Origin: Blautia glucerasea
GTDB lineage: Bacteria; Bacillota; Clostridia; Lachnospirales; Lachnospiraceae
Reading direction: 5' to 3'
Length of the DNA: 64,000 bases
NCBI RefSeq assembly: GCF_013304385.1
Contig: NZ_JAAITU010000014.1
Location: 1 to 64,000 of the forward strand
Under the pieces are notes generated by a model. It saw only the letters and a list, made by a program, of their open reading frames with translations. It searched no databases and had not been told where the DNA came from. Position 1 is the stretch's first letter. The number at the start of each line of letters is the position of its first letter. This document shows, piece by piece, positions 1 through 64,000 of this stretch. Position numbers and translations under genes: made by a program.

Positions 1-85
1 CAATTCATCTCCCACCTGTAGAGGAAGGAGAATTCTTGCTATATATTATGTTAAAATTTACCCCCACATGTTGTATCTTCGTATT

Positions 86-685
86 TTATTGTGTTTTGAT
101 ATAGCCTACAATCTCCTCCACACAATCCTCCAATTCAACATTCTGAAACCTCTTCCAGATTCCTGCCTTCAGAATATTCTCCTCAGAAAAATCTGCCTGA
201 TCTGCCAGGAAACGTCTGCACATTTCCTCATACTTTGGCTTCTCCTGCTCCTTCTCCCTATTCAGTGCACGGGTAAGACGTTCTCCATCCTCCACTTCGA
301 TATAAACCGGACGGACTGCATCCTCACCGTAATAGTTTTTTAGTTTAAGATAGGATTCCAGGGTGCCAATCCCAAGATAATCATCCTGTGTCAGATCCAC
401 CTGTCCGTCATCTGCGGTAAAATAATACCAGATTCCATGCATGGTACTGTAGGAACGTGCCTCGATCACACAACCCTTTCTCCTGAATTCTTTCAGCTTT
501 TCTTCATCTGTAAAAAAATATTGCTTTCCTTCTTCTTCTCCGTCACGTATAGGACGTGTTGTATATAAAACCATTTTTTTCAGATTCAGTTCTGTATGCT
601 GCATCAGTCTTGCGTAGATATGATCCTTACCTGATGCACTCTTTCCCATGATATAAAAAATCTTTCCCATATGGTTCCAGGGCAT
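86..685 (-). CDS. guanylate kinase-like nucleoside monophosphate kinase
   Basis: The 199-residue product has a P-loop (GKSASGKD) near its N-terminus and the guanylate-kinase style YTTRPIRDGE segment that contacts the monophosphate substrate. A GMP-kinase-like activity is therefore likely, but the protein diverges enough from housekeeping Gmk that the exact substrate is open. The start at 685 has GGAG 11 nt upstream, inside the last codons of the decarboxylase gene; an internal ATG at 670 would leave a spacing of about 26 nt and is less likely. It follows the decarboxylase-family gene by 5 nt, so the two are probably co-transcribed, an arrangement resembling the yaaO-tmk region of other Firmicutes. 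Bases 1-85, downstream, are AT-rich and I see no feature in them. Confidence 0.8.
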   Translation of the reverse strand: MPWNHMGKIFYIMGKSASGKDHIYARLMQHTELNLKKMVLYTTRPIRDGEEEGKQYFFTDEEKLKEFRRKGCVIEARSYSTMHGIWYYFTADDGQVDLTQDDYLGIGTLESYLKLKNYYGEDAVRPVYIEVEDGERLTRALNREKEQEKPKYEEMCRRFLADQADFSEENILKAGIWKRFQNVELEDCVEEIVGYIKTQ

Positions 686-690
686 AAGCC

Positions 691-2121
691 CTATAACTCC
701 TTTACTACTGCTATGGTTTCATTTGTATTGTCTGCAAGACCCTGGAAATTCAGTCCCTGCTCCATGTATCTTCTCACATTCTTTATGAAAAGTCCAGTGA
801 TCTGCTCGCCTGGCACCAGAAGCGGAATCCCCGGCGGATATAAATAAGCAAATTCTGTAGAAATCTTCCCTGCACTTTCTTCTAAAGGACAAGGCACAGA
901 CGGAGCATCCATTGCCTGGGAGATCCTCATAAACTGCTTCTTTTCTTCCCAGCGAAAATCATACTCTGTCCTCTTATCTTCCACCTTCAAAATGGCTGCT
1001 TCTCTTTCATCTATGGTCTGTATGGCCTCACACAAACGTAAAAATCCTTCTTCTGTATCGCCTACTGCTGCCATAGCGATCACATACTGCTCTGTCTCCA
1101 TCTCTACTTCGATCTTAAATTCCTGACGCAGGACCTTGGCAAGCTGTGTGCCATTAAAGGAACAATGCTCTGTAGACAATATGATCTTTGATCTGTCAAA
1201 ATCGAAATATTCTTTATTGCCTGGCTCAGGAACCAATCTTATATAATTGCATTTCGCCAAGCTTCGCCTTGCCTGCTCCAGCTGCCTGGTAAAGGTGCGA
1301 AACATATCCGTACCTTCTCTTTTCATCTTGTCTACACAGGCATCAATACTTGCCATAAGTACATAGGAGGGACTGCTGGTCTGATAAATATCCATAAATC
1401 TGGCAAGCTTTGTCCCATCTACAAGATCACTGCACCTGTGGAGAACTGCAGTCTGTGTCATAGAAGGCAGGGTCTTGTGAAAACTCTGGATTACCACATC
1501 TGCTCCCAGCTTCTCTGCTGGCACAGGAAAATAAGAAGAATATCGGAAATGAGCACCATGAGCCTCATCTACGATCAGTGGAACCTGATGCTCATGTGCG
1601 ATCCTGGCGATTTCCTGAATATCTGACACTACTCCATCATAAGTAGGAGAAGTGATCAGCACTGCCTGGATATTTTTATTTTCTTCCAGCGATCTTTCCA
1701 CACGGGAAGTCAAAATTTCTCCATTTATCCCCAATTTTGGGTCTGTCTGTGGATAAATATATATAGGTTCAAGATCTCTTAAATAAATCCCATGATATAC
1801 TGCTTTGTGGCAGTTACGGGCTACCAGGATCTGTCCTCCCTTTTCCACAGAAGCAGAAATAGCCGCAAGGATAGCTGCCGTACTTCCATTTACAGAAAAA
1901 AAACTTTGTTTTACTTCGTAAAGTCTGGCCAGCTCTTCCTGTGCTTCTTTAATGATCCCTTCTGCATGATGAAGATTATCAAATCCATATATTTCTGTAA
2001 TATCCTGCTCTATTGGAAAATCTCCGTACACAGATGCTTTGTTTCTTTTGTGCCCCGGCATGTGAAACGGGTAAGACCCTTCCTGACCGTATGCTTCCAG
2101 CTTTTTATATAATCGTTCCAT
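691..2121 (-). CDS. Orn/Lys/Arg decarboxylase-family PLP enzyme (YaaO/SpeA-like)
   Basis: Fold-type I PLP enzyme of the Orn/Lys/Arg decarboxylase major-domain family. It carries the N-terminal FHMPGHKRN motif, an aspartate region (LIVDEAHGAH) and the Schiff-base lysine in QSFHKTLPS, about residue 217. It would be expected to decarboxylate a basic amino acid to a polyamine precursor; the substrate cannot be told from sequence. The frame is open back to 2202, which would overlap the response-regulator gene by about 40 nt. I prefer the ATG at 2121 because GAGG lies just upstream and MERLYKKLEAY begins the conserved part. The gene lies between a two-component system and a guanylate-kinase-like gene, all in one direction. 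Confidence 0.85.
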   Translation of the reverse strand: MERLYKKLEAYGQEGSYPFHMPGHKRNKASVYGDFPIEQDITEIYGFDNLHHAEGIIKEAQEELARLYEVKQSFFSVNGSTAAILAAISASVEKGGQILVARNCHKAVYHGIYLRDLEPIYIYPQTDPKLGINGEILTSRVERSLEENKNIQAVLITSPTYDGVVSDIQEIARIAHEHQVPLIVDEAHGAHFRYSSYFPVPAEKLGADVVIQSFHKTLPSMTQTAVLHRCSDLVDGTKLARFMDIYQTSSPSYVLMASIDACVDKMKREGTDMFRTFTRQLEQARRSLAKCNYIRLVPEPGNKEYFDFDRSKIILSTEHCSFNGTQLAKVLRQEFKIEVEMETEQYVIAMAAVGDTEEGFLRLCEAIQTIDEREAAILKVEDKRTEYDFRWEEKKQFMRISQAMDAPSVPCPLEESAGKISTEFAYLYPPGIPLLVPGEQITGLFIKNVRRYMEQGLNFQGLADNTNETIAVVKEL

Positions 2122-2161
2122 CCTGTCCTCATATCCTGTCTGTATGGCCGATCCAGCAGGA

Positions 2162-2851
2162 TCAAACCTTAAACCTGTATCCAACACCCCAGATCGTCTC
2201 AATATACTGTGGCTTTGCTGTATTAAACTCTATCTTCTCACGGATCTTCTTAATGTGTACAGTAACTGTGGCTATATCCCCTACAGATTCCATATCCCAG
2301 ATCTCCCGGAACAATTCTTCTTTTGTAAATACCCGGTTGGGATTCTCTGCCAGGAAAGTAAGAAGATCAAATTCCTTGGTAGTAAAGGTGGTTTCTTCCC
2401 CATTGATCCATACTCTCCTGGCCGTCTTGTCAATCTTGATCCCACGGATCTCGATCACATCATTCTTCTGGACATTAGATCCTACCAGACGATTGTATCT
2501 TTCCATATGAGCTTTTACCCGGGCAACCAGTTCACTGGGGCTGAATGGCTTGGTCATGTAATCATCTGCTCCAAGTCCAAGTCCTCGTATCTTGTCAATA
2601 TCATCCTTCTTGGCAGAAACCATGATGATCGGGATATTCTTTTCCTGACGCACCTGTCTGCAAATATCAAAACCATCCACCTCCGGAAGCATAAGATCCA
2701 GAATGATCAGATCAAATTTCTCTGTCAGTGCCCGATCAAGTCCTGTATCTCCCCGGTTGGCTATCTCTACTTCAAACCCGGAAAGTTCCAGATAATCCTT
2801 TTCCAGATCTGCAATTGCTTCTTCATCTTCTATGATCAATATCTTACTCAT
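2162..2851 (-). CDS. OmpR/PhoB-family response regulator
   Basis: 229 residues: an N-terminal receiver domain with acidic pocket (IEDE), phospho-acceptor Asp near residue 52 (LIILDLMLPEVDG) and the conserved Lys in MTKPFSP, then a C-terminal winged helix (about 130-229) ending in the typical WGVGYRF. It acts in the cytoplasm as a DNA-binding transcription regulator controlled by the kinase encoded immediately upstream, whose stop codon it overlaps by 4 nt (2848-2851). Target genes are not evident. Confidence 0.95.
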   Translation of the reverse strand: MSKILIIEDEEAIADLEKDYLELSGFEVEIANRGDTGLDRALTEKFDLIILDLMLPEVDGFDICRQVRQEKNIPIIMVSAKKDDIDKIRGLGLGADDYMTKPFSPSELVARVKAHMERYNRLVGSNVQKNDVIEIRGIKIDKTARRVWINGEETTFTTKEFDLLTFLAENPNRVFTKEELFREIWDMESVGDIATVTVHIKKIREKIEFNTAKPQYIETIWGVGYRFKV

Positions 2852-4008
2852 TTCATAGGTACCTCCTGATATTTTCTGAGAGCAAAGTACATGATCGTAC
2901 CAATCCCTTCACGGCTTGTAGCCCATACCTTGCCGCCATGGTCCTCCAGGATTTTCTTTACAATGGAAAGCCCTATGCCACTGCCCCCCTTAGAAGAATT
3001 ACGGGAAATATCCGTCCTGTAAAAACGGTCAAAAATATATGGAAGATCCTTGGCCCCAATACCCTTGCCATTGTCCTCTATCTCAACCTGGATAAAATCT
3101 CCAACATCCTTTACACGGATCTGTATAATACCTCTCTTCTTGTCCATGTACTTGATGGCATTGCCGATAATATTGTGAATCACCCTGCGGATCTGCTCAC
3201 CGTCAGCGATCACCACCACATCATTCTCCACATAATTGGCATAAACCAACTCGATTCCTTTTGTTTCCAGCTCCAGACCAACTTCTTCTGCGCAGTCACT
3301 GAAATAATCCTCTACATTCAGCTTGCTGAACGTATATGGGATACGGTTGGTGTCAATCTTGGAATAAAAAGTAAGCTCATTGATCAAATGATCCATCTCA
3401 TTTGTCTTATTATAAATGGTACGCACATATCTGTCCATCTTCTCCGGTGTATCTGCAACACCATCCATGATCCCCTCCACATAACCTTTTACAGCAGTGA
3501 TCGGGGTCTTCAGGTCATGGGAAATATTGCTGATCAGCTCTTTATTCTCTTTTTCGATCAGATTCTTCTCTTCTGTGGATTCTTTCAGACGGCGGCGCAT
3601 CTCTTCAAAGTCCTGGCACAACTGGGAAAACTCATCATTTCCCTCTACATCCAGGACAAAGTCCAAATTCCCTTCTTTGATGTTCTGCGTCGCTTTTTTA
3701 AGTTTTACCAAGGGAGTGGCAATACTCCGGTACAGCCAGAGACCAATTGCCAGAGCTGTAAATATAAGAATAATAAATGCAGACAAAAACAGATCCTTGG
3801 TCATCAAATGGATCCTGGCATGTCCTTCATCGGACTGCGAAATGGCAATATCATATACTTCTCCATCACTGTCAGTCTCTGTCTGGGTAACGGTTTGCTT
3901 GGACTGAGTCTCTCTAAAACCATATAATGCTGCAGCAAAAAGCAGTAACGGAACCAAAATGATCATCGTAAATCCTACGATGATTCTTGCTTTCAGTTTC
4001 ATAGGCAA
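2848..4008 (-). CDS. membrane sensor histidine kinase with HAMP domain
   Basis: 386 residues. Two membrane segments (about 9-29 and 72-93) flank a short ~40-residue outside loop, followed by a HAMP linker (94-147), a dimerisation/phosphoacceptor helix with SHDLKTP (His about 164), and a HATPase domain with N box (IGNAIKY), DNGKGIG and GGSGIGL glycine boxes. It is the cognate sensor of the response regulator that follows with a 4-nt overlap. The tiny extracytoplasmic loop suggests it senses membrane state or a partner protein rather than binding a solute in a classical sensor domain; that is inference. Confidence 0.95.
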   Translation of the reverse strand: MPMKLKARIIVGFTMIILVPLLLFAAALYGFRETQSKQTVTQTETDSDGEVYDIAISQSDEGHARIHLMTKDLFLSAFIILIFTALAIGLWLYRSIATPLVKLKKATQNIKEGNLDFVLDVEGNDEFSQLCQDFEEMRRRLKESTEEKNLIEKENKELISNISHDLKTPITAVKGYVEGIMDGVADTPEKMDRYVRTIYNKTNEMDHLINELTFYSKIDTNRIPYTFSKLNVEDYFSDCAEEVGLELETKGIELVYANYVENDVVVIADGEQIRRVIHNIIGNAIKYMDKKRGIIQIRVKDVGDFIQVEIEDNGKGIGAKDLPYIFDRFYRTDISRNSSKGGSGIGLSIVKKILEDHGGKVWATSREGIGTIMYFALRKYQEVPMK

Positions 4009-4115
4009 TATCCTTTACTTATTCATCCTGTACGTTAGCAGTATTATATCACAGATACCATTGTTTATCTCTAAATTTTCTATAAAAAAGCTTCACTAGG
4101 CACGATCCTATTACG

Positions 4116-4146
4116 AAAAAAAGCGCCCCACCATACAGTGAAGCGC
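4116..4146 (-). terminator. intrinsic terminator of metK
   Basis: Read on the minus strand, a 9-bp GC-rich stem (GCGCTTCAC / GTGGGGCGC, with G-U pairs) is followed by seven T. It lies just after the metK stop and separates metK from the two-component operon. Confidence 0.85.
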
Positions 4147-4168
4147 ATTTTCCAAATCTATTAACGGC

Positions 4169-5359
4169 TTATGCCAGATATTTTTTAAGATCATCAACTT
4201 TGTCCAGATGCTCCCATGGAAGATCAACATCTGTACGTCCAAAATGTCCGTAAGCAGCAGTCTGTTTGTAGATCGGGCGACGCAGATCCAGCATTTTGAT
4301 GATACCAGCCGGGCGAAGATCAAAATTCTCACGGATCACTTCTACAAGCTTTGCATCAGAAAGCTTTCCTGTGCCAAATGTTTCTACATGAATAGATGTA
4401 GGATGTGCAACACCGATTGCATAAGAAAGCTGGATCTCACACTTGTCGGCCAGTCCTGCTGCCACAATATTTTTAGCTACATAACGAGCTGCATAAGCTG
4501 CAGAACGGTCTACCTTTGTACAGTCCTTTCCGGAAAAAGCACCGCCGCCGTGACGTCCTGTTCCACCGTATGTATCTACAATGATCTTACGTCCTGTAAG
4601 TCCACTATCACCATGAGGTCCGCCGATTACAAAACGTCCGGTAGGATTAATAAAATACTTGGTATCCTCATCTACCATATCACTTGGGATGATCTCATCA
4701 AATACATATTTTTTAATATCTTTATGGATTTGCTCCTGTGTTACATCCGGATCATGCTGTGTAGAGCATACAACTGCATCAATACGGATCGGCTTTCCAT
4801 CTTCACTGTATTCTACAGTTACCTGAGTCTTGCCATCTGGCCTTAAATACTTTAAAGTACCGTCTTTACGTACTTTTGTAAGCTGATATGAAAGCTTGTG
4901 TGCCATATTGATGGCATAAGGCATATATTCTTCCGTCTCATTGGTAGCATAACCAAACTGAATGCCCTGATCACCGGCTCCAATGGAATCCAGTTCATCC
5001 TCATCCATCTTATCCTCTCTCAGCTCCAATGCTTTATCAACACCCATTGCAATGTCTCCTGACTGCTCGTCGATTGCAGTGATCACAGCACAGGTATCTG
5101 CATCAAATCCGTATTTGCCTCTGGTATAACCAATCTCACGAATCGTATCCCTTACGATTTTCTGGATATCAACATATGCTTTTGTAGTAATCTCTCCCAT
5201 AACAAGCACAAGACCTGTGGTTGTTGCTGTCTCGCAGGCTACACGGCTCATCGGATCCTGTTCTATCAATGCATCAAGAATGGCATCTGAAATAGCATCA
5301 CACATTTTGTCCGGATGACCTTCTGTTACTGATTCGGAAGTAAATAAAAGTTTCTCCAT
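4169..5359 (-). CDS. metK: S-adenosylmethionine synthase
   Basis: 396 residues, the usual MetK length. It makes S-adenosylmethionine from methionine and ATP in the cytoplasm. Family signatures are present: the N-terminal [11 protein letters not shown] motif, [12 protein letters not shown], and the glycine-rich GGGAFSGKD loop. The start is preceded by AGGAG. The gene is monocistronic, with a SAM-I riboswitch and terminator in its leader and its own terminator downstream, so synthesis should fall when SAM is plentiful. Confidence 0.98.
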
Positions 5360-5384
5360 GATTTCTCCTTTTCTCTTTAAATGT

Positions 5385-5411
5385 AAAAACAGCCCGAATA
5401 ATCGGACTGTT
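5385..5411 (-). terminator. riboswitch expression-platform terminator of metK
   Basis: On the minus strand a 10-bp stem (AACAGTCCGA / TCGGGCTGTT) with a 4-nt loop runs into TTTTT. The CAGTCC in its 5' arm (5404-5409) can instead pair with GGACTG (5432-5437) next to aptamer stem P1, giving a mutually exclusive antiterminator. Confidence 0.9.
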
Positions 5412-5436
5412 TAATAAATGCTATATATAATCAGTC

Positions 5437-5540
5437 CTCTTATTGTTCGATTGCTCGCTCAGGCAGGGCACCTTCCATGATCTCTCAGGGGTTGCCGTGG
5501 CTTCTCAGGTCCTATGTACCTCCACCACTCTGAATAAAAG
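5437..5540 (-). promoter_or_regulatory. SAM-I (S-box) riboswitch aptamer
   Basis: The minus-strand leader of metK carries the S-box core: CAGAGTGGTGGAGG, then GAAGCCACGGCAACC, AAGGTGCC and GAGCGA segments in the canonical order. Stem P1 forms from CTTTTATT (5533-5540) and AATAAGAG (5437-5444), eight pairs including one G-U. SAM binding would stabilise P1, expose the downstream terminator and switch metK off. Confidence 0.95.
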
Positions 5541-5570
5541 GCTATTTTTAATTGTATCGTTGCAAACAAT

Positions 5571-5599
5571 ACAATATACTCATTAATATCAATTGTCAA
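5571..5599 (-). promoter_or_regulatory. promoter of the metK riboswitch transcript
   Basis: Minus strand: perfect -35 TTGACA (5594-5599), 17-nt spacer, -10 TATTGT (5571-5576). Transcription would start about 25 nt before the aptamer. Confidence 0.8.
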
Positions 5600-5689
5600 T
5601 AGATTTCAGAAAAAAACCTGACCGTCAGTCATTTCATAGTATTAACACTGCTTTACAGCATGCTATAGCATCAGGCCAAATCCATAAGA

Positions 5690-6982
5690 TCATCCTACAC
5701 GAAGACGGAACTTCTGGATCTCTTTCTCACTGGATACACGCTCGATCTCAGCTCCAAGACTTCTCAGCTTGTCCTCAAAATCCTCATATCCTCTCTGGAT
5801 ATACTGGATATCATCCACTATGGTAATACCCTCTGCTGCAAGTCCGGCAATCACAAGAGCAGCTCCTGCACGCAGATCCGGAGCACTGACTCTAGCTCCT
5901 GTCAGCTTCTTCACACCATCAATGATAGCAGAATTACCTTCTACCTTGATGCTGGCTCCCATTCTGGAAAGCTCGTCTGCATATTTGAAACGATTCTCAA
6001 AAATACTCTCTGTTACAATACTTGTCCCCTCTGCAAGGGCAAGGGCAACTGCAATCTGCGGCTGCATATCTGTAGGATATCCTGGATATGGAAGGGTCTT
6101 CACATGAGTACGGTGAAGCTTTCCTGTAGCACGTACACGAACCGCATCATCAAATTCCTGTACTTCACAACCGATTTCCTCCAGCTTGGCAGTGGTTGCT
6201 TCCAGATGCTTCGGTATTACATTTCTTACGGTAACATCGCCGCCTGTAGCAGCTGCAGCAAACATAAATGTACCAGCCTCGATCTGATCCGGAATAATGG
6301 AATATTCTGTCTTGTGAAGCTTCTCAACTCCACGGATACGGATCACATCTGTACCTGCACCCTTGATGTTGGCTCCCATACTGTTCAGGAAATTGGCAAC
6401 ATCTACTACATGTGGCTCACGTGCTGCATTCTCGATAATCGTACGTCCTGGCGCCAGAGATGCAGCCATCATAATATTGATGGTAGCTCCAACAGATACC
6501 ACATCAAGGAAAATATGGCTTCCATGAAGATTCTCTGCTTTGGCCACGATCGCACCATGAAGAATATCCACCTTTGCTCCAAGGGCACGGAATCCCTTTA
6601 AATGCTGGTCGATAGGACGGCTTCCGATATTACATCCTCCCGGAAGGGGGACTTCTGCATGCTTATACTTGCCAAGCAGTGCTCCTAATAGATAATAAGA
6701 CGCACGGATCTTCTTAATATATTCATAATCTACACTTACGTCCGCAATGGTAGAACCATTGATCTTAACGGTTGATTTATTCACACGTTCTACCTGGGCA
6801 CCAATACCGGAAATAGCCTCCAGCAAAACATTTATGTCTCTTACATCAGGCAGGTTCTCAATCAGGATAGTCTCGTCCGTCATTATTGCTGCGGATAAAA
6901 TAGCAAGAGCCGCATTCTTTGCACCGGCTATGTCCACCTCACCTACCAGTGGATTTCCGCCTTTAATAACATACTGTTCCAT
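5690..6982 (-). CDS. murA: UDP-N-acetylglucosamine 1-carboxyvinyltransferase
   Basis: 430 residues. The enzyme transfers enolpyruvate from PEP to UDP-GlcNAc, the first committed step of peptidoglycan synthesis in the cytoplasm. The N-terminal GGNPLVGEVDIAGAKNA segment is typical, and the catalytic cysteine is present at residue 117 in PGGCNIGSRP, so it should be fosfomycin-sensitive as far as this residue decides. The C-terminal GYEDFEDKLRSLGA is also family-typical. It lies about 80 nt downstream of the shikimate kinase gene with no clear terminator between, so read-through is possible. Confidence 0.97.
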   Translation of the reverse strand: MEQYVIKGGNPLVGEVDIAGAKNAALAILSAAIMTDETILIENLPDVRDINVLLEAISGIGAQVERVNKSTVKINGSTIADVSVDYEYIKKIRASYYLLGALLGKYKHAEVPLPGGCNIGSRPIDQHLKGFRALGAKVDILHGAIVAKAENLHGSHIFLDVVSVGATINIMMAASLAPGRTIIENAAREPHVVDVANFLNSMGANIKGAGTDVIRIRGVEKLHKTEYSIIPDQIEAGTFMFAAAATGGDVTVRNVIPKHLEATTAKLEEIGCEVQEFDDAVRVRATGKLHRTHVKTLPYPGYPTDMQPQIAVALALAEGTSIVTESIFENRFKYADELSRMGASIKVEGNSAIIDGVKKLTGARVSAPDLRAGAALVIAGLAAEGITIVDDIQYIQRGYEDFEDKLRSLGAEIERVSSEKEIQKFRLRVG

Positions 6983-7064
6983 AAAACACCTCTATTATTT
7001 ACTCTCCTCATGTCAACAGTTACTTTTACCCCTTTGATTATCATATAGCTACTGATTCTTTTCA

Positions 7065-7559
7065 CTATACCAGTGTTTCCAAAACTGCCTGCAGACTTGC
7101 TTCCAAATCTTTCCCTTCTTCATCGATCACAATATCTGCATATCTCTCATATAAGGGAACTCGTTCCTCATAAAGGCTTTTCAGAGTCTGTCCTTCCTTC
7201 AAAAGAACTCCTCTTTTTTCAAGATTTCCCAGTCTTTTAGCAAGGGAATCCAGAGAAAGCCTGAGATAAACGACTTTTCCTATTTTTTTGAGATGATCCA
7301 TTGCCTCCTCACAATATACCACACTTCCCCCAGTGGCAATAACTGTATTCTCAGTCTCAATGGATGCATTCACACGATTCTCTATGGCTTTGAATCCTTC
7401 GACTCCTTCCTGCTCAATGATCTGATGCAGACGCCTTTTCTCCTGACGCTGTATCAACAGGTCTGAATCCATAAATTCATATCCCAGTACCTTGGCAAGA
7501 ACAACACCAATGGTGCTCTTCCCCACTCCCGGCATGCCAATCAATGTAATATTATTCAT
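7065..7559 (-). CDS. aroK: shikimate kinase
   Basis: 164 residues. It phosphorylates shikimate with ATP in the aromatic amino acid pathway. Visible are a Walker A loop GMPGVGKST (residues 8-16), the DSD substrate motif near 32-34 and the shikimate-binding glycine motif ATGGS. One departure is FKAIE, where most family members have FRxxE, so the substrate-contacting arginine is replaced by lysine. I still favour shikimate kinase because length and all other motifs fit. It is encoded between the flavin reductase gene and murA. Confidence 0.85.
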   Translation of the reverse strand: MNNITLIGMPGVGKSTIGVVLAKVLGYEFMDSDLLIQRQEKRRLHQIIEQEGVEGFKAIENRVNASIETENTVIATGGSVVYCEEAMDHLKKIGKVVYLRLSLDSLAKRLGNLEKRGVLLKEGQTLKSLYEERVPLYERYADIVIDEEGKDLEASLQAVLETLV

Positions 7560-7622
7560 GTTCTCAATAAATTCCTTTCGATTTTAACACATTCTGATCA
7601 AATGTGCAATCCCACCGTGAAA

Positions 7623-8201
7623 TCAGCGCTTTTCCTGTTTTTTTCTTTTCTTTACGCTGTACCCGAAAGTGCCCAGGCTTTTGCCTGTTCCCAAATATTC
7701 ACCATGGGAATATACGATCGGTTTTGCTTTATTCAGTTGAAATTTATTATTCTTATCTATGTACTCCTGCTGGGCATGGACTGCCAGAACCTCTGCAAGA
7801 AACATGTGATGGGAACCAAGCTCCTTTACCTCTGTTACCCTGCATTCAATAGATACCGGTGATTCCTTGATCATAGGTGCCTTTACAAACTGTGCCGGCT
7901 CCTTGGTAAGATGGGCTTCTTTAAATTTGTCCACATCCCTTCCTGAACGGACACCACAGTAATCTGTAGCAAAAGCCAATTCCTCAGTGGTAAGGTTGAT
8001 CACAAATTCTCCGGTCTTTTTAAGCATTTCGTAGGAATATCTTGACGGGCGCACAGAAATATAAACCATAGGCGGATTAGTACATATGGTTCCTGTCCAG
8101 GCCACTGTAATAATGTTGTCATTCCCCTGTCCGTCTGTAACGCTTACCATCACTGCCGGAAGAGGATACAGCATATTCCCGGGTTTCCATGTTTCTTTCA
8201 T
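7623..8201 (-). CDS. flavin reductase family protein
   Basis: 192 residues with the flavin reductase-like split-barrel fold: an N-terminal PLPAVMVSVTD strand, an IITVAWTGTICTNPPM flavin-loop region and ISVRPSRYS. Proteins of this family bind FMN and reduce flavin or act as small redox enzymes; no specific partner is encoded nearby. The C-terminus is strongly basic (KKRKKQEKR). It reads in the same direction as the pyrophosphatase and shikimate kinase genes. Confidence 0.85.
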   Translation of the reverse strand: MKETWKPGNMLYPLPAVMVSVTDGQGNDNIITVAWTGTICTNPPMVYISVRPSRYSYEMLKKTGEFVINLTTEELAFATDYCGVRSGRDVDKFKEAHLTKEPAQFVKAPMIKESPVSIECRVTEVKELGSHHMFLAEVLAVHAQQEYIDKNNKFQLNKAKPIVYSHGEYLGTGKSLGTFGYSVKKRKKQEKR

Positions 8202-8291
8202 AATTTTTATCTATCCTTCTGTATTCTTTAATGCTCTTTATCCTAACGATTTTTATACAATGGTCTTTACTGTAATGATCTTACTGCAAGA

Positions 8292-9962
8292 TTATGCATA
8301 TTCGTTGGTCATAAGCTGTGCAGCTTCCATCATCGCAGGAATGATCTGCTTCTTTCTTGAAACCACTCCCGGAAGCATAAATGCTCCGTTCTCAGGCTCA
8401 ATATGAAAAGCAGACTCTGCCATTTCCCGGCTGCCTTCCCCATAGTAAAGAAGCATAGTAGACTCGTCCAGGATATTAGTAAGCATAAAATAAACCCTGG
8501 TAACACCATGCCGCCCGCATTCGCTTACCATAAATGGTTCCAGCCTCTCTTTAATCTCCAGAAGCTCGTCTTTGTCCATGGAACTGATCTGTCCCACGCC
8601 AAAAGTAACATTTCCTTCTGCAATAAATTTCTTGTAATCCTGATAAAAAATCTCTTCCGGAGACTTTTCCTTCAGATTGCTGCCTGCCTTAAACATTTCC
8701 TTTGCAAATTCTTCTATCTTAATATCAGCGATCAGTGCCAATGCACTAGCAGCAATCTTATCCTGCTGCGTGCATGTAGGGGAACGAAACATCAGCGTGT
8801 CTGAGATGATTGCCGCACAGAGAAGTCCTGCGATCTTTGGCGGGATCTCCAGCCTTTCTTCCCCATAAATCTTATAAAGAATGGTGGCTGTGCAGCCTAC
8901 CGGTTCATTCCGAAAGCTGATAGGCTTCATCGTCTCCAATGATCCCAGCTTATGGTGATCAATGATCTCAACGATCTCAGCTTTATCTATATTATCAACT
9001 GCCTGATCCTTCTCATTATGATCTACCAGAATCACCTTTTTCCTGTGCATATCAAGAAAATTACGGCGAGAAATAGTACCTACGCATTTCCCCCGCTTAT
9101 TGATCACAGGAAATGCACGGTGACGGTGTTTAATCATAACATCCTGAATATCATCTGTAAAGTCTTCTGTATTAAAAGTCACCAGATTATCCCTTTTCAT
9201 TACAAATCTTAAAGGAATACTCTGGTTGATCAGCCTTGCAATTGTAAAAGAATCACATGGTGAGGTGATCACCACAATGTTCTTCTCATGTGCAAGAGAT
9301 AGCACCTTCTGAGATACCTCAACGCCCATACCCACAATGATACAGCTTACATTTAGTCTGATTGCCTGGATATGGTCTTCTTCACGGTTGCCCATGATCA
9401 CCATATCGTCTTCTTTTACAAATTCCTTCAGTACCTGAGGATTGGCAGTGCCTACAAGAACCTTACCTTTTACAAAATAAGCATGTTCATTACCCTCAAC
9501 TACCTTGCCGCTAAGAGTTTCCGCAATCCTTCTGTACTGAGTCCTGGCATTAGACAGAAAGTAACTATCTGTTGTATCCATGTAAGTCTTTGCAATATCT
9601 CCGATGGTGACAAGGCCTTCCAGTTCTCCGTCCTTATCCCGGATGGGCAGTGACACAATACTATTCTCCTGCATCATATCCCATGCATTCTTCAGGGACA
9701 TACTCTTATCCGCCTCAGGACTGACACGAATATCCATATCCTTTACCTGTGTACCTATATTTCCCAAATATGCAGGAGGCTGTACCCCAAAACGCTTCAG
9801 TACATACTGAGTCTCTTCATTGATCTGACCTGCACGCTTGGGAATATATTTTTTTACAAGGCTTTTTTGATTCTTAATGTCTGCATAAGCAATGGCAGAA
9901 CAGATGGAATCCGTATCCGGATTCTTATGTCCTATTACAAATATTTTTTCCTGTGTACCCAT
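8292..9962 (-). CDS. manganese-dependent family-II inorganic pyrophosphatase with CBS and DRTGG domains
   Basis: 556 residues, much longer than plain PpaC (about 310). A DHH-type catalytic core is split: the N-terminal GHKNPDTDS motif (residues ~11-19) and the later IIDHHKLG and AAIISDT motifs supply the metal ligands. Between them lie two CBS domains with a DRTGG-type insert (about 70-300). In characterised relatives these domains bind adenine nucleotides and regulate hydrolysis of pyrophosphate to phosphate. The C-terminal DHHA2 part contains the GVGQISSMD and RVYFMLTNI segments. It starts 32 nt after the S1-protein gene, so probably the same transcript. Confidence 0.93.
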   Translation of the reverse strand: MGTQEKIFVIGHKNPDTDSICSAIAYADIKNQKSLVKKYIPKRAGQINEETQYVLKRFGVQPPAYLGNIGTQVKDMDIRVSPEADKSMSLKNAWDMMQENSIVSLPIRDKDGELEGLVTIGDIAKTYMDTTDSYFLSNARTQYRRIAETLSGKVVEGNEHAYFVKGKVLVGTANPQVLKEFVKEDDMVIMGNREEDHIQAIRLNVSCIIVGMGVEVSQKVLSLAHEKNIVVITSPCDSFTIARLINQSIPLRFVMKRDNLVTFNTEDFTDDIQDVMIKHRHRAFPVINKRGKCVGTISRRNFLDMHRKKVILVDHNEKDQAVDNIDKAEIVEIIDHHKLGSLETMKPISFRNEPVGCTATILYKIYGEERLEIPPKIAGLLCAAIISDTLMFRSPTCTQQDKIAASALALIADIKIEEFAKEMFKAGSNLKEKSPEEIFYQDYKKFIAEGNVTFGVGQISSMDKDELLEIKERLEPFMVSECGRHGVTRVYFMLTNILDESTMLLYYGEGSREMAESAFHIEPENGAFMLPGVVSRKKQIIPAMMEAAQLMTNEYA

Positions 9963-9994
9963 TCATACCGTCCTTCCACGATCCAGAACCCTGA

Positions 9995-10897
9995 TCAAAG
10001 CTTGATGTTTGCAAACAGAGAACCAAGGGATGTTGTAGCCTGTTCTCCTGAATCAGGAATTTCAAAGGTTTCTTCTTCTACATCTTTTGCCATCAGGTCG
10101 GAAGCCTCTTTAATACTCAGGCTTAACTTACCGTCCTTCACAGAAATCACTTTTACCTTAACAGTATCTCCTACTGTCAATACTTCTGAAGGCTTCTTGA
10201 TCCTTTTCTCACAGATCTGTGAAATATGGACAAGACCAGAAAGACCATTTCCCAGATCAACAAATGCGCCATAAGGCTGCAGGCTTTCTACTTTTCCTTC
10301 CGTAACAAAGCCCGGCTGAATATTTGAAATTTTGTTCTTACGCTCTTCCTCTGCCTTCTCTCTGAGAAGCTCTTTTGCAGAAAGAATCAGCTTCTTGTTA
10401 TCTTCATCAACATCGATCACCTGTACCTGAAGATGCTTATTCAGGTAATCATTGGTATCCTCCACATAAGAAAGTGCCAGCTTAGATGCAGGGATAAAGC
10501 CTCTGATGCCTTCTACATAGGCAACTACACCGCTGTTCACAACTCCCTTTACAATCACATCGATCACTTCACCGGAAGCTTTCATCTCTTTTAAACGATC
10601 CCAGGCCAGCACATCAGTAGCCTCCACCCTTGAAAGCAGAATATTCCCATGTCCGTCATCTGTACGCACTACTGTGGCAGAAACCTCATCACCTACATGC
10701 ACATCTTCTTTCAGGTTAAAACCAGGCTCCCTGCTGTAATCCTCTGCCGGAATAATACCTTCTGCATAATATCTCAGGTCAAGCACTACTTCCTTCTCAT
10801 CTACACTGATCACTGTACCGGTAAGAATGTCTCCCTCCTGTACCTTCTTAAAAGAAGCCTCCAGCTCCTTCTCATAATCTTTCATTGTTTCAGACAT
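9995..10897 (-). CDS. S1 RNA-binding domain protein (short ribosomal protein S1-like)
   Basis: 300 residues with three tandem S1 OB-fold repeats (about 18-85, 100-170 and 190-260); the last contains the hallmark VTEGKVESLQPYGAFVDLGNGLSGLVHISQI. It probably binds mRNA at the ribosome or acts in RNA metabolism, as short Firmicute S1 proteins do. It has fewer repeats than E. coli S1 (six), so equivalence to rpsA is uncertain. It heads a run of genes reading toward murA. Confidence 0.88.
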   Translation of the reverse strand: MSETMKDYEKELEASFKKVQEGDILTGTVISVDEKEVVLDLRYYAEGIIPAEDYSREPGFNLKEDVHVGDEVSATVVRTDDGHGNILLSRVEATDVLAWDRLKEMKASGEVIDVIVKGVVNSGVVAYVEGIRGFIPASKLALSYVEDTNDYLNKHLQVQVIDVDEDNKKLILSAKELLREKAEEERKNKISNIQPGFVTEGKVESLQPYGAFVDLGNGLSGLVHISQICEKRIKKPSEVLTVGDTVKVKVISVKDGKLSLSIKEASDLMAKDVEEETFEIPDSGEQATTSLGSLFANIKL

Positions 10898-11378
10898 AAT
10901 CTATTCTCCCATCTTTCAATATTAATTATTCTCATTGTAAATAATCCATATCCTTATAGTATTACTTTTAAAAATGCATTCCACAGATAATTCTCATCTT
11001 ATCTGAAGTGAATTATAGCATACTAGCTGAAAAGATGAAAATATGGATTTTTATATTTTTATATAACATTTTACTTTCTTCTTGGAAATAAAGATAAACT
11101 TTCCCTAAAAACGAGGAGTGCCCCGGTAGTGGTTTACCGGGGCAATTATTATGAAAAAATTTTATGTGTAATGGTGTCATTACAACGTCTTTGGTATTGT
11201 TCTTTCGAACTGATTACATCATAGCAGTTACTTGTGAACAAATTATGAACCTGTAGTGAACTTTTAGTTTTTTTGCACAATATTTTCTGTTTTTCTATTC
11301 TTTTTTTATAAAATTACCACATGCAATTTTTTCATAATGTTTTTATTTATTGTGTATTTAGTACATTAAAGTGATAAA
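10898..11378 (-). promoter_or_regulatory. AT-rich gap with likely S1-operon promoter
   Basis: No gene is visible in these 481 bases. On the minus strand an extended -10 (TGC-TATAAT) lies at about 11012-11020, about 115 nt before the S1 start; its -35 is poor. The GC-rich hairpin at 11120-11143 is listed separately. Nothing else stands out. Confidence 0.4.
11120..11143 (-). terminator. GC-rich hairpin, probable terminator of the secreted-protein gene
   Basis: A perfect 9-bp stem (GCCCCGGTA / TACCGGGGC) with a 6-nt loop. On the minus strand a TTTTT run follows only after about 8 nt, so it is not a textbook terminator, but it lies downstream of the 11379-11828 gene. Confidence 0.5.
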
Positions 11379-11828
11379 TCAGAACCATCCTTTTACTAAA
11401 TTAAGAATCTTCTTCAGGAATCCTTTCACATCATTCTTCTCAACTCCAAGAGCATCCATCTTGTCAAATACTGCATTTACATCACTGCGAAGCTCATCCT
11501 CATCAATATTGGCATCCTTTACCTTTCTGGCAAGGTCTACCAGATTGTCCTTCTCTGAATCTGTAAGACTGATCTGGAAAGCATCCGCTGCCTCATTGAT
11601 CACAGTACGGATCTGATCATCAGTTACATCCTGCTGTCCGATCTTGTCCTTCACATACATGATAATGTCTACTGTCTGATCCGGATCGCTGAATACTGCA
11701 TCCACTCCACTGTCGATCAGAGCTTCCAGAGAAGAAGTATCAAAACCAGAAGCTATCGCCGGTACCGGTACAGAAAAAGCAAGTGCCCCAGCCATCATAA
11801 TACCTGTTAATTTCTTTATGTTCTTCAA
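11379..11828 (-). CDS. small secreted helical protein of unknown function
   Basis: 149 residues. It begins with a Sec signal peptide: KNIKK, a hydrophobic stretch (about 8-24) and a likely cleavage after AIASG. The mature part is acidic and predicted mostly helical, with no cysteines and no motif I recognise. It has a good AGGAGG ribosome site and stands alone between AT-rich gaps, so it is probably its own transcription unit. Function unknown. Confidence 0.7.
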   Translation of the reverse strand: MKNIKKLTGIMMAGALAFSVPVPAIASGFDTSSLEALIDSGVDAVFSDPDQTVDIIMYVKDKIGQQDVTDDQIRTVINEAADAFQISLTDSEKDNLVDLARKVKDANIDEDELRSDVNAVFDKMDALGVEKNDVKGFLKKILNLVKGWF

Positions 11829-12247
11829 AATAATAACCTCCTGTTAAATAGCCAAATGATCTTTGTGTCTCATAATTTCCTCTATGATATCATCAAATCA
11901 TTACATCCTTACGATCCGTTTCTTATATCATAAAGTTCGGTTTATTATAACACAGTTGGTATTTAAAATTTGTAAAATATATATAAAATTTCTATAATCA
12001 TTTTATAAGTAATATCCAAAAGAAAGTTATAATTTTCACTCAATTCCAAATCTCAGTTACAATTATTTTTTTTCTCGTTCATTATTTTTTCATAATATAA
12101 ACATGATTCCATCACAATTTATGGATATACTAAAAAGCGTAAAAATAATACAGCCAACATTATTTTTATAAATTTCTTTTTCATATGTTAATTACCAATA
12201 CGGTAATTAACTCTCCTTCCTTTTAAAAAATATATTTGAGACAAAAT
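11829..12247. other. AT-rich intergenic stretch without visible gene
   Basis: About 420 very AT-rich bases between the secreted-protein gene and the ksgA terminator. No open frame, RNA gene or convincing repeat is visible. It presumably holds the promoter of the secreted-protein gene. Confidence 0.5.
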
Positions 12248-12280
12248 AAAAAGCATCCGCCTAGCCAACGGATGCTTTTT
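12248..12280. terminator. terminator closing the dnaA-to-ksgA gene run
   Basis: A perfect 12-bp stem, AAAAAGCATCCG (12248-12259) with CGGATGCTTTTT (12269-12280), and A/T runs on both sides, so it can work in either direction. It follows the ksgA stop directly on the minus strand. Confidence 0.92.
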
Positions 12281-12287
12281 ATTTTAT

Positions 12288-13157
12288 TTATATTCTGGAA
12301 AATTCATTGGAAAGCTGCGCAAACTGCTCCAGCGTCAGTGCCTCTCCTCTGATATTCAGCGGAAGACCAGCACTTGTCAGCGCACTTTCGATCTGCTCCT
12401 TCTTAAAAGACAATTCAGAAGCGTTCTTAAGTCCGTTTACCAGAGTCTTTCTTCTCTGATTAAAGGATGCCCGGATAATGGCAAACATCAGTTTTTCATC
12501 ATCTACCTTTACCGGCGGATCCTGAAATCTGGTAAGCCTGATTACAGCACTTCCTACCTTTGGCCTTGGCATAAAACAGTTTGGCGGAACATTGGTCACG
12601 ATCTGTGGCCTTGCATAATACTGTACAGCCAGTGACAGTGCTCCATAATCCTTAGTACCCGGACCTACCTGCATCCTGTCTGCCACTTCTTTCTGCACCA
12701 TAATAGTAATACTGTCCAATGGTACCTGATTTTCAAATAATCCCATAATAATAGGCGTTGTAATATAATATGGCAGATTGGCAACCACCTTTACCGGACG
12801 TCCACCATTCTTCTCCTGGGCCAGCTTACATACATCTACCTTCAGGATATCCTCATTGATCACAGTTACATTATCCCAATCCTGTAAGGTATCCTGTAAG
12901 ATTGGAATCAGAGAACGGTCGATCTCCACCGCTGCCACTTCCCTGGCAGCCTCTGCCAGATACTGGGTCATCGTACCGATACCAGGACCTATCTCAATCA
13001 CAAAATCATCCTTTGTTATCTGGGCAGCTTCAATGATCCGTTCCAGAACGTGGGTATCAATTAAAAAATTCTGCCCAAACCTTTTCTGGAATACAAAATG
13101 ATACTTTTGAAGGACTTCAATGGTATATTTTGGATTTCCAAGATAAGGTCTGGGCAT
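12288..13157 (-). CDS. rsmA: 16S rRNA (adenine1518/1519-N6)-dimethyltransferase
   Basis: 289 residues (RsmA/KsgA). It dimethylates two adjacent adenines in the 3' hairpin of 16S rRNA during small-subunit maturation. Visible motifs: FGQNFLID, the SAM-binding EIGPGIGTMT loop, and the catalytic NLPYYITTP. The start lies 13 nt after the stop of the TPR/AAA+ gene, and a strong terminator follows, making it the last gene of the dnaA cluster. Confidence 0.97.
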   Translation of the reverse strand: MPRPYLGNPKYTIEVLQKYHFVFQKRFGQNFLIDTHVLERIIEAAQITKDDFVIEIGPGIGTMTQYLAEAAREVAAVEIDRSLIPILQDTLQDWDNVTVINEDILKVDVCKLAQEKNGGRPVKVVANLPYYITTPIIMGLFENQVPLDSITIMVQKEVADRMQVGPGTKDYGALSLAVQYYARPQIVTNVPPNCFMPRPKVGSAVIRLTRFQDPPVKVDDEKLMFAIIRASFNQRRKTLVNGLKNASELSFKKEQIESALTSAGLPLNIRGEALTLEQFAQLSNEFSRI

Positions 13158-13170
13158 TTTTTAATCTCCT

Positions 13171-15594
13171 TTATTTTGCAAAATCTTTCTCATAGAGTAC
13201 GATGTATCCGTCTCTGTCAACTCTTTTTTTCTTGTTGAATTTCAGAAGGCCTCCCTGAGATCTGGAAATTGCATTATCCAGAAGCTCTTTCACAGAACCG
13301 ATATTCATTGGCTCATCTTCTTTTTGGTTGATGCCAATCAGATTATAAAGGGCAAGCATTCCCATCTGATCGATACGGTATCCATTTTCTTTTGTATAAA
13401 CTCTTGCGAAATTCACAAGCTCATCATTAGTGAAAACAGGTATATTGATCATGGATGTAAACTTCTTTGCAAACCTGGGATATTTGGCAATCAGCTTCCT
13501 CATGCCAATCTTCTCATCTTCAAGGATCACTGTAAGACCATCCGTCCTGAAATTCATAGCTTTATCCAGTTCTTCTACAGTCTCCGGAGTAAGGGAATTG
13601 GCTTCCTCAATCACCAAAAATCCACCGGAAAGCTTATCTACTACCTTTGACATATCCATGCCATTGATCTGGTCAGCAAATACGTAGGCTACTTTTGAGG
13701 CTTCAATATTTCTTTCTTTACAAATAGCAGGAATAAGACTTCCGATCAGCCTTGTCTTACCTGTCTCATGACCTCCCATAACAATAATATTGCCTGTTTT
13801 TGAGGTCTTATCTGCTGCTGCCAATTGGGCGTCCAGAAGGGCGTCCAGAAGCTGCTCCTTCATACCGGGAACCTTTACAAAATATGTAAACAGCTTTTTC
13901 TCCTCATCAGTCAGTGTACGCTCTCTTGGGATAATATCCATAGGATCTCTTTCATCCTTAGGCTGAATAGAATCAATAAACTGCTCTAATTCCTCTTCCT
14001 CAGAAAGAACCGGCTTCTCTTCTTCTGACTCTTCTTTCAATGGCTGTATCTCTTCTGCAACTTCAGGCACTTTCGGTGCAGCCTTTTCTTTTAATTCTTC
14101 TATCGGCTCATCATCCGCACTGTAATCGTTGGTAAATAATTCTTCATCTTCCAGTCTTGGGATCTCAGGTACAGAAGATTTCTCAAGGCTTTTCTCTTCA
14201 GGCTTCTTCGGACCATTCAGGAATTCAGCTTCTGCTTCCTGCAGATCCTCCTCGGAAAGAAATTCTTCTTCCTCAAGTTCCACCATTTTCTTTTGTGGTG
14301 AAGGTACTTCTTCTTTGATCGGCTCTTGAACAGGAGTTGCTGCTTTCACCGGCTGTGCTTCTTCTTTTTCAGGAATCTTTTCTTCTTTGGAAACAAGAGT
14401 TTCCTTTACTTCAGGTTCTTCTGGAATATTGATGCCCTGGGCACTTGCTGCTGCCAGAATGGTATCTTCCAGATTGAATTCTTTTCCCTCTTTTTGATTG
14501 GCAAAAACAGGAGTATCATCCAGAACTGCCTTAGGTACCTCCGGTGTTTCTTCTGCTTCAAAATTCTTCATGGACTCCGGAATTTTAAGCTCCGGCATTG
14601 TGAAATTCTCTTTCAGATCTGCAGATTCTTTCTTTTCTGTAGCATCCTCTTTAACCAGAATGGACTTGCCGCTCTCAGGCTCCAGTGCAGGTGCATTCGC
14701 CAGTTCTTTATCTGAAGGCTTTTTGATCATCTCATCCTCTGCACCATACTCCTCGCTTAAAAGCTCTTCATCCGATTCCATACGTTTACCGAAAATGTCA
14801 CGGATTCCTTTGGATATCTTCTCCTGAAGACTTTCTACTCCGCTCAGGTCTTTATCATTGCCAACCGGAATACTTTCGATCAGTGGCTGTTCTTTTTCTT
14901 CACTGCTTTCTTTCGGCTCCTCGCCTTTGTCCTTCAGACTCTGTACTTCCTCAGGTGTAAACAGCTTAGGCACAAACTGCTGCTCATAACGCTGCTTCTC
15001 ATCTCCTGTAAGTGCTCCCATACGAAGCTTCAGATCCATGGCACGCATCACATAGCTACCTTCATTAAACCACAGGATCATCTCATTACATAATTCAAGA
15101 CACTTTTCCTTTTCGCCTGCCTGATAATAAAGATTTGCCAGCTCATAAGACCATTTCTCTGTAAATTCTTTTTCTTTATATTCTTCAAGAACCTTGATCT
15201 GTTCACTGATAGGCGCATTCTTTGCACTTAAGATCTTATATTTCAGAACCAGAAGCGTGCTGTCCCCTGGGGCAACCTCCTTGTATTCCTGATAAAAATC
15301 CTTAGCCTCCTCAATGTCCCCCATCTTCAGAGAAACCTCGATCAGACGGTAAAGAATATTCTTGCCGATAGGTGCCCTGTGATAAGCCAGAAGAAAAATC
15401 TCCTTACTGTCCTCATACCGCTTATTGGCAGCATAGATCTCACCTACTACACAAAGAGTACGTACATTCTTTACACGGCGCCAGTCAATACTGTCAACAA
15501 CGCCCATAGCCCCCTTATAATCCTTGTTCTCAACAAGGTGATTAATCTCCTCCAGCTTAATACGAAATTCTTCCTTGTCCAAAATTTTCACCAA
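13171..15594 (-). CDS. TPR and CbbX/SpoVK-like AAA+ domain protein, unknown function
   Basis: 807 residues in three parts. Residues 1-220 are helical repeats of TPR type. Residues about 225-580 are a long acidic, Glu/Lys/Pro-rich, probably disordered region. From about 602 a P-loop ATPase begins, with Walker A GGHETGKT (~607-614) and a CbbX/SpoVK-like layout; the Walker B equivalent reads GGFLVIEEAN, with Glu where Asp is usual, followed by ILEDE and an arginine-containing segment. No membrane segment is seen. The start is TTG at 15594 or GTG at 15591, both with a weak ribosome site. It follows recF where gyrB is common in Firmicutes. An organising or remodelling ATPase is plausible; the function is not known to me. 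Confidence 0.85.
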   Translation of the reverse strand: MVKILDKEEFRIKLEEINHLVENKDYKGAMGVVDSIDWRRVKNVRTLCVVGEIYAANKRYEDSKEIFLLAYHRAPIGKNILYRLIEVSLKMGDIEEAKDFYQEYKEVAPGDSTLLVLKYKILSAKNAPISEQIKVLEEYKEKEFTEKWSYELANLYYQAGEKEKCLELCNEMILWFNEGSYVMRAMDLKLRMGALTGDEKQRYEQQFVPKLFTPEEVQSLKDKGEEPKESSEEKEQPLIESIPVGNDKDLSGVESLQEKISKGIRDIFGKRMESDEELLSEEYGAEDEMIKKPSDKELANAPALEPESGKSILVKEDATEKKESADLKENFTMPELKIPESMKNFEAEETPEVPKAVLDDTPVFANQKEGKEFNLEDTILAAASAQGINIPEEPEVKETLVSKEEKIPEKEEAQPVKAATPVQEPIKEEVPSPQKKMVELEEEEFLSEEDLQEAEAEFLNGPKKPEEKSLEKSSVPEIPRLEDEELFTNDYSADDEPIEELKEKAAPKVPEVAEEIQPLKEESEEEKPVLSEEEELEQFIDSIQPKDERDPMDIIPRERTLTDEEKKLFTYFVKVPGMKEQLLDALLDAQLAAADKTSKTGNIIVMGGHETGKTRLIGSLIPAICKERNIEASKVAYVFADQINGMDMSKVVDKLSGGFLVIEEANSLTPETVEELDKAMNFRTDGLTVILEDEKIGMRKLIAKYPRFAKKFTSMINIPVFTNDELVNFARVYTKENGYRIDQMGMLALYNLIGINQKEDEPMNIGSVKELLDNAISRSQGGLLKFNKKKRVDRDGYIVLYEKDFAK

Positions 15595-15670
15595 CTTTCC
15601 AATACCAACTCACAATTACGGATAGTTTATCATAAGCAGTCATGCTTGTCAAAAAATAAATGTTTCACAT

Positions 15671-16747
15671 CTAATGTACATGACCTGCAACAACCTGAAA
15701 AACCTTATTAATGTGAAACTGCCTGCTTACAAAATCATCAAGTCCTGTACAGGTGATCAATGTCTGTATATCATGGATGCTGTCCAGGAGACAGGACTGC
15801 CTGCTGCTGTCCAGTTCAGAAAGCACATCATCCAGAAGAAGCACAGGCTTATCCTTAATGATTTTTTCTACCAGATATATTTCTGAAAGCTTCAAAGATA
15901 AAGCTGCTGTCCTTTGCTGTCCCTGAGAACCATATTTACGGATATCGATGCCATTGACCATTACACCAAAATCATCTCTGTGGGGTCCTGTAGAACTTAA
16001 GCGCATACGAAAATCCCTGTCTCTGTTCTTAAACAAAGTCTCTTCAAAATCCTGGTCACTTACATTTGGCTCATAAAGGATCTCCAACAGTTCCTCCCTG
16101 CCCGTAAGATTCTTATGGATTTCCCGGATAATATCATTAAGTTCTGCCACAAAATCCCTTCGCTTAGCAATTACCCTCTTCCCATAATTAACCATCTGCA
16201 TATCCCATACATCCAGAGTGTCCTTCAGAGATGTATTCCCCAATATCTCCTTCAGCAGCTTATTCCTCTGATTCAGTATATGATTATATCCTGCCAGGTC
16301 TGTAAGATAAAGCCGGTCAAGCTGACAAAGCTCTGAATCCATAAACCTTCTTCGCTCCGAAGGACCGTTTTTGATAATATTCAGATCCTCAGGCGAAAAG
16401 AAAACCAGATTTACCACACCTAGCAGTTCTCTTGCTTTCTTGATAGGCATTCCATTAATTGCCACGCCCTTTGCCTTATTTTTACGAAGATGCATATCTA
16501 TTTGATAATTCATCCTGTTTTTACATACATTCATCCGTATATGGGACTCATCCTGCCCGAAACGGATCACTTCTTTATCCCGGCTTCCTTTATGGGAACG
16601 GCTTGTACCACACAGATAAACAGACTCCAGGATATTTGTCTTTCCCTGCGCATTATCTCCGTAAAAAATATTGGTTCCCTGATCCAGATGCAGTTCAAGA
16701 TTCTCGTAATTTCTGAAATTGCTTAATTTGATGGATTCAATATACAT
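15671..16747 (-). CDS. recF: DNA replication/repair protein RecF
   Basis: 358 residues. An SMC-like ATPase that helps load RecA at gapped DNA with RecO and RecR. It shows the N-terminal LSNFRNYENLEL, Walker A GDNAQGKTN, the signature SQGQQRTAALSLKL and Walker B LLLDDVLSELD. The gene lies in the classic dnaA-dnaN-yaaA-recF order, 8 nt after the S4-domain gene. Confidence 0.97.
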   Translation of the reverse strand: MYIESIKLSNFRNYENLELHLDQGTNIFYGDNAQGKTNILESVYLCGTSRSHKGSRDKEVIRFGQDESHIRMNVCKNRMNYQIDMHLRKNKAKGVAINGMPIKKARELLGVVNLVFFSPEDLNIIKNGPSERRRFMDSELCQLDRLYLTDLAGYNHILNQRNKLLKEILGNTSLKDTLDVWDMQMVNYGKRVIAKRRDFVAELNDIIREIHKNLTGREELLEILYEPNVSDQDFEETLFKNRDRDFRMRLSSTGPHRDDFGVMVNGIDIRKYGSQGQQRTAALSLKLSEIYLVEKIIKDKPVLLLDDVLSELDSSRQSCLLDSIHDIQTLITCTGLDDFVSRQFHINKVFQVVAGHVH

Positions 16748-16755
16748 GGGACTGC

Positions 16756-16971
16756 TTATTCACTTTCTCCTTCAACCTGCACATCCTGTCCATTATAGGA
16801 AATCATATCGCCCACATATAGCTTACGGCCTCTGCGTGTGTCAACCTCTCCGTTTACTTTTACAAGTCCGTCACTGATCACATATTTTGCTTCTACACCG
16901 TCAGATACCAGATCTGCCAGCTTCATTGCCTGTCCAAGTTTGATAAATTCGTCTCTGATATGGATAACCAA
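16756..16971 (-). CDS. yaaA: S4-domain RNA-binding protein YaaA
   Basis: 71 residues, essentially one S4 RNA-binding domain (FIKLGQAMKLADLVSDG, then VKVNGEVDTRRGRKL). This small protein is conserved between dnaN and recF in Firmicutes and is thought to act on the ribosome or RNA. Position and length both fit. Confidence 0.93.
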   Translation of the reverse strand: MVIHIRDEFIKLGQAMKLADLVSDGVEAKYVISDGLVKVNGEVDTRRGRKLYVGDMISYNGQDVQVEGESE

Positions 16972-17060
16972 AATAATCCGCCTCCTGATGTTTTTACTGT
17001 TTACATTTTATTTTTTACACAGATCCGGCTTTCTATCTGTGTCAGTTATTTTCTCTTCTT

Positions 17061-18176
17061 TTATCTTGCCTGATTCTGATTAATGTTTACAGGCAGGATC
17101 AGATACGTATAGGACTCCTCATCATCCCTGATAAAACATGGAGCCTTGGGATTTACAAGATAAATATTAATGTTTTCATCATCAATGACCTTCAATGCAT
17201 CGATCAGGAATTTAGGATTAAATCCGATTACAATATCCTTTCCATCTTTTGAAATATCAATATCCTCATTCATAGAACCCATGGCAGAATCGATTTTCAG
17301 CTCCATACTGCTGTCTGTAATGGAAATAATGATAGGTTTTTTATCACCTTCACGTACCAGAAGAGTGGCACGGTCAATACAGCTTAAAAATTCTTTTTTG
17401 TTAATAGTCAGCTTAGTCTCATAATCGCTGGAAAGCATCTGGTCAATCCTGAAATATTCTCCTTCAATCAGTCTGGATACTACCATTGTCTGGTCAAATT
17501 CAAAAAGAATATGATTTTTTGTAAAGAAAATGCTTACCTGTTCATCTACTTCGCCAGAAAGGATCTTGCTGATCTCATTGAGAGTCTTACCTGGTACCAC
17601 CACTTTTTTGTCTGAGTAATCTCTTTTCAACGGCATTTTACGAATAGCAATACGGTGTCCATCCAGAGAAACTATTTTCAGACAATTATTCTTTATTTCA
17701 AACAATTCACCGGTCATTAATTTGTTGTTTTCATTCACTGCAATTGAGAAAATTGTCTGACAAATCATATTCTTCAATGTGTACTGTGATAAAGTCAAAG
17801 GTTCATCCCTTTCAATCATTGGCAAATAGGCAAAATCTTCTCCGGATTTGCCGGGAATCGTAAATTTTGCTTTTTCACAGGTAATCGTTGCAGTAAATTT
17901 ATCATCTGTTTTGATGGTTACATCATTATCAGGAAGTCTTCTTATGATTTCGTAAAAGATTTTAGCATCCAGTGCAACCATACCTTTTTCTTCAATAGTA
18001 CCCTCAACTATGGTTTCAATACCAAGTTCCATATCATTTGTTGTAAATTTAATCTGACTGGCTGATGCATCAATAAGAATACACTCAAGAATCGGCATGG
18101 TTGTTTTTGATGGAACTGCTTTTAATGAAATACTTACGCTTTTCAGAAGATTATTTTTAGAGCAGATAATTTTCAT
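17061..18176 (-). CDS. dnaN: DNA polymerase III sliding clamp (beta subunit)
   Basis: 371 residues, the usual length for a three-domain clamp. It encircles DNA and tethers the replicative polymerase. It begins MKIICSKNNLLKSVSISLKAV and ends with YTYLILPVN, the conserved C-terminal segment of the partner-binding pocket. It is encoded downstream of dnaA across a 277-nt spacer that carries DnaA boxes. Confidence 0.97.
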   Translation of the reverse strand: MKIICSKNNLLKSVSISLKAVPSKTTMPILECILIDASASQIKFTTNDMELGIETIVEGTIEEKGMVALDAKIFYEIIRRLPDNDVTIKTDDKFTATITCEKAKFTIPGKSGEDFAYLPMIERDEPLTLSQYTLKNMICQTIFSIAVNENNKLMTGELFEIKNNCLKIVSLDGHRIAIRKMPLKRDYSDKKVVVPGKTLNEISKILSGEVDEQVSIFFTKNHILFEFDQTMVVSRLIEGEYFRIDQMLSSDYETKLTINKKEFLSCIDRATLLVREGDKKPIIISITDSSMELKIDSAMGSMNEDIDISKDGKDIVIGFNPKFLIDALKVIDDENINIYLVNPKAPCFIRDDEESYTYLILPVNINQNQAR

Positions 18177-18453
18177 AATGTGTATAACTCCTTTTCTGGC
18201 TGATGTGGGTTTTTATGTGTTTAAATAAAAGAAGAAATCCGAAGTAATCGCCGTAGGGGGTGTGAAAATGTGAATAACTTCATAAAAGCCCCAAAATCAA
18301 AGGGTTTAAGCATTGGATAACTTCGTGTAAAATTCAGGTTTAGGTGTGTGAATAACTTGTGTAAAACAAATGTGGAAAAAAACGGGTAAAAAAACCACTT
18401 AAGTTTTCCACATTAAACCACATGCTATACACAGGGTGTGTGGATAAGCAATG
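18177..18453. other. oriC part between dnaA and dnaN (DnaA boxes)
   Basis: This 277-bp spacer has a consensus DnaA box TGTGGATAA at 18439-18447 and two one-off boxes TGTGAATAA at 18347-18355 and 18269-18277, with a further weak one near 18312. It is AT-rich. With the boxes upstream of dnaA it suggests a bipartite origin like that of Bacillus subtilis, in which unwinding happens on the dnaN side. Confidence 0.75.
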
Positions 18454-19815
18454 TTAATTTTGTGGATTAATCTTTTTCTTTAAGATGTCAATGGTATTGT
18501 TAAGATTACTGTCTGTAATTATTTCCTTTTCCATCTTTTCGATACCATGCATAATAGTGGTATGGTCACGGTTTCCAAGGGATTTACCAATGCTTTTTAA
18601 TGGTGTGGAAGTAAGTTCACGGCAAAGGTACATTGCTACCTGTCTTGGAATCACGATTTTGGAGCTTCGCTTATTGCCGCAAAGATCAGCGGTTGTTACA
18701 TTATAATGTTCTGCAACAATGGAAATAATATATTCAGGAGTTATAACTCTCTTTTCATCAGGTGAAATAATATCCTTTAATGCCTGTTCAGCCAGTTCTA
18801 AGGTAACATCTTTTTGTTCCAGCTTTGCGGAAGCCATTACTTTATTAAAGGCGCCTTCCAACTCACGGATATTAGATTTGATATTATTGGCAATGTATTT
18901 GATAACTTCTTCATTAATATTATAGCCGTCCATTTCTTCTTTTTTGTGAAGGATGGCCATACGTGTTTCGTAATCTGGCAGGGTGATATCTGCGATCAGC
19001 CCCCATTCAAACCTGGAACGGAATCGTTCTTCCAGGATCTCCATATCCTTTGGCGGTTTATCTGAGGAGATGATGATCTGCTTTTTGGCGCTGTGCAGGC
19101 TGTTAAAAGTATGGAAAAATTCTTCCTGGGTGGATTCTTTACCTATAATAAACTGAATATCATCAACCAGAAGAACATCAATATTACGGTATTTTTCACG
19201 GAATTTGGTCATGGCAGAATTATTTCCATTACGGATCGTCTCGATCAGTTCGTTGGTAAATTCTTCACTGGTAACATAAAGTACCTTACTTTTTTCGTTA
19301 TGTTCAATAATAAAGTGGGCAATAGAATGCATCAGATGAGTCTTTCCAAGTCCGGCACCGCCGTAGATGAAAAGCGGATTATATGCTTCTCCTGGTGATT
19401 CTGCAACTGCAAGGGCTGCAGCCTGTGCAAATTTGTTGTTGCTGCCTACGATAAAGGTATCAAATGTATATTTGGGATTTAAATGTGCTTCTTCGCAACG
19501 GATATCCTGCGCTGTATGGCTGTTGCCAGAAGAAACTGTTTTTTTGGCTGGTACGTCTTCGGGAAGGATAAAACGCACATCACAGTTGTCCATGCCTGCA
19601 ACTTCACTGATGGTTACCTGCAGAGGAAGCTTATATTTCTTTGTAATATAAGAAAGCCCTACCTGCTCAGAGGGCACGATGATGGTGACTACATTACCAT
19701 TTACTTCATATACTTTAAGGGGTTTCAGCCATGTATTAAAGGAAACCTCAGAAAGATCATGTTCTGTTTTTACTATATTAAGGATTTCATCCCATTTTTC
19801 GATTACTGTGTTCAT
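18454..19815 (-). CDS. dnaA: chromosomal replication initiator protein DnaA
   Basis: 453 residues with all four domains: an N-terminal interaction domain (WLKPLKV), a linker (about 85-110), an AAA+ ATPase with Walker A GGAGLGKTH and Walker B VLLVDDIQF, and a C-terminal DNA-binding domain with GNRDHTTIMHG. It binds the DnaA boxes flanking the gene, melts the origin and loads helicase; the boxes upstream also suggest autoregulation. Confidence 0.98.
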   Translation of the reverse strand: MNTVIEKWDEILNIVKTEHDLSEVSFNTWLKPLKVYEVNGNVVTIIVPSEQVGLSYITKKYKLPLQVTISEVAGMDNCDVRFILPEDVPAKKTVSSGNSHTAQDIRCEEAHLNPKYTFDTFIVGSNNKFAQAAALAVAESPGEAYNPLFIYGGAGLGKTHLMHSIAHFIIEHNEKSKVLYVTSEEFTNELIETIRNGNNSAMTKFREKYRNIDVLLVDDIQFIIGKESTQEEFFHTFNSLHSAKKQIIISSDKPPKDMEILEERFRSRFEWGLIADITLPDYETRMAILHKKEEMDGYNINEEVIKYIANNIKSNIRELEGAFNKVMASAKLEQKDVTLELAEQALKDIISPDEKRVITPEYIISIVAEHYNVTTADLCGNKRSSKIVIPRQVAMYLCRELTSTPLKSIGKSLGNRDHTTIMHGIEKMEKEIITDSNLNNTIDILKKKINPQN

Positions 19816-20289
19816 TTTTTCCTCCCGTGGTGCATTGATAAAAGGACATAAATATCCTTTTATATATTATAATAAATTTCCTGGTTTCGCAATGAGAAAA
19901 TAGGGCAGTGATGGAAAATAAATGGTGTGTAATGAGAAGAATAATGTGGATTAGGTGGGTTGTTATCCACATTTTAGCTGTGGATTAGTGTGGATAACAG
20001 TGGAAATAACCACACAGGTTTCCATAAAATCCGAAATAGCGACAAAATGGTTTAAAATAATGTGTATAAGTTTATCCACTGTCCACCACTTGAAAAAAAT
20101 GGCTTTTTAGCAAAAGGTGTGTATAAATATGTCGAAAAAAGTGGATAGTTTTATAGATTATTGACAAGTTATCCACAAGTTATCCACAAATTGTGGATAA
20201 TATTACGTAAACCATTTAAACTATCCACTATTTCCCAAAATAGCAAAAAAAATGAGACGAAAAAAAGCCGGAAAATTCCCATTTTATGC
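19816..20289. other. replication origin oriC, main DnaA-box cluster
   Basis: Perfect DnaA boxes (TTATCCACA or its complement) at 19963-19971, 19989-19997, 20169-20177, 20180-20188 and 20192-20200, plus TTATCCACT at 20072-20080. The last three perfect boxes are separated by only 2-3 nt. The region is AT-rich and lies between divergent dnaA and rpmH, the point where gene orientation flips in the window. Confidence 0.95.
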
Positions 20290-20318
20290 TTGACGTATCA
20301 GGTTTTTATGAATATAAT
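20290..20318 (+). promoter_or_regulatory. promoter of rpmH
   Basis: TTGACG (20290-20295), 17-nt spacer and perfect TATAAT (20313-20318), about 65 nt before the rpmH start. Confidence 0.88.
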
Positions 20319-20383
20319 TGAAATGATGTTCTGATTAGGATAGATAATTAAAATGATAAATAGATAAAGGAGGTGCTTTACCT

Positions 20384-20518
20384 ATGAAAATGACATTTCA
20401 GCCGAAAAAAGGATCAAGAGCAAAGGTTCACGGATTCCGTGCACGTATGAGTACAAAAGGCGGACGTAAAGTTCTGGCTGCCAGAAGATTAAAAGGAAGA
20501 AAGCGCTTATCTGCTTAA
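20384..20518 (+). CDS. rpmH: 50S ribosomal protein L34
   Basis: 44 residues, strongly basic: it starts MKMTFQPKK and contains [21 protein letters not shown], the conserved L34 pattern. It is a component of the large ribosomal subunit. AAAGGAGG lies 11 nt before the start. First gene of the rightward origin block. Confidence 0.97.
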
Positions 20519-20578
20519 GCAGGACAGCTGTCAGCAGCCAATTTTATATGCTGGAGCAATAAGAATGCTTGACCCGTT

Positions 20579-20607
20579 AAGACCGCAGATATGTGGTCTT
20601 TTCTTCT
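20579..20607 (+). terminator. terminator-like hairpin between rpmH and rnpA
   Basis: AAGACC (20579-20584) pairs with GGTCTT (20595-20600), extended inward by GCA/TGT, and is followed by the T-rich TTCTTCT. It may partly terminate after rpmH, adjusting L34 against RNase P protein. Confidence 0.65.
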
Positions 20608-20632
20608 ATAAAGAATTAAAAAGGAGGATTAG

Positions 20633-20977
20633 ATGCAATACTCAGACTCCTTAAAGAAAAATCAGGATTTTCAGAAAGTATACCGAAAAGGAACATCACA
20701 GGCAAATAGGTATCTGGTGATGTACGTGCTGAAGAATGGGCACATGGAGAATCGTCTGGGAATATCAGTAAGTAAAAAAGTAGGGAATAGTGTGGTACGC
20801 CACAGAATCACCAGATTGATCAGAGAGAGTTATCGCCTGAATGAAACATTATTTGAAAGAGGTTTGGATATAGTAGTTGTTGCCAGGACCGGGGCAAAGG
20901 GAAGGTCTTATCAGGAAATCGAAAGCGCTCTTTTGCATCTGGGTCAGCGGCATAAATGCTGTGGAGGAAAGCCATGA
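20633..20977 (+). CDS. rnpA: ribonuclease P protein component
   Basis: 114 residues. Protein subunit of RNase P, which trims 5' leaders of tRNA precursors. The conserved basic motif reads [20 protein letters not shown], with His where the classical RNR signature has Asn. AGGAGG lies just upstream. The stop overlaps the yidD start (ATGA). Confidence 0.95.
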
Positions 20978-21186
20978 TCAAAAAATGGATGATTAAGATG
21001 ATTCGTCTCTATCAGAAATATTTGTCACCAATGAAGAGAACAAAATGTCCTTATATTCCCACATGTTCTCAATATGGTTTGGAAGCAATCGAAAAGTACG
21101 GTGCATGGAAAGGCGGCCTTCTTGCTTTGTGGAGGATATTAAGATGTAATCCTTTTTCACATGGAGGCTACGATCCTGTACCATAA
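20974..21186 (+). CDS. yidD: membrane protein insertion efficiency factor YidD
   Basis: 70 residues from the ATG at 20974, chosen because GGAGG lies 7 nt upstream and the start overlaps the rnpA stop; the frame is open 18 nt further upstream. The [16 protein letters not shown] and [13 protein letters not shown] motifs define the family. It assists YidC-mediated insertion of membrane proteins, consistent with yidC directly downstream. Confidence 0.95.
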
Positions 21187-21228
21187 GGTATTTTACCTAA
21201 GCAGTACGAAATCTAGGAGGAGAAAACC

Positions 21229-22524
21229 TTGGATATTATTTTAGCCACAAAGAGTACTACTCCGATCATTGGCCAGCTGGCAACTCTGATGGGATGGATC
21301 ATGAATGGCATCTACAAGATGTTTGATAGTCTGTTCGGTATTCAGAACCTGGGTCTTTGTATCATTATTTTCAGTATCGTTATTTTTTTGTTTATGACCC
21401 CGCTGCAGGTTAAGCAGCAGAAATTTTCCAAGCTGAGTGCGGTTATGCAGCCTGAGCTTCAGAAGATTCAGAAGAAGTATCAGGGTAAGAGAGATCAGGT
21501 TTCCGCACAAAAGATGCAGGAAGAAACACAGGCTGTTTACCAGAAATACGGCGTTTCTCCTACAGGAAGCTGTGTGCAGTTGTTGATCCAGTTTCCTGTA
21601 TTGATGGCTTTATGGCAGGTTATCTATAAGATTCCTGCATATGTAAGCAGTGTTGGTGAAGTATTTACAGATGTTGTGACAAAGATCGTTTCCATAAACG
21701 GATATACAGATCTGCTTCAGACCTTTATCAAGGATCACAACATGTCAAGGGTATCCCTTGTTTTAGATGGAACAAAGGCTACAAGCAACTCAATCATTGA
21801 TTTCCTGTATGCACTTTCCCCATCTCAGTGGAAGGAACTTTCTTCCATGAGCCAGTTTTCAGGATTTTCCAAGGAGATCAATGGAGCTGCCAGCGAGATT
21901 TCCAAGATGCAGAGCTTTTGCGGGCTGAATATTGCAGACCAGCCTCTTACTTATATTAAGGCTGCATTTACAGGTGGTGCTATCATCCTTGCTATTGTAG
22001 CAATCATGATCCCGGTTCTTGCATGGGCAACACAGGTACTCAATTATAAGCTGATGCCTCAGGCAGCAGTAACAAATGACAGTAATTCTACCATGAATGC
22101 ATCCATGAAGACCATGAATACAGTAATGCCCCTGATGTCTGCTGTATTCTGTTTCACATTCCCGGTAGGTCTTGGTATTTACTGGATTGCCAGTGCAGTG
22201 GTACGAAGCGTACAGCAGGTAGTGATCAATCGTATTCTGAATAAGATTGATATTAATGACCTGATTAATGAAAACATGAAAAAAATGGAAAAGAAGCGTG
22301 CAAAACAGGGGCTTCCGCCACAGAAGATCACAAATCAGGCAAATCAAAATACAAAGAACATTAATACAACAAAGATTGATAAGGGAAATGGCGGCGGCAA
22401 TGCTGCTGAGAAAACAAAAAAACTTGAGGAATCCTACCAGAAGGCAAGAAATGCAAAGCCAGGCAGTATTACTGCAAAGGCCAATATGGTAAGGGATTTT
22501 GATGAGAGAAACAAGAAAAAATAA
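21229..22524 (+). CDS. yidC: membrane protein insertase YidC/SpoIIIJ
   Basis: 431 residues starting at TTG with AGGAGG 8 nt upstream. The 60-kDa inner-membrane-protein domain has about five membrane segments, a cytoplasmic basic coiled loop (QQKFSKLSAVMQPELQKIQKKYQ) and the CVQLLIQFPVLMALWQVIY segment. A long external insertion (about 140-230) and a basic Asn/Lys-rich C-terminal tail, likely ribosome-contacting, make it longer than Bacillus SpoIIIJ. It inserts membrane proteins with or without Sec. Confidence 0.96.
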   Translation: MDIILATKSTTPIIGQLATLMGWIMNGIYKMFDSLFGIQNLGLCIIIFSIVIFLFMTPLQVKQQKFSKLSAVMQPELQKIQKKYQGKRDQVSAQKMQEETQAVYQKYGVSPTGSCVQLLIQFPVLMALWQVIYKIPAYVSSVGEVFTDVVTKIVSINGYTDLLQTFIKDHNMSRVSLVLDGTKATSNSIIDFLYALSPSQWKELSSMSQFSGFSKEINGAASEISKMQSFCGLNIADQPLTYIKAAFTGGAIILAIVAIMIPVLAWATQVLNYKLMPQAAVTNDSNSTMNASMKTMNTVMPLMSAVFCFTFPVGLGIYWIASAVVRSVQQVVINRILNKIDINDLINENMKKMEKKRAKQGLPPQKITNQANQNTKNINTTKIDKGNGGGNAAEKTKKLEESYQKARNAKPGSITAKANMVRDFDERNKKK

Positions 22525-22550
22525 GAACAACAATAAGGAACGGAGGGGCT

Positions 22551-23519
22551 ATGATGGAGGATTACGTTCAGTTTTCCGCAAAAACTAAAAGTGAAGCAAT
22601 CACAAAAGCCTGCATAGAGCTTGGTACATCCAGTGACCAGCTTGATATTCAGGTTGTAAGCGAAGGCAGCTCTGGATTTTTTGGCATCGGCAGTAAGCCT
22701 GCAATTATTAAAGTACGTAAGATCGAAACCGTTTCTGATGAGGAAGAGATCAAGGAAATCGTTGATACTGTAAAAGTGGAAGCGATCAAAGAAGATGAAA
22801 ACCGCAAAAAGGCTCCGAAGCCAGTGAAGAAACAGGCACCCAGACAGGAAGAAAAGAAAGAGCCAAAGAAAGCGGATCTTGCAAAAGAACCAAAGGAAAA
22901 GCCAGTTAAGCCGGCAAAAGAGAAAACTTATAAAGAACGTCCGGTTAAAGAAAGACAGCCAAAAGAAACAGAAGGCACAGTAAAAGAACGTCAGCCGAAG
23001 GAAAGACCGGTAAAGCCGTCTAAGCCTGTAGAAGTGATCACAGATCCACAGGAGATCAAAGAGATCGAAGAGAGAGCAATTGTTTTCCTGAAGGATGTGT
23101 TTGCATCCATGGATCTTGGAGAAGTAGAGATCACATCCAAGTACGACACAACTGACGGATGTCTGGAGGTGGATTTTGAAGGCGAAGATATGGGTATCCT
23201 GATCGGAAAAAGAGGACAGACTCTGGATTCACTTCAGTATCTTACCAGCCTTGTGGTAAATAAAGGCAAGAGTAATTATATTCGTGTAAAGCTTGATACA
23301 GAGGACTATCGCCGTCGTCGTAAAGAGACACTGGAGAACCTGGCAAGAGGGATTGCCTACAAGGTTAAGAAGACCAGGAAGCCGGTAGTTTTAGAGCCGA
23401 TGAATCCATATGAGAGAAGGATCATCCATTCCTCTCTGCAGGGAAACAAGTATGTGGAGACCATCAGCGAGGGCGAAGAGCCATATCGTCATGTAGTTGT
23501 AAGATTGAAAAGGTACTAA
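22551..23519 (+). CDS. jag: KH-R3H RNA-binding protein Jag (KhpB)
   Basis: 322 residues: an N-terminal Jag_N domain (about 1-55), a Lys/Glu/Pro-rich linker (~75-160) with repeats such as KERPVKERQPKE, a KH domain with GKRGQTLDSLQYL, and a C-terminal R3H domain (YERRIIHSSLQ). The linker makes it longer than the roughly 210 residues of Bacillus Jag. It binds RNA and is linked to cell-envelope control; its place after yidC is conserved. Confidence 0.95.
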   Translation: MMEDYVQFSAKTKSEAITKACIELGTSSDQLDIQVVSEGSSGFFGIGSKPAIIKVRKIETVSDEEEIKEIVDTVKVEAIKEDENRKKAPKPVKKQAPRQEEKKEPKKADLAKEPKEKPVKPAKEKTYKERPVKERQPKETEGTVKERQPKERPVKPSKPVEVITDPQEIKEIEERAIVFLKDVFASMDLGEVEITSKYDTTDGCLEVDFEGEDMGILIGKRGQTLDSLQYLTSLVVNKGKSNYIRVKLDTEDYRRRRKETLENLARGIAYKVKKTRKPVVLEPMNPYERRIIHSSLQGNKYVETISEGEEPYRHVVVRLKRY

Positions 23520-23577
23520 GATTACAGGATGGAAAATCTGGACGCAGATATAATGATATTTGTTTTGCGAAAGCTGA

Positions 23578-23605
23578 GAAAACAGATATAAGAATATCTG
23601 TTTTC
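23578..23605 (+). terminator. hairpin between jag and mnmE
   Basis: A perfect 12-bp stem GAAAACAGATAT / ATATCTGTTTTC with a 4-nt loop. No long T run follows beyond the TTTTC in the stem, so termination is likely partial. Confidence 0.55.
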
Positions 23606-23750
23606 CGAAAATCCAGTTGAATATGAAACTGAAAAGATGTTATTCTAGGTGAAAGATAGAAAAGCAGCTTTGTTATTCGGGATATATTCCAGCATAGCAA
23701 GGTGCACCTGGAGTAACATTTTTTTATTGAAAAACAAGAGGAGAATGAAA

Positions 23751-25124
23751 ATGGAAAAAACCATCGCTGCAATTTCTACAGCTGTCAGTGCATCCGGCAT
23801 TGGGATCGTCCGTATCAGTGGAGAAGAATCCATGGATGTGATCAGTCGGATTTACAAATCCAAAGGTGGGAAAAAGGATATCCGCAAAGCGGCATCTCAT
23901 ACTATTCATTATGGATATATTTATGATGGAGAGGAATTGGTAGATGAGGTTCTGGTAATGATCATGAAGGCACCTCGCACTTTTACAGGAGAGGATACTG
24001 TAGAGATCGATTGCCACGGCGGTGTGTATGCTATGAACAGGGTACTGGAAACAGTTTTGAAAAACGGAGCTAAGATTGCAGAGCCAGGTGAATTTACAAA
24101 ACGGGCATTCTTAAACGGAAGGCTGGATCTGTCCCAGGCTGAGGCAGTGATGGATGTGATCCAGGCAAAGAATCAGTCAGCTTTGAACTGCTCTATGAGC
24201 CAGCTGAAGGGTTCTGTAAAAAAAGTGATCACACAGATCCGTAGTGAGCTGATCTACCATATTGCATATATTGAATCTGCACTGGATGATCCAGAACATA
24301 TCAGTTTGGATGGATATCCGGAGCAGCTCCTTAAAGTAGTAAAAATACAGGAAAAGAAGATGGATCATCTGATTGCAACAGCTTCAGATGGAAAAATGAT
24401 CCGTGAGGGTATCCGCACAGTGATCCTTGGTAAGCCAAATGCAGGAAAATCTTCCATGCTGAATCTTCTGACAGGGGAAAACAGGGCTATTGTTACAGAC
24501 ATTGCAGGAACTACCAGAGATGTGCTTGAGGAGTATATTAATCTTCATGGGATCACCCTGAAAATGGCAGATACTGCAGGAATACGGCAGACAGAGGATG
24601 TGGTTGAAAAGATTGGCGTAGGGAAGGCAAAGGAGCTGGCAAAGGACGCAGATTTGATCCTGTATGTGGTAGATTCGTCTACGCCTCTTGATGAAAATGA
24701 TCATGAGATCATGAAGATGCTGGAAGGAAAAAAAGCCATTGTGCTTTATAATAAAACAGATCTGGATCCGGCTGTTACAACAGAAGATATTCGGGCACTG
24801 GTTTCACATCCTGTAATTCCGGTTTCGGCTAAAGAAGAGACTGGGATAGGAGAACTGGAAGAACAGATCCGGAAGCTTTTCTTTCAGGGGGAAATCACTT
24901 TTAATGACCAGGTTTATATTACAAATGCAAGGCATAAGGAAGCCCTTACAGATGCATTGGCAAGCTTGAAAATGGTGGAACAAAGTATTATTGATGATAT
25001 GCCTGAAGACTTCTTTTCCATAGATCTTATGAGCGCTTATGAGAGCCTTGGAAGGATCATAGGGGAGTCGGTAGGCGAAGATCTGGTAAATGAGATATTC
25101 AGTAAATTCTGTATGGGAAAATAG
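23751..25124 (+). CDS. mnmE: tRNA-modification GTPase MnmE
   Basis: 457 residues from ATG 23751, chosen because AGAGGAG lies 7 nt upstream and [11 protein letters not shown] begins the conserved domain; the frame is open a further 34 codons upstream. It has a tetrahydrofolate-binding N-terminal domain, a GTPase domain ([21 protein letters not shown]) and ends in FCMGK, the C-terminal Cys motif. With MnmG it modifies the wobble uridine of certain tRNAs. Confidence 0.97.
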
Positions 25125-25144
25125 GTAAAAGGAGCAGACAGCAA

Positions 25145-27013
25145 ATGAAAAGAATAGAAGAAGATTTTGATATTGTTGTTGTAGGTGCAGGGCATGCAGG
25201 CTGTGAGGCAGCACTGGCAGGGGCACGCCTTGGACTTAATACCATTATGTTTACAGTCAGTGTGGAAAGTATTGCGCTTATGCCCTGTAATCCTAATATC
25301 GGCGGCAGTTCCAAGGGACATCTGGTAAGAGAATTGGATGCACTTGGCGGCGAAATGGGGAAGAATATTGACAAAACATTTATACAGTCAAAGATGCTGA
25401 ATTGTTCCAAAGGACCGGCCGTTCATTCCCTTCGTGCCCAGGCAGACAAGCAGGCTTATAGCAATGAAATGCGTAAAACACTGGAAAATCAGGAGAACCT
25501 TACCATTCGTCAGGGCGAGGTGACAAAGCTGCTGGTACAGGATGGCAGGATCACAGGTGTGGAAACATATTCAGGCGCTATTTATCATTGTAAAGCAGTA
25601 GTTCTTTGTACAGGCACTTATCTGAAGGCAAGGTGTATTTATGGGGATATAAGCAATTATACAGGACCTAACGGCCTTCAGGCAGCCAATTATCTTACAG
25701 ATTCCCTGAAGGAGCTGGGAATTGAAATGTTCCGTTTTAAAACCGGTACACCGGCCAGAATCGCAGGAAATACCATTGATTACAGCAAGATGGAAGAACA
25801 GTTCGGAGACGAAAAAGTAGTGCCGTTTTCCTTCTCTACTGATCCTGAAGATGTACAGATCCCTCAGAAATCCTGCTGGCTCACCTACACCAATGAAGAG
25901 ACACATAAGATCATCCGGGATAATCTGGATCGATCTCCTCTTTACTCCGGAATGATCCACGGAACAGGACCCAGATACTGTCCTTCTATTGAGGATAAGG
26001 TAGTACGTTTTGCAGATAAAAAAAGGCATCAGGTGTTTATTGAGCCTGAAGGCGAATATACAAATGAAATGTATATCGGAGGTATGTCCAGTTCCCTGCC
26101 TGAGGATGTGCAGAAGGCTATGTACCATACAGTACCTGGTCTAGAGCATGCAAAGATCGTGAAAAATGCATATGCAATTGAGTATGACTGCATTAATCCA
26201 AGGCAGCTTTATCCCACTTTGGAATTTAAGAAAATCCAAGGATTGTTCAGTGGAGGACAGTTTAATGGAAGCTCCGGATATGAGGAAGCAGCGGCCCAGG
26301 GATTAATAGCAGGAATTAATGCGGCTATGGAGGTAAAAGGCCAGGAACAGCTGATTTTGGACCGCTCAGAGGCATATATCGGAGTGCTGATAGATGACCT
26401 GGTAACAAAGGAAAACCATGAACCATACCGTATGATGACAAGTCGTGCAGAATACAGGCTTCTTCTCCGGCAGGATAATGCAGATCTGCGTCTGCGTAAA
26501 AAAGGATGGCAGGTAGGGCTTGTGGATGATGCCACTTATCAGAAGATCCTTGTTAAAGAGCAGCAGATTAAAGATGAGATTAAGAGGATCGAAAATGCTA
26601 CTATTGGAGGAACACCGCAGGTACAGCAGCTTCTGGAAAGCTTAGGAAGCACACCATTAAAATCCGGTACAACACTTGCAGAACTGATCCGCAGACCGGA
26701 GCTTTCTTATGATGCGATCCAGTCTATTGATCCGGCAAGACCAAAGCTGTCCAGGGATGTGGAGGAACAGGTAAATATTAATGTGAAATACGACGGATAT
26801 ATCCGTCGTCAGCTGAAGCAGGTGGAGCAGTTTAAGAAGTTGGAAGAAAAGAAGATACCTGCAGATCTGGACTATGAAAAGGTAGGAAGCCTGCGTCTGG
26901 AAGCAAAACAAAAACTGGAACTTTACAGGCCTGTATCCATTGGTCAGGCATCCAGAATTTCAGGAGTATCTCCTGCAGATATTTCCGTACTTCTGGTATA
27001 TTTGTCCCACTGA
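25145..27013 (+). CDS. mnmG: tRNA uridine-5-carboxymethylaminomethyl enzyme MnmG
   Basis: 622 residues. A FAD-dependent partner of MnmE, with the dinucleotide-binding [14 protein letters not shown] at the N-terminus, [14 protein letters not shown], and the [16 protein letters not shown] motif. It starts 20 nt after mnmE with a good ribosome site, so the pair is coexpressed. Confidence 0.98.
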
Positions 27014-27028
27014 AACATTCTTAAAATA

Positions 27029-27049
27029 GTTGGGTGTTTTGCACCCAAC
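27029..27049 (+). other. hairpin between mnmG and rsmG
   Basis: An 8-bp perfect stem GTTGGGTG / CACCCAAC with a 5-nt loop, without a following T run. It could be an mRNA processing or stability element rather than a terminator. Confidence 0.4.
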
Positions 27050-27079
27050 ATCACATTTATTTAGAAAGAGGAAATCCAG

Positions 27080-27829
27080 ATGAATTATGATCTGACATCA
27101 TTTGAAAAAGGGCTGGAACAGCTTTCTATTACCCTTTCCGGGGAGCAGAAACAGCAGTTTCTCACCTATTATGAATACCTTGTAGAGAAGAATAAAGTTA
27201 TGAATCTTACGGCGATTACAGAATATGAAGAAGTGATCACTAAGCATTTTCTTGACAGTCTTGCTGTGGTAAAAACCAGCTGTTTTAAGTCGGAAAAGCT
27301 GGCTGGAAAAAGGCTGATAGATATAGGAACAGGAGCCGGTTTTCCAGGAATCCCGCTGAAGATTGCTTTCCCAGAGCTGGAGATCCTTTTGCTGGATTCA
27401 CTGAATAAAAGAATCAATTTTCTGAATGAGGTAACAGAAATGCTGGGGCTTACAAAGATCAATACTGTGCATGGAAGAGCCGAAGATTATGCAAAACAGA
27501 AGGGATACAGGGAGAGTTTTGACTTTTGTGTATCCCGTGCTGTTGCTAATTTAAGTACACTTTCCGAGTATTGTATCCCATTTGTCAAGCCGGGCGGATG
27601 CTTTATTTCCTATAAGTCTGGTAGTGTTGACCAGGAGCTTATCCAGGCAGAAAAGGCTGTAAAGATCCTGGGAGGACAAAGAGAAGAGGTGGTGCGTTTT
27701 TCCCTTGCAGACACAGATATGGACAGATCCTTTGTGGTGATACGCAAGGCAAAACCAACACCAAAGAAGTATCCAAGAAAGGCCGGACTTCCTTCCAAAG
27801 AACCATTAGGAGCGGTAATACTATCATAA
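27080..27829 (+). CDS. rsmG: 16S rRNA (guanine527-N7)-methyltransferase
   Basis: 249 residues. SAM-dependent methyltransferase with NKVMNLTAI, HFLDSL and the SAM loop DIGTGAGFPGIPL, followed by GRAEDY. It methylates G527 in the 530 loop of 16S rRNA. A basic C-terminal tail (PKKYPRKAGLPSK) is usual. Last gene of the conserved block. Confidence 0.97.
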   Translation: MNYDLTSFEKGLEQLSITLSGEQKQQFLTYYEYLVEKNKVMNLTAITEYEEVITKHFLDSLAVVKTSCFKSEKLAGKRLIDIGTGAGFPGIPLKIAFPELEILLLDSLNKRINFLNEVTEMLGLTKINTVHGRAEDYAKQKGYRESFDFCVSRAVANLSTLSEYCIPFVKPGGCFISYKSGSVDQELIQAEKAVKILGGQREEVVRFSLADTDMDRSFVVIRKAKPTPKKYPRKAGLPSKEPLGAVILS

Positions 27830-28007
27830 ATACCAGATAAAATATCAGATAAAATACTGCGAAAAGTAGCACATAAAATACTAGAAAAATACTGGATAAA
27901 ACACCTGAAATTTCACATTTGAAACACATAACTATCACACTTTTTTCACACAATCATACAATTTTCCTCACATCTTAAACATAAAATATATGTTAAAGAA
28001 GTATCCA

Positions 28008-28100
28008 TGCGGCAAAAATGCTGAGGCATTTTTGCTGTGTGGAAATGTGGCCTATGTGCCGCATTACCATATATGAAAGTCAGCAGTCATCCTGGACTTT
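28008..28100 (+). promoter_or_regulatory. structured leader upstream of the ABC exporter operon
   Basis: Two hairpins: GCAAAAATGC (28012-28021) with GCATTTTTGC (28026-28035), and GAAAGTC / GACTTTC near 28075-28100; in addition GCGGCA near 28010 can pair with TGCCGC near 28058. Bases 27830-28007 are AT-rich and probably hold the promoter. The structure could be a leader or a small palindromic insertion; no known riboswitch core is recognised. Confidence 0.4.
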
Positions 28101-28126
28101 CACAGCAAAAAAAGGAGGAGAAGAAC

Positions 28127-29263
28127 TTGATTGAAGTGAATAATCTGGTCAAGCGGTATGGAGATCACAAAGCGGTTGACCATCTCTCTTTTTCTATCGA
28201 AAAAGGCAAAATCTACGGTTTTCTAGGACCAAATGGAGCCGGTAAATCTACTACCATGAATATGATCACCGGCTATATCGCTTCCACAGAAGGAAGCGTT
28301 GTTATTGATGGGCATGATATTCTGGAGGAGCCTGAGGAAGCGAAAAAATGTATTGGCTATCTTCCGGAGCAGCCACCTCTTTACTTTGACATGACGGTTC
28401 TTGAGTACCTGCGGTTTGTCGCTGATCTTAAAAAAATTCCAAGAGCAAAAAAAATGTCCATGATCGAAGAAGTTATGGATATGGTTAAAATAACGGACAT
28501 GAAACATCGTCTGATCAAGAATCTATCCAAAGGATACAGACAGAGGGTAGGAATTGCTCAGGCAGTGCTGGGATATCCGGAAGTGATCATTCTGGATGAG
28601 CCTACCGTTGGTCTTGACCCGAAACAGATCAATGAGATCCGGGAACTGATCAAAGGTCTTAAAAAGAAGCATACTGTGATTTTAAGTTCTCATATTCTGT
28701 CAGAGGTCAGTGCGGTATGTGATTATGTTTTGATTATCTCCCACGGGAAGCTGGTTGCCAGTGATACACCGGAGAATTTGGCTAAACTGGCAGCAGGATC
28801 TAATAATCTGAATATGCTGATCAAAGGAAATCGCAGTGAAATTCAGAACGCACTTGCTGAAGTGGAAGGCATTAAACGGATAAAACTGGAAAAATCATCT
28901 GAAGAAAATATTTGGAATGCATCGCTAACCCTGGATGAAAATAAAGATATAAGAGAAGCGGTATTTTACAGTATGGTTAAAGCTGACTGCCCAATCCTTG
29001 AGATGAAAACAAAGAGGGCTTCTCTTGAGGAAGTATTCCTTGAACTTACCGAAAATGAAAAGCAAGATCAGGCAAAAGATGAAAAAACTGATAAGAAGTC
29101 AGAAGCAGCCATTTCAGACGCAGATATGGATACAGATACTGAAACAGATATAGCTGCAGAAAAAGATACAGAAAGCGTTGCAGATGTGGATATAGAAACA
29201 AGTGCTGGATCTGTAAACGGACCGGCAGAAAAGGAGGAAGATCCAGATGACAGCAGTTTATAA
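28127..29263 (+). CDS. ABC transporter ATP-binding protein (GldA-like)
   Basis: 378 residues starting at TTG 28127, with AAAGGAGG about 9 nt upstream; the open frame begins 30 codons earlier but lacks a ribosome site and homology. Walker A GPNGAGKST, signature LSKGYRQRVG and Walker B VIILDEPTVGLDP are intact. The C-terminal ~60 residues are an acidic Asp/Thr/Glu-rich tail. It powers the permease encoded next, with which it overlaps by 17 nt; an exporter of unknown cargo. Confidence 0.93.
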   Translation: MIEVNNLVKRYGDHKAVDHLSFSIEKGKIYGFLGPNGAGKSTTMNMITGYIASTEGSVVIDGHDILEEPEEAKKCIGYLPEQPPLYFDMTVLEYLRFVADLKKIPRAKKMSMIEEVMDMVKITDMKHRLIKNLSKGYRQRVGIAQAVLGYPEVIILDEPTVGLDPKQINEIRELIKGLKKKHTVILSSHILSEVSAVCDYVLIISHGKLVASDTPENLAKLAAGSNNLNMLIKGNRSEIQNALAEVEGIKRIKLEKSSEENIWNASLTLDENKDIREAVFYSMVKADCPILEMKTKRASLEEVFLELTENEKQDQAKDEKTDKKSEAAISDADMDTDTETDIAAEKDTESVADVDIETSAGSVNGPAEKEEDPDDSSL

Positions 29264-30110
29264 AAGAGAACTAAAAAGCTATCTGACCTCCATGATCGGA
29301 TACCTGTTTATATTTTTTATCCTTGTTTTAGCAGGAATTTATTTTTCTGCCTATCAGCTTTCATCCGCTTATCCAAAGTTTGAGTATACTATGAGTGCGC
29401 TTACGTTTGTATTTCTTATTAGTGTGCCCATTCTTACTATGCGTGTATTGGCAGAAGAAAGAAAGCAGAAAACAGACCAGCTGCTTCTTACATCCCCTGT
29501 GTCTGTTACAGGCATTGTAATGGGAAAATATCTGGCATTGGTAACTGTTTTTGCAATACCGATGGCAGTGATGTGCACATATCCGCTGATCATGTCAAAG
29601 TTTGGAACTATATCCTATAAGGGAGCTTACACAGCGATTCTTGGGTTCTTTCTTCTTGGATGTGCCAATATTGCCATTGGAGTATTCTTTTCATCCATAA
29701 CAGAAAGCCAGGTGATCGCAGCAGTGCTTACGTTTGTATTTCTGTTTGCATTTTACATGATGAGTGGCATTTCCTCATTCTTTTCACAGACAGCACTTTC
29801 TACATGCATTGCATTTGGTTGCCTGATTCTTGCGTTTTGTATCATTATTTATACTATGATTAAGAATACAATAATATCAGCAGTCATCTGTATCTGTGGA
29901 GAAGCCGCACTTGTCGTCACATATATAGTGAAATCCAGTATTTTTGAAGGCGGGATTCAAAAGATTCTGGAAGTGTTTAACCTGAGTGCACATTACGAGA
30001 ACTTTACGAATAATATTTTGGATGTAACAGGAATTGTATATTTTATTTCTGTAATTGCAATCTGTATATTCCTTACTGTCCAGTCAATCGTGAAGAGACG
30101 CTGGAATTAA
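29247..30110 (+). CDS. ABC-2 type permease (GldF-like)
   Basis: 287 residues with about six membrane segments (around 10-32, 50-72, 95-118, 130-155, 165-205 and 255-280). It begins MTAVYKRELKSYLTSMIGY, typical of ABC-2 permeases of the GldF/NosY type. The start overlaps the ATPase gene and has AGGAGGAAG upstream. Confidence 0.92.
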   Translation: MTAVYKRELKSYLTSMIGYLFIFFILVLAGIYFSAYQLSSAYPKFEYTMSALTFVFLISVPILTMRVLAEERKQKTDQLLLTSPVSVTGIVMGKYLALVTVFAIPMAVMCTYPLIMSKFGTISYKGAYTAILGFFLLGCANIAIGVFFSSITESQVIAAVLTFVFLFAFYMMSGISSFFSQTALSTCIAFGCLILAFCIIIYTMIKNTIISAVICICGEAALVVTYIVKSSIFEGGIQKILEVFNLSAHYENFTNNILDVTGIVYFISVIAICIFLTVQSIVKRRWN

Positions 30111-30122
30111 GGAGGTGGAGAA

Positions 30123-31601
30123 ATGAAATTGTTAGGAAAAAATATAAACGAACAGACAAAAAAAGAATCTAAGGAAAAGATGCCGCTTAATAAGAAATAT
30201 CTGCGGAACGGCTCTTACAGTACGCTGTTGATCGTGATTTTTGTGGCAATCGTGGTAGTGATCAACATGATCGTAGGAAAACTGCCATCCAAGTATACAC
30301 AGATTGATATTAGTGATCAGCAGTTGTACAGTATTGGTGATGAGACAAAGAAAGTCCTGAATAATCTGGACAAGGATGTTACCATCTATCAGATTGCTCA
30401 AAGCGGTTCTGAGGATGAAACTATCAGTAATCTGCTTCAGAAATACGCAGATGAGTCCAAACATGTGAAGGTTGAATTGAAGGATCCGGTTGTAAGTCCC
30501 AAATTTGTTTCTGAATACACCAGTGATCAGGTATCTTCCAATAGTCTGATCGTTGCATGTGGCGACAGAAATAAAGTAGTGAATTATAATGATATGTACG
30601 AATCTACAATGGATTATAATACTTACAGTTACCAAACAACCGGATTTGATGGAGAAGGACAGATCACAAGTGCGATTGCTTATGTAACAACAGAGAATCT
30701 TCCTGTTCTTTATACATTGGAAGGACATGGAGAGAAAGAACTGGACAGCACCATAAAAGAAGATATTGAAAAGGCCAATATGGAGATCAAGACTCTAAAT
30801 TTGATCAGTGAGGGCAGTGTGCCGGATGATGCAGCGTGTCTGCTGATCGATTCTCCATCCAGCGATATTTCTGAGGATGAAAAAACAGCATTATTGGATT
30901 ATCTGGAAAATGGAGGAAAAGCAATGGTCTTCTCCGATTATACAGAGAGTACATTGTCCAATTTTGCTGCTGTGCTTGAAAACTACGGAGTAAAAGCAGC
31001 TGATGGCATTGTTTTTGAGGGAGATAACCAGCATTACGGAATGCAGATGCCATATTATCTGCTTCCTACTGTTAACAGTACAGACGCATCCTCTGAAACA
31101 GCCTCTTCCGGATATTATATTATCATGCCTTACGCACAGGGAATCCAGAAGCTTGATGATGTTAGAGATACTGTAACCGTTGAGGATATTCTTACAACAT
31201 CTGACAGTGCTTATTCAAAAACAAACCTGCAAAGTGAGACGCTGGAAAAGGAAGACGGAGATGTAGAAGGGCCGTTTGCTCTTGGTGTAAGCATCAAAGA
31301 AGATGTGGGAGATGGAAAAAAGACTCAAATAATCTACTATTCTTCTTCTTATATTATGGATTCGCAAATGAATCAGCTGGTTTCCGGAGGAAATGAGAAG
31401 CTTGTAACAGAAAGCCTTAACTCTATGGTATCTACAGAGGAAACAACCACTGTTTCTATTCCGTCCAAGAGCCTGGAAGTATCATATCTGACAATATCTG
31501 ATTATGATGCAAGTTTCTGGAAGATTTGTACAATTGGTTTGATCCCTGGTATCTTTTTAGTGGCAGGTTTTGTGATCTGGTTTAAGAGGAGAAAAGCCTG
31601 A
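30123..31601 (+). CDS. GldG-like ABC transport accessory protein
   Basis: 492 residues: an N-terminal membrane segment (about 33-55), a long extracytoplasmic region with GldG-type features (YSIGDETKKVLNNLDKDVTIYQ; LYTLEGHGEKELD), and a C-terminal membrane segment (about 465-485) ending in RRK. In Bacteroidetes GldG works with GldA and GldF; here it is part of an uncharacterised Gram-positive exporter. It overlaps the next gene at ATGA. Confidence 0.9.
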   Translation: MKLLGKNINEQTKKESKEKMPLNKKYLRNGSYSTLLIVIFVAIVVVINMIVGKLPSKYTQIDISDQQLYSIGDETKKVLNNLDKDVTIYQIAQSGSEDETISNLLQKYADESKHVKVELKDPVVSPKFVSEYTSDQVSSNSLIVACGDRNKVVNYNDMYESTMDYNTYSYQTTGFDGEGQITSAIAYVTTENLPVLYTLEGHGEKELDSTIKEDIEKANMEIKTLNLISEGSVPDDAACLLIDSPSSDISEDEKTALLDYLENGGKAMVFSDYTESTLSNFAAVLENYGVKAADGIVFEGDNQHYGMQMPYYLLPTVNSTDASSETASSGYYIIMPYAQGIQKLDDVRDTVTVEDILTTSDSAYSKTNLQSETLEKEDGDVEGPFALGVSIKEDVGDGKKTQIIYYSSSYIMDSQMNQLVSGGNEKLVTESLNSMVSTEETTTVSIPSKSLEVSYLTISDYDASFWKICTIGLIPGIFLVAGFVIWFKRRKA

Positions 31602-33343
31602 TGAAAAAAAAATCAATGAATCTGATAACTGCAGTTGCAGTATTAGTCGTTTTAAGCGGTGCATATGTAGGTGTTAAGACATATGTGGCCAAACAGGAAG
31701 AAAAAGAAAATGCAGAAGAGGAAGAGGAGAAAACCCAGGTTTTCTCCATTTCCTCCGAGGATGTTCAGTCAATCAAATTTGTGATTGATAAGAAAGAAGT
31801 TACTTTTGAAAAAAATAATGATGAATGGGTTAAAAGCGATGAAAGGGACTTTCCGGTAGATCAGGATAAACTGATTGAGGCCATAGGAAGTCTGAATAAT
31901 GTTGAAGTGGATCGTGTTCTGGACAATGTTACAGATACTACGGAGTATGGCTTAGATAATCCTACAAATACTATTACGATAACTGATAAAGATGGTAAAG
32001 AGACAGTACTGCATGTGGGAATGGAAAATGCATCTACAAGTCAGTATTATGTAGAAAATGGTGAAGATGAGTCAAAAATTTATGTTGTAGCAGATTCAGT
32101 ATTCCAGCCATTTATGAAGACCTTGTATGATTATGCAAAAGCTGGAACATTCCCTGTTATAGATTCTTCAACGGTCAGCAATGTTACAGTTGATGAAAAT
32201 GATGATAGTTACACTTTGACCAAAGATGATAATACTGGGCTTTGGAATATCCAGGATAAGGACGGGGCCGAGAAAGCAGACTCCGCAAAAGTCAGCAGTC
32301 TTACTTCATCGATTGCAAGCATTGCTTATGGATCATTTGTAAATTACAATTGTAAAGATCTTTCAGAGTATGGTCTGGATAAACCTTATGGAACTATTAC
32401 CATTGATTATCAGGAGAAAGTGGAGGAGAAAAGTGATTCTTCAGAAGATGGAGATGCATCTGAAGAAAATTCCACAGATGAGCAGGACACTACAGAAGAC
32501 AAGAAAGATATCTCCGCTACGGATTCTACAGAAGATAAGGATGATGCCTCTGCTGTAGATTCTACAGAAGAAGATACCTCCGCTACGGATTCTACAGAGA
32601 AAAAAGATACCTCTGTTACGGATTCATCAGATACTCAGACTAGAATGGTGAATCGTGAGATGACAATTCTTGTAGGTGATCAGTCTGATGATGACGGAAG
32701 ATATGTAATGGTAAATAACAGTAAAGAAATATACACTATCTCAAATGATACATTATCTGTATTCCTTGGAAAGACAAAAGAAGATTTCTGGGATATGACA
32801 GTAAGCTATCTTTCTGTAAACAATCTTGAAAGCTTGCAGGCAGAATATCAGGGAGAGACGCATGTAATTGATGTTTCACGTGAAACATCTGAGGATAATA
32901 GTGGTGATGATTCTTCCACAACAAGTACTACAACCTTAAGCTATCAGCTGGATGGAACAGAATTGGATGACAGCACTCCATTTACTACATTTTATAATAA
33001 GCTGATTAATATGACCGGACAGAAACGACTGACGGAAAAATATGAAAATAACAATAAATCAGATTTTGATGTAGAATTAGAGGATGTAGACGGTGAAAAG
33101 ACAAAGATTGACTATTATCAATATGATACCAATTTTTATGCAGCTGTTGTTGGTCAGAAGGTGTATTTGGTAAATAAGATGACAGTAAAAGAATTGATTG
33201 ATAGTTATAAAACTCTTGTAGGACAAACAGATTCTGAATCATCTGATGAAAATTCGGATTTGGTAAGTGAAGAGAATGCTACTGATGAAGATTCTAATTC
33301 AGCAGATAATACTGATAATACAAATGGTGTAGATGTAGATTAG
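31601..33343 (+). CDS. DUF4340 membrane-anchored protein
   Basis: 580 residues. A single N-terminal membrane anchor (about 7-28) precedes an acidic outside part with repeated DUF4340-type modules (YGLDNPTNTITI; YGLDKPYGTITIDY). A low-complexity Asp/Ser/Thr-rich insert (about 270-345) consists of imperfect repeats of the ATDSTE type, and the C-terminus is again acidic. DUF4340 proteins commonly follow GldG-like genes, so it probably belongs to the exporter complex. A parS site lies in the frame at 32872-32887, encoding VSRET. Confidence 0.9.
   Translation: MKKKSMNLITAVAVLVVLSGAYVGVKTYVAKQEEKENAEEEEEKTQVFSISSEDVQSIKFVIDKKEVTFEKNNDEWVKSDERDFPVDQDKLIEAIGSLNNVEVDRVLDNVTDTTEYGLDNPTNTITITDKDGKETVLHVGMENASTSQYYVENGEDESKIYVVADSVFQPFMKTLYDYAKAGTFPVIDSSTVSNVTVDENDDSYTLTKDDNTGLWNIQDKDGAEKADSAKVSSLTSSIASIAYGSFVNYNCKDLSEYGLDKPYGTITIDYQEKVEEKSDSSEDGDASEENSTDEQDTTEDKKDISATDSTEDKDDASAVDSTEEDTSATDSTEKKDTSVTDSSDTQTRMVNREMTILVGDQSDDDGRYVMVNNSKEIYTISNDTLSVFLGKTKEDFWDMTVSYLSVNNLESLQAEYQGETHVIDVSRETSEDNSGDDSSTTSTTTLSYQLDGTELDDSTPFTTFYNKLINMTGQKRLTEKYENNNKSDFDVELEDVDGEKTKIDYYQYDTNFYAAVVGQKVYLVNKMTVKELIDSYKTLVGQTDSESSDENSDLVSEENATDEDSNSADNTDNTNGVDVD
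32872..32887. promoter_or_regulatory. parS site 1 (inside the DUF4340 gene)
   Basis: Perfect 16-bp palindrome TGTTTCACGTGAAACA, the ParB nucleation sequence of Firmicutes. It sits in the coding frame without disturbing it. Confidence 0.95.
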
Positions 33344-33967
33344 GCGACTAAAAAGCGAATGATATAGTTTTGAAATTTTCAAGACATATAAAATTTATCA
33401 GAAATTTTTGGCTTGTCAAGTAATCTGGAGTTTATCTTATCCTCAGTTTGATAAGTACTATTATAATGATGATAGGGTAAAAGCCTCAAATTATGATATC
33501 TACGGATTACTTTGTGCTATGTTATCCCATGGAGTATTTCTTATTACTCATCACTTATAGAAGTGGGGCCTTCTCATCTGAGTTAAAAAGTGATAAAAGT
33601 GACGGTGATATTTTTAACATCCCAAATTGTGTTTGAAGTCCGATATTTGGAGTGTTGTGATTTATCACCGTCACTTTTAGTTGTAATGGGAATCTTACAG
33701 AGTAATATCACTAGTACATATAAATTGCTTTGCAAGGATGTGCTGGTATAGTGAATATTAAGCAACCACCATATTGACTTGTCTGATTTTCCGTATGTTG
33801 TGTTGTCGGCAGTCGCTGTAGCCACCACTACGCCTCCACCCTTCACCTTGCATATGAGAAAATCATTCTGCGCCAATATAGTAGATATAGTAGATATTTA
33901 ATTTTCACTGTACTAGATACAAGTGAAATATATTTACTGAAACATGCCACTACTGGCATGAAAAACG
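33344..33967. other. non-coding gap with a large stem-loop
   Basis: About 620 bases without a convincing gene. A 16-bp perfect inverted repeat, AAAAGTGACGGTGATA (33595-33610) and its complement (33663-33678), encloses 52 bp. A stretch at about 33543-33580 (minus strand) resembles the 36-kb repeat family. A 97-codon minus frame (33583-33876) spans the inverted repeat and has no ribosome site, so I do not call it a gene. Confidence 0.5.
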
Positions 33968-34001
33968 TACTAAGTCCCTCGAGAAATTGAGGGACTTAGT
34001 A
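33968..34001 (-). terminator. terminator of the alpha/beta hydrolase gene
   Basis: A perfect 13-bp stem TACTAAGTCCCTC / GAGGGACTTAGTA with an 8-nt loop; on the minus strand it is followed by CGTTTTTC. It lies 134 nt after the hydrolase stop. Confidence 0.85.
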
Positions 34002-34134
34002 GGAGTGAAACCAATTTGTTTGTTATTTGAAATTGTAATTTAACGGATATTTGCAATCCGCTTTGTTACTTGTCATAACCGAATAACTATTCCACAGTTA
34101 TGTTGTTAAAATCCAGAATATATGCAAATCTAGA

Positions 34135-35094
34135 TTATTGAATTAGATAATCAGAAATAGCGTTTAAAAATCCTGATGCATTTTCCATGTGTGGAAAATG
34201 CTTGCTTTTTTCTATAACGGATGTTTCTATAGACTGATTTAGCTGCATATATTCATCGACAATAGCTTCTCTTTTATATTCAGCTTCGCCTGTTAGAATA
34301 TAAATGCTATTATCCATTTCCTGAATACTTTTGCTAATGTCGATATTCATGTATTTGGATTTTTGACTGGAATACATGTATTTGGCATAATAGCCACCTT
34401 TATGAGCTGATTCATAGTAAGCATCAATTGTTCGATCATCTACATGGAACGGATTGAAATAGAGATTATCAATAAACAAATTACTAATTGTTTCACGTGA
34501 AACAATCATATGATATATTAATGTTCCAAAAACGGGGAATTCAATTAAATATTTGAATAATTTATTCTTTTCAGAAGGATATTGCTTTAAGGAATTGATG
34601 CTGGGTGGATTCACAAATATAATTTTATTGAAACAGGTATTGTCATAACGGCAAGCCATTGTAATAAAAGAACATGAAAAACCACAAGCAATTACATCTG
34701 TTTTTTCTTTAATTACATTCTTAGTAAAATCACAAAGCAACTGTACAAATAAAAAATTAGTATATGTGATTCCAGGCTTATCAGAACGACCACAACCTAA
34801 AAGATCAATGGTATATACAGTATGCTCTTCTGCAAGACGATCAGCAGTTAATGACCATTCATATCCTGAAGAACCTGTTATTGTGTCATGAATCAATAAT
34901 ATTGGACTTCCAGATCCTCTTTTTGTATAGAAAACCTTTCCAAATCTCCAATCATAATATTGGTTTTCAGTTGCTGGAAGCAAATTCTTAATTTGGGAGG
35001 ATGCAGCAATACAACGGTTTGCTACATGGATAATTCCGGCAGCAATTGTAGTCAGAGCTGCAAGAGTAATAATTTTTCGGTTATGTTCTTTCAT
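34135..35094 (-). CDS. alpha/beta-fold hydrolase, membrane-anchored or secreted
   Basis: 319 residues. A hydrophobic N-terminal segment (about 9-30) looks like a signal or membrane anchor. The hydrolase fold follows: an oxyanion region (ILLIHDTITGSSGYEW), DLLGCGRSDKP, and a nucleophile elbow CGFSCSF giving GxSxS. A late histidine (SKHFPHME) fits the triad. Substrate unknown. It is the only gene in the right arm before the ICE to read toward the origin, head-on to replication, and it contains a parS site at 34489-34504. Its base composition is more AT-rich than its neighbours. Confidence 0.88.
   Translation of the reverse strand: MKEHNRKIITLAALTTIAAGIIHVANRCIAASSQIKNLLPATENQYYDWRFGKVFYTKRGSGSPILLIHDTITGSSGYEWSLTADRLAEEHTVYTIDLLGCGRSDKPGITYTNFLFVQLLCDFTKNVIKEKTDVIACGFSCSFITMACRYDNTCFNKIIFVNPPSINSLKQYPSEKNKLFKYLIEFPVFGTLIYHMIVSRETISNLFIDNLYFNPFHVDDRTIDAYYESAHKGGYYAKYMYSSQKSKYMNIDISKSIQEMDNSIYILTGEAEYKREAIVDEYMQLNQSIETSVIEKSKHFPHMENASGFLNAISDYLIQ
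34489..34504. promoter_or_regulatory. parS site 2 (inside the hydrolase gene)
   Basis: Perfect TGTTTCACGTGAAACA palindrome. As in the DUF4340 gene, it encodes VSRET in frame. Confidence 0.95.
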
Positions 35095-35223
35095 TACAAT
35101 CCCTCCTGATGATTAAAAAATTCTCATTAAAAAATATTATAATAATCTAAATTAATTCAAATAGCAAAAACTTACGGAGCATGAATATACGGACTGTTTT
35201 GTAATATGCATACCCAAAAGTCT

Positions 35224-35275
35224 TCCTGTTATATCGGATGCGAGGTGACGACCACTATTACAAGAAGTGAGCGCC
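35224..35275. repeat. diverged member of the 36-kb repeat family
   Basis: An ungapped hand alignment with 36027-36077 gives about 35 of 51 matches, including the GTGACG.CCAC and GTGAG segments. Similar spacing suggests shared descent; a chance resemblance is not excluded. Confidence 0.45.
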
Positions 35276-35768
35276 AAATTACTTTTGGTGATGGTATTTG
35301 CTTTGTATGTCTCGGAATTTTGGCAAAATACATGTCAAAAATTTTACGGGTTATTATCTTCTGAATAGCTGCCATTTTTCTTTGTAACTATGAAAATACT
35401 TTTTAGCTACATTATAGTTCATATTATAAGCCAAATTTGGTGAATTTACAATGTTAAGTTTCCTATTAGGATGTAACATAAAACATTTTTGTTATTCATA
35501 TCAATTATTTACCGGTACATTGTTTTGCAAATAACTGGTCTTATTTTCTCACTGCGGCATATACATATCCAATACTTGAGTTAAAGCCAACTACATCAAT
35601 AATTTTGTCTTTTGCTGAGTAAAAATTATCTTGCATTATTCGATTAATTATCGTTCAGCACGCTTTACTAAATTCATTCTGGATTTTTGTTGAAGCTTTG
35701 AAATGTATAGGACAGATTCATTAAGATTCATTTCTTTCATGAATGATGTCTGTTACTTTGGTTTTTAA

Positions 35769-35832
35769 TAATTCTGAGTAAGATATGCGTATTCATTAAG
35801 TAATTCTGATTGAGATATGCGTATTCATTAAA
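35769..35832. repeat. tandem duplication of a 32-bp unit
   Basis: Two adjacent copies beginning TAATTCTGA and sharing GAGATATGCGTATTCATTA-type sequence, with three differences. Confidence 0.8.
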
Positions 35833-36025
35833 TGATTCAAATCATGAGGTTCGTATTTGTTCAAACCCACATTCGTAATCTGTTTCACTGTTTGTTCATA
35901 ACAAAGTAACTGTTCCACAATATATCAGAAGGAACGGCACTCTTTCTGATATTATCAAGTCCGCAAGCTCCTATCCATTGCTCATTGTTTTCTACAATTG
36001 AAATAGGTGACTTATGTGATTTGGC

Positions 36026-36207
36026 TATATCAGCTGGGAGATGACGCCCACCTCTATAGGAGGTGAGAAACAAGCTGGTATCAGTGGTGGGAGTCAATCC
36101 CCCAGCTGATATAGCCTCCGGCAGGATTGCAGAGGCGCGCAGGAGAAGTATGTCATGCAATTGCATGACGCACACCTCGCAGCAAGAATGCCTCGGCATT
36201 CTTGAAT
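36026..36207. repeat. 182-bp structured repeat, copy 1
   Basis: Differs from the copy 396 bp further right at only three positions. Its first ~85 bp are an imperfect inverted repeat (TATATCAGCTGGG at one end, CCCAGCTGATATA at the other) with an inner hairpin. The rest carries GCCTC/GAGGC, the palindrome GTCATGCAATTGCATGAC and the stem AAGAATGCC/GGCATTCTT. It looks like a palindromic mobile repeat or a structured RNA. Confidence 0.9.
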
Positions 36208-36273
36208 TATTTTTGGCTTTTTACAAATTATCATATTACACAAGTTTATTGACAAATAAAACATCTTTTTCTA

Positions 36274-36289
36274 TGTTTCACGTGAAACA
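36274..36289. promoter_or_regulatory. parS site 3
   Basis: Perfect TGTTTCACGTGAAACA, between the two 182-bp repeats and about 560 bp upstream of parA. Confidence 0.95.
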
Positions 36290-36421
36290 TTATGTAGCAT
36301 GAAAAAAATAAAAGTGTTATAATTTATTAGAAAAGAATCAGATTCAGAAAGAACAAAAAGAGCAGTCTGGAAAAAGATTAAAACTGTCTTGAATATGAAC
36401 TTGACGTTTTGATTTTATAAT

Positions 36422-36603
36422 TATATCAGCTGGGAGATGACTCCCACCTCTATAGGTGGTGAGAAACAAGCTGGTATCAGTGGTGGGAGTCAATCCCCCA
36501 GCTGATATAGCCTCCGGCAGGATTGCAGAGGCGCGCAGGAGAAGTATGTCATGCAATTGCATGACGCGCACCTCGCAGCAAGAATGCCTCGGCATTCTTG
36601 AAT
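36422..36603. repeat. 182-bp structured repeat, copy 2
   Basis: Direct repeat of 36026-36207 with no insertions or deletions and three substitutions. One of them restores pairing in the first stem (GACTCCCACC opposite GGTGGGAGTC), so copy 2 folds better than copy 1. Confidence 0.9.
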
Positions 36604-36845
36604 GACGTGTGCCAAGGTCTTTCATCTACTTATGAGCAAACTCATGTGGAGTTAGACTTGTACTAGTATCATGATATATAGTTGCTGAGTTCAAACATTC
36701 ATGATAATATAAGTACAACAGTTTATGTGAACATATATATTTGCAGATCGAACTGTAATGTAAGTCAAAAAATTAATTCTTGATTTTGGTATCAAAAGGA
36801 AATAGGGGAGTTTAAATAGAAGTAACACAAGAAGGAGGAAGAGCA

Positions 36846-37613
36846 TTGGGGAGAATTATAGCTGTTGCCAACCAAAAAGGTGGCGTAGGCAAGTCTACAA
36901 CAGCAATTAACCTTTCAGCGTGTCTTGCCGAATGGGGGAAAAAGGTTCTTACAATAGACATTGATCCGCAGGGAAATACTACCAGTGGATTAGGTGTTGA
37001 TAAAAACTCAACAGAGAATACTTTGTATGAACTTCTGTTAAATGAAGCAGAAATAGAAAATACAATTGTGAAAGATGTGGTACAGAACGTGGATCTGATA
37101 CCATCAAATATTAATCTTTCGGGTGCAGAAATAGAACTGGTTGGTATTGATGAAAAAGAGTATATATTAAAAAAGATTATAGATAAAGTAAGAGATAATT
37201 ATGATTATATTATCATGGATTGTCCCCCTTCATTGAATATGCTTACAATCAATGCATTGACAGCTGCTACTTCTGTACTGGTACCTATTCAGTGCGAATA
37301 TTATGCGTTGGAGGGACTGTCACAGCTGATCCATACGATTGAATTGGTAAAAGACAGATTGAATAATTCTCTGGAGATTGAAGGCGTTGTATTTACCATG
37401 TATGACGCAAGGACAAATTTGTCGTTACAGGTAGTAGAAAATGTAAAGGATAATCTGGATCAGAATATCTATAAAACTATTATTCCAAGAAATGTCAGAC
37501 TGGCAGAAGCTCCCAGCTATGGTCAGCCAATTACAATCTATGATTCGAAGTCAGCAGGCGCAGAAAGCTATCGCCTCCTGGCTGAGGAAGTAATCAACAG
37601 GGAGGGTGAGTAA
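36846..37613 (+). CDS. parA: chromosome-partitioning ATPase ParA/Soj
   Basis: 255 residues starting at TTG with AGGAGG upstream. Deviant Walker A motif KGGVGKST near residue 11, then DIDPQGN and MDCPPSL. With ParB and parS it drives origin segregation and, in Bacillus, influences DnaA. The stop overlaps the parB start by one base. Confidence 0.97.
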   Translation: MGRIIAVANQKGGVGKSTTAINLSACLAEWGKKVLTIDIDPQGNTTSGLGVDKNSTENTLYELLLNEAEIENTIVKDVVQNVDLIPSNINLSGAEIELVGIDEKEYILKKIIDKVRDNYDYIIMDCPPSLNMLTINALTAATSVLVPIQCEYYALEGLSQLIHTIELVKDRLNNSLEIEGVVFTMYDARTNLSLQVVENVKDNLDQNIYKTIIPRNVRLAEAPSYGQPITIYDSKSAGAESYRLLAEEVINREGE

Positions 37614-38560
37614 TGGCGGCAAAGAAGACAGGATTGGGAAGAGGATTAGATGCTTTGTTTCCTGAAAAGAACGGAGAGAAAGTAAAAACAACTGCTAAAA
37701 AAGAAAATACTTCAGTAGAAACGACAGAAATATCTGTGAAAAGTAAGGATTCACATGGCGAAGATAACAAGTCTGTGTTAACCGTGAAAATTTCAAAGGT
37801 TGAGCCAAATCGAAGTCAACCAAGAAAACAGTTTGATGAAGATGCATTGTTAGAACTTTCAGAGTCCATTAAACAGTACGGAGTTTTACAGCCACTACTA
37901 GTGTCCGACAAAAAGGACTATTACGAAATCGTTGCAGGCGAAAGAAGATGGAGAGCTGCAAAACTGGCAGGATTAAAAGAAGTGCCGGTAATTATAAAAG
38001 AGTTAAGTGACCAGCAGGTTGTGGAAATTTCACTGATTGAGAATATTCAACGGGAAGATTTGAATCCTATTGAAGAAGCTATGGCATATAAGCGTCTAAT
38101 TGAGGAATTTTCGCTGAAACAGGACGAGATCGCAGAAAGAGTATCAAAGAGCAGGACTGCGGTTACAAATTCAATGAGACTTTTAAAATTGGCTCCCAAA
38201 GTGCAGCAAATGCTGATTGATGAAATGATTTCTGCAGGCCATGCCAGGGCAATCCTTGCGATTACAGAACCAGACACACAGTATTCCGTTGCAATGAAGG
38301 TATTCGATGAAAAACTTAGTGTTCGGGAGACTGAAAAACTGGTAAAGAAGCTTCTTGAGCCTGCAAAAGAAAGAAAGGGAAATGTAGGCAGTACTACAGA
38401 GGATGTGATCTATGAAAGTCTGGAAGAAAAAATGAAAGGAATCATGGGCACAAAGGTTCATATCCAAAGAAAAAAGAATAATAAAGGAAAAATTGAAATC
38501 GAATATTATTCAAGAGATGAGTTGGAAAGAATTATTGAGCTGTTTGAATCTATCAGATAA
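37613..38560 (+). CDS. parB: chromosome-partitioning protein ParB/Spo0J
   Basis: 315 residues. The N-terminal CTPase/ParB domain has NRSQPRKQFD, the GERRWRAAKLAG box and ENIQREDLNPIEEA, followed by a helix-turn-helix (SKSRTAVTNSMRLLKL) and a C-terminal dimerisation region. It loads as a sliding clamp at the three nearby parS sites. Confidence 0.97.
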   Translation: MAAKKTGLGRGLDALFPEKNGEKVKTTAKKENTSVETTEISVKSKDSHGEDNKSVLTVKISKVEPNRSQPRKQFDEDALLELSESIKQYGVLQPLLVSDKKDYYEIVAGERRWRAAKLAGLKEVPVIIKELSDQQVVEISLIENIQREDLNPIEEAMAYKRLIEEFSLKQDEIAERVSKSRTAVTNSMRLLKLAPKVQQMLIDEMISAGHARAILAITEPDTQYSVAMKVFDEKLSVRETEKLVKKLLEPAKERKGNVGSTTEDVIYESLEEKMKGIMGTKVHIQRKKNNKGKIEIEYYSRDELERIIELFESIR

Positions 38561-38569
38561 GGAGAATCT

Positions 38570-39094
38570 ATGAGCAGTATTTTTGACAGCATGGGAATCG
38601 ATCCAGGAATTATTATCATTATATTGCTGATCCTCACATTAATTCTCCTGGCAAATGTGTTGGGCAGCAAAATGCGTCTCAGTCGATTGGAACGTAAGTA
38701 CAAAATGTTCATGAAAGGCAGCGATGCCCAATCACTGGAAAAGGTATTTGTGAGAAAATTTAATCAGATTGACCGGCTTTATGAAGCAAAAGAGGATCAT
38801 GAACATGACATTAGTTTTATTAAGCATAATATGGAAACCATGTTCAGCAAATATGGGATAGAAAAGTACGATGCTTTTGATGATGTAGGTGGAAAATTAA
38901 GTTTTGCGCTTGCCTTACTTGACAAAGATAATACAGGTCTTATACTAAATGCAGTGCATAGCCGTGACAATTGCTTCCTGTATTTGAAAGAAATAGTAAA
39001 AGGCGAATCATATGTTGTTTTAAGTCAGGAAGAAGTTGAAGCATTGAGAAAAGCTGTTAATTTTGGCCTTGGAAATCTTGAGACTGAGGAGTAA
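38570..39094 (+). CDS. DUF4446 family membrane protein
   Basis: 174 residues: one N-terminal membrane segment (about 13-31), then a cytoplasmic coiled region (RLERKYKMFMKG) and a compact C-terminal domain (FDDVGGKLSFALALLD). DUF4446 genes follow parB in many Clostridia. Function unknown. It starts 9 nt after parB and is probably in the same transcript. Confidence 0.9.
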   Translation: MSSIFDSMGIDPGIIIIILLILTLILLANVLGSKMRLSRLERKYKMFMKGSDAQSLEKVFVRKFNQIDRLYEAKEDHEHDISFIKHNMETMFSKYGIEKYDAFDDVGGKLSFALALLDKDNTGLILNAVHSRDNCFLYLKEIVKGESYVVLSQEEVEALRKAVNFGLGNLETEE

Positions 39095-39261
39095 AATAGT
39101 GTGGTATCAATGCTGAGATAGATCGTTGTTATAAAACAACAAAGAAATAAACTTGAAAAGAACGCAAAACGAAAAACAGAAAAAAAGTGACGTTTTCTAT
39201 ACAATAAGATCATGAAAAAAAGAAAGTATATCAAAAGGAATATTAGTATCAGGAGGACATT

Positions 39262-40557
39262 ATGTTAGACATTAAATTTGTAAGAGAAAACCCGGAAGTA
39301 GTAAAACAGAATATTCGTAATAAATTTCAGGATAATAAGCTTGAACTAGTAGACAAGGTACTGGAACTGGATAAAGAAAACAGAGAAATCAAACAGGAAG
39401 TCGAAGCACTGCGTGCACAGAGAAATAAAATTTCCAAGCAGATCGGAGCTCTGATGGGACAGGGCAAAAAAGAAGAGGCAGAAGAAGTAAAGAAACAGGT
39501 AGCTGCATCTGGTGCACGTATTGAGGAGCTTTCCGCAAGAGAGAAAGAAGTAGAAGAAGAGCTTCTGAAAGATATGATGGTTATTCCGAATATTATTGAT
39601 CCATCTGTTCCTATTGGAAAAGATGATAGCGAGAATGTTGAAATTGAAAAGTTTGGAGAGCCGGTTGTGCCGGATTATGAGATTCCATATCATACGGATA
39701 TTATGGAAAGCTTTGACGGGATTGACCTTGATAGTGCAAGAAGAGTTGCCGGAAATGGCTTTTATTATCTGATGGGCGATATTGCCAGACTTCATTCCGC
39801 AGTAATCGCTTACGCAAGAGATTTTATGATCAACAGGGGATTCACATATTGTGTACCGCCTTTTATGATCCGCAGCAATGTGGTAACAGGCGTTATGAGT
39901 TTTGCTGAGATGGATGCAATGATGTATAAGATCGAAGGTGAAGATTTATACCTGATCGGAACCAGTGAGCACTCCATGATTGGTAAATTTATTGACCAGA
40001 TTATCCCAGAGGAAGAACTTCCAAAGACTCTTACAAGTTATTCTCCTTGTTTTCGTAAAGAAAAAGGTGCACATGGACTGGAGGAGAGAGGCGTTTACCG
40101 CATCCATCAATTTGAAAAACAGGAAATGATCGTTGTATGCAAGCCTGAAGAAAGCAAAATGTGGTTTGAGAAGTTGTGGCAGAATACAGTAGATCTGTTC
40201 CGTTCTTTGGATATTCCGGTACGTACCTTGGAATGCTGTTCCGGTGATTTGGCAGATCTTAAGGTAAAATCCCTGGATGTAGAGGCATGGTCCCCAAGAC
40301 AGAAAAAGTATTTTGAAGTAGGAAGCTGTTCTAACTTGGGCGATGCACAGGCACGCCGTTTGAAAATCCGTGTAAATGGAGCAGATGGAAAGAAATACCT
40401 TGCACATACCTTAAATAATACTGTTGTAGCACCGCCAAGAATGCTGATCGCATTCCTTGAAAATAATCTGAATGCAGATGGAAGTGTTAATATTCCAAAA
40501 GCACTTCAGCCATATATGGGTGGAATGACAAAAATCGAGAAAAAGTCCAATAAATAA
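39262..40557 (+). CDS. serS: serine--tRNA ligase
   Basis: 431 residues. An N-terminal antiparallel coiled-coil arm that binds the long variable arm of tRNA-Ser (about 25-105) precedes the class II catalytic core with TSEHSMIG, FRKEKGAHG (motif 2) and the motif 3 region NNTVVAPPRMLIAFLEN. The 167-nt upstream spacer holds no T-box that I can recognise. It starts with ATG after AGGAGG. Confidence 0.98.
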   Translation: MLDIKFVRENPEVVKQNIRNKFQDNKLELVDKVLELDKENREIKQEVEALRAQRNKISKQIGALMGQGKKEEAEEVKKQVAASGARIEELSAREKEVEEELLKDMMVIPNIIDPSVPIGKDDSENVEIEKFGEPVVPDYEIPYHTDIMESFDGIDLDSARRVAGNGFYYLMGDIARLHSAVIAYARDFMINRGFTYCVPPFMIRSNVVTGVMSFAEMDAMMYKIEGEDLYLIGTSEHSMIGKFIDQIIPEEELPKTLTSYSPCFRKEKGAHGLEERGVYRIHQFEKQEMIVVCKPEESKMWFEKLWQNTVDLFRSLDIPVRTLECCSGDLADLKVKSLDVEAWSPRQKKYFEVGSCSNLGDAQARRLKIRVNGADGKKYLAHTLNNTVVAPPRMLIAFLENNLNADGSVNIPKALQPYMGGMTKIEKKSNK

Positions 40558-40666
40558 TACACATATGTAAGGCGTTTCCAGCACAATATTGAAGCGAAAC
40601 AAGAATGCATTGATATTTTAAATAATAAAGTGTCATTAAACGTACAGCAAAACAGGAGGTGTTTTC

Positions 40667-41536
40667 GTGCACAGCTATTTGAGATCAATCGGATTTTCAA
40701 AGATCACAAAAAGAAAAGAAATGCAGGAATTGATCCGTGACGTGATTGATTCTTATGACGAAAAATATGTTGTGGAGAACCATCCGGATGGTACTTTTGC
40801 TGAATTCTCTAAAAATTATGGATGTGATTGCGGGATCACCGTCTGCGGACAGTATGATGAAGACAATCAGTTTCAGGTGGAATATTCCTTCCCCTTTTTT
40901 AGGGGGACAGGGATTACCACGCAGGAGAAAGTTACGATTGAACGACATGCGGATAAGGAATCTTTTGCAGGTGCTTGTGATGATCTTAGAATTGGTGTAA
41001 CATTGATTTTTTATTTGCAAAATCCTGCAGAATATATACTTGAAAGTTCAAAGGGAACTTTTGGCGGGCAGCCATTGACCCTTACCGGACTTGCCAAAAA
41101 GGGAACAATTCTCCTGCCTGTTCAGAAAGATAAGGAAGCAGTGATAGTGGCCCAGGAATCGACAAGAAATCGTACCAATTTGATCGAGGCTGCCAGAAAT
41201 GGTGACGAGGAAGCCATGGAAAGTCTGACAATGGAAGATATGGACACTTATTCAATGATTTCCGAGCGAATTGTGAATGATGATATTTTGACTATCGTCG
41301 ATTCCTATTTTATGCCATATGGTATTGAATGTGACCAGTATAATATTATGGGAGAGATCAGAGATGTTGTAAGCTTCCAGAATGTGCTTACAGGTGAAAA
41401 CCTTTATCAGATGACCGTGGAAAGCAATGATATGCAGTTTGATATATGCATCAACAAACAGGATCTATTTGGAGAACCGCAGGTGGGAAGAAGATTTAAA
41501 GGAATCATCTGGCTTCAGGGACAGCTGCATTTTTAA
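40667..41536 (+). CDS. DUF3881 family protein
   Basis: 289 residues starting at GTG with AGGAGGT upstream. It begins MHSYLRSIGFSKI, the typical start of DUF3881 proteins, which are largely confined to Lachnospiraceae and often lie near serS. Mixed alpha/beta, no membrane segment, no catalytic motif seen. Function unknown. It is the last chromosomal gene before the ICE junction. Confidence 0.88.
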   Translation: MHSYLRSIGFSKITKRKEMQELIRDVIDSYDEKYVVENHPDGTFAEFSKNYGCDCGITVCGQYDEDNQFQVEYSFPFFRGTGITTQEKVTIERHADKESFAGACDDLRIGVTLIFYLQNPAEYILESSKGTFGGQPLTLTGLAKKGTILLPVQKDKEAVIVAQESTRNRTNLIEAARNGDEEAMESLTMEDMDTYSMISERIVNDDILTIVDSYFMPYGIECDQYNIMGEIRDVVSFQNVLTGENLYQMTVESNDMQFDICINKQDLFGEPQVGRRFKGIIWLQGQLHF

Positions 41537-41622
41537 AAGCTAAATTTGATTTAGACCTTGCCTTTTAGGTGCAAATATAGTACAATTGTCGATGTGGTTT
41601 TGGAATATATAAAATCGCATGT

Positions 41623-41662
41623 GTCGTCATAGCTCAGCTGGATAGAGCACTCGCCTCCTAAG
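41623..41662 (+). pseudogene. 5' part of a tRNA-Arg(CCU) gene, cut at the anticodon arm
   Basis: Acceptor 5' strand, D arm (GCTC-loop-GAGC), anticodon stem 5' strand and loop CTCCTAA with anticodon CCT are intact. After AAG the sequence changes to GTTGCGTTACAAC and no 3' half follows. This marks the probable left junction of the ICE; the missing half should lie at the element's other end. Confidence 0.85.
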
Positions 41663-41704
41663 GTTGCGTTACAACGGCCACCTCAAAAAAAACTAAATAA
41701 GGGA

Positions 41705-41733
41705 TTGCAGTTCGACTTTGATCGGGCTATAAT
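41705..41733 (+). promoter_or_regulatory. promoter of the intact tRNA-Arg
   Basis: TTGCAG (41705-41710), 17-nt spacer, TATAAT (41728-41733), 14 nt before the mature tRNA 5' end. It lies inside the element, right of the break. Confidence 0.85.
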
Positions 41734-41747
41734 CATATATCAGACAC

Positions 41748-41824
41748 GTCCATATAGCTCAGCTGGATAGAGCACACGCCTCCTAAGCGTGGGGTCGGAG
41801 GTTCAAATCCTCTTATGGACGCCA
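41748..41824 (+). tRNA. tRNA-Arg (anticodon CCU)
   Basis: Complete cloverleaf: acceptor GTCCATA/TATGGAC, D arm GCTC/GAGC, anticodon stem ACGC-type with loop CTCCTAA, T arm GGAGG-TTCAAAT-CCTCT and encoded CCA. It reads AGG codons. Its first half is nearly identical to the broken tRNA 85 bp upstream. Confidence 0.96.
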
Positions 41825-41833
41825 GTGAACAAC

Positions 41834-41869
41834 GCCGAAAGCCTTTGTTTTCAAGGGTTTTCGGCTTTT
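41834..41869 (+). terminator. terminator after tRNA-Arg
   Basis: GCCGAAAGCCTT pairs imperfectly with AAGGGTTTTCGGC and is followed by TTTTCTT. Confidence 0.8.
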
Positions 41870-42143
41870 CTTATATAAAAAGCTACGAAAAAGCTCTTTC
41901 ACTGTATGAGATAAAATTCTACTCCAAAATTTGATTTTTGACAACCCCTCCAGAATCGAACGGTTGTTATAAGACAAAATCGCCAGCTAATTTTTAGCAG
42001 AAAACGGGCTGTTCTTGCTAATGAAAATGCCCTTCCTGCTAATCAGCCCCAAAATCGTGCCAAAAATCCAGCTAATCAAAAAAGGCGGATGTTTTGAATA
42101 CCATGCAGTTATAGCAGATAAAATTAAATATCGTTATGTACAT
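41870..42143. other. ICE leader region with short GCTAAT repeats
   Basis: No gene. Four GCTAAT hexamers lie at 41986, 42017, 42038 and 42071, on the same strand but unevenly spaced. They could be initiator-protein sites ahead of the RepA gene or chance. A weak promoter candidate (TTGAAT, 17 nt, GATAAA) lies at about 42093-42121. Confidence 0.4.
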
Positions 42144-42191
42144 AGAGCGTCTATTTGCCCCGCATTGGGGATGGATAGGCGCTCTTTTTTT
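42144..42191 (+). terminator. attenuator-like terminator at the head of the ICE operon
   Basis: AGAGCGTCTAT (42144-42154) pairs with ATAGGCGCTCT (42175-42185), one G-U, with an inner CCCC/GGGG stem, then seven T. It lies upstream of the first ICE gene rather than after one, so it probably controls entry into the operon. A second small hairpin (TGCCCA/TGGGCA) follows before the ribosome site. Confidence 0.85.
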
Positions 42192-42236
42192 ATGCCCAAA
42201 CCCATGGGCAAATACAAGAGATTGGAGGTGTTTTAT

Positions 42237-42461
42237 TTGAGCAAGCCTGTTTATACCGCAGACAAGCCGAGCGACTGTCATTACTGCTACTTCTGGACGA
42301 ATGGCAGAAAGGGCTGCCGTCTGGGTAGAAATAATTGCTACTACTTAATCTCTTTGCCGCCGAAACCCAAGTCGGAATGTGATGGCTGTCCCTATGGGCG
42401 AGATCACCCGTGCATTGGTTGGTGTACGAAGAAGGTTATGCGTGAAGTGGGGCTTCGTTGA
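42237..42461 (+). CDS. small cysteine-rich ICE protein
   Basis: 74 residues from TTG 42237 (GGAGGTG upstream; the open frame extends back through the terminator, which argues against the longer start). Nine cysteines arranged as CHYC...C...C...CDGC...C...C suggest zinc binding or a compact metal-binding fold; it resembles the Cys-rich VLP family seen in such elements, but I am not certain. First gene of the ICE operon, just ahead of RepA, so a regulatory or replication-accessory role is possible. Confidence 0.7.
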   Translation: MSKPVYTADKPSDCHYCYFWTNGRKGCRLGRNNCYYLISLPPKPKSECDGCPYGRDHPCIGWCTKKVMREVGLR

Positions 42462-42462
42462 T

Positions 42463-42597
42463 ATGGATGTGTATGAACAGGAATACCGCTTCTACTATTT
42501 TGCCCGATGTCCTTACGAAAAGACGGATACGACTTTCCGCAGCATTCCGCTGACAACAGAAAGTTTTCCGCAGAAAGAAGGTGGTGAAGCCGTGTGA
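42463..42597 (+). CDS. 44-residue hypothetical ICE protein
   Basis: ATG one base after the preceding stop and a 4-nt overlap with the RepA start suggest translational coupling. The sequence (begins MDVYEQEYRFYYFARCPYEKTD) has no motif I recognise. There is no clear ribosome site of its own. Confidence 0.5.
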   Translation: MDVYEQEYRFYYFARCPYEKTDTTFRSIPLTTESFPQKEGGEAV

Positions 42598-43523
42598 GTT
42601 TTGATTATTTTTACGGTCAGCAATCCGATCTATTCACATTCTATCGAGTTCCGAAGGTGTTGTTCACGAACGAGAGGTTCTGGAATATTTCTGCCGATGC
42701 CAAGATGCTGTATGGCATTTTGCTTGACCGCATGAGCCTGTCTGCCAAGAATGGTTGGATAGATAAAAACGGTAGAGTGTATATCATTTTTACAATCGAC
42801 GAAGCGAAGATGGCTCTGAACTGTGCTGAACAAAAGGCTATCAAGCTGCTCAGTGAACTTGAGAAGAAAGCAGGATTGATTGAACGTAAGCGCCAGGGTT
42901 TGGGAAAGCCCAACCTGATCTATGTGAAGAACTTTATCTCTGCTGTGGATTCACAACTCTTGAATTGTGAAAATCACAATTCTGGAACAATGGAAATCAC
43001 AACTCAAGAACTTCCGAAATCACAATGTAATAATACTGATATTAAAAATACTGAATTTAGTGATACTGATTCTATCTTTCCTTCCGGAAATGGTGGAATG
43101 ATGGACGAGAATGACCGGTATCAAGAATACTTTGATTATTTCTCGGATCAGCTTAGTATGGATTTGTTGAAGAAGGATTACCCTTACGATTCCGAAATGC
43201 TGGATAACATTCTGGAGTTGATCGTTGAAACAGTTTGCACGAAGCGACCGTTGATTCGCATTGGTGCAGAGGAGCGTCCGGCAGAAATTGTCCGCAGTCG
43301 GTTTATGAAACTGAATGCCGAACACATTCGATATGTTATGGACTGCTTCAAGGAGAACACCACAAAGATTAGAAATATCCGTCAGTATATGCTGACTACG
43401 ATATACAATGCGCCGACGACAATAGACACCTACTACGATGCTCTTGTTCGGCACGATATGTCACACGGATATTTGGAAGGAGGATTTAAGAAATTGAAAA
43501 TGAAGCGAGAGGAAGGAGAGTGA
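42594..43523 (+). CDS. RepA-like replication initiator
   Basis: 309 residues starting at GTG. The N-terminal half is the RepA_N fold: FYRVPKVLFTNERFWNISADAKMLY, then LLDRMSLSAKNGWIDKNGRVY and a winged-helix part ending KPNLIYVKNF. It is the initiator type of many low-GC plasmids and Tn1549-like ICEs, pointing to autonomous rolling or theta replication of the excised circle. The C-terminal part (~190-309) is conserved in ICE versions. Encoded directly before a ParA/ParB pair. Confidence 0.9.
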   Translation: MSFDYFYGQQSDLFTFYRVPKVLFTNERFWNISADAKMLYGILLDRMSLSAKNGWIDKNGRVYIIFTIDEAKMALNCAEQKAIKLLSELEKKAGLIERKRQGLGKPNLIYVKNFISAVDSQLLNCENHNSGTMEITTQELPKSQCNNTDIKNTEFSDTDSIFPSGNGGMMDENDRYQEYFDYFSDQLSMDLLKKDYPYDSEMLDNILELIVETVCTKRPLIRIGAEERPAEIVRSRFMKLNAEHIRYVMDCFKENTTKIRNIRQYMLTTIYNAPTTIDTYYDALVRHDMSHGYLEGGFKKLKMKREEGE

Positions 43524-43529
43524 CGATAA

Positions 43530-44357
43530 ATGTCGAAAAAAGCAACCATCATTGCGGTGGTCAATCAGAAAGGAGGCACTGGAAAGACCACCACCACCGA
43601 GAATCTGGGCGTTGGCTTGGCTCTTGAAGGAAAAAAGGTGCTTCTGGTAGACACCGATCCCCAGGCTTCCCTGACGGTCAGTTTGGGCAATCCCTGCCCG
43701 GATGATCTGTCTCCGACACTTTCCGATCTGATGGGAAAGATTATGATGGAAAACCCTATTACTCCCGATGAAGGGATTCTTCATCATCCGGAGGGCGTTG
43801 ATTTGGTGCCGTCCAACATCGAACTCTCAGGTATGGAGGTAGCACTGGTCAATGCCATGAGCCGGGAAACCATTCTCCGGCAATACCTGGATACAGTCAA
43901 ACAGAATTATGATTACATTCTTCTTGACTGTATGCCGTCTTTGGGTATGCTGACCGTCAATGCGTTGGCAGCTGCCGACAATGTGCTGATACCGGTTCAG
44001 GCAGCATACCTTCCTGCAAAGGGTCTGGAACAGCTGCTTGGAACCATCAACAAGGTCAAGAGGCAAATCAACCCGAAACTGAGGATTGAAGGGATTCTTC
44101 TGACGATGGTGGACAGCCGCACCAACTACTCCAAAGACATCAGCAATCTGATTCGGGAGAGCTACGGCGGAAAGCTGAAGGTTTACAAGACCGACATTCC
44201 CCGCTCTGTCCGTGCAGAGGAAATCAGCGCAGAGGGAACCAGTATCTTCAAGCATGATCCCAAAGGCAAAGTTGCCGAAGCCTATAAAATTCTGACGAAG
44301 GAGGTGTTAAACAATGCAGAAAAAAGGCGCAAACATCAGCTTGAAGGGGTACGATGA
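43530..44357 (+). CDS. ICE ParA-family partition ATPase
   Basis: 275 residues with KGGTGKTTT (about residue 15), DTDPQAS and LLDCMPSLGMLTVNAL. It is closely modelled on Soj-type ParA but distinct from the chromosomal copy at 36846. It would partition or stabilise the excised element, or position it. Good GGAG site. Its 3' end overlaps the ParB start by 44 nt. Confidence 0.95.
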   Translation: MSKKATIIAVVNQKGGTGKTTTTENLGVGLALEGKKVLLVDTDPQASLTVSLGNPCPDDLSPTLSDLMGKIMMENPITPDEGILHHPEGVDLVPSNIELSGMEVALVNAMSRETILRQYLDTVKQNYDYILLDCMPSLGMLTVNALAAADNVLIPVQAAYLPAKGLEQLLGTINKVKRQINPKLRIEGILLTMVDSRTNYSKDISNLIRESYGGKLKVYKTDIPRSVRAEEISAEGTSIFKHDPKGKVAEAYKILTKEVLNNAEKRRKHQLEGVR

Positions 44358-45240
44358 TATTTTCTCCACCGATCAATCCAGAGCTGAAGCCCAGCAGGAG
44401 CGTGTGCAGGAAATTCCGCTTTCTGAGCTACACCCCTTTGAGGGACACCCCTTCCGTGTGGTTGATGATGAAGAAATGATGAAAACGGCAGAGAGCGTCC
44501 GAGATTTCGGAGTTCTCACTCCTGCGATTGTCCGTCCTGACCCCGACGGTGGTTATGAAATCGTTTCTGGTCACAGGCGGCACCGGGCATCGGAGCTTGC
44601 GGGTAAGGAAACCATGCCTGCGATTGTTCGTGACCTGGACGATGATGCAGCCATTATTTTGATGGTTGATGCGAATTTGCAGAGGGAGAGTATCCTGCCG
44701 AGTGAAAGAGCATTTGCTTATAAGATGAAGCTGGATGCGATTAAACATCAAGGTCAACGCACCGATTTAACTTCATCCCAAGTTGGGATGAAGTTGCAGG
44801 CAATGGATATAGTCGGTCAGGAGGCAGGAGAAAGCAGAAATCAGGTACACCGTTATATCCGTCTGACCGAACTGATTCCGGAACTGCTGGATATGGTAGA
44901 TACGGGTCAGATCAAATTCAATCCTGCGGTGGAGCTTTCCTATCTGGCAAGTGAAGAACAGAAGGATTTTCTTTCTGCAATGGATTATGCTCAAGCAGCT
45001 CCTTCCCTTTCGCAAGCACAGCGAATTAAAAAGCTCGCACAGGAGGGCGAGTGTACGCTGGATGCGATGTGCGAGATTATGAATGAAATCAAGAAGGGAG
45101 AGCTGGACAGAGTAACCTTCAAAACGGATTCGTTGCGAAAATACTTCCCGAAGTCCTATACCAACAAGCAGATGGAGGATAAAATCATTCAGCTTTTGGA
45201 GCAATGGCAGAAAAAAAGAGAAAAATCAATGGAAAGGTAA
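44314..45240 (+). CDS. ICE ParB/RepB-family partition protein
   Basis: 308 residues. ParB N-terminal domain with LHPFEGHPF, GHRRHRASELAG and DANLQRESILPSERAFA, then a DNA-binding helical part (SRNQVHRYIRLTEL). The start ATG has GGAGGTG 7 nt upstream inside the parA frame. Its centromere is unknown; none of the consensus parS palindromes is in the ICE part of the window. Confidence 0.94.
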   Translation: MQKKGANISLKGYDDIFSTDQSRAEAQQERVQEIPLSELHPFEGHPFRVVDDEEMMKTAESVRDFGVLTPAIVRPDPDGGYEIVSGHRRHRASELAGKETMPAIVRDLDDDAAIILMVDANLQRESILPSERAFAYKMKLDAIKHQGQRTDLTSSQVGMKLQAMDIVGQEAGESRNQVHRYIRLTELIPELLDMVDTGQIKFNPAVELSYLASEEQKDFLSAMDYAQAAPSLSQAQRIKKLAQEGECTLDAMCEIMNEIKKGELDRVTFKTDSLRKYFPKSYTNKQMEDKIIQLLEQWQKKREKSMER

Positions 45241-45248
45241 GGTAAAAA

Positions 45249-45776
45249 ATGTTTACACCCAAAAACATTCAGGGCGCTTTGGAAGAACTCTACGACCTTT
45301 GCGATCCTGATTATATGGTAGATATGCTCGTAAACTACAGTGAGGAGTTCGATGATATTTCTCCTGCGCTTCTGGCAAAGTCGTTTCAGAAAAATGCCGA
45401 GATGATTAGCGAGTATCGAGTATTGTCCTCTGCTGGTGAGGGTATCGACTATCAGGGAAAGGTACTTCTGAACAGCAGAGCCGTGCGGCTTCTGTCCTAT
45501 GTAGAAGATATGAGCGGCGATGAAAAAGTTCGCACGATTCAGAGCAAGGAGCTGTGGTTAGCAGAAGATATGACATTCTATGTGGTGTCCTGTATGTCTA
45601 CGATCACGATGGACAAGGAAGAAGCCATTTGTCTTAACGAACACCGCAGCGTGGTTACTACGGTGGAATGCGAGGACGATATTTTCTTCGACATGGGTTC
45701 CCTGATTTGCGAACTGGACGATATTTGCTTGTTCGAGCTTTTAGCCGATGTGGATGCGACTATTTATGAACTGTAA
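45249..45776 (+). CDS. conserved ICE protein of unknown function
   Basis: 175 residues, acidic, no membrane segment, begins MFTPKNIQGALEELYDLCDPDYM. It has no motif I recognise. It starts 8 nt after the ParB gene and reads with it. Confidence 0.75.
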   Translation: MFTPKNIQGALEELYDLCDPDYMVDMLVNYSEEFDDISPALLAKSFQKNAEMISEYRVLSSAGEGIDYQGKVLLNSRAVRLLSYVEDMSGDEKVRTIQSKELWLAEDMTFYVVSCMSTITMDKEEAICLNEHRSVVTTVECEDDIFFDMGSLICELDDICLFELLADVDATIYEL

Positions 45777-45830
45777 CAGGTTCATGGATGGTCGCTTTTC
45801 TTATTTCCAAAGAAACGGAGGTATCGAAAC

Positions 45831-46472
45831 TTGAAAGAATACGATGTGAAGATCACCGAAACCTTGGAGAAAACGGTTACGGTGCAAGCAGAATCTCACG
45901 ATGCGGCAGAGGAACAGGTTAGAGCCGCTTATTACAATTCGGAGTACATTCTGGACTCCGAAAACTTTACCGGTGTTGCGTTCGGCACGACCGAGGAACG
46001 GGAGGTTCAGAAAGAACAGGCAGATACCATGAATGTGTTGCTGGTAAAGCCGTTCATGTATCCGCAGGCTGTGCAGATCGGCTGTGAGCTGGAGGATTTG
46101 CAGAAAGCCGTAGGTGGCGATATTGAGGCAACTTATCCGTTCAATGAGCCGGTTGCACTGGTGATGCACGACGAAGGTAAACTCGTAGGCAAAGAACTGA
46201 ACCGTGCGCTGCGTGATGATGACGGCGATATTTATGACATTATCGCCGGTGATTTTCTGGTTGTGGGATTGGGCGAGGATGATTTTTGTTCTCTGTCCCC
46301 GGAACTGATGAAGCAGTTTGAGGAACACTTTCATCAGCCTGAGACTTTTGTACGCATGGGGCGCAGCATTATGGCGCTTCCCCTGCCGGATGACATGGTG
46401 AAGAAAGAAGATGCACCTGTCAAAGCTGATTCGGTTCCCCACAAAAGTAACCCTGACCGAGATGTTCTGTAA
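45831..46472 (+). CDS. DpnD/PcfM-like and DUF3846 domain protein
   Basis: 213 residues from TTG with GGAGG 9 nt upstream. The N-terminal ~55 residues (YDVKITETLEKTVTVQAESHD) resemble the DpnD/PcfM C-terminal domain; the following ~110 (LLVKPFMYPQAVQIG ... DDDGDIYDIIAGDFLV) match the DUF3846 pattern. Both are common in ICE and phage proteins; function unknown. Confidence 0.8.
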   Translation: MKEYDVKITETLEKTVTVQAESHDAAEEQVRAAYYNSEYILDSENFTGVAFGTTEEREVQKEQADTMNVLLVKPFMYPQAVQIGCELEDLQKAVGGDIEATYPFNEPVALVMHDEGKLVGKELNRALRDDDGDIYDIIAGDFLVVGLGEDDFCSLSPELMKQFEEHFHQPETFVRMGRSIMALPLPDDMVKKEDAPVKADSVPHKSNPDRDVL

Positions 46473-46482
46473 GGAGGTTCTT

Positions 46483-46794
46483 ATGCAAAGAAATTCGACG
46501 ATTGGAGAGCTGATGGAGCGAAAGCGGATTCAGGATGGTGCCAAGGAGTACCAGGGACATACCTATATGGACTTGGCACGATTTGATGACGCCACCAAGC
46601 ACATGATTATTTTCGATGTGCTGACCGATGAATCGCCTGTCGGTTGGAAAGGCGAAAGAAATCGCCTGTATTTGAGCGATGTGGGTTATCAGAAGGCTCT
46701 GGATAACCAGAAAGCTGGCAATATCAAGATTATCAGCCATGCCGCAGTTGCCAAGGGCAATCTGTATTACGACCACAGAGATATGGCACGATAA
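46483..46794 (+). CDS. hypothetical ICE protein
   Basis: 103 residues from ATG 46483, chosen for the AAGGAGG site 7 nt upstream; the frame is open further left inside the previous gene. It begins MQRNSTIGELMERKRIQDGAKEYQGHTY. It has no recognised domain. Located between the DUF3846 gene and PcfB. Confidence 0.7.
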   Translation: MQRNSTIGELMERKRIQDGAKEYQGHTYMDLARFDDATKHMIIFDVLTDESPVGWKGERNRLYLSDVGYQKALDNQKAGNIKIISHAAVAKGNLYYDHRDMAR

Positions 46795-46830
46795 TCTGTT
46801 CACTCTACTGCTTGCAGGAGGTGATGAATC

Positions 46831-47313
46831 ATGCAGGAAGAAGTTGAAAACAGAACAGTAAACCTGGCGATCAGCACAACCAAGCTGACGGGGCGCACTA
46901 TCATTGCCGGTATCCGCAAGTATTTGCAGCACCGGGAAAAAGTGAAGATGAAAAAGGCACGAGACCCTGCCGTTCATGGAAAGCAATCCGTGAAACAGCT
47001 TTTGGGACAGAATCAGGGTGCTACGAATGTTGAGATCGACAAAGAGAGTATCCGTGATTTTGAAAAGCTCGCCAAGAAGTATGGCGTGGACTTTGCCGTA
47101 AGAAAAGATAAGTCCGTTGATCCTCCCCGGTTTCTTGTTTTTGTCCGTTCTAAAGATGCAGATGCTTTGGATGCAATCTGCAAGGAACATCAGGCAAGGG
47201 CATTAACCAAGAATGAAAAGCCGAGCGTTCTGGCGCAGCTGAAGAAGTTCAAGGAAATTGTCGCAGCGATTCCGAAGAAGGTTCGAGAGAAGAAACAGGA
47301 GCGTGATCTGTGA
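46831..47313 (+). CDS. PcfB family protein
   Basis: 160 residues, basic, with the PcfB pattern: VNLAISTTKLTGRTIIAGIRKYL near the N-terminus, then IDKESIRDFEKLAKKYGVDFAV. In pCF10, PcfB is needed for conjugation and accompanies the relaxase. Here it immediately precedes, and overlaps by 4 nt, the VirD4 coupling-protein gene, consistent with a substrate-recruiting role. Confidence 0.9.
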   Translation: MQEEVENRTVNLAISTTKLTGRTIIAGIRKYLQHREKVKMKKARDPAVHGKQSVKQLLGQNQGATNVEIDKESIRDFEKLAKKYGVDFAVRKDKSVDPPRFLVFVRSKDADALDAICKEHQARALTKNEKPSVLAQLKKFKEIVAAIPKKVREKKQERDL

Positions 47314-49064
47314 TGGATAAGAGAAAAATGAAAAAGCTCCTGATTCTGAATTTACCGTATTTTCTGGTAGGGTTGTTCGCTACGAATTTAGGAGAAGCAT
47401 GGAGATTGGCTGAGGGGGCAGATTCATCTGCGAAAATCCTCAGCTTTTTTCATGCCCTTCCGATAGCCCTGAACAATCCGTTTCCCAGCTTTCACCCGTT
47501 GGATTTGCTGATTGGTATTCTCTGCGGCGCAGGACTTCGGCTGGCTGTCTATCTAAAAGGCAAAAACGCAAAGAAGTACCGACACAATGTTGAGTACGGT
47601 TCTGCTCGTTGGGGAACGGCAAAAGATATTGAGCCGTTTATTGCACCAAAGTTCGAGGACAATGTGATCCTGACGAAAACGGAGCGGCTGATGATGAGCA
47701 ATCGCCCGAAGAATCCTGCCAATGCCCGAAATAAGAATGTTCTGATTATCGGCGGTTCGGGTTCCGGTAAAACTCGCTTTTGGTTGAAGCCAAACCTTCT
47801 CCAGATGCACAGTTCCTATGTGGTCACTGACCCGAAAGGCAGCATCGTGATTGAGTGCGGCAACGCCCTTTTGAAGCATGGCTACACCATCAAGATTTTC
47901 AACACCATCAACTTTCAGAAGTCGATGCACTATAACCCATTTGCCTATATCCATTCAGAAAAAGACATTCTGAAACTGGTGACAACGCTGATTGCCAACA
48001 CAAAGGGTGATGGAAAAGCCGGTGATGAGTTCTGGACGAAGGCGGAAACGCTGCTCTACTGTGCCTTGATCGGATATATCCACTATGAAGCTCCGGTTGA
48101 GGAACAGAATTTCTCCACCCTGATTGAGTTCCTGAACGCAATGGAGGTGCGGGAAGATGATGAGGAGTTCCAGAACCCGGTGGATCTGATGTTTGAAGCC
48201 CTGGAAAAGAAAAAGCCGAATCACTTTGCAGTCCGTCAGTATAAAAAATACAAGCTGGCTGCCGGCAAGACCGCTAAATCGATTTTGATTTCCTGCGGCG
48301 CTCGTCTGGCTCCTTTTGATATTCAGGAGGTCAGAGATGTGACTGCCTATGACGAGTTGCAGTTGGATACTCTCGGAGATAAGAAAACGGCGCTCTTTCT
48401 GATTATGTCAGATACGGATGCGACGTTTAATTTTTTGATCTCCATGATTTACACACAGCTGTTCAACTTGTTGTGCGAGAAAGCAGATGATGTGTACGGC
48501 GGCAGACTGCCGGTTCATGTGCGCTGCTTGATTGATGAGATGGCAAACATCGGTCAGATTCCCAATCTGGAAAAACTGGTAGCGACAATCCGAAGCCGTG
48601 AAATATCGGCTTGCCTTGTTCTCCAGGCACAATCACAGCTGAAAGCCATTTATAAAGACAATGCCGATACCATCATCGGCAACATGGATTCCCGAATTTT
48701 CCTGGGTGGTTCTGAGCCAACCACGCTCAAAGAACTGAATCAGGCATTGGGAAAAGAAACTATCGACACCTACAACACCTCCAACACCAGAGGTAACAGC
48801 CCGTCTTACGGCTTGAATTATCAGAAGTTAGGCAAAGACCTTGCGAGCGTAGATGAGCTTGCGGTTCTGGATGGCAGCAAGTGTATTTTGCAGTTGCGTG
48901 GTGTCAGACCGTTTCTTTCTGACAAGTACGATCTGACGCAGCACCCCAATTATAAGTACACATCAGACTTTGATAAGAGAAATGAGTTCAACATTGAGCA
49001 GTTTCTGAGTCGAAGGTTGAAGCTCAAGGCAGGTGATGAGTTTGTGGTAGTCGATGCGGATTAA
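47310..49064 (+). CDS. VirD4/TraG-type conjugative coupling protein
   Basis: 584 residues (start GTG 47310 or ATG 47313). Two membrane segments (about 9-27 and 60-82) are followed by a hexameric ATPase domain with Walker A GGSGSGKTRF (~146-155), DPKGS, and Walker B-like VRCLIDEMANIGQIPNLEKL. It couples the relaxase-DNA complex to the type IV secretion channel at the membrane. Confidence 0.95.
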   Translation: MMDKRKMKKLLILNLPYFLVGLFATNLGEAWRLAEGADSSAKILSFFHALPIALNNPFPSFHPLDLLIGILCGAGLRLAVYLKGKNAKKYRHNVEYGSARWGTAKDIEPFIAPKFEDNVILTKTERLMMSNRPKNPANARNKNVLIIGGSGSGKTRFWLKPNLLQMHSSYVVTDPKGSIVIECGNALLKHGYTIKIFNTINFQKSMHYNPFAYIHSEKDILKLVTTLIANTKGDGKAGDEFWTKAETLLYCALIGYIHYEAPVEEQNFSTLIEFLNAMEVREDDEEFQNPVDLMFEALEKKKPNHFAVRQYKKYKLAAGKTAKSILISCGARLAPFDIQEVRDVTAYDELQLDTLGDKKTALFLIMSDTDATFNFLISMIYTQLFNLLCEKADDVYGGRLPVHVRCLIDEMANIGQIPNLEKLVATIRSREISACLVLQAQSQLKAIYKDNADTIIGNMDSRIFLGGSEPTTLKELNQALGKETIDTYNTSNTRGNSPSYGLNYQKLGKDLASVDELAVLDGSKCILQLRGVRPFLSDKYDLTQHPNYKYTSDFDKRNEFNIEQFLSRRLKLKAGDEFVVVDAD

Positions 49065-49076
49065 GGAGGTTTCTGT

Positions 49077-49397
49077 TTGGAAAATCTGAAAACGGTATCT
49101 GCCCTGGTTAAGAACATCTTGGAACACGACCACAAGGCAAGAAATACCGACAATCATTTGTACCTGATGGTACTGGAACACTATTCCGGTCTGCGTGGCA
49201 TCGACATTCATGCCATGACGGTTCCTGTGTTTTTGAAGGAACTGGATAGACGCAGCTTTCCGGGGTTTGAAACTGTCCGCAGAAGCAGACAGAAAGTGCA
49301 GGCAACCTACCCTGACCTTGCTCCCAGTGAAGCCGTAGGCAAGCGCAGAGCAAAAAATGAGGTTGTATATCGAGAATTTGCAGAAAGCGAGGTGTAA
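49077..49397 (+). CDS. conserved small mobile-element protein
   Basis: 106 residues from TTG with GGAGG 7 nt upstream. It begins MENLKTVSALVKNILEHDHKARN and ends in a basic stretch (RRSRQKVQATYPDLAPSEAVGKRRAKNE) that resembles small DNA-related proteins of phages and ICEs. Function unknown. It lies just before the XRE regulator. Confidence 0.75.
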   Translation: MENLKTVSALVKNILEHDHKARNTDNHLYLMVLEHYSGLRGIDIHAMTVPVFLKELDRRSFPGFETVRRSRQKVQATYPDLAPSEAVGKRRAKNEVVYREFAESEV

Positions 49398-49402
49398 AAA
49401 AA

Positions 49403-49795
49403 ATGACTTGGTGGATCACGGATACCTCTATTGGGCAGCGATTGAAGTTCGTTAGACGATTTCGCCGCCTTACCCAGAAAGAGCTTGGACTCCTGATGGG
49501 GTATTCCGAGAAAACAGCGGATGTCCGTATTGCTCAGTATGAGAAAAACGCTCGAACCCCTAATGCAGAAACCACAGCGAAACTCGCAGAGGTTCTGAAG
49601 GTTTCACCTGTCGTTTTTTCACCGACAATCTGTGCTTCTCGTGAAGATTTGTTGCAGTCAATGTATTGGCTGTTTCTTATGAAAGGTGGTGGTGATATAT
49701 ATGATTGTGAAACTGAATATGCAAGAAGCAGAATGGAACAGAAACTTGGCGTGATAACCGTCGAGGAGTTCCTTGAAAAGATTCTCGTAAACTAA
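49403..49795 (+). CDS. XRE-family transcriptional regulator
   Basis: 130 residues. A helix-turn-helix (residues ~10-65: IGQRLKFVRRFRRLTQKELGLLMG ... RIAQYEKNARTPN) followed by a ~60-residue C-terminal region. It probably controls ICE transfer genes. A terminator starts at its stop codon, so the downstream T4SS genes may be regulated separately. Confidence 0.9.
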   Translation: MTWWITDTSIGQRLKFVRRFRRLTQKELGLLMGYSEKTADVRIAQYEKNARTPNAETTAKLAEVLKVSPVVFSPTICASREDLLQSMYWLFLMKGGGDIYDCETEYARSRMEQKLGVITVEEFLEKILVN

Positions 49796-49838
49796 GCCTT
49801 CCGTCCGGTTTTGATGCCGGTAGTACGGAGGGCTTTTT
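49794..49838 (+). terminator. terminator between regulator and T4SS genes
   Basis: AAGCCTTCCGT pairs with ACGGAGGGCTT (one G-U), with an inner CCGG/CCGG stem, then TTTTT. It overlaps the regulator's stop codon. Confidence 0.92.
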
Positions 49839-49878
49839 CTATTCTCAAAACAATTTCAAATTTTAGGAGGAAAATATT

Positions 49879-50094
49879 ATGGCATTTTTCAATAGCGCAG
49901 TAACCGTTCTTCAGACTCTCGTTATCGCTCTGGGCGCAGGTCTTGGCATCTGGGGTGCAATCAATCTGCTTGAGGGCTACGGCAACGATAACCCCGGCGC
50001 AAAGTCCCAGGGCATGAAGCAGCTCATGGCTGGCGGCGGTGTTGCCCTCATCGGCACCACCCTTGTACCTCTGCTCTCCGGACTGTTCGGTTAA
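49879..50094 (+). CDS. Maff2 family small membrane protein
   Basis: 71 residues with two membrane segments (about 8-28 and 48-68) and a polar loop GYGNDNPGAKSQG. The family is fixed at this place in Tn1549-like ICEs, just before the VirB6-like gene. The size and topology resemble VirB2-type pilins, which is inference. Confidence 0.9.
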   Translation: MAFFNSAVTVLQTLVIALGAGLGIWGAINLLEGYGNDNPGAKSQGMKQLMAGGGVALIGTTLVPLLSGLFG

Positions 50095-50119
50095 TCACAA
50101 AACAAGGAGGTAATCGCCT

Positions 50120-50986
50120 TTGGACAGCATACTCCAACAGATCACAGACTGGCTGAAAGAAATGCTCGTTTCAGCTATTATGGGAAATCTGTCGGGGATG
50201 TTTGAGTCCGTCAACAACCAGGTTGGCGAGATAGCAACCTCCGTTGGCATGACCCCGGCGAATTTTTCGCCGGGTGTCTTTGCCATGGTACGAAACATCT
50301 CCGAGTCAGTGATTATCCCAATCGCAGGCTTGATTCTGACCTTCATTGCCTGTTATGAGCTAATTCAGATGATTATTGACCACAACAATCTGGCAAATTT
50401 TGAAACCTGGATCTTCTTCAAATGGGTGTTCAAGACTTTTGTTGCGGTCATGTTAATCACAAACACATTCAATATCACGATGGCTGTGTTTGATGTGACA
50501 CAGCACGTTATAAACGCAAGCGCCGGTATCATATCCGGAAATACTGCCATAGATGCTTCGGCATTGGAAACAATGGAAGAAACGCTGATGGCAATGGATT
50601 TGGGTCCTTTGCTCGGCTTGTTCCTGCAATCCTTTATCGTGCAGGTCACGATGTCCGCTTTGGCAATCATCATCTTTGTGATCGTCTACGGTCGAATGAT
50701 TGAAATTTATCTGATGGTCAGCCTTGCCCCGATTCCGCTTTCCACTTTTGGAAACAGAGAACAGAGCAATATCGGACAGAATTATCTGCGTTCGCTGTTT
50801 GCAATCGGATTCCAGGGATTCCTGATTATGATCTGCGTGGGCATTTATGCGGTGCTGATTCAGTCTATCGCATTCAGTGATGACATCATCGGTTCTATCT
50901 GGGGTGTTATGGGCTACACCGTCCTTTTGTGCTTCACCCTGTTTAAGACTGGTTCGCTTGCGAAGGGTGTATTCAGCGCTCACTAA
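50120..50986 (+). CDS. VirB6/TrbL-like conjugal transfer membrane protein
   Basis: 288 residues from TTG with AGGAGG upstream. About five to six membrane segments (around 60-85, 100-125, 170-195, 205-225, 235-260, 262-285). This is the CD1112-type VirB6/TrbL family, a polytopic part of the type IV secretion channel. Confidence 0.9.
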   Translation: MDSILQQITDWLKEMLVSAIMGNLSGMFESVNNQVGEIATSVGMTPANFSPGVFAMVRNISESVIIPIAGLILTFIACYELIQMIIDHNNLANFETWIFFKWVFKTFVAVMLITNTFNITMAVFDVTQHVINASAGIISGNTAIDASALETMEETLMAMDLGPLLGLFLQSFIVQVTMSALAIIIFVIVYGRMIEIYLMVSLAPIPLSTFGNREQSNIGQNYLRSLFAIGFQGFLIMICVGIYAVLIQSIAFSDDIIGSIWGVMGYTVLLCFTLFKTGSLAKGVFSAH

Positions 50987-51003
50987 GGGAAGGAGGAAAT
51001 TGT

Positions 51004-51438
51004 TTGGCAGCGTATATTCCCGTACCTCGTGACCTGACGAGGGTAAAAACAAAAGTGTTCTTCAATCTGACGAAACGGCAGTTACTTTGCTTTGGTGCGG
51101 CGGCGCTCATCGGAGTGCCGATTTTCTTTCTGGTCAAAGCAACCGGAAATGTGAGCCTTGCAGCACTGTCCATGATGATCGTCATGTTACCGTTGTTCTT
51201 TCTGGCAATGTATGAAAAGGATAGTCAGCCGTTGGAAGTGGTTGTAGAACACTTCATTCAGACCAAATTCGTTCGTCCCAAGGTTCGCCCTTATCAGACG
51301 GACAACTATTATGACGCTTTGATGCGTCAGTACAAACTGGAAAAGGAGGTTGAACGAATTGTTTTTCAAAAAGAAGCCACAGGCAAGAAACATCAAAATG
51401 CCTGCAAATCTGAATCGGAAGCAGCAGCGAGAAATTAA
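51004..51438 (+). CDS. PrgI family protein
   Basis: 144 residues from TTG with GGAGG upstream. It begins MAAYIPVPRDLTRVKTKV, then two close membrane segments (about 27-47 and 50-70) and a cytoplasmic tail. PrgI (VirB3-like) partners VirB4 in Gram-positive T4SSs. The last ~80 nt overlap the VirB4 start in another frame. Confidence 0.92.
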   Translation: MAAYIPVPRDLTRVKTKVFFNLTKRQLLCFGAAALIGVPIFFLVKATGNVSLAALSMMIVMLPLFFLAMYEKDSQPLEVVVEHFIQTKFVRPKVRPYQTDNYYDALMRQYKLEKEVERIVFQKEATGKKHQNACKSESEAAARN

Positions 51439-53785
51439 AGCTGTTGTGGAACGGGCAAAGAAGGACAACGGTATTCCGCAGACTGCACAGCAGTCCATTC
51501 CCTTTCAGAGAATGTTCCCGGATGGCATCTGCCGTGTCACTGACAGTTATTACACCAAGACCATTCAGTTTCAGGACATCAACTATCAGCTGGCACAGCA
51601 GGAAGATAAGACTGCCATCTTCGATGAGTGGTGCAGTTTCCTGAATTTCTTTGACAGCTCCATTCACTTTGAGCTTTCCTTTATGAACCTGAGTACCGAT
51701 GCTGAAAGCTTTGAAAAGAGTATCCGTATCCCGTTCAAGAAGGACAGCTTCAATCCCGTCCGTGCCGAGTATAGCCAGATGCTGAAAAAGCAGTTGGCGC
51801 AGGGCAACAACGGCTTGACCAAAACCAAGTACCTGACATTCGGCATTGAAGCCGAATCCATGCGGCAGGCAAAGCCGAGACTCAACCATATCGAAAACGA
51901 TCTGCTCAATAACTTTCGGCGTTTGGGTGTCATTGCCACTACCATGAACGGCAAAGAGCGGCTGCATCTGATGCACTCTATGTTCCACATGGGTGATAAT
52001 GATAAGTTCTTCTTCGATTGGAAGTATCTTGTGGAATCCGGGCTGTCCGTAAAGGACTTCATTGCTCCGACGGCGTTTGCCTTTAAGACCAACCGCACCT
52101 TCCAGATGGGCAGTATCTTCGGTTCGATGTCTTATCTGGCAATTACGGCATCAGACCTGTCTGATCGTATGCTGGCGGATTTTCTGGATATGGAATCCAC
52201 GCAGATCGTGACCATGCACATCCAGTCGGTTGACCAGACTGCGGCGATTAAGACCATCAAGAGAATCATCACCGAGCTTGACCGTTCCAAAATCGAGGAA
52301 CAGAAAAAGGCTGTGCGTTCTGGCTATGACATGGACATTATCCCATCTGACCTTGCTACCTATGGTAAAGATGCGAAGTCACTTCTGAAAGAATTGCAGA
52401 GCCAGAATGAGCGAATGTTCATGGTGACATTTCTGGTGCTGAACACCGGGCGCACCGAGCAGGAACTGGAGAACAATGTGTTCCAGGCACAGAGCATCGC
52501 CCAGAAGCATAACTGCAATCTGCGTCGTTTGGATTTTCAGCAGGAATCCGGACTGATGAGCAGCCTGCCTTTGGCACAAAACCTGATTGAGATTCGTCGT
52601 GGCCTGACTACCAGTTCCACGGCTATTTTTGTGCCTTTCACCACGCAGGAGCTGTTCCAGAATGGTGGAGAAACGCTCTATTACGGGCTGAATGCTCTGT
52701 CGAACAACCTTATCATGGTGGACAGAAAGAAGCTCAAGAACCCCAACGGACTGATTCTGGGTACTCCCGGTTCCGGTAAATCCTTTTCCGCAAAGCGTGA
52801 AATCACCAATGCGTTCCTGGTTACGGATGACGATATTATCATCTGCGACCCCGAAGCGGAATATGCGGCTCTGGTTCACAAGTTCAATGGTCAGGTGGTA
52901 AAAATCAGCTCCTCCAGTACCAACTATATCAACCCTATGGACATCAACCTGAACTACTCTGAGGATGACAACCCGGTAGCACTGAAAGCTGATTTTATCC
53001 TGTCCCTCTGTGAGTTGATTATGGGCAGTAAGGATGGCTTGCAGCCTATCGAAAAGACGGTTATCGACCGTTGTGTGCATCAGATTTACCAGAGATATTT
53101 CGACAATCCTGCCCCTGAGAATATGCCGATCCTTGAGGATTTGTATGATGCCCTTCTGAAACAGGACGAAAAGGAAGCCCACCATGTAGCGACCGCCTTG
53201 GAAATCTATGTTAAGGGTTCTCTGAAACTGTTTAACAACAGAACCAATGTGGATATTCAGAATCGTCTGGTGTGCTTCGACATTAAGGAGCTGGGCAATC
53301 AGCTGAAAAAAATCGGTATGCTGATCGTTCAGGATCAGGTCTGGGGGCGTGTAACTGCCAACCGTTCTGCCGGTAAATCGACCAGATATTATATTGACGA
53401 GTTCCATCTGCTTCTGAAGGAAGAACAGACGGCAACCTATTCCGTAGAAATCTGGAAGCGATTCCGTAAATGGGGCGGCTTGCCGACCGGTATTACTCAG
53501 AATGTCAAAGACCTGCTTCGTTCCCCGGAGATTGCCAACATCCTCGAAAACTCTGATTTCATCTATATGCTGAATCAGGCAAGCGATGACCGAAGTATTC
53601 TGGCACAGCGGTTGAACATTTCGCCGCATCAGCTGTCCTATGTAACCAACTCCGGTGAGGGCGAAGGACTTCTGTTCTATGGCAATGTGATTCTGCCGTT
53701 CATTGACCGATTCCCGACAGATCTGGAACTGTATCGCATTATGACCACGAAGTTAAACGAGGTGGCACAGGAAAAGGAGGCGTAA
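51359..53785 (+). CDS. VirB4-type T4SS ATPase
   Basis: 808 residues from TTG 51359; the TTG at 51350 is disfavoured because it abuts the GGAGG site, while 51359 has a spacing of 8. Walker A LGTPGSGKSF is near residue 467, Walker B is in TRYYIDEFHLLL, and the late GITQNVKDLL is typical. It energises assembly and DNA transport at the inner face of the membrane. Confidence 0.95.
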   Translation: MFFKKKPQARNIKMPANLNRKQQREIKAVVERAKKDNGIPQTAQQSIPFQRMFPDGICRVTDSYYTKTIQFQDINYQLAQQEDKTAIFDEWCSFLNFFDSSIHFELSFMNLSTDAESFEKSIRIPFKKDSFNPVRAEYSQMLKKQLAQGNNGLTKTKYLTFGIEAESMRQAKPRLNHIENDLLNNFRRLGVIATTMNGKERLHLMHSMFHMGDNDKFFFDWKYLVESGLSVKDFIAPTAFAFKTNRTFQMGSIFGSMSYLAITASDLSDRMLADFLDMESTQIVTMHIQSVDQTAAIKTIKRIITELDRSKIEEQKKAVRSGYDMDIIPSDLATYGKDAKSLLKELQSQNERMFMVTFLVLNTGRTEQELENNVFQAQSIAQKHNCNLRRLDFQQESGLMSSLPLAQNLIEIRRGLTTSSTAIFVPFTTQELFQNGGETLYYGLNALSNNLIMVDRKKLKNPNGLILGTPGSGKSFSAKREITNAFLVTDDDIIICDPEAEYAALVHKFNGQVVKISSSSTNYINPMDINLNYSEDDNPVALKADFILSLCELIMGSKDGLQPIEKTVIDRCVHQIYQRYFDNPAPENMPILEDLYDALLKQDEKEAHHVATALEIYVKGSLKLFNNRTNVDIQNRLVCFDIKELGNQLKKIGMLIVQDQVWGRVTANRSAGKSTRYYIDEFHLLLKEEQTATYSVEIWKRFRKWGGLPTGITQNVKDLLRSPEIANILENSDFIYMLNQASDDRSILAQRLNISPHQLSYVTNSGEGEGLLFYGNVILPFIDRFPTDLELYRIMTTKLNEVAQEKEA

Positions 53786-53788
53786 TGT

Positions 53789-55525
53789 ATGGCGAAAAGA
53801 CCTACACGACTCCGTTTTACCGAAGATGACCTTGCAGATTCTCATGTGAAGAAAGCTGCCGACCGTGCAGATAAGGCGGTTGATAGGGCTGAAAAAGCGG
53901 CAGACAAATTGGCTTCTAAAAAGGCAAAGCCGAAGCTAAAGCTGGAAACAGATGCAGCCGGTTCCCGTAAAGCAAAGCTCCGTTTTGAAAAAGCGGAGTT
54001 TACGGAAATCGAGCGCCCATCTGTGGCAAAGCACATGGCAAGCCGTGGTGCCGCAGTCACGCTCACATCCAAAGCACATCGGGCGGTGTCAGAATATGAG
54101 GATGATAATATCGGCGTTCAGGCTGTGCAGGAAACGACCAAGGCTGTTGAATCCACTGTCTATACCGTCGATCATGCCGTTTACAGTCACAAGCTGAAAG
54201 CCTACGACAAGGCGGAAAAGCTGGTTGAGAAGTCAGATAAAGCAAATGTAAATGCCCTGTATGAGAAGTTCAAAAAGGACAACCCCGATGCCGGTTCCAA
54301 TCCCTTTTCCCGTTGGCAACAGAAAAGGGCAATCAAGAAAGAATATGCTGCCGCCAAAGCCGGTAAGAATACCGCTTCGACAACGGCTTCTGCATCTAAG
54401 GGTGCAGGCAAGGCAACGGGCAAAGCAGCTCAGGGAGCCAAGAACATCACAGAAAGAGTAACGGAGTTCTGCACCACACACTCTAAAACGATTCTGTTTG
54501 TTTTGATTGCCGGACTGCTTTTTATGATACTCTCAGGGATGTTCTCGTCTTGTTCGGCTATGTTCCAAGGCGGCACACAGATCATTCTGGGAACTTCTTT
54601 TACTGCAAAAGAGGAAGATATTATTGGTGCGGACAATGATTACAAGGCTTTGGAAGCTGCGCTCCGCAATAAAATCAATAATATCGAGCGTACTCATAGC
54701 GGATATGACGAGTACCGGTATGACCTTGATGAAATCAACCACAATCCTTATGAGCTGGCGGCGTATTTGACGGTGAAGTTTGAGGATTACACCAGAGATG
54801 AGGTGCAGGCTACCCTGCAATGGCTATTTGAGCAACAATATGAGCTGACCCTGACGGAAGTAGTAGAGATTCGTACACGAACAACATCTTCTACTGATCC
54901 CGAAACGGGAGAGACAACAACAGAGGAAGAAGATTACGAATATTATATTCTGAATGTGAAGCTCAGAAATAAGGGCTTGAACAGTGTGATTTCAAATTCC
55001 GGCTTGTCGGAAGATGATATGGAGCGATATAGAATTTTGCTTCAGACAAGGGGCAACAGACCGGATATTTTCGGAAATGACATTTACGCCACCCCTGGCG
55101 GCGAGTACACCGATTATGATATTCCGGGCGAAGCGCTGACAGACACAAGATTTGCCAATATGATTCGGGAAGCTGAAAAATATCTGGGATACCCGTATGT
55201 GTGGGGCGGCAGCAGCCCGTCTACCTCCTTTGACTGCTCCGGATTTGTTTCCTATGTAATCAATCACTGCGGAAACGGTTGGAGTGTTGGTCGTTTGACC
55301 GCAAACGGTTTGATGGGCGTATGCGACATTATCCCGAAAAGCTCTGCCAAACCGGGAGATTTGATTTTCTTCCAAGGCACTTATGATACCTCCGGTGCAT
55401 CACACGTTGGTATCTATGTTGGCAATGGTATGATGATCCACTGCGGAAACCCCATTTCCTACGCTTCTATCGAATCGAATTACTGGCAACAGCATTTTTA
55501 CTGCTTCGGCAGAATCAGAAACTAA
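53789..55525 (+). CDS. NlpC/P60 cell-wall hydrolase of the T4SS (CD1108-type)
   Basis: 578 residues. A basic, Ala/Lys-rich cytoplasmic region (1-230) precedes one membrane segment (~233-252), an outside linker, and a C-terminal NlpC/P60 peptidase with catalytic Cys in SFDCSGF (about 480) and His in ASHVGIYVGNG (about 536). It would open peptidoglycan for the conjugation channel. GGAGG site 6-9 nt upstream; 4 nt after the VirB4 stop. Confidence 0.94.
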   Translation: MAKRPTRLRFTEDDLADSHVKKAADRADKAVDRAEKAADKLASKKAKPKLKLETDAAGSRKAKLRFEKAEFTEIERPSVAKHMASRGAAVTLTSKAHRAVSEYEDDNIGVQAVQETTKAVESTVYTVDHAVYSHKLKAYDKAEKLVEKSDKANVNALYEKFKKDNPDAGSNPFSRWQQKRAIKKEYAAAKAGKNTASTTASASKGAGKATGKAAQGAKNITERVTEFCTTHSKTILFVLIAGLLFMILSGMFSSCSAMFQGGTQIILGTSFTAKEEDIIGADNDYKALEAALRNKINNIERTHSGYDEYRYDLDEINHNPYELAAYLTVKFEDYTRDEVQATLQWLFEQQYELTLTEVVEIRTRTTSSTDPETGETTTEEEDYEYYILNVKLRNKGLNSVISNSGLSEDDMERYRILLQTRGNRPDIFGNDIYATPGGEYTDYDIPGEALTDTRFANMIREAEKYLGYPYVWGGSSPSTSFDCSGFVSYVINHCGNGWSVGRLTANGLMGVCDIIPKSSAKPGDLIFFQGTYDTSGASHVGIYVGNGMMIHCGNPISYASIESNYWQQHFYCFGRIRN

Positions 55526-55539
55526 AGGAGGGATGGCGA

Positions 55540-55797
55540 TTGAGTGCCAAGTTAGACAGAATAGGTGCAGACCTTGAAAAAGCCCGTAAGAAACGGGCAG
55601 AATGGGATGCTAAGGTGAAAGACCTGGAACGCAGATACCGTGAGGAGGAAAATTCCGAAATCCATGAGATGGTTCATGCTGCGAACCTGAATCCCGAACA
55701 GCTTTCCGAGCTGCTCCGTATGTTTGCTGCGGATATGGCTCCGAAGCCTGATACGATCAATACTATGAATGAGGAGGAAACGCAGAATGAGATTTAA
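55540..55797 (+). CDS. DUF4315 family protein
   Basis: 85 residues from TTG with GGAGG upstream. It begins MSAKLDRIGADLEKARKKRAEWD, mainly a charged coiled coil. The family is always found between the NlpC/P60 and DUF4366 genes in these ICEs. It overlaps the next gene by 11 nt. Confidence 0.88.
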   Translation: MSAKLDRIGADLEKARKKRAEWDAKVKDLERRYREEENSEIHEMVHAANLNPEQLSELLRMFAADMAPKPDTINTMNEEETQNEI

Positions 55798-56470
55798 GAA
55801 AATTGGAGCCGCATTGCTGGCGTGTGCAATGTGTTTTGGCGTGTTTTCTACAACGGCATTTGCCTATGTAGATGAAAGCGTAGCGACTGAAGAACCTGCG
55901 GTCGAAGAAAAAGTTCCCGAAACAGAGCCGGAGGAGCCGATGCTACCGCTTACTCCCGACGGCAATCTGACTTTGGTTGATGACGCTGGCTCGCCTACGA
56001 AAAGCGGAAAGCAGTTCATTACCGCTGTAACCAAAAACGGAAACTACTTCTATATCATCATTGACCGTGATGATAAGGGCGAGGAAACCGTGCATTTTCT
56101 GAATCAGGTGGATGAAGCCGACCTGCTCAAGCTGATGGACGAGGAAGAAGTTGCAGAGTTCACCAAGCCGGTTGAGGAAACAAAGCCGGAAGTAGTTGAA
56201 ACAGTTCCTGAAATTACAGAACCGACACCGGAGGAAAAGCCGAAATCCACAAATATGCTCCCGGCGATTCTTACTCTGATTGTGCTTGCCTGTGGTGGTG
56301 GATTCTTCGTATTTAAGAAAGTCCAGGAAAAGAAGAAGGCACAGGAAGCGGCAAAGCCTGACCCAGATGCTGATTATGTGGACGATGACGAGGACTATGG
56401 GTACGATCCGGAGTTTGAGGACGACGATGAAGATAGCTCCGTCGATGAAGATGATAATGAACCTGTGTAA
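55787..56470 (+). CDS. DUF4366 family secreted/membrane protein (CD1107-type)
   Basis: 227 residues from ATG 55787 (GGAGG 9 nt upstream; the frame opens six codons earlier). A signal peptide with AAAFA-type end (cleavage near residue 27) is followed by an outside domain (GKQFITAVTKNGNYFYIIIDRD), a membrane segment (about 158-178) and an acidic tail of Asp/Glu. T4SS-associated; exact role unknown. Confidence 0.9.
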   Translation: MRFKKIGAALLACAMCFGVFSTTAFAYVDESVATEEPAVEEKVPETEPEEPMLPLTPDGNLTLVDDAGSPTKSGKQFITAVTKNGNYFYIIIDRDDKGEETVHFLNQVDEADLLKLMDEEEVAEFTKPVEETKPEVVETVPEITEPTPEEKPKSTNMLPAILTLIVLACGGGFFVFKKVQEKKKAQEAAKPDPDADYVDDDEDYGYDPEFEDDDEDSSVDEDDNEPV

Positions 56471-56492
56471 ACAGGATAGGCTTGATGCCTGG

Positions 56493-56513
56493 GGCAGCCT
56501 TCGGGTTGCCTTT
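56493..56513 (+). terminator. hairpin after DUF4366
   Basis: GGCAGCC-TTCG-GGTTGCC with only TTT following. A stable UUCG-type loop; likely a partial terminator between the T4SS genes and the cargo gene. Confidence 0.65.
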
Positions 56514-56522
56514 ACATAGTTT

Positions 56523-56649
56523 CCGCTTTCAAAAAATAAAAAAATTTGCGTTTTTGAAAGTGACATCTTGCATATACTATTAGCAGACAGTATAATAAGT
56601 ACAGCGAAGCGGTTTCGAGAAATGAAAAAACTTCAATTTTTGAAAGCGG
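56523..56649 (+). promoter_or_regulatory. promoter with operator-like inverted repeats
   Basis: Promoter TTGCAT (56568-56573), 17 nt, TATAAT (56591-56596). It is surrounded by three copies of TTTTTGAAAG: inverted at 56526-56535, direct at 56551-56560 and direct at 56637-56646. The outer two form a 13-bp perfect inverted repeat (CCGCTTTCAAAAA at 56523-56535, complement at 56637-56649). This suggests a repressor that may loop DNA, or self-control by the downstream gene. Confidence 0.7.
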
Positions 56650-56657
56650 GTGACTAT

Positions 56658-57854
56658 ATGAAAACAATCACGAGAGCAAAATATCTCGATAGAATCATTG
56701 AACTGAATGGTACTCCTGACATCAAGATCATCACGGGCATTCGTCGATCTGGTAAGTCCAAATTGATGCAGGCGTATATTGCGTATCTGAAAAGCAATTT
56801 TGAAAACATCAATATTATCTTCATCGACTTCATGGATTTGGCGTATGAAGAAATCAAGGAATACCATGCCTTACACGCCTATGTGGAAGAACATTATCAG
56901 GAAGGAAAAACGAACTACCTGTTTGTAGACGAGGTTCAGATGTGTCCCAAGTTTGAGTTGGCAATCAATAGCCTGTACTCTAAGGGAAAATACGACATCT
57001 ATGTAACAGGCTCTAATGCTTTCCTGTTGAGTGCAGATCTGGCAACTCTGTTTACCGGACGCTATATTGAAATTCATGTGTTTCCTTTCAGCTTCCAGGA
57101 ATATTGCCAGTATTATGATGATATTAGTGACAAAGATAAGCTCTTTGATGAGTACGCTATCAAGGGCGGTTTAGCAGGTTCCTATGCTTATAGAACCGAA
57201 AAAGACAGAACAAACTATATCAAAGAGGTCTACGAAACGATTGTTACAAGGGATTTGGTACAGAAATATACTCTCCCGGACACTTTGGTTTTACAACGTC
57301 TGAGCGAGTTCCTTATGGATAATATCAGCAACCTGACTTCTCCGAATAAGGTCAGTCAGCTACTGACAGCAAATGAGACTCCAACCAATCATGTAACCGT
57401 CGGCAAGTACATTAAGTATTTGTGCAATGCTTTTGTATTTTATGATATTAAGAGATATGACATCCGAGGTAAGAAATACCTTGAAAGCTCTGAAAAGTTC
57501 TATTTGTGTGACAGCGGTATTCGATATGCAATACTGGGAAGCAGAAATATAGACTATGGCAGAGTATATGAAAACGTTGTTTGTATCGAGCTTCTTCGCC
57601 GTGGATATGATGTCTATGTCGGCAAGCTCTATCAAAAGGAAATCGACTTTGTTGCTCAGAGAGGTAGCGAAAAGATTTATATTCAGGTCAGCGACAACAT
57701 TTCCGGGCAGGAAACATTTGAGAGAGAATGCTCTCCTCTGCTTCAGATTCGAGACGCTTATCCGAAAATGATTATTGCCAGAACCAAACATCCCCAATAT
57801 AGCTATGAAGGAATCGAAATTCACGATATAGCCGATTGGTTGCTACAAGAATAA
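56658..57854 (+). CDS. AAA/DUF4143 ATP-binding protein (cargo)
   Basis: 398 residues from ATG 56658, the first start right of the operator repeats; the frame is open to 56568 but that start would overlap the -35 box. Walker A GIRRSGKSKL (about 26-35), Walker B FVDEVQM, sensor VTGSNAFLL, and a C-terminal DUF4143 domain with ESSEKFYLCDSGIR and EIDFVAQRG (nuclease-like fold pattern). Function of the family is not established. Own promoter and terminator, more AT-rich codons than its neighbours, and insertion between conserved ICE genes mark it as cargo. Confidence 0.88.
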   Translation: MKTITRAKYLDRIIELNGTPDIKIITGIRRSGKSKLMQAYIAYLKSNFENINIIFIDFMDLAYEEIKEYHALHAYVEEHYQEGKTNYLFVDEVQMCPKFELAINSLYSKGKYDIYVTGSNAFLLSADLATLFTGRYIEIHVFPFSFQEYCQYYDDISDKDKLFDEYAIKGGLAGSYAYRTEKDRTNYIKEVYETIVTRDLVQKYTLPDTLVLQRLSEFLMDNISNLTSPNKVSQLLTANETPTNHVTVGKYIKYLCNAFVFYDIKRYDIRGKKYLESSEKFYLCDSGIRYAILGSRNIDYGRVYENVVCIELLRRGYDVYVGKLYQKEIDFVAQRGSEKIYIQVSDNISGQETFERECSPLLQIRDAYPKMIIARTKHPQYSYEGIEIHDIADWLLQE

Positions 57855-57862
57855 GCAAGGTG

Positions 57863-57905
57863 AAATATCTCCGTCATTCTCTTTTGAAATGATGGAGATA
57901 TTTTT
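57863..57905 (+). terminator. terminator of the AAA/DUF4143 gene
   Basis: A 16-bp stem (57863-57878 with 57888-57903, one G-U) ending in a T-rich tract TTTTTATT. Confidence 0.93.
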
Positions 57906-57973
57906 ATTATGACGGAGATTGTAGAACAGAAAATTGTATCAGGTTGCAAAAATCCTTTCCGAACTTTTTACAT

Positions 57974-58012
57974 AGCAGTCATGCACTACGGTGTGTGGCT
58001 GCTTATTTTTTT
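57974..58012 (+). terminator. attenuator-like terminator before topB
   Basis: AGCAGTCA (57974-57981) pairs with TGGCTGCT (57996-58003); TATTTTTTT follows and the topB ribosome site begins 3-4 nt later. Like 42144-42191 it precedes rather than follows a gene. Confidence 0.78.
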
Positions 58013-58031
58013 GTGAAAGGAGCAGATGCAA

Positions 58032-60107
58032 ATGAAATTAGTTTTGGCTGAAAAGCCTTCGGTTGCACAGAGTATTGCCAAAGTGTTAGGTGCTGCCAAG
58101 CGTGAGGATGGCTACTTAGAGGGAAACGGATATGTGGTCAGCTGGTGTGTAGGGCATTTGGTGGAGCTGGCACAGCCGGAAGTCTATGATGCGAAGTACA
58201 GCAAATGGGCTTATGCAGACCTTCCTATCTTCCCGATGGACTGGCAGTATGAGGTTTCTGCCGGTACGAAAAAACAGTTTGGGATTCTGAAAAAGCTCAT
58301 GGCCAGAGAAGATGTTGCGAGTCTTGTGTGTGCAACAGATGCCGGTCGTGAGGGCGAGCTGATCTTTCGGTTGGTGTACCACAAAGCCGGGTGCAGAAAG
58401 CCGTTTGAGCGGCTTTGGATTTCCTCGATGGAAGATGTAGCAATCAAGGAGGGCTTTGAAAATCTCAGGTCTGGAACGGAATATGATGCTTTGTATGAAG
58501 CAGCACTGTGTCGAGAACGAGCCGACTGGATTGTTGGTATTAACGCTACTCGACTTTTTTCGACCCTTTACGGGCAGACCCTGAATGTTGGTCGTGTTAT
58601 GACCCCTACCCTTGCTATGGCTGTTATGCGAGAAGCTGCCATTTCCGCATTCAAGCCTGAACTGTTCTACACAGTTCAGATTGGATTGGATGGTTTTACG
58701 GCTGCAAGCGAACGCTTCAAAACCAAGGCAGCAGCCGAAGCTGTCAAACAAAGCTGTTCGGTGGCAATCGTTCAGAAAGCTGAATGTAAGGAGAAAACAG
58801 AAAAGCCGCCTGCGCTCTATGACCTGACCAGTTTACAGAGAGAAGCCAACCGTGTGCTTGGCTACACGGCACAGCAGACCTTGGACTACACGCAGAACCT
58901 CTATGAAAAGAAACTGGTCACTTATCCCCGTACCGACAGCAGGTTTCTGACGGAAGATATGGCACATAGCCTGACCGACCTCGTAAAGCTGGCTTTCCAC
59001 ACATTCCCCGTGGAGGATGTGGATAACATACCAGTTCATGCAGAGCAGGTTGTGAATAACAAAAAGGTCACAGATCACCATGCCATCATTCCGACCAGAG
59101 AATTGCAGAAATGCAATCTGAGCGAACTTCCCAAGGGTGAACTTGCAATTTTGCAACTGATCTCGAATCGGTTGTGCGTAGCTGTTGGCGATCCGCACCG
59201 ATACGCAGAGACAGTTATTGAGCTGGACTGTGGCGGTACCGTGTTTTCCACCAAAGGCAAAACTGTTGTGCAGGATGGATGGAAAGCTCTGGTTCAGAAA
59301 AATGATTCGACAAAATCCGACGAAAACGTGCAGACACTCCCTTCTGTTTCCGTTGGTGACGAAATGACCGTCAGCGGCACGGAAATCAAGGAAGGGAAAA
59401 CATCTCCCCCTAAACACTTTACCGAGGATACTCTGCTTTCTGCTATGGAAACTGCCGGTGCGGACGAAATGCCTGATGAGGTGGAGCGCAAAGGTTTGGG
59501 AACGCCTGCGACCCGTGCCGGTATCATTGAGAAGCTGGTTCGCATCGGTTTTCTGGAGCGTAAGGGTGATAAGAAAACCAAACACCTGATTCCGACCCAC
59601 AAGGGTACGGCTCTGGTAACAGTCATGCCGGAACAGATTCAGTCCCCATCCATGACGGCGGATTGGGAAGAAAAATTGTTGCTCATTGAGAAAGGCGAAT
59701 ATGCCAGCGAGGACTTTATGGACGAGATCAAAGATGTGATTGCCGGTCTGATTCAGAACTATGAAGTAATCCGTGATTCCGAGGTTATGATGTCGAAAGA
59801 AGCCAATTCTATCGGCAAATGCCCGCTCTGCGGCAGTGCTGTAGAGGACAAAGCCAAGGCATTTTTCTGTTCCAACAGAGCTTGCAAATTTGCCCTCTGG
59901 AAAAACAATCGCTACTTTGCGAGCATCGGCAAGAGCATGACTTCTGCCACGGCGCAGAAATTGCTTGGTTCCGGCAAGGTAAAGCTCAAGAATTGCAAGT
60001 CCGAAAGAACGGGCAACACCTTTGATGCCACCGTCTTTATGGAGGTATCAGATGATGGCAAAACGAAGTTCAGTATGGAATTTGAAAATGGAGGAAAGCG
60101 CAAATGA
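58032..60107 (+). CDS. topB: DNA topoisomerase III
   Basis: 691 residues from ATG 58032 (GGAG spacing 9; ATG 58026 is too close). Toprim domain (MKLVLAEKPSVAQSIAKVL; DAGREGELIFR), type IA core with active-site Tyr in LVTYPRTDSR (about 298), and a C-terminal zinc-ribbon CPLCGS...CSNRACKF. A type IA topoisomerase is a regular part of Tn1549-like ICEs, probably acting on transferred or replicating DNA. Confidence 0.96.
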   Translation: MKLVLAEKPSVAQSIAKVLGAAKREDGYLEGNGYVVSWCVGHLVELAQPEVYDAKYSKWAYADLPIFPMDWQYEVSAGTKKQFGILKKLMAREDVASLVCATDAGREGELIFRLVYHKAGCRKPFERLWISSMEDVAIKEGFENLRSGTEYDALYEAALCRERADWIVGINATRLFSTLYGQTLNVGRVMTPTLAMAVMREAAISAFKPELFYTVQIGLDGFTAASERFKTKAAAEAVKQSCSVAIVQKAECKEKTEKPPALYDLTSLQREANRVLGYTAQQTLDYTQNLYEKKLVTYPRTDSRFLTEDMAHSLTDLVKLAFHTFPVEDVDNIPVHAEQVVNNKKVTDHHAIIPTRELQKCNLSELPKGELAILQLISNRLCVAVGDPHRYAETVIELDCGGTVFSTKGKTVVQDGWKALVQKNDSTKSDENVQTLPSVSVGDEMTVSGTEIKEGKTSPPKHFTEDTLLSAMETAGADEMPDEVERKGLGTPATRAGIIEKLVRIGFLERKGDKKTKHLIPTHKGTALVTVMPEQIQSPSMTADWEEKLLLIEKGEYASEDFMDEIKDVIAGLIQNYEVIRDSEVMMSKEANSIGKCPLCGSAVEDKAKAFFCSNRACKFALWKNNRYFASIGKSMTSATAQKLLGSGKVKLKNCKSERTGNTFDATVFMEVSDDGKTKFSMEFENGGKRK

Positions 60108-60949
60108 CAAATGAGTACAACCCGGATGGTAAGGAAATCCGATTTATCGACAGCCATTATAAGGATTTGTTTCATATCCCCGATGGCAGCTGTGTGCAGA
60201 TTCACTACCCGGATGAAATGGTTGTGAAGCCCTGCACCTTCATTGACGAGTATCATACGCAGATCGGATACAATGTGTTTCATATCTGCCAGTTTGCAGA
60301 AATTATGGAGCGCAACGGCGCAAGCTATATGCCGGAGCCTGAGATTATGGGCGATGAAGCCGCATGGAAGGTCGGAAAGGATAGAATCCTTGCGGTGCAG
60401 ACCTGCGAAGATGGTTACGACTACACCCTGTTGGATGAAAACTACAACGAGATTGATGGCGGTCAGGTTGATAACCCTGAACTGTCCATGCTCGAAGTCC
60501 GCCGGGATATTCTGGAATCCTTCGGGCTGGAGCGCCGGGAACTGCGGGCAATGTTCTATGAGGATGTCATGGAGCAGGCTTTTGAAGTCGGCAGACAGGC
60601 GGTGGTGGTCAATGACCCTATCGCTGAGCTTGCTTTTAAGCTCGACCGTTTTGCAGAGAACTTCGACCCCTATGAATATATGGATCAGGTCGATGATGTG
60701 CAGGCGCATATCCAAGAAATCAAGGCAGATCTTGCCGCTGGTAATACGGCTCCGTATCGTGAGTTCCTGAATACAGCCATTGAAGAAGCCCGTGAGGAAA
60801 CTGCGGTTGAGGTTGCCAAAGTGCTGAAAAGTCAGCTGGATAAGCTCGACTCTCCGAAGCGTGAGTCGGTCATGGAAAAACTGGCACAGGCCGCAGAAAA
60901 AGCTGCGCCTGCCAGTCCCTCTCCCAAACGCAAAGAGCCTGAACGATAA
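60104..60949 (+). CDS. ICE accessory protein, possibly LPD16-type domain
   Basis: 281 residues, starting within the topB stop (4-nt overlap). The N-terminal part (EIRFIDSHYKDLFHIPDG) may bind the element's own partners; the middle (ILAVQTCEDGYDYTLLDENYNEIDGGQVDN) resembles LPD16 domains of large polyvalent proteins, an assignment I hold loosely. The C-terminus is helical and ends in basic PSPKRK. Confidence 0.7.
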   Translation: MTNEYNPDGKEIRFIDSHYKDLFHIPDGSCVQIHYPDEMVVKPCTFIDEYHTQIGYNVFHICQFAEIMERNGASYMPEPEIMGDEAAWKVGKDRILAVQTCEDGYDYTLLDENYNEIDGGQVDNPELSMLEVRRDILESFGLERRELRAMFYEDVMEQAFEVGRQAVVVNDPIAELAFKLDRFAENFDPYEYMDQVDDVQAHIQEIKADLAAGNTAPYREFLNTAIEEAREETAVEVAKVLKSQLDKLDSPKRESVMEKLAQAAEKAAPASPSPKRKEPER

Positions 60950-60962
60950 GGAGGACACGGAT

Positions 60963-61559
60963 ATGAAAAACGAAAAATGGGATGATGTTCACGGAAATAC
61001 CACCCCGGATGACAGAATGGTTGCTTTTCTGGAAAGCCCCACGGATTCCTATGCGATTCTTCAGCTGCGGGAAGATGTAGACGATAATATCCCGCTCATG
61101 TTTGCAAATTACAGCTACCTTCAGAAGAAAGAAATGGAGCCTGAGATTGACCGTTACGAGGTGGTCTATCATGGCTCCATTTCTATGTCCGAGGATGTGA
61201 ATCGGCAGCTGGAAGATTTGTATGTAAAGTTCAATATTGACCACCCGGATGATTTCCGTGGTCACAGTATGTCGGTCAGCGACATCGTAGCCTTAAAGGT
61301 AGTCGGTGAGGTATCCTTTCACTATGTAGATTCTGTTGGGTTTCAGAAGCTGGAAAACTTTATGAAGTCCGAAAACTACCTGAAAAACGCAGAGATGGCA
61401 ATGGAAGATGATTATGGGATGATTGACGGTATCATCAATAACGGAAAAGCGTCCGGATTAGAGGAACGTCCTTCGGTGTTGGAGCAGTTAAAGGAAAAGC
61501 CCGTGCCGGATGTTTCCCATAAGCCGCCCAAGAGCCACCCGGAAAGGGAGATTGAATGA
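60963..61559 (+). CDS. YodL-domain / DUF4316 protein
   Basis: 198 residues from ATG 60963 (AAGGAGG upstream; the frame opens further left inside the previous gene). It contains a YodL-type domain (ILQLREDVDDNIPLMFANY ... HSMSVSDIVALKV) and a DUF4316-like end (NYLKNAEMAMEDDYGMIDGI). The proteins are typical of this ICE position; function unknown. Confidence 0.85.
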   Translation: MKNEKWDDVHGNTTPDDRMVAFLESPTDSYAILQLREDVDDNIPLMFANYSYLQKKEMEPEIDRYEVVYHGSISMSEDVNRQLEDLYVKFNIDHPDDFRGHSMSVSDIVALKVVGEVSFHYVDSVGFQKLENFMKSENYLKNAEMAMEDDYGMIDGIINNGKASGLEERPSVLEQLKEKPVPDVSHKPPKSHPEREIE

Positions 61560-61762
61560 TGGATTTCACACAGGATGAGCGGAACATGATGATGCTTTAC
61601 AGCCCTGGCACAAGGTCAGGGCTGTGTGAAGCACTGACACTGATGAAGGAACAGCTTTCGGAGGACGAGTCAGAGCTTTTTGCTTTGGCAGACTCGGTTC
61701 TCCGTAAAGTTTCAGCCATGGACGATGCCGCCTTTGAGAAGCTGAACCTTTATCCGGATTGA
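61556..61762 (+). CDS. TnpW-like transposon-transfer assisting protein
   Basis: 68 residues, overlapping the previous stop. It begins MMDFTQDERNMMMLY and carries the short helical pattern of the TnpW/transposon-transfer assisting family known from Tn4451-type elements. No enzymatic motif. Confidence 0.82.
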   Translation: MMDFTQDERNMMMLYSPGTRSGLCEALTLMKEQLSEDESELFALADSVLRKVSAMDDAAFEKLNLYPD

Positions 61763-61780
61763 TAGGATTGGAGGGATACA

Positions 61781-64000
61781 ATGAACGCAAAAGAGCGATT
61801 TTATTCCGGATTAGCAAAAGAAACGATTGGGAAAATCACCTCGAACACAGATAACTGGACTTCGTTTTTGAGAACGATGTCCCGCAACTATGAGTTCACC
61901 TATCCGGAACAGGTGATGATTTATGCTCAGCGCCCCAATGCGACCTTTTGCAAGCCCTATGAGGACTGGAACGCTGAAAATTACCGCAGATATGTAAAGC
62001 GTGGCTCTACCGGCATTGCTCTGTTTGTGATGAACAGGGATAAACCGTATCTGCGCTATGTGTTTGATGTGGCGGATACCGGCGTTCGCCGTTCTTCCCC
62101 GGAACTGAAACCGTGGGAGGTGACGCCTGAAAACCGCTCCTATGTCATGGAAGCGATGGAGCGTACCTTCGGTGTTGCCGCTGACGGGGTACTGGAAGCA
62201 CAGCTTGAAGATATTGCATCCGCACTGGCGGCTGAGTATTGGGACGATTACAAAAAGCAGTTCCTCGACATCGTTGCCAACAGCTTCCTTGAGGAGTATG
62301 ATGAACTCAACATCGAAGTAGCTTTCAAAAATGCGGTGGCAAACAGCGTATCCTATACGATGTATTGCCGGTTCGTGGAAAGTCCCGACAACTACTTCGA
62401 GCATGAGGATTTCCAGAAGGTGTTTGATTTTAACACCAGACAGACGGTAAATGCCCTTGGTACTGCGGTGAATGCCATCAGCACAAGGATGTTTCAGGAA
62501 ATCGAAAAAGCGATTGGAGAACATGAGCAGATTAAAGCTACCGAAAGGAGTACAGATTATGAGCGAGATGACTTACAGACAGGCCGGAGATTATCAGATT
62601 CCGAACCTTCAGTTGGAGAACGAGGGAGAGAAACCTCTGGGCAAGTACGGCAGGATGCGTCGAGCATTTTTGGAACAGAACAATCCGATGCTCCTGAACG
62701 ACATGATTCTGACGGAGAGCCTGTTCCCGCACCTGTGGGAGATCGAGGAAACAGCGAAAGCCAGAGTGGAGTTTCTGATGGAGCAGTACCTGAAGGACAG
62801 CCCCGCACCGGACAAGGAAACGCAGCAGATGGCGTGGGTGCAGCACATGAACAGCCTGAAAGCACAGGCGGAGGAAGTCGTGATGACGGAGCTTATCAAC
62901 AGCTGAGTCTGAACCTTTTCCTCTCCGAAAATGAACAAATCAGTTTTATCGACCGAGCAGAGAGCTTTACGCCCTCTGCTTTTTCTTTTGCCCAGGAAGA
63001 AATCGACCACTTCCTTCTGCTTGGTAGCAATACCGATGAAGCCCGAAAAGTCGTAGCGCTGGAATATATGAAGCAGAAGCCGTTGGAAGAAATCGTTCAG
63101 ACCTTAAAGCAGGTCTATCACGGCGGCTATGGTCTGAAAGAAGATAGCGGGAATATCTGTGCGTGGTATGCCGAGGACGGTATCCACCTTGCCAAAGGTT
63201 CCTCTGCCATTGACAGCCCCAGAGCGCAGATCGTTTCTTGGGAAACGGTTGCCGAGCGCATTGGAGAACTGCTTGAAAATGGTCGGTTCGCAACTAATGT
63301 GGAACTGGTAGAAGCATCCGGATATGAGCGTCAGAAGTTGGCAGAATCCCTGTGGCATCTTTATCACGATTTGAGTGAAGAAGCCCGTTCCAGCAACTAT
63401 CTGGCAATTCTTCATCAGGAACCGTTTCGTGGTTTCCCTGACGAAACCGCAGACTTGGCTGAAAAGTTGGATGACCCTCGTTTCCACGCAACCTTGGTAC
63501 AGCAGTATTCGGAATTTAGAAAAACCCTTGCGGAAAATCCCGATCTGCTTCGTTTTCACTATCACAAGCTGAATCTCATTCAGAAACAGCTGTATGAGTT
63601 GAATATGCCTTTGCGTGAGTATCAGACCGATATGATGCAGATGCCCCTTGTCCGCCAGTTCATTACGGATGATGAAGTCAATGCAGACTTGACCCGTGGA
63701 AGCGGCTTTTCCGGTGGTAAAGCCCGTATTTATAACTACTGGCAGGAGAATCATTCTGCCAAGGAAAAGATGGACTTCCTGAAGCATGAATACGGAACCG
63801 GTGGTCATTCCCATGCCTGCTCTGGTGCAACGCACAGCGGTCAGGATCACGATGCCAAGGGTGTTGCTTACACCAAGAGCGGTTGCGATAAATTGCAGAT
63901 GTCCTGGGCGCAGGTGGTGCAGAGAATCGACGGTCTGATACGAAAGGGACGCTACCTCAGCCCGGAGGAAGAAGCGGAACGACAGGCTATCGAAGAAGCT
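61781..64000 (+). CDS. giant ICE DNA-processing protein, N-terminal 740 residues (runs off edge)
   Basis: Open without a stop from ATG 61781 (GGAGGG upstream) to the last base. Residues ~1-90 (FYSGLAKETIGKI ... PEQVMIYAQRPNATFC ... WNAENYRRYVKRGSTGIALF) resemble the ArdC-type ssDNA-binding N-domain found on ICE helicases and methylases. Residues about 250-380 are a Gly/Ser/Glu/Gln-rich, probably disordered linker whose DNA also encodes TnpV in another frame. After it, FIDRAESF and HFLLLGSNTDEARKVVALEYMKQK begin a second domain. Helicase/methylase motifs expected downstream are outside the window. Confidence 0.85.
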   Translation, partial: MNAKERFYSGLAKETIGKITSNTDNWTSFLRTMSRNYEFTYPEQVMIYAQRPNATFCKPYEDWNAENYRRYVKRGSTGIALFVMNRDKPYLRYVFDVADTGVRRSSPELKPWEVTPENRSYVMEAMERTFGVAADGVLEAQLEDIASALAAEYWDDYKKQFLDIVANSFLEEYDELNIEVAFKNAVANSVSYTMYCRFVESPDNYFEHEDFQKVFDFNTRQTVNALGTAVNAISTRMFQEIEKAIGEHEQIKATERSTDYERDDLQTGRRLSDSEPSVGERGRETSGQVRQDASSIFGTEQSDAPERHDSDGEPVPAPVGDRGNSESQSGVSDGAVPEGQPRTGQGNAADGVGAAHEQPESTGGGSRDDGAYQQLSLNLFLSENEQISFIDRAESFTPSAFSFAQEEIDHFLLLGSNTDEARKVVALEYMKQKPLEEIVQTLKQVYHGGYGLKEDSGNICAWYAEDGIHLAKGSSAIDSPRAQIVSWETVAERIGELLENGRFATNVELVEASGYERQKLAESLWHLYHDLSEEARSSNYLAILHQEPFRGFPDETADLAEKLDDPRFHATLVQQYSEFRKTLAENPDLLRFHYHKLNLIQKQLYELNMPLREYQTDMMQMPLVRQFITDDEVNADLTRGSGFSGGKARIYNYWQENHSAKEKMDFLKHEYGTGGHSHACSGATHSGQDHDAKGVAYTKSGCDKLQMSWAQVVQRIDGLIRKGRYLSPEEEAERQAIEEA
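62559..62906 (+). CDS. TnpV-family protein, nested in another frame of the giant gene
   Basis: 115 residues from ATG 62559, with AAAGGAG 8 nt upstream. It starts MSEMTYRQAGDYQIPNLQL and continues with LGKYGRMRRAFL, HLWEIEETAKARVEFLMEQYL and MAWVQHMNSLKAQAEE, the order and spacing of TnpV proteins of Tn4451-type transposons. All 348 bases lie inside codons ~260-376 of the giant protein, in a different frame on the same strand. Role of TnpV is not established. Confidence 0.88.
   Translation: MSEMTYRQAGDYQIPNLQLENEGEKPLGKYGRMRRAFLEQNNPMLLNDMILTESLFPHLWEIEETAKARVEFLMEQYLKDSPAPDKETQQMAWVQHMNSLKAQAEEVVMTELINS

Follow-up and report, generated by a model that had tools for sequence, protein, structure and literature searches.

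A gene-less, hairpin-forming mobile element in Blautia glucerasea and related Bacillota

Introduction

Two nearly identical, folded repeats flank a parS site in the Blautia glucerasea contig NZ_JAAITU010000014.1, of which we analysed positions 1 to 64,000 of the forward strand (hereafter the window). A first-pass annotation of this DNA attributed the likeness of the repeats to recent duplication or homogenisation and offered two candidate identities, a palindromic mobile repeat related to IS200/IS605-type ends or a structured RNA. The locus therefore raises the question of what kind of element these repeats are, and by what route two such similar copies came to lie side by side.

Results and discussion

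The two copies and their surroundings

Both copies (36026-36207 and 36422-36603) are 182 nt long and differ only at positions 21, 36 and 147, in agreement with the three differences counted initially. The following features are distinguished in and around them:

36026..36030, + strand: target motif TATAT of copy 1, in the left flank; according to empty sites part of the target and not of the insert
36031..36206, + strand: inserted element of copy 1, long form, C...CTTGAA, 176 bp, with ends fixed to within about 1-3 nt
36101..36113, + strand: 3' strand of stem P1 of copy 1, CCCAGCTGATATA; complementary to the element start plus the TATAT target, putative target-pairing strand
36114..36122, + strand: hairpin P2 of copy 1, GCC TCC GGC
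36128..36182, + strand: stem P3 of copy 1, with the apical palindrome GTCATGCAATTGCATGAC at 36152-36169
36183..36204, + strand: terminal hairpin P4 of copy 1, CAAGAATGCC(TC)GGCATTCTTG
36274..36289, strand not assigned: parS 16-mer separating the copies, incidental
36422..36426, + strand: target motif TATAT of copy 2, according to empty sites
36427..36602, + strand: inserted element of copy 2, long form, with its counterpart at C127:4748-4929
36441..36463, + strand: IS200/IS605-type left-end hairpin of copy 2, CTCCCACCTCTATAGGTGGTGAG
33491..33590, - strand: decayed relative, left-end part only, found with the covariance model (E 1.4e-5)

The flanks of the two copies are unrelated (ungapped identity of 29% over 300 bp on the left and 35% over 200 bp on the right), which rules out that a larger segment was duplicated in tandem. 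The sequence of copy 2 recurs unchanged on another contig of the same genome (C127:4748-4929), and the window pair consequently represents two insertions of one sub-lineage. The low divergence that had suggested duplication or homogenisation is better read as recent transposition.

The last of the three parS sites in the window (32872, 34489 and 36274), an exact 16-bp site at 36274-36289, does lie between the copies. Of the copies with fetched flanks, all but the two in the window lack an exact parS at up to about 1.5 kb distance. A functional link between element and parS was rejected for this reason, and the association is incidental.

Two degraded relatives had been proposed nearby. The one near 33543 is recovered by a covariance model built from relatives, which scores the window copies at 169 and 147.5 bits, but the segment 35224-35275 yields no match to it even at E 5, which leaves its proposed likeness unsupported. 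A perfect 17-bp inverted repeat, with arms 52 nt apart (33594-33610 and 33663-33679), adjoins the decayed left-end relative, and two tandem 32-nt repeats, 88% alike, occupy 35764-35827 in the same intergenic region.

Copy number and forms

A DNA search of the Blautia genome places the unit at about 40 sites, and at least 40. The 22-nt terminal hairpin has 43 mismatch-free occurrences, compared to 0 for a control. The first-pass annotation had proposed such a search, together with covariance analysis of aligned copies, and had held that a unit confined to this locus and devoid of compensatory changes in its stems would speak against its proposal. The copy number and the covariation described below contradict both.

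The copies occur in a long form (the 182-bp unit), a short form with a 53-bp internal deletion, and a few 5'-shortened or truncated versions. The short form is common too; it lacks the 53 bp that include the left hairpin, and the deletion is flanked by TGGGAG direct repeats, between which it probably arises by slippage. The unit is a gene-less, non-autonomous mobile element of about 176 bp in its long and 123 bp in its short form. A second subfamily of 187 nt is also present in this genome (C98:136254-136440, C159:819-1005 and C131:36051-36237).

The 5'-shortened copies, nested as they are, and the fuzzy right ends recall reverse-transcribed elements. In one such copy (L039) the first hairpin has been lost between GATATA repeats; it is retained in the orthologous insertion of the relative G022 (L059). 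This 5'-shortened copy is accordingly a later deletion and not the original insertion form, and 5' truncation of the kind left by reverse transcription was dropped as the main reading. More broadly, we consider it very improbable that the element spreads by another route, be it reverse transcription of a folded RNA or site-specific recombination at short AT-rich motifs, even though the TTTAT end motif of bcr repeats was once read as a recombination site (PMC6542083). In addition to the deletion in L039, the exact left end at the cleanest empty site (see below) and the lack of a group I or group II intron match in Rfam argue against such routes.

Secondary structure and covariation

The folding noted at first is confirmed and, on both strands, much stronger than chance. 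The + strand of the unit has a folding energy of -93 kcal/mol, compared with a mean of -59.0 for shuffled sequences (z -7.8), and the - strand reaches a z of -10.2 against shuffles. In the fold of the top strand, the long stem P1 closes the 5' half and encloses the IS200/IS605-type left-end hairpin; the 3-bp hairpin P2, the long stem P3 and the terminal hairpin P4, which ends in CTTGAA, make up the rest.

The RNAalifold consensus of 19 diverse members comprises 47 pairs, 27 of which show compensatory change. A larger alignment, with 54 matches of which 53 are distinct, shows changes on both sides for 33 of the 47 pairs, and 96.4% of pairs hold; 484 changed cells compare with 155 in shuffles, none of 500 shuffles equals the observed value, and the covariation score of 0.535 exceeds those of slid versions (at most 0.10). 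As the larger alignment was fitted to the model itself, the independent support comes from the first, unfitted alignment of 19 members. Wobble pairs on the + strand are biased towards G-T (134, versus 46 A-C), which indicates that folding takes place on the + strand, whether in RNA or in single-stranded DNA.

Of the two identities offered at the outset, the structured RNA is thus upheld only as far as structure is concerned, but the same signal is expected from folded single-stranded DNA. One can conceive of a functional RNA that came first, a transcribed and folded leader or spacer selected through host genes or a protein partner, with mobility being secondary or old. The massive compensatory change and the wobble bias would both suit such an RNA; single-stranded DNA under a strand-specific transposase would nevertheless give the same covariation, wobble and orientation, and Rfam provides no match. 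Searched with window 33000-37000 up to E 5, Rfam returned no bacterial family and only chance eukaryotic small-RNA models, none of them on the unit, and no match of the unit to HEARO, group I or group II introns.

Insertion sites and ends

Evidence for mobility comes from empty sites. In the relative G022, the sites orthologous to five copies (L005, L008, L015, L022 and L028) lack the element and show no duplication; four display the TATA(T) motif and that of L008 is a poorer match, while the comparison for L012 is not clear-cut. Likewise, the copies in the Blautia genome have TATA(T) at their left, L008 fitting least. In relatives more distant than G022 the orthologous flanks are too diverged to reveal empty sites. 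In this genome the element inserts 3' of TATAT without target duplication.

The cleanest empty site is found in another genome, G112, where the short form sits in the tnpA of two IS605-type copies and sister copies (L336 and L337) are uninterrupted. The joined flanks of the occupied L333 align to the empty L336 with 0 gaps over 798 bases. The insert, 123 bp between TATATC and GAGA (target ...TATATC^GAGA...), has an exact left end and no target duplication, its ends being uncertain by one C. In L333 and L334 (G112:C65 and C67) the short form has taken the place of the final TnpA residues, at the 3' end of the gene. Since it is common to the two IS copies, it has travelled with the IS. The Y1 gene of G112 that overlaps a model match had been a candidate for the autonomous parent; it was rejected, being the short form inserted in an IS605-type tnpA.

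The right end is more variable. It is mostly CTTGAA followed by T, with some shorter variants, so that CTTG is followed by AAT, AA, A or nothing. Terminal inverted repeats, the criterion for MITEs of the DDE type, are absent: the ends TATAT|CAGC and CTTGAA| are not inverted repeats of each other, and there is no duplication. Taken together, the data show a real, mobile and structured element.

Orientation and replication

Where the flanking genes of copies in the Blautia genome are co-directional, 13 copies run with the genes and 1 against them, and the right-hand gene is on the same strand in 23 of 28 copies. In the near-complete genome G067, six copies lie on the + strand at 0.59-0.94 Mb and three on the - strand at 2.89-3.38 Mb. 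With the origin placed from parS clusters for the scoring of orientation (near 3.576 Mb of 3.59 Mb in G067), all nine copies put the same strand on the lagging-strand template. Fork direction is also followed by both copies in G029 and by the single copies in G062 and G133.

IS200/IS605 elements are known to use the lagging strand (PMC6006769), and the bias observed here is what would be expected of one; since gene orientation correlates with replication, selection on transcripts could contribute. The same-strand right-hand genes would also suit the functional RNA considered above, as would the bcr repeats of Bacillus cereus, which are often transcribed within UTRs (PMC3446304). Against it, the neighbours are unrelated genes, a close relative lacks copies at the orthologous sites, and copy number ranges from 0 to dozens among relatives. 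We therefore regard an RNA function as the primary role of the element as unlikely.

Target motif and the P1 3' strand

Of 75 members examined, most have a P1 3' strand that reaches P2 and is complementary to the motif in the left flank. The two covary among subfamilies, the pairs of left-flank motif and P1 3' strand being TATATC/GATATA and, in sister subfamilies, TTTATC/GATAAA and TTTAAC/GTTAAA. IS608 inserts 3' of a tetranucleotide that is recognised by a base-paired guide within the transposon, and its target can be reprogrammed (PMC5934647). By analogy, we infer that the P1 3' strand may act as a target guide by base pairing. Its position is unlike that of the IS608 guide, which lies on the 5' side of a hairpin, since about 80 nt separate the putative guide from the target; some of the pairing, moreover, belongs to the ordinary stem of the element.

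A more far-reaching reading, which we put forward tentatively and hold at somewhat less than even, is that of a widespread, previously unnamed Bacillota family of single-strand elements whose target is set by their own first stem and which have been naturally retargeted (TTTAAC, TTTATC, TATAT) through matching changes in that strand. If true, it would mirror in nature what has been done to IS608 by reprogramming in the laboratory. The many natural insertions with co-varying motif and pairing strand make DNA-guided targeting by Y1 enzymes testable beyond the few model elements.

Relatives of the IS605 type and the putative mobiliser

The left-end hairpin connects the element to IS200/IS605-type transposons. 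The hairpin CTCCCRCYTCTATARGYGGTGAG belongs to the left end of IS200/IS605 elements; in Marinithermofilum (L193) it stands 5' of TnpA-like and TnpB-like frames, and in L206 5' of a TnpB frame. In G022 and G113, the left hairpins of IS605-type TnpA+TnpB elements are of a related kind and follow TTTAAC. Across these elements the hairpin motif is similar, not identical. The right ends differ: those of the IS605-type L193, L344 and L347 (...GGTGGGAGCATGTCAC) are unlike that of the element (...CATTCTTGAA), and no autonomous element with both ends of the unit was found.

The covariance model also finds an IS605-like left end at window 1-55 (- strand). The contig starts inside this left end, which equals that of the TnpA+TnpB element in G022, and an IS605-type repeat probably broke the assembly there. 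No TnpB (PF07282) was found in the Blautia assembly, though IS elements break off at contig ends and the end of C32 interrupts a TnpB-like reading frame, so that this negative carries little weight. On a further contig (G000:C117:1-2500, L071), a broken Y1 transposase and a TnpB-like fragment adjoin an IS110-type (DEDD) transposase-like frame. Across genomes, the presence of Y1 genes follows the element only loosely: two high-copy genomes (G098, 86% complete, and G154) are without a Y1 match, and several element-free genomes have one.

The proposed relation to IS200/IS605 is hence borne out by the many copies, the empty sites without target duplication, the fixed 5' motif and the shared left hairpin, but not by the right end. 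We consider it probable that a Y1 transposase acting in trans moves the unit, a non-autonomous element, as single-stranded DNA, the mobiliser being putative. An IS605-type element would supply the Y1 (HUH) transposase TnpA in trans; TnpA would excise the folded single strand and insert it at replication forks, with the P1 3' strand picking the target by base pairing, like the IS608 guide.

The enzyme might instead be a domesticated TnpA(REP)-type or other HUH protein spreading a REP/REPIN-like repeat, without participation of present IS605 elements. Short palindromic intergenic repeats in many copies, a perfect terminal hairpin and a single-strand orientation bias are in line with this, and several Lachnospiraceae encode long Y1 proteins of 235-283 aa (weak matches). 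Inspection of the 54 aligned members nonetheless shows no GTAG/GTGG-type tetranucleotide at the hairpin foot, the left hairpin is like those of IS605-type elements and not of REPs, and the element consists of four hairpins in fixed order. A REP-like origin appears quite improbable to us.

Distribution

The model has matches in 62 of 150 sampled Lachnospiraceae genera (about 40%), and related elements also occur in Bacillaceae. Among the carriers are Eubacterium ramulus, Mediterraneibacter, Faecalicatena, Bilifractor, Siminovitchia terrae and Bacillus sp. In one contig that was classified as viral there is a full copy. Plasmid and phage collections queried with the window sequence gave no match, and a Bacillus relative used as query against plasmids gave only matches of the size of the left hairpin.

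The Lysinibacillus version of the element (L287) contains two Rfam Bacillaceae-1 RNA motifs (RF01690; 6634-6700 and 6480-6545, both on the - strand), which suggests that a mobile element can include the Bacillaceae-1 'sRNA' as one of its modules. Repeats that fold and covary are not necessarily RNA genes; they can also be mobile DNA in single-stranded form, which calls for caution. In Rfam and the literature searched there is no name for the family, the closest described analogue being bcr1, compared by description only. The intergenic repeats of about 40% of the sampled Lachnospiraceae genera acquire a shape worth naming.

Comparison with known systems

TTTAA is the target of IS605 and TTTAT that of IS606. 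With these elements and IS608 our element shares a target motif in the left flank, a base-paired (here putative) choice of target and a lagging-strand bias. It differs from them in lacking tnpA and tnpB, in the distance between putative guide and target, and in the insertion of some copies at TATAT; moreover, the right boundary of IS608 is exact and that of the element fuzzy, and the right ends of its IS605-type relatives differ from its own.

Palindrome-associated transposable elements (PATEs) and other ends-only derivatives of IS200/IS605 are similarly short and gene-less, with subterminal hairpins and no terminal inverted repeats; they too insert 3' of a short motif without target duplication, and the left hairpin is common to IS605-type elements. 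PATEs, however, consist solely of the two parent IS ends (PMC7290912), whereas the right half of our element (P2-P4) matches no parent found, and its plan of four hairpins is preserved, with covariation, in different families.

By description, bcr1-bcr3 of the Bacillus cereus group are alike in being MITE-like, structured repeats of about 150 bp in tens of copies, with TTTAT at one end and frequent transcription in UTRs (PMC6542083, PMC3446304). They are described as restricted to that group. REP/REPIN repeats associated with TnpA(REP) are likewise intergenic and palindromic, and their movement is ascribed to a Y1 enzyme, but the element is much larger, four-part and without a GTAG-type tag. 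Bacillaceae-1 RNA, finally, is similar only inasmuch as it occurs twice within the Lysinibacillus version; it is a separate 67-nt module, absent from the element in the Blautia genome and from the model.
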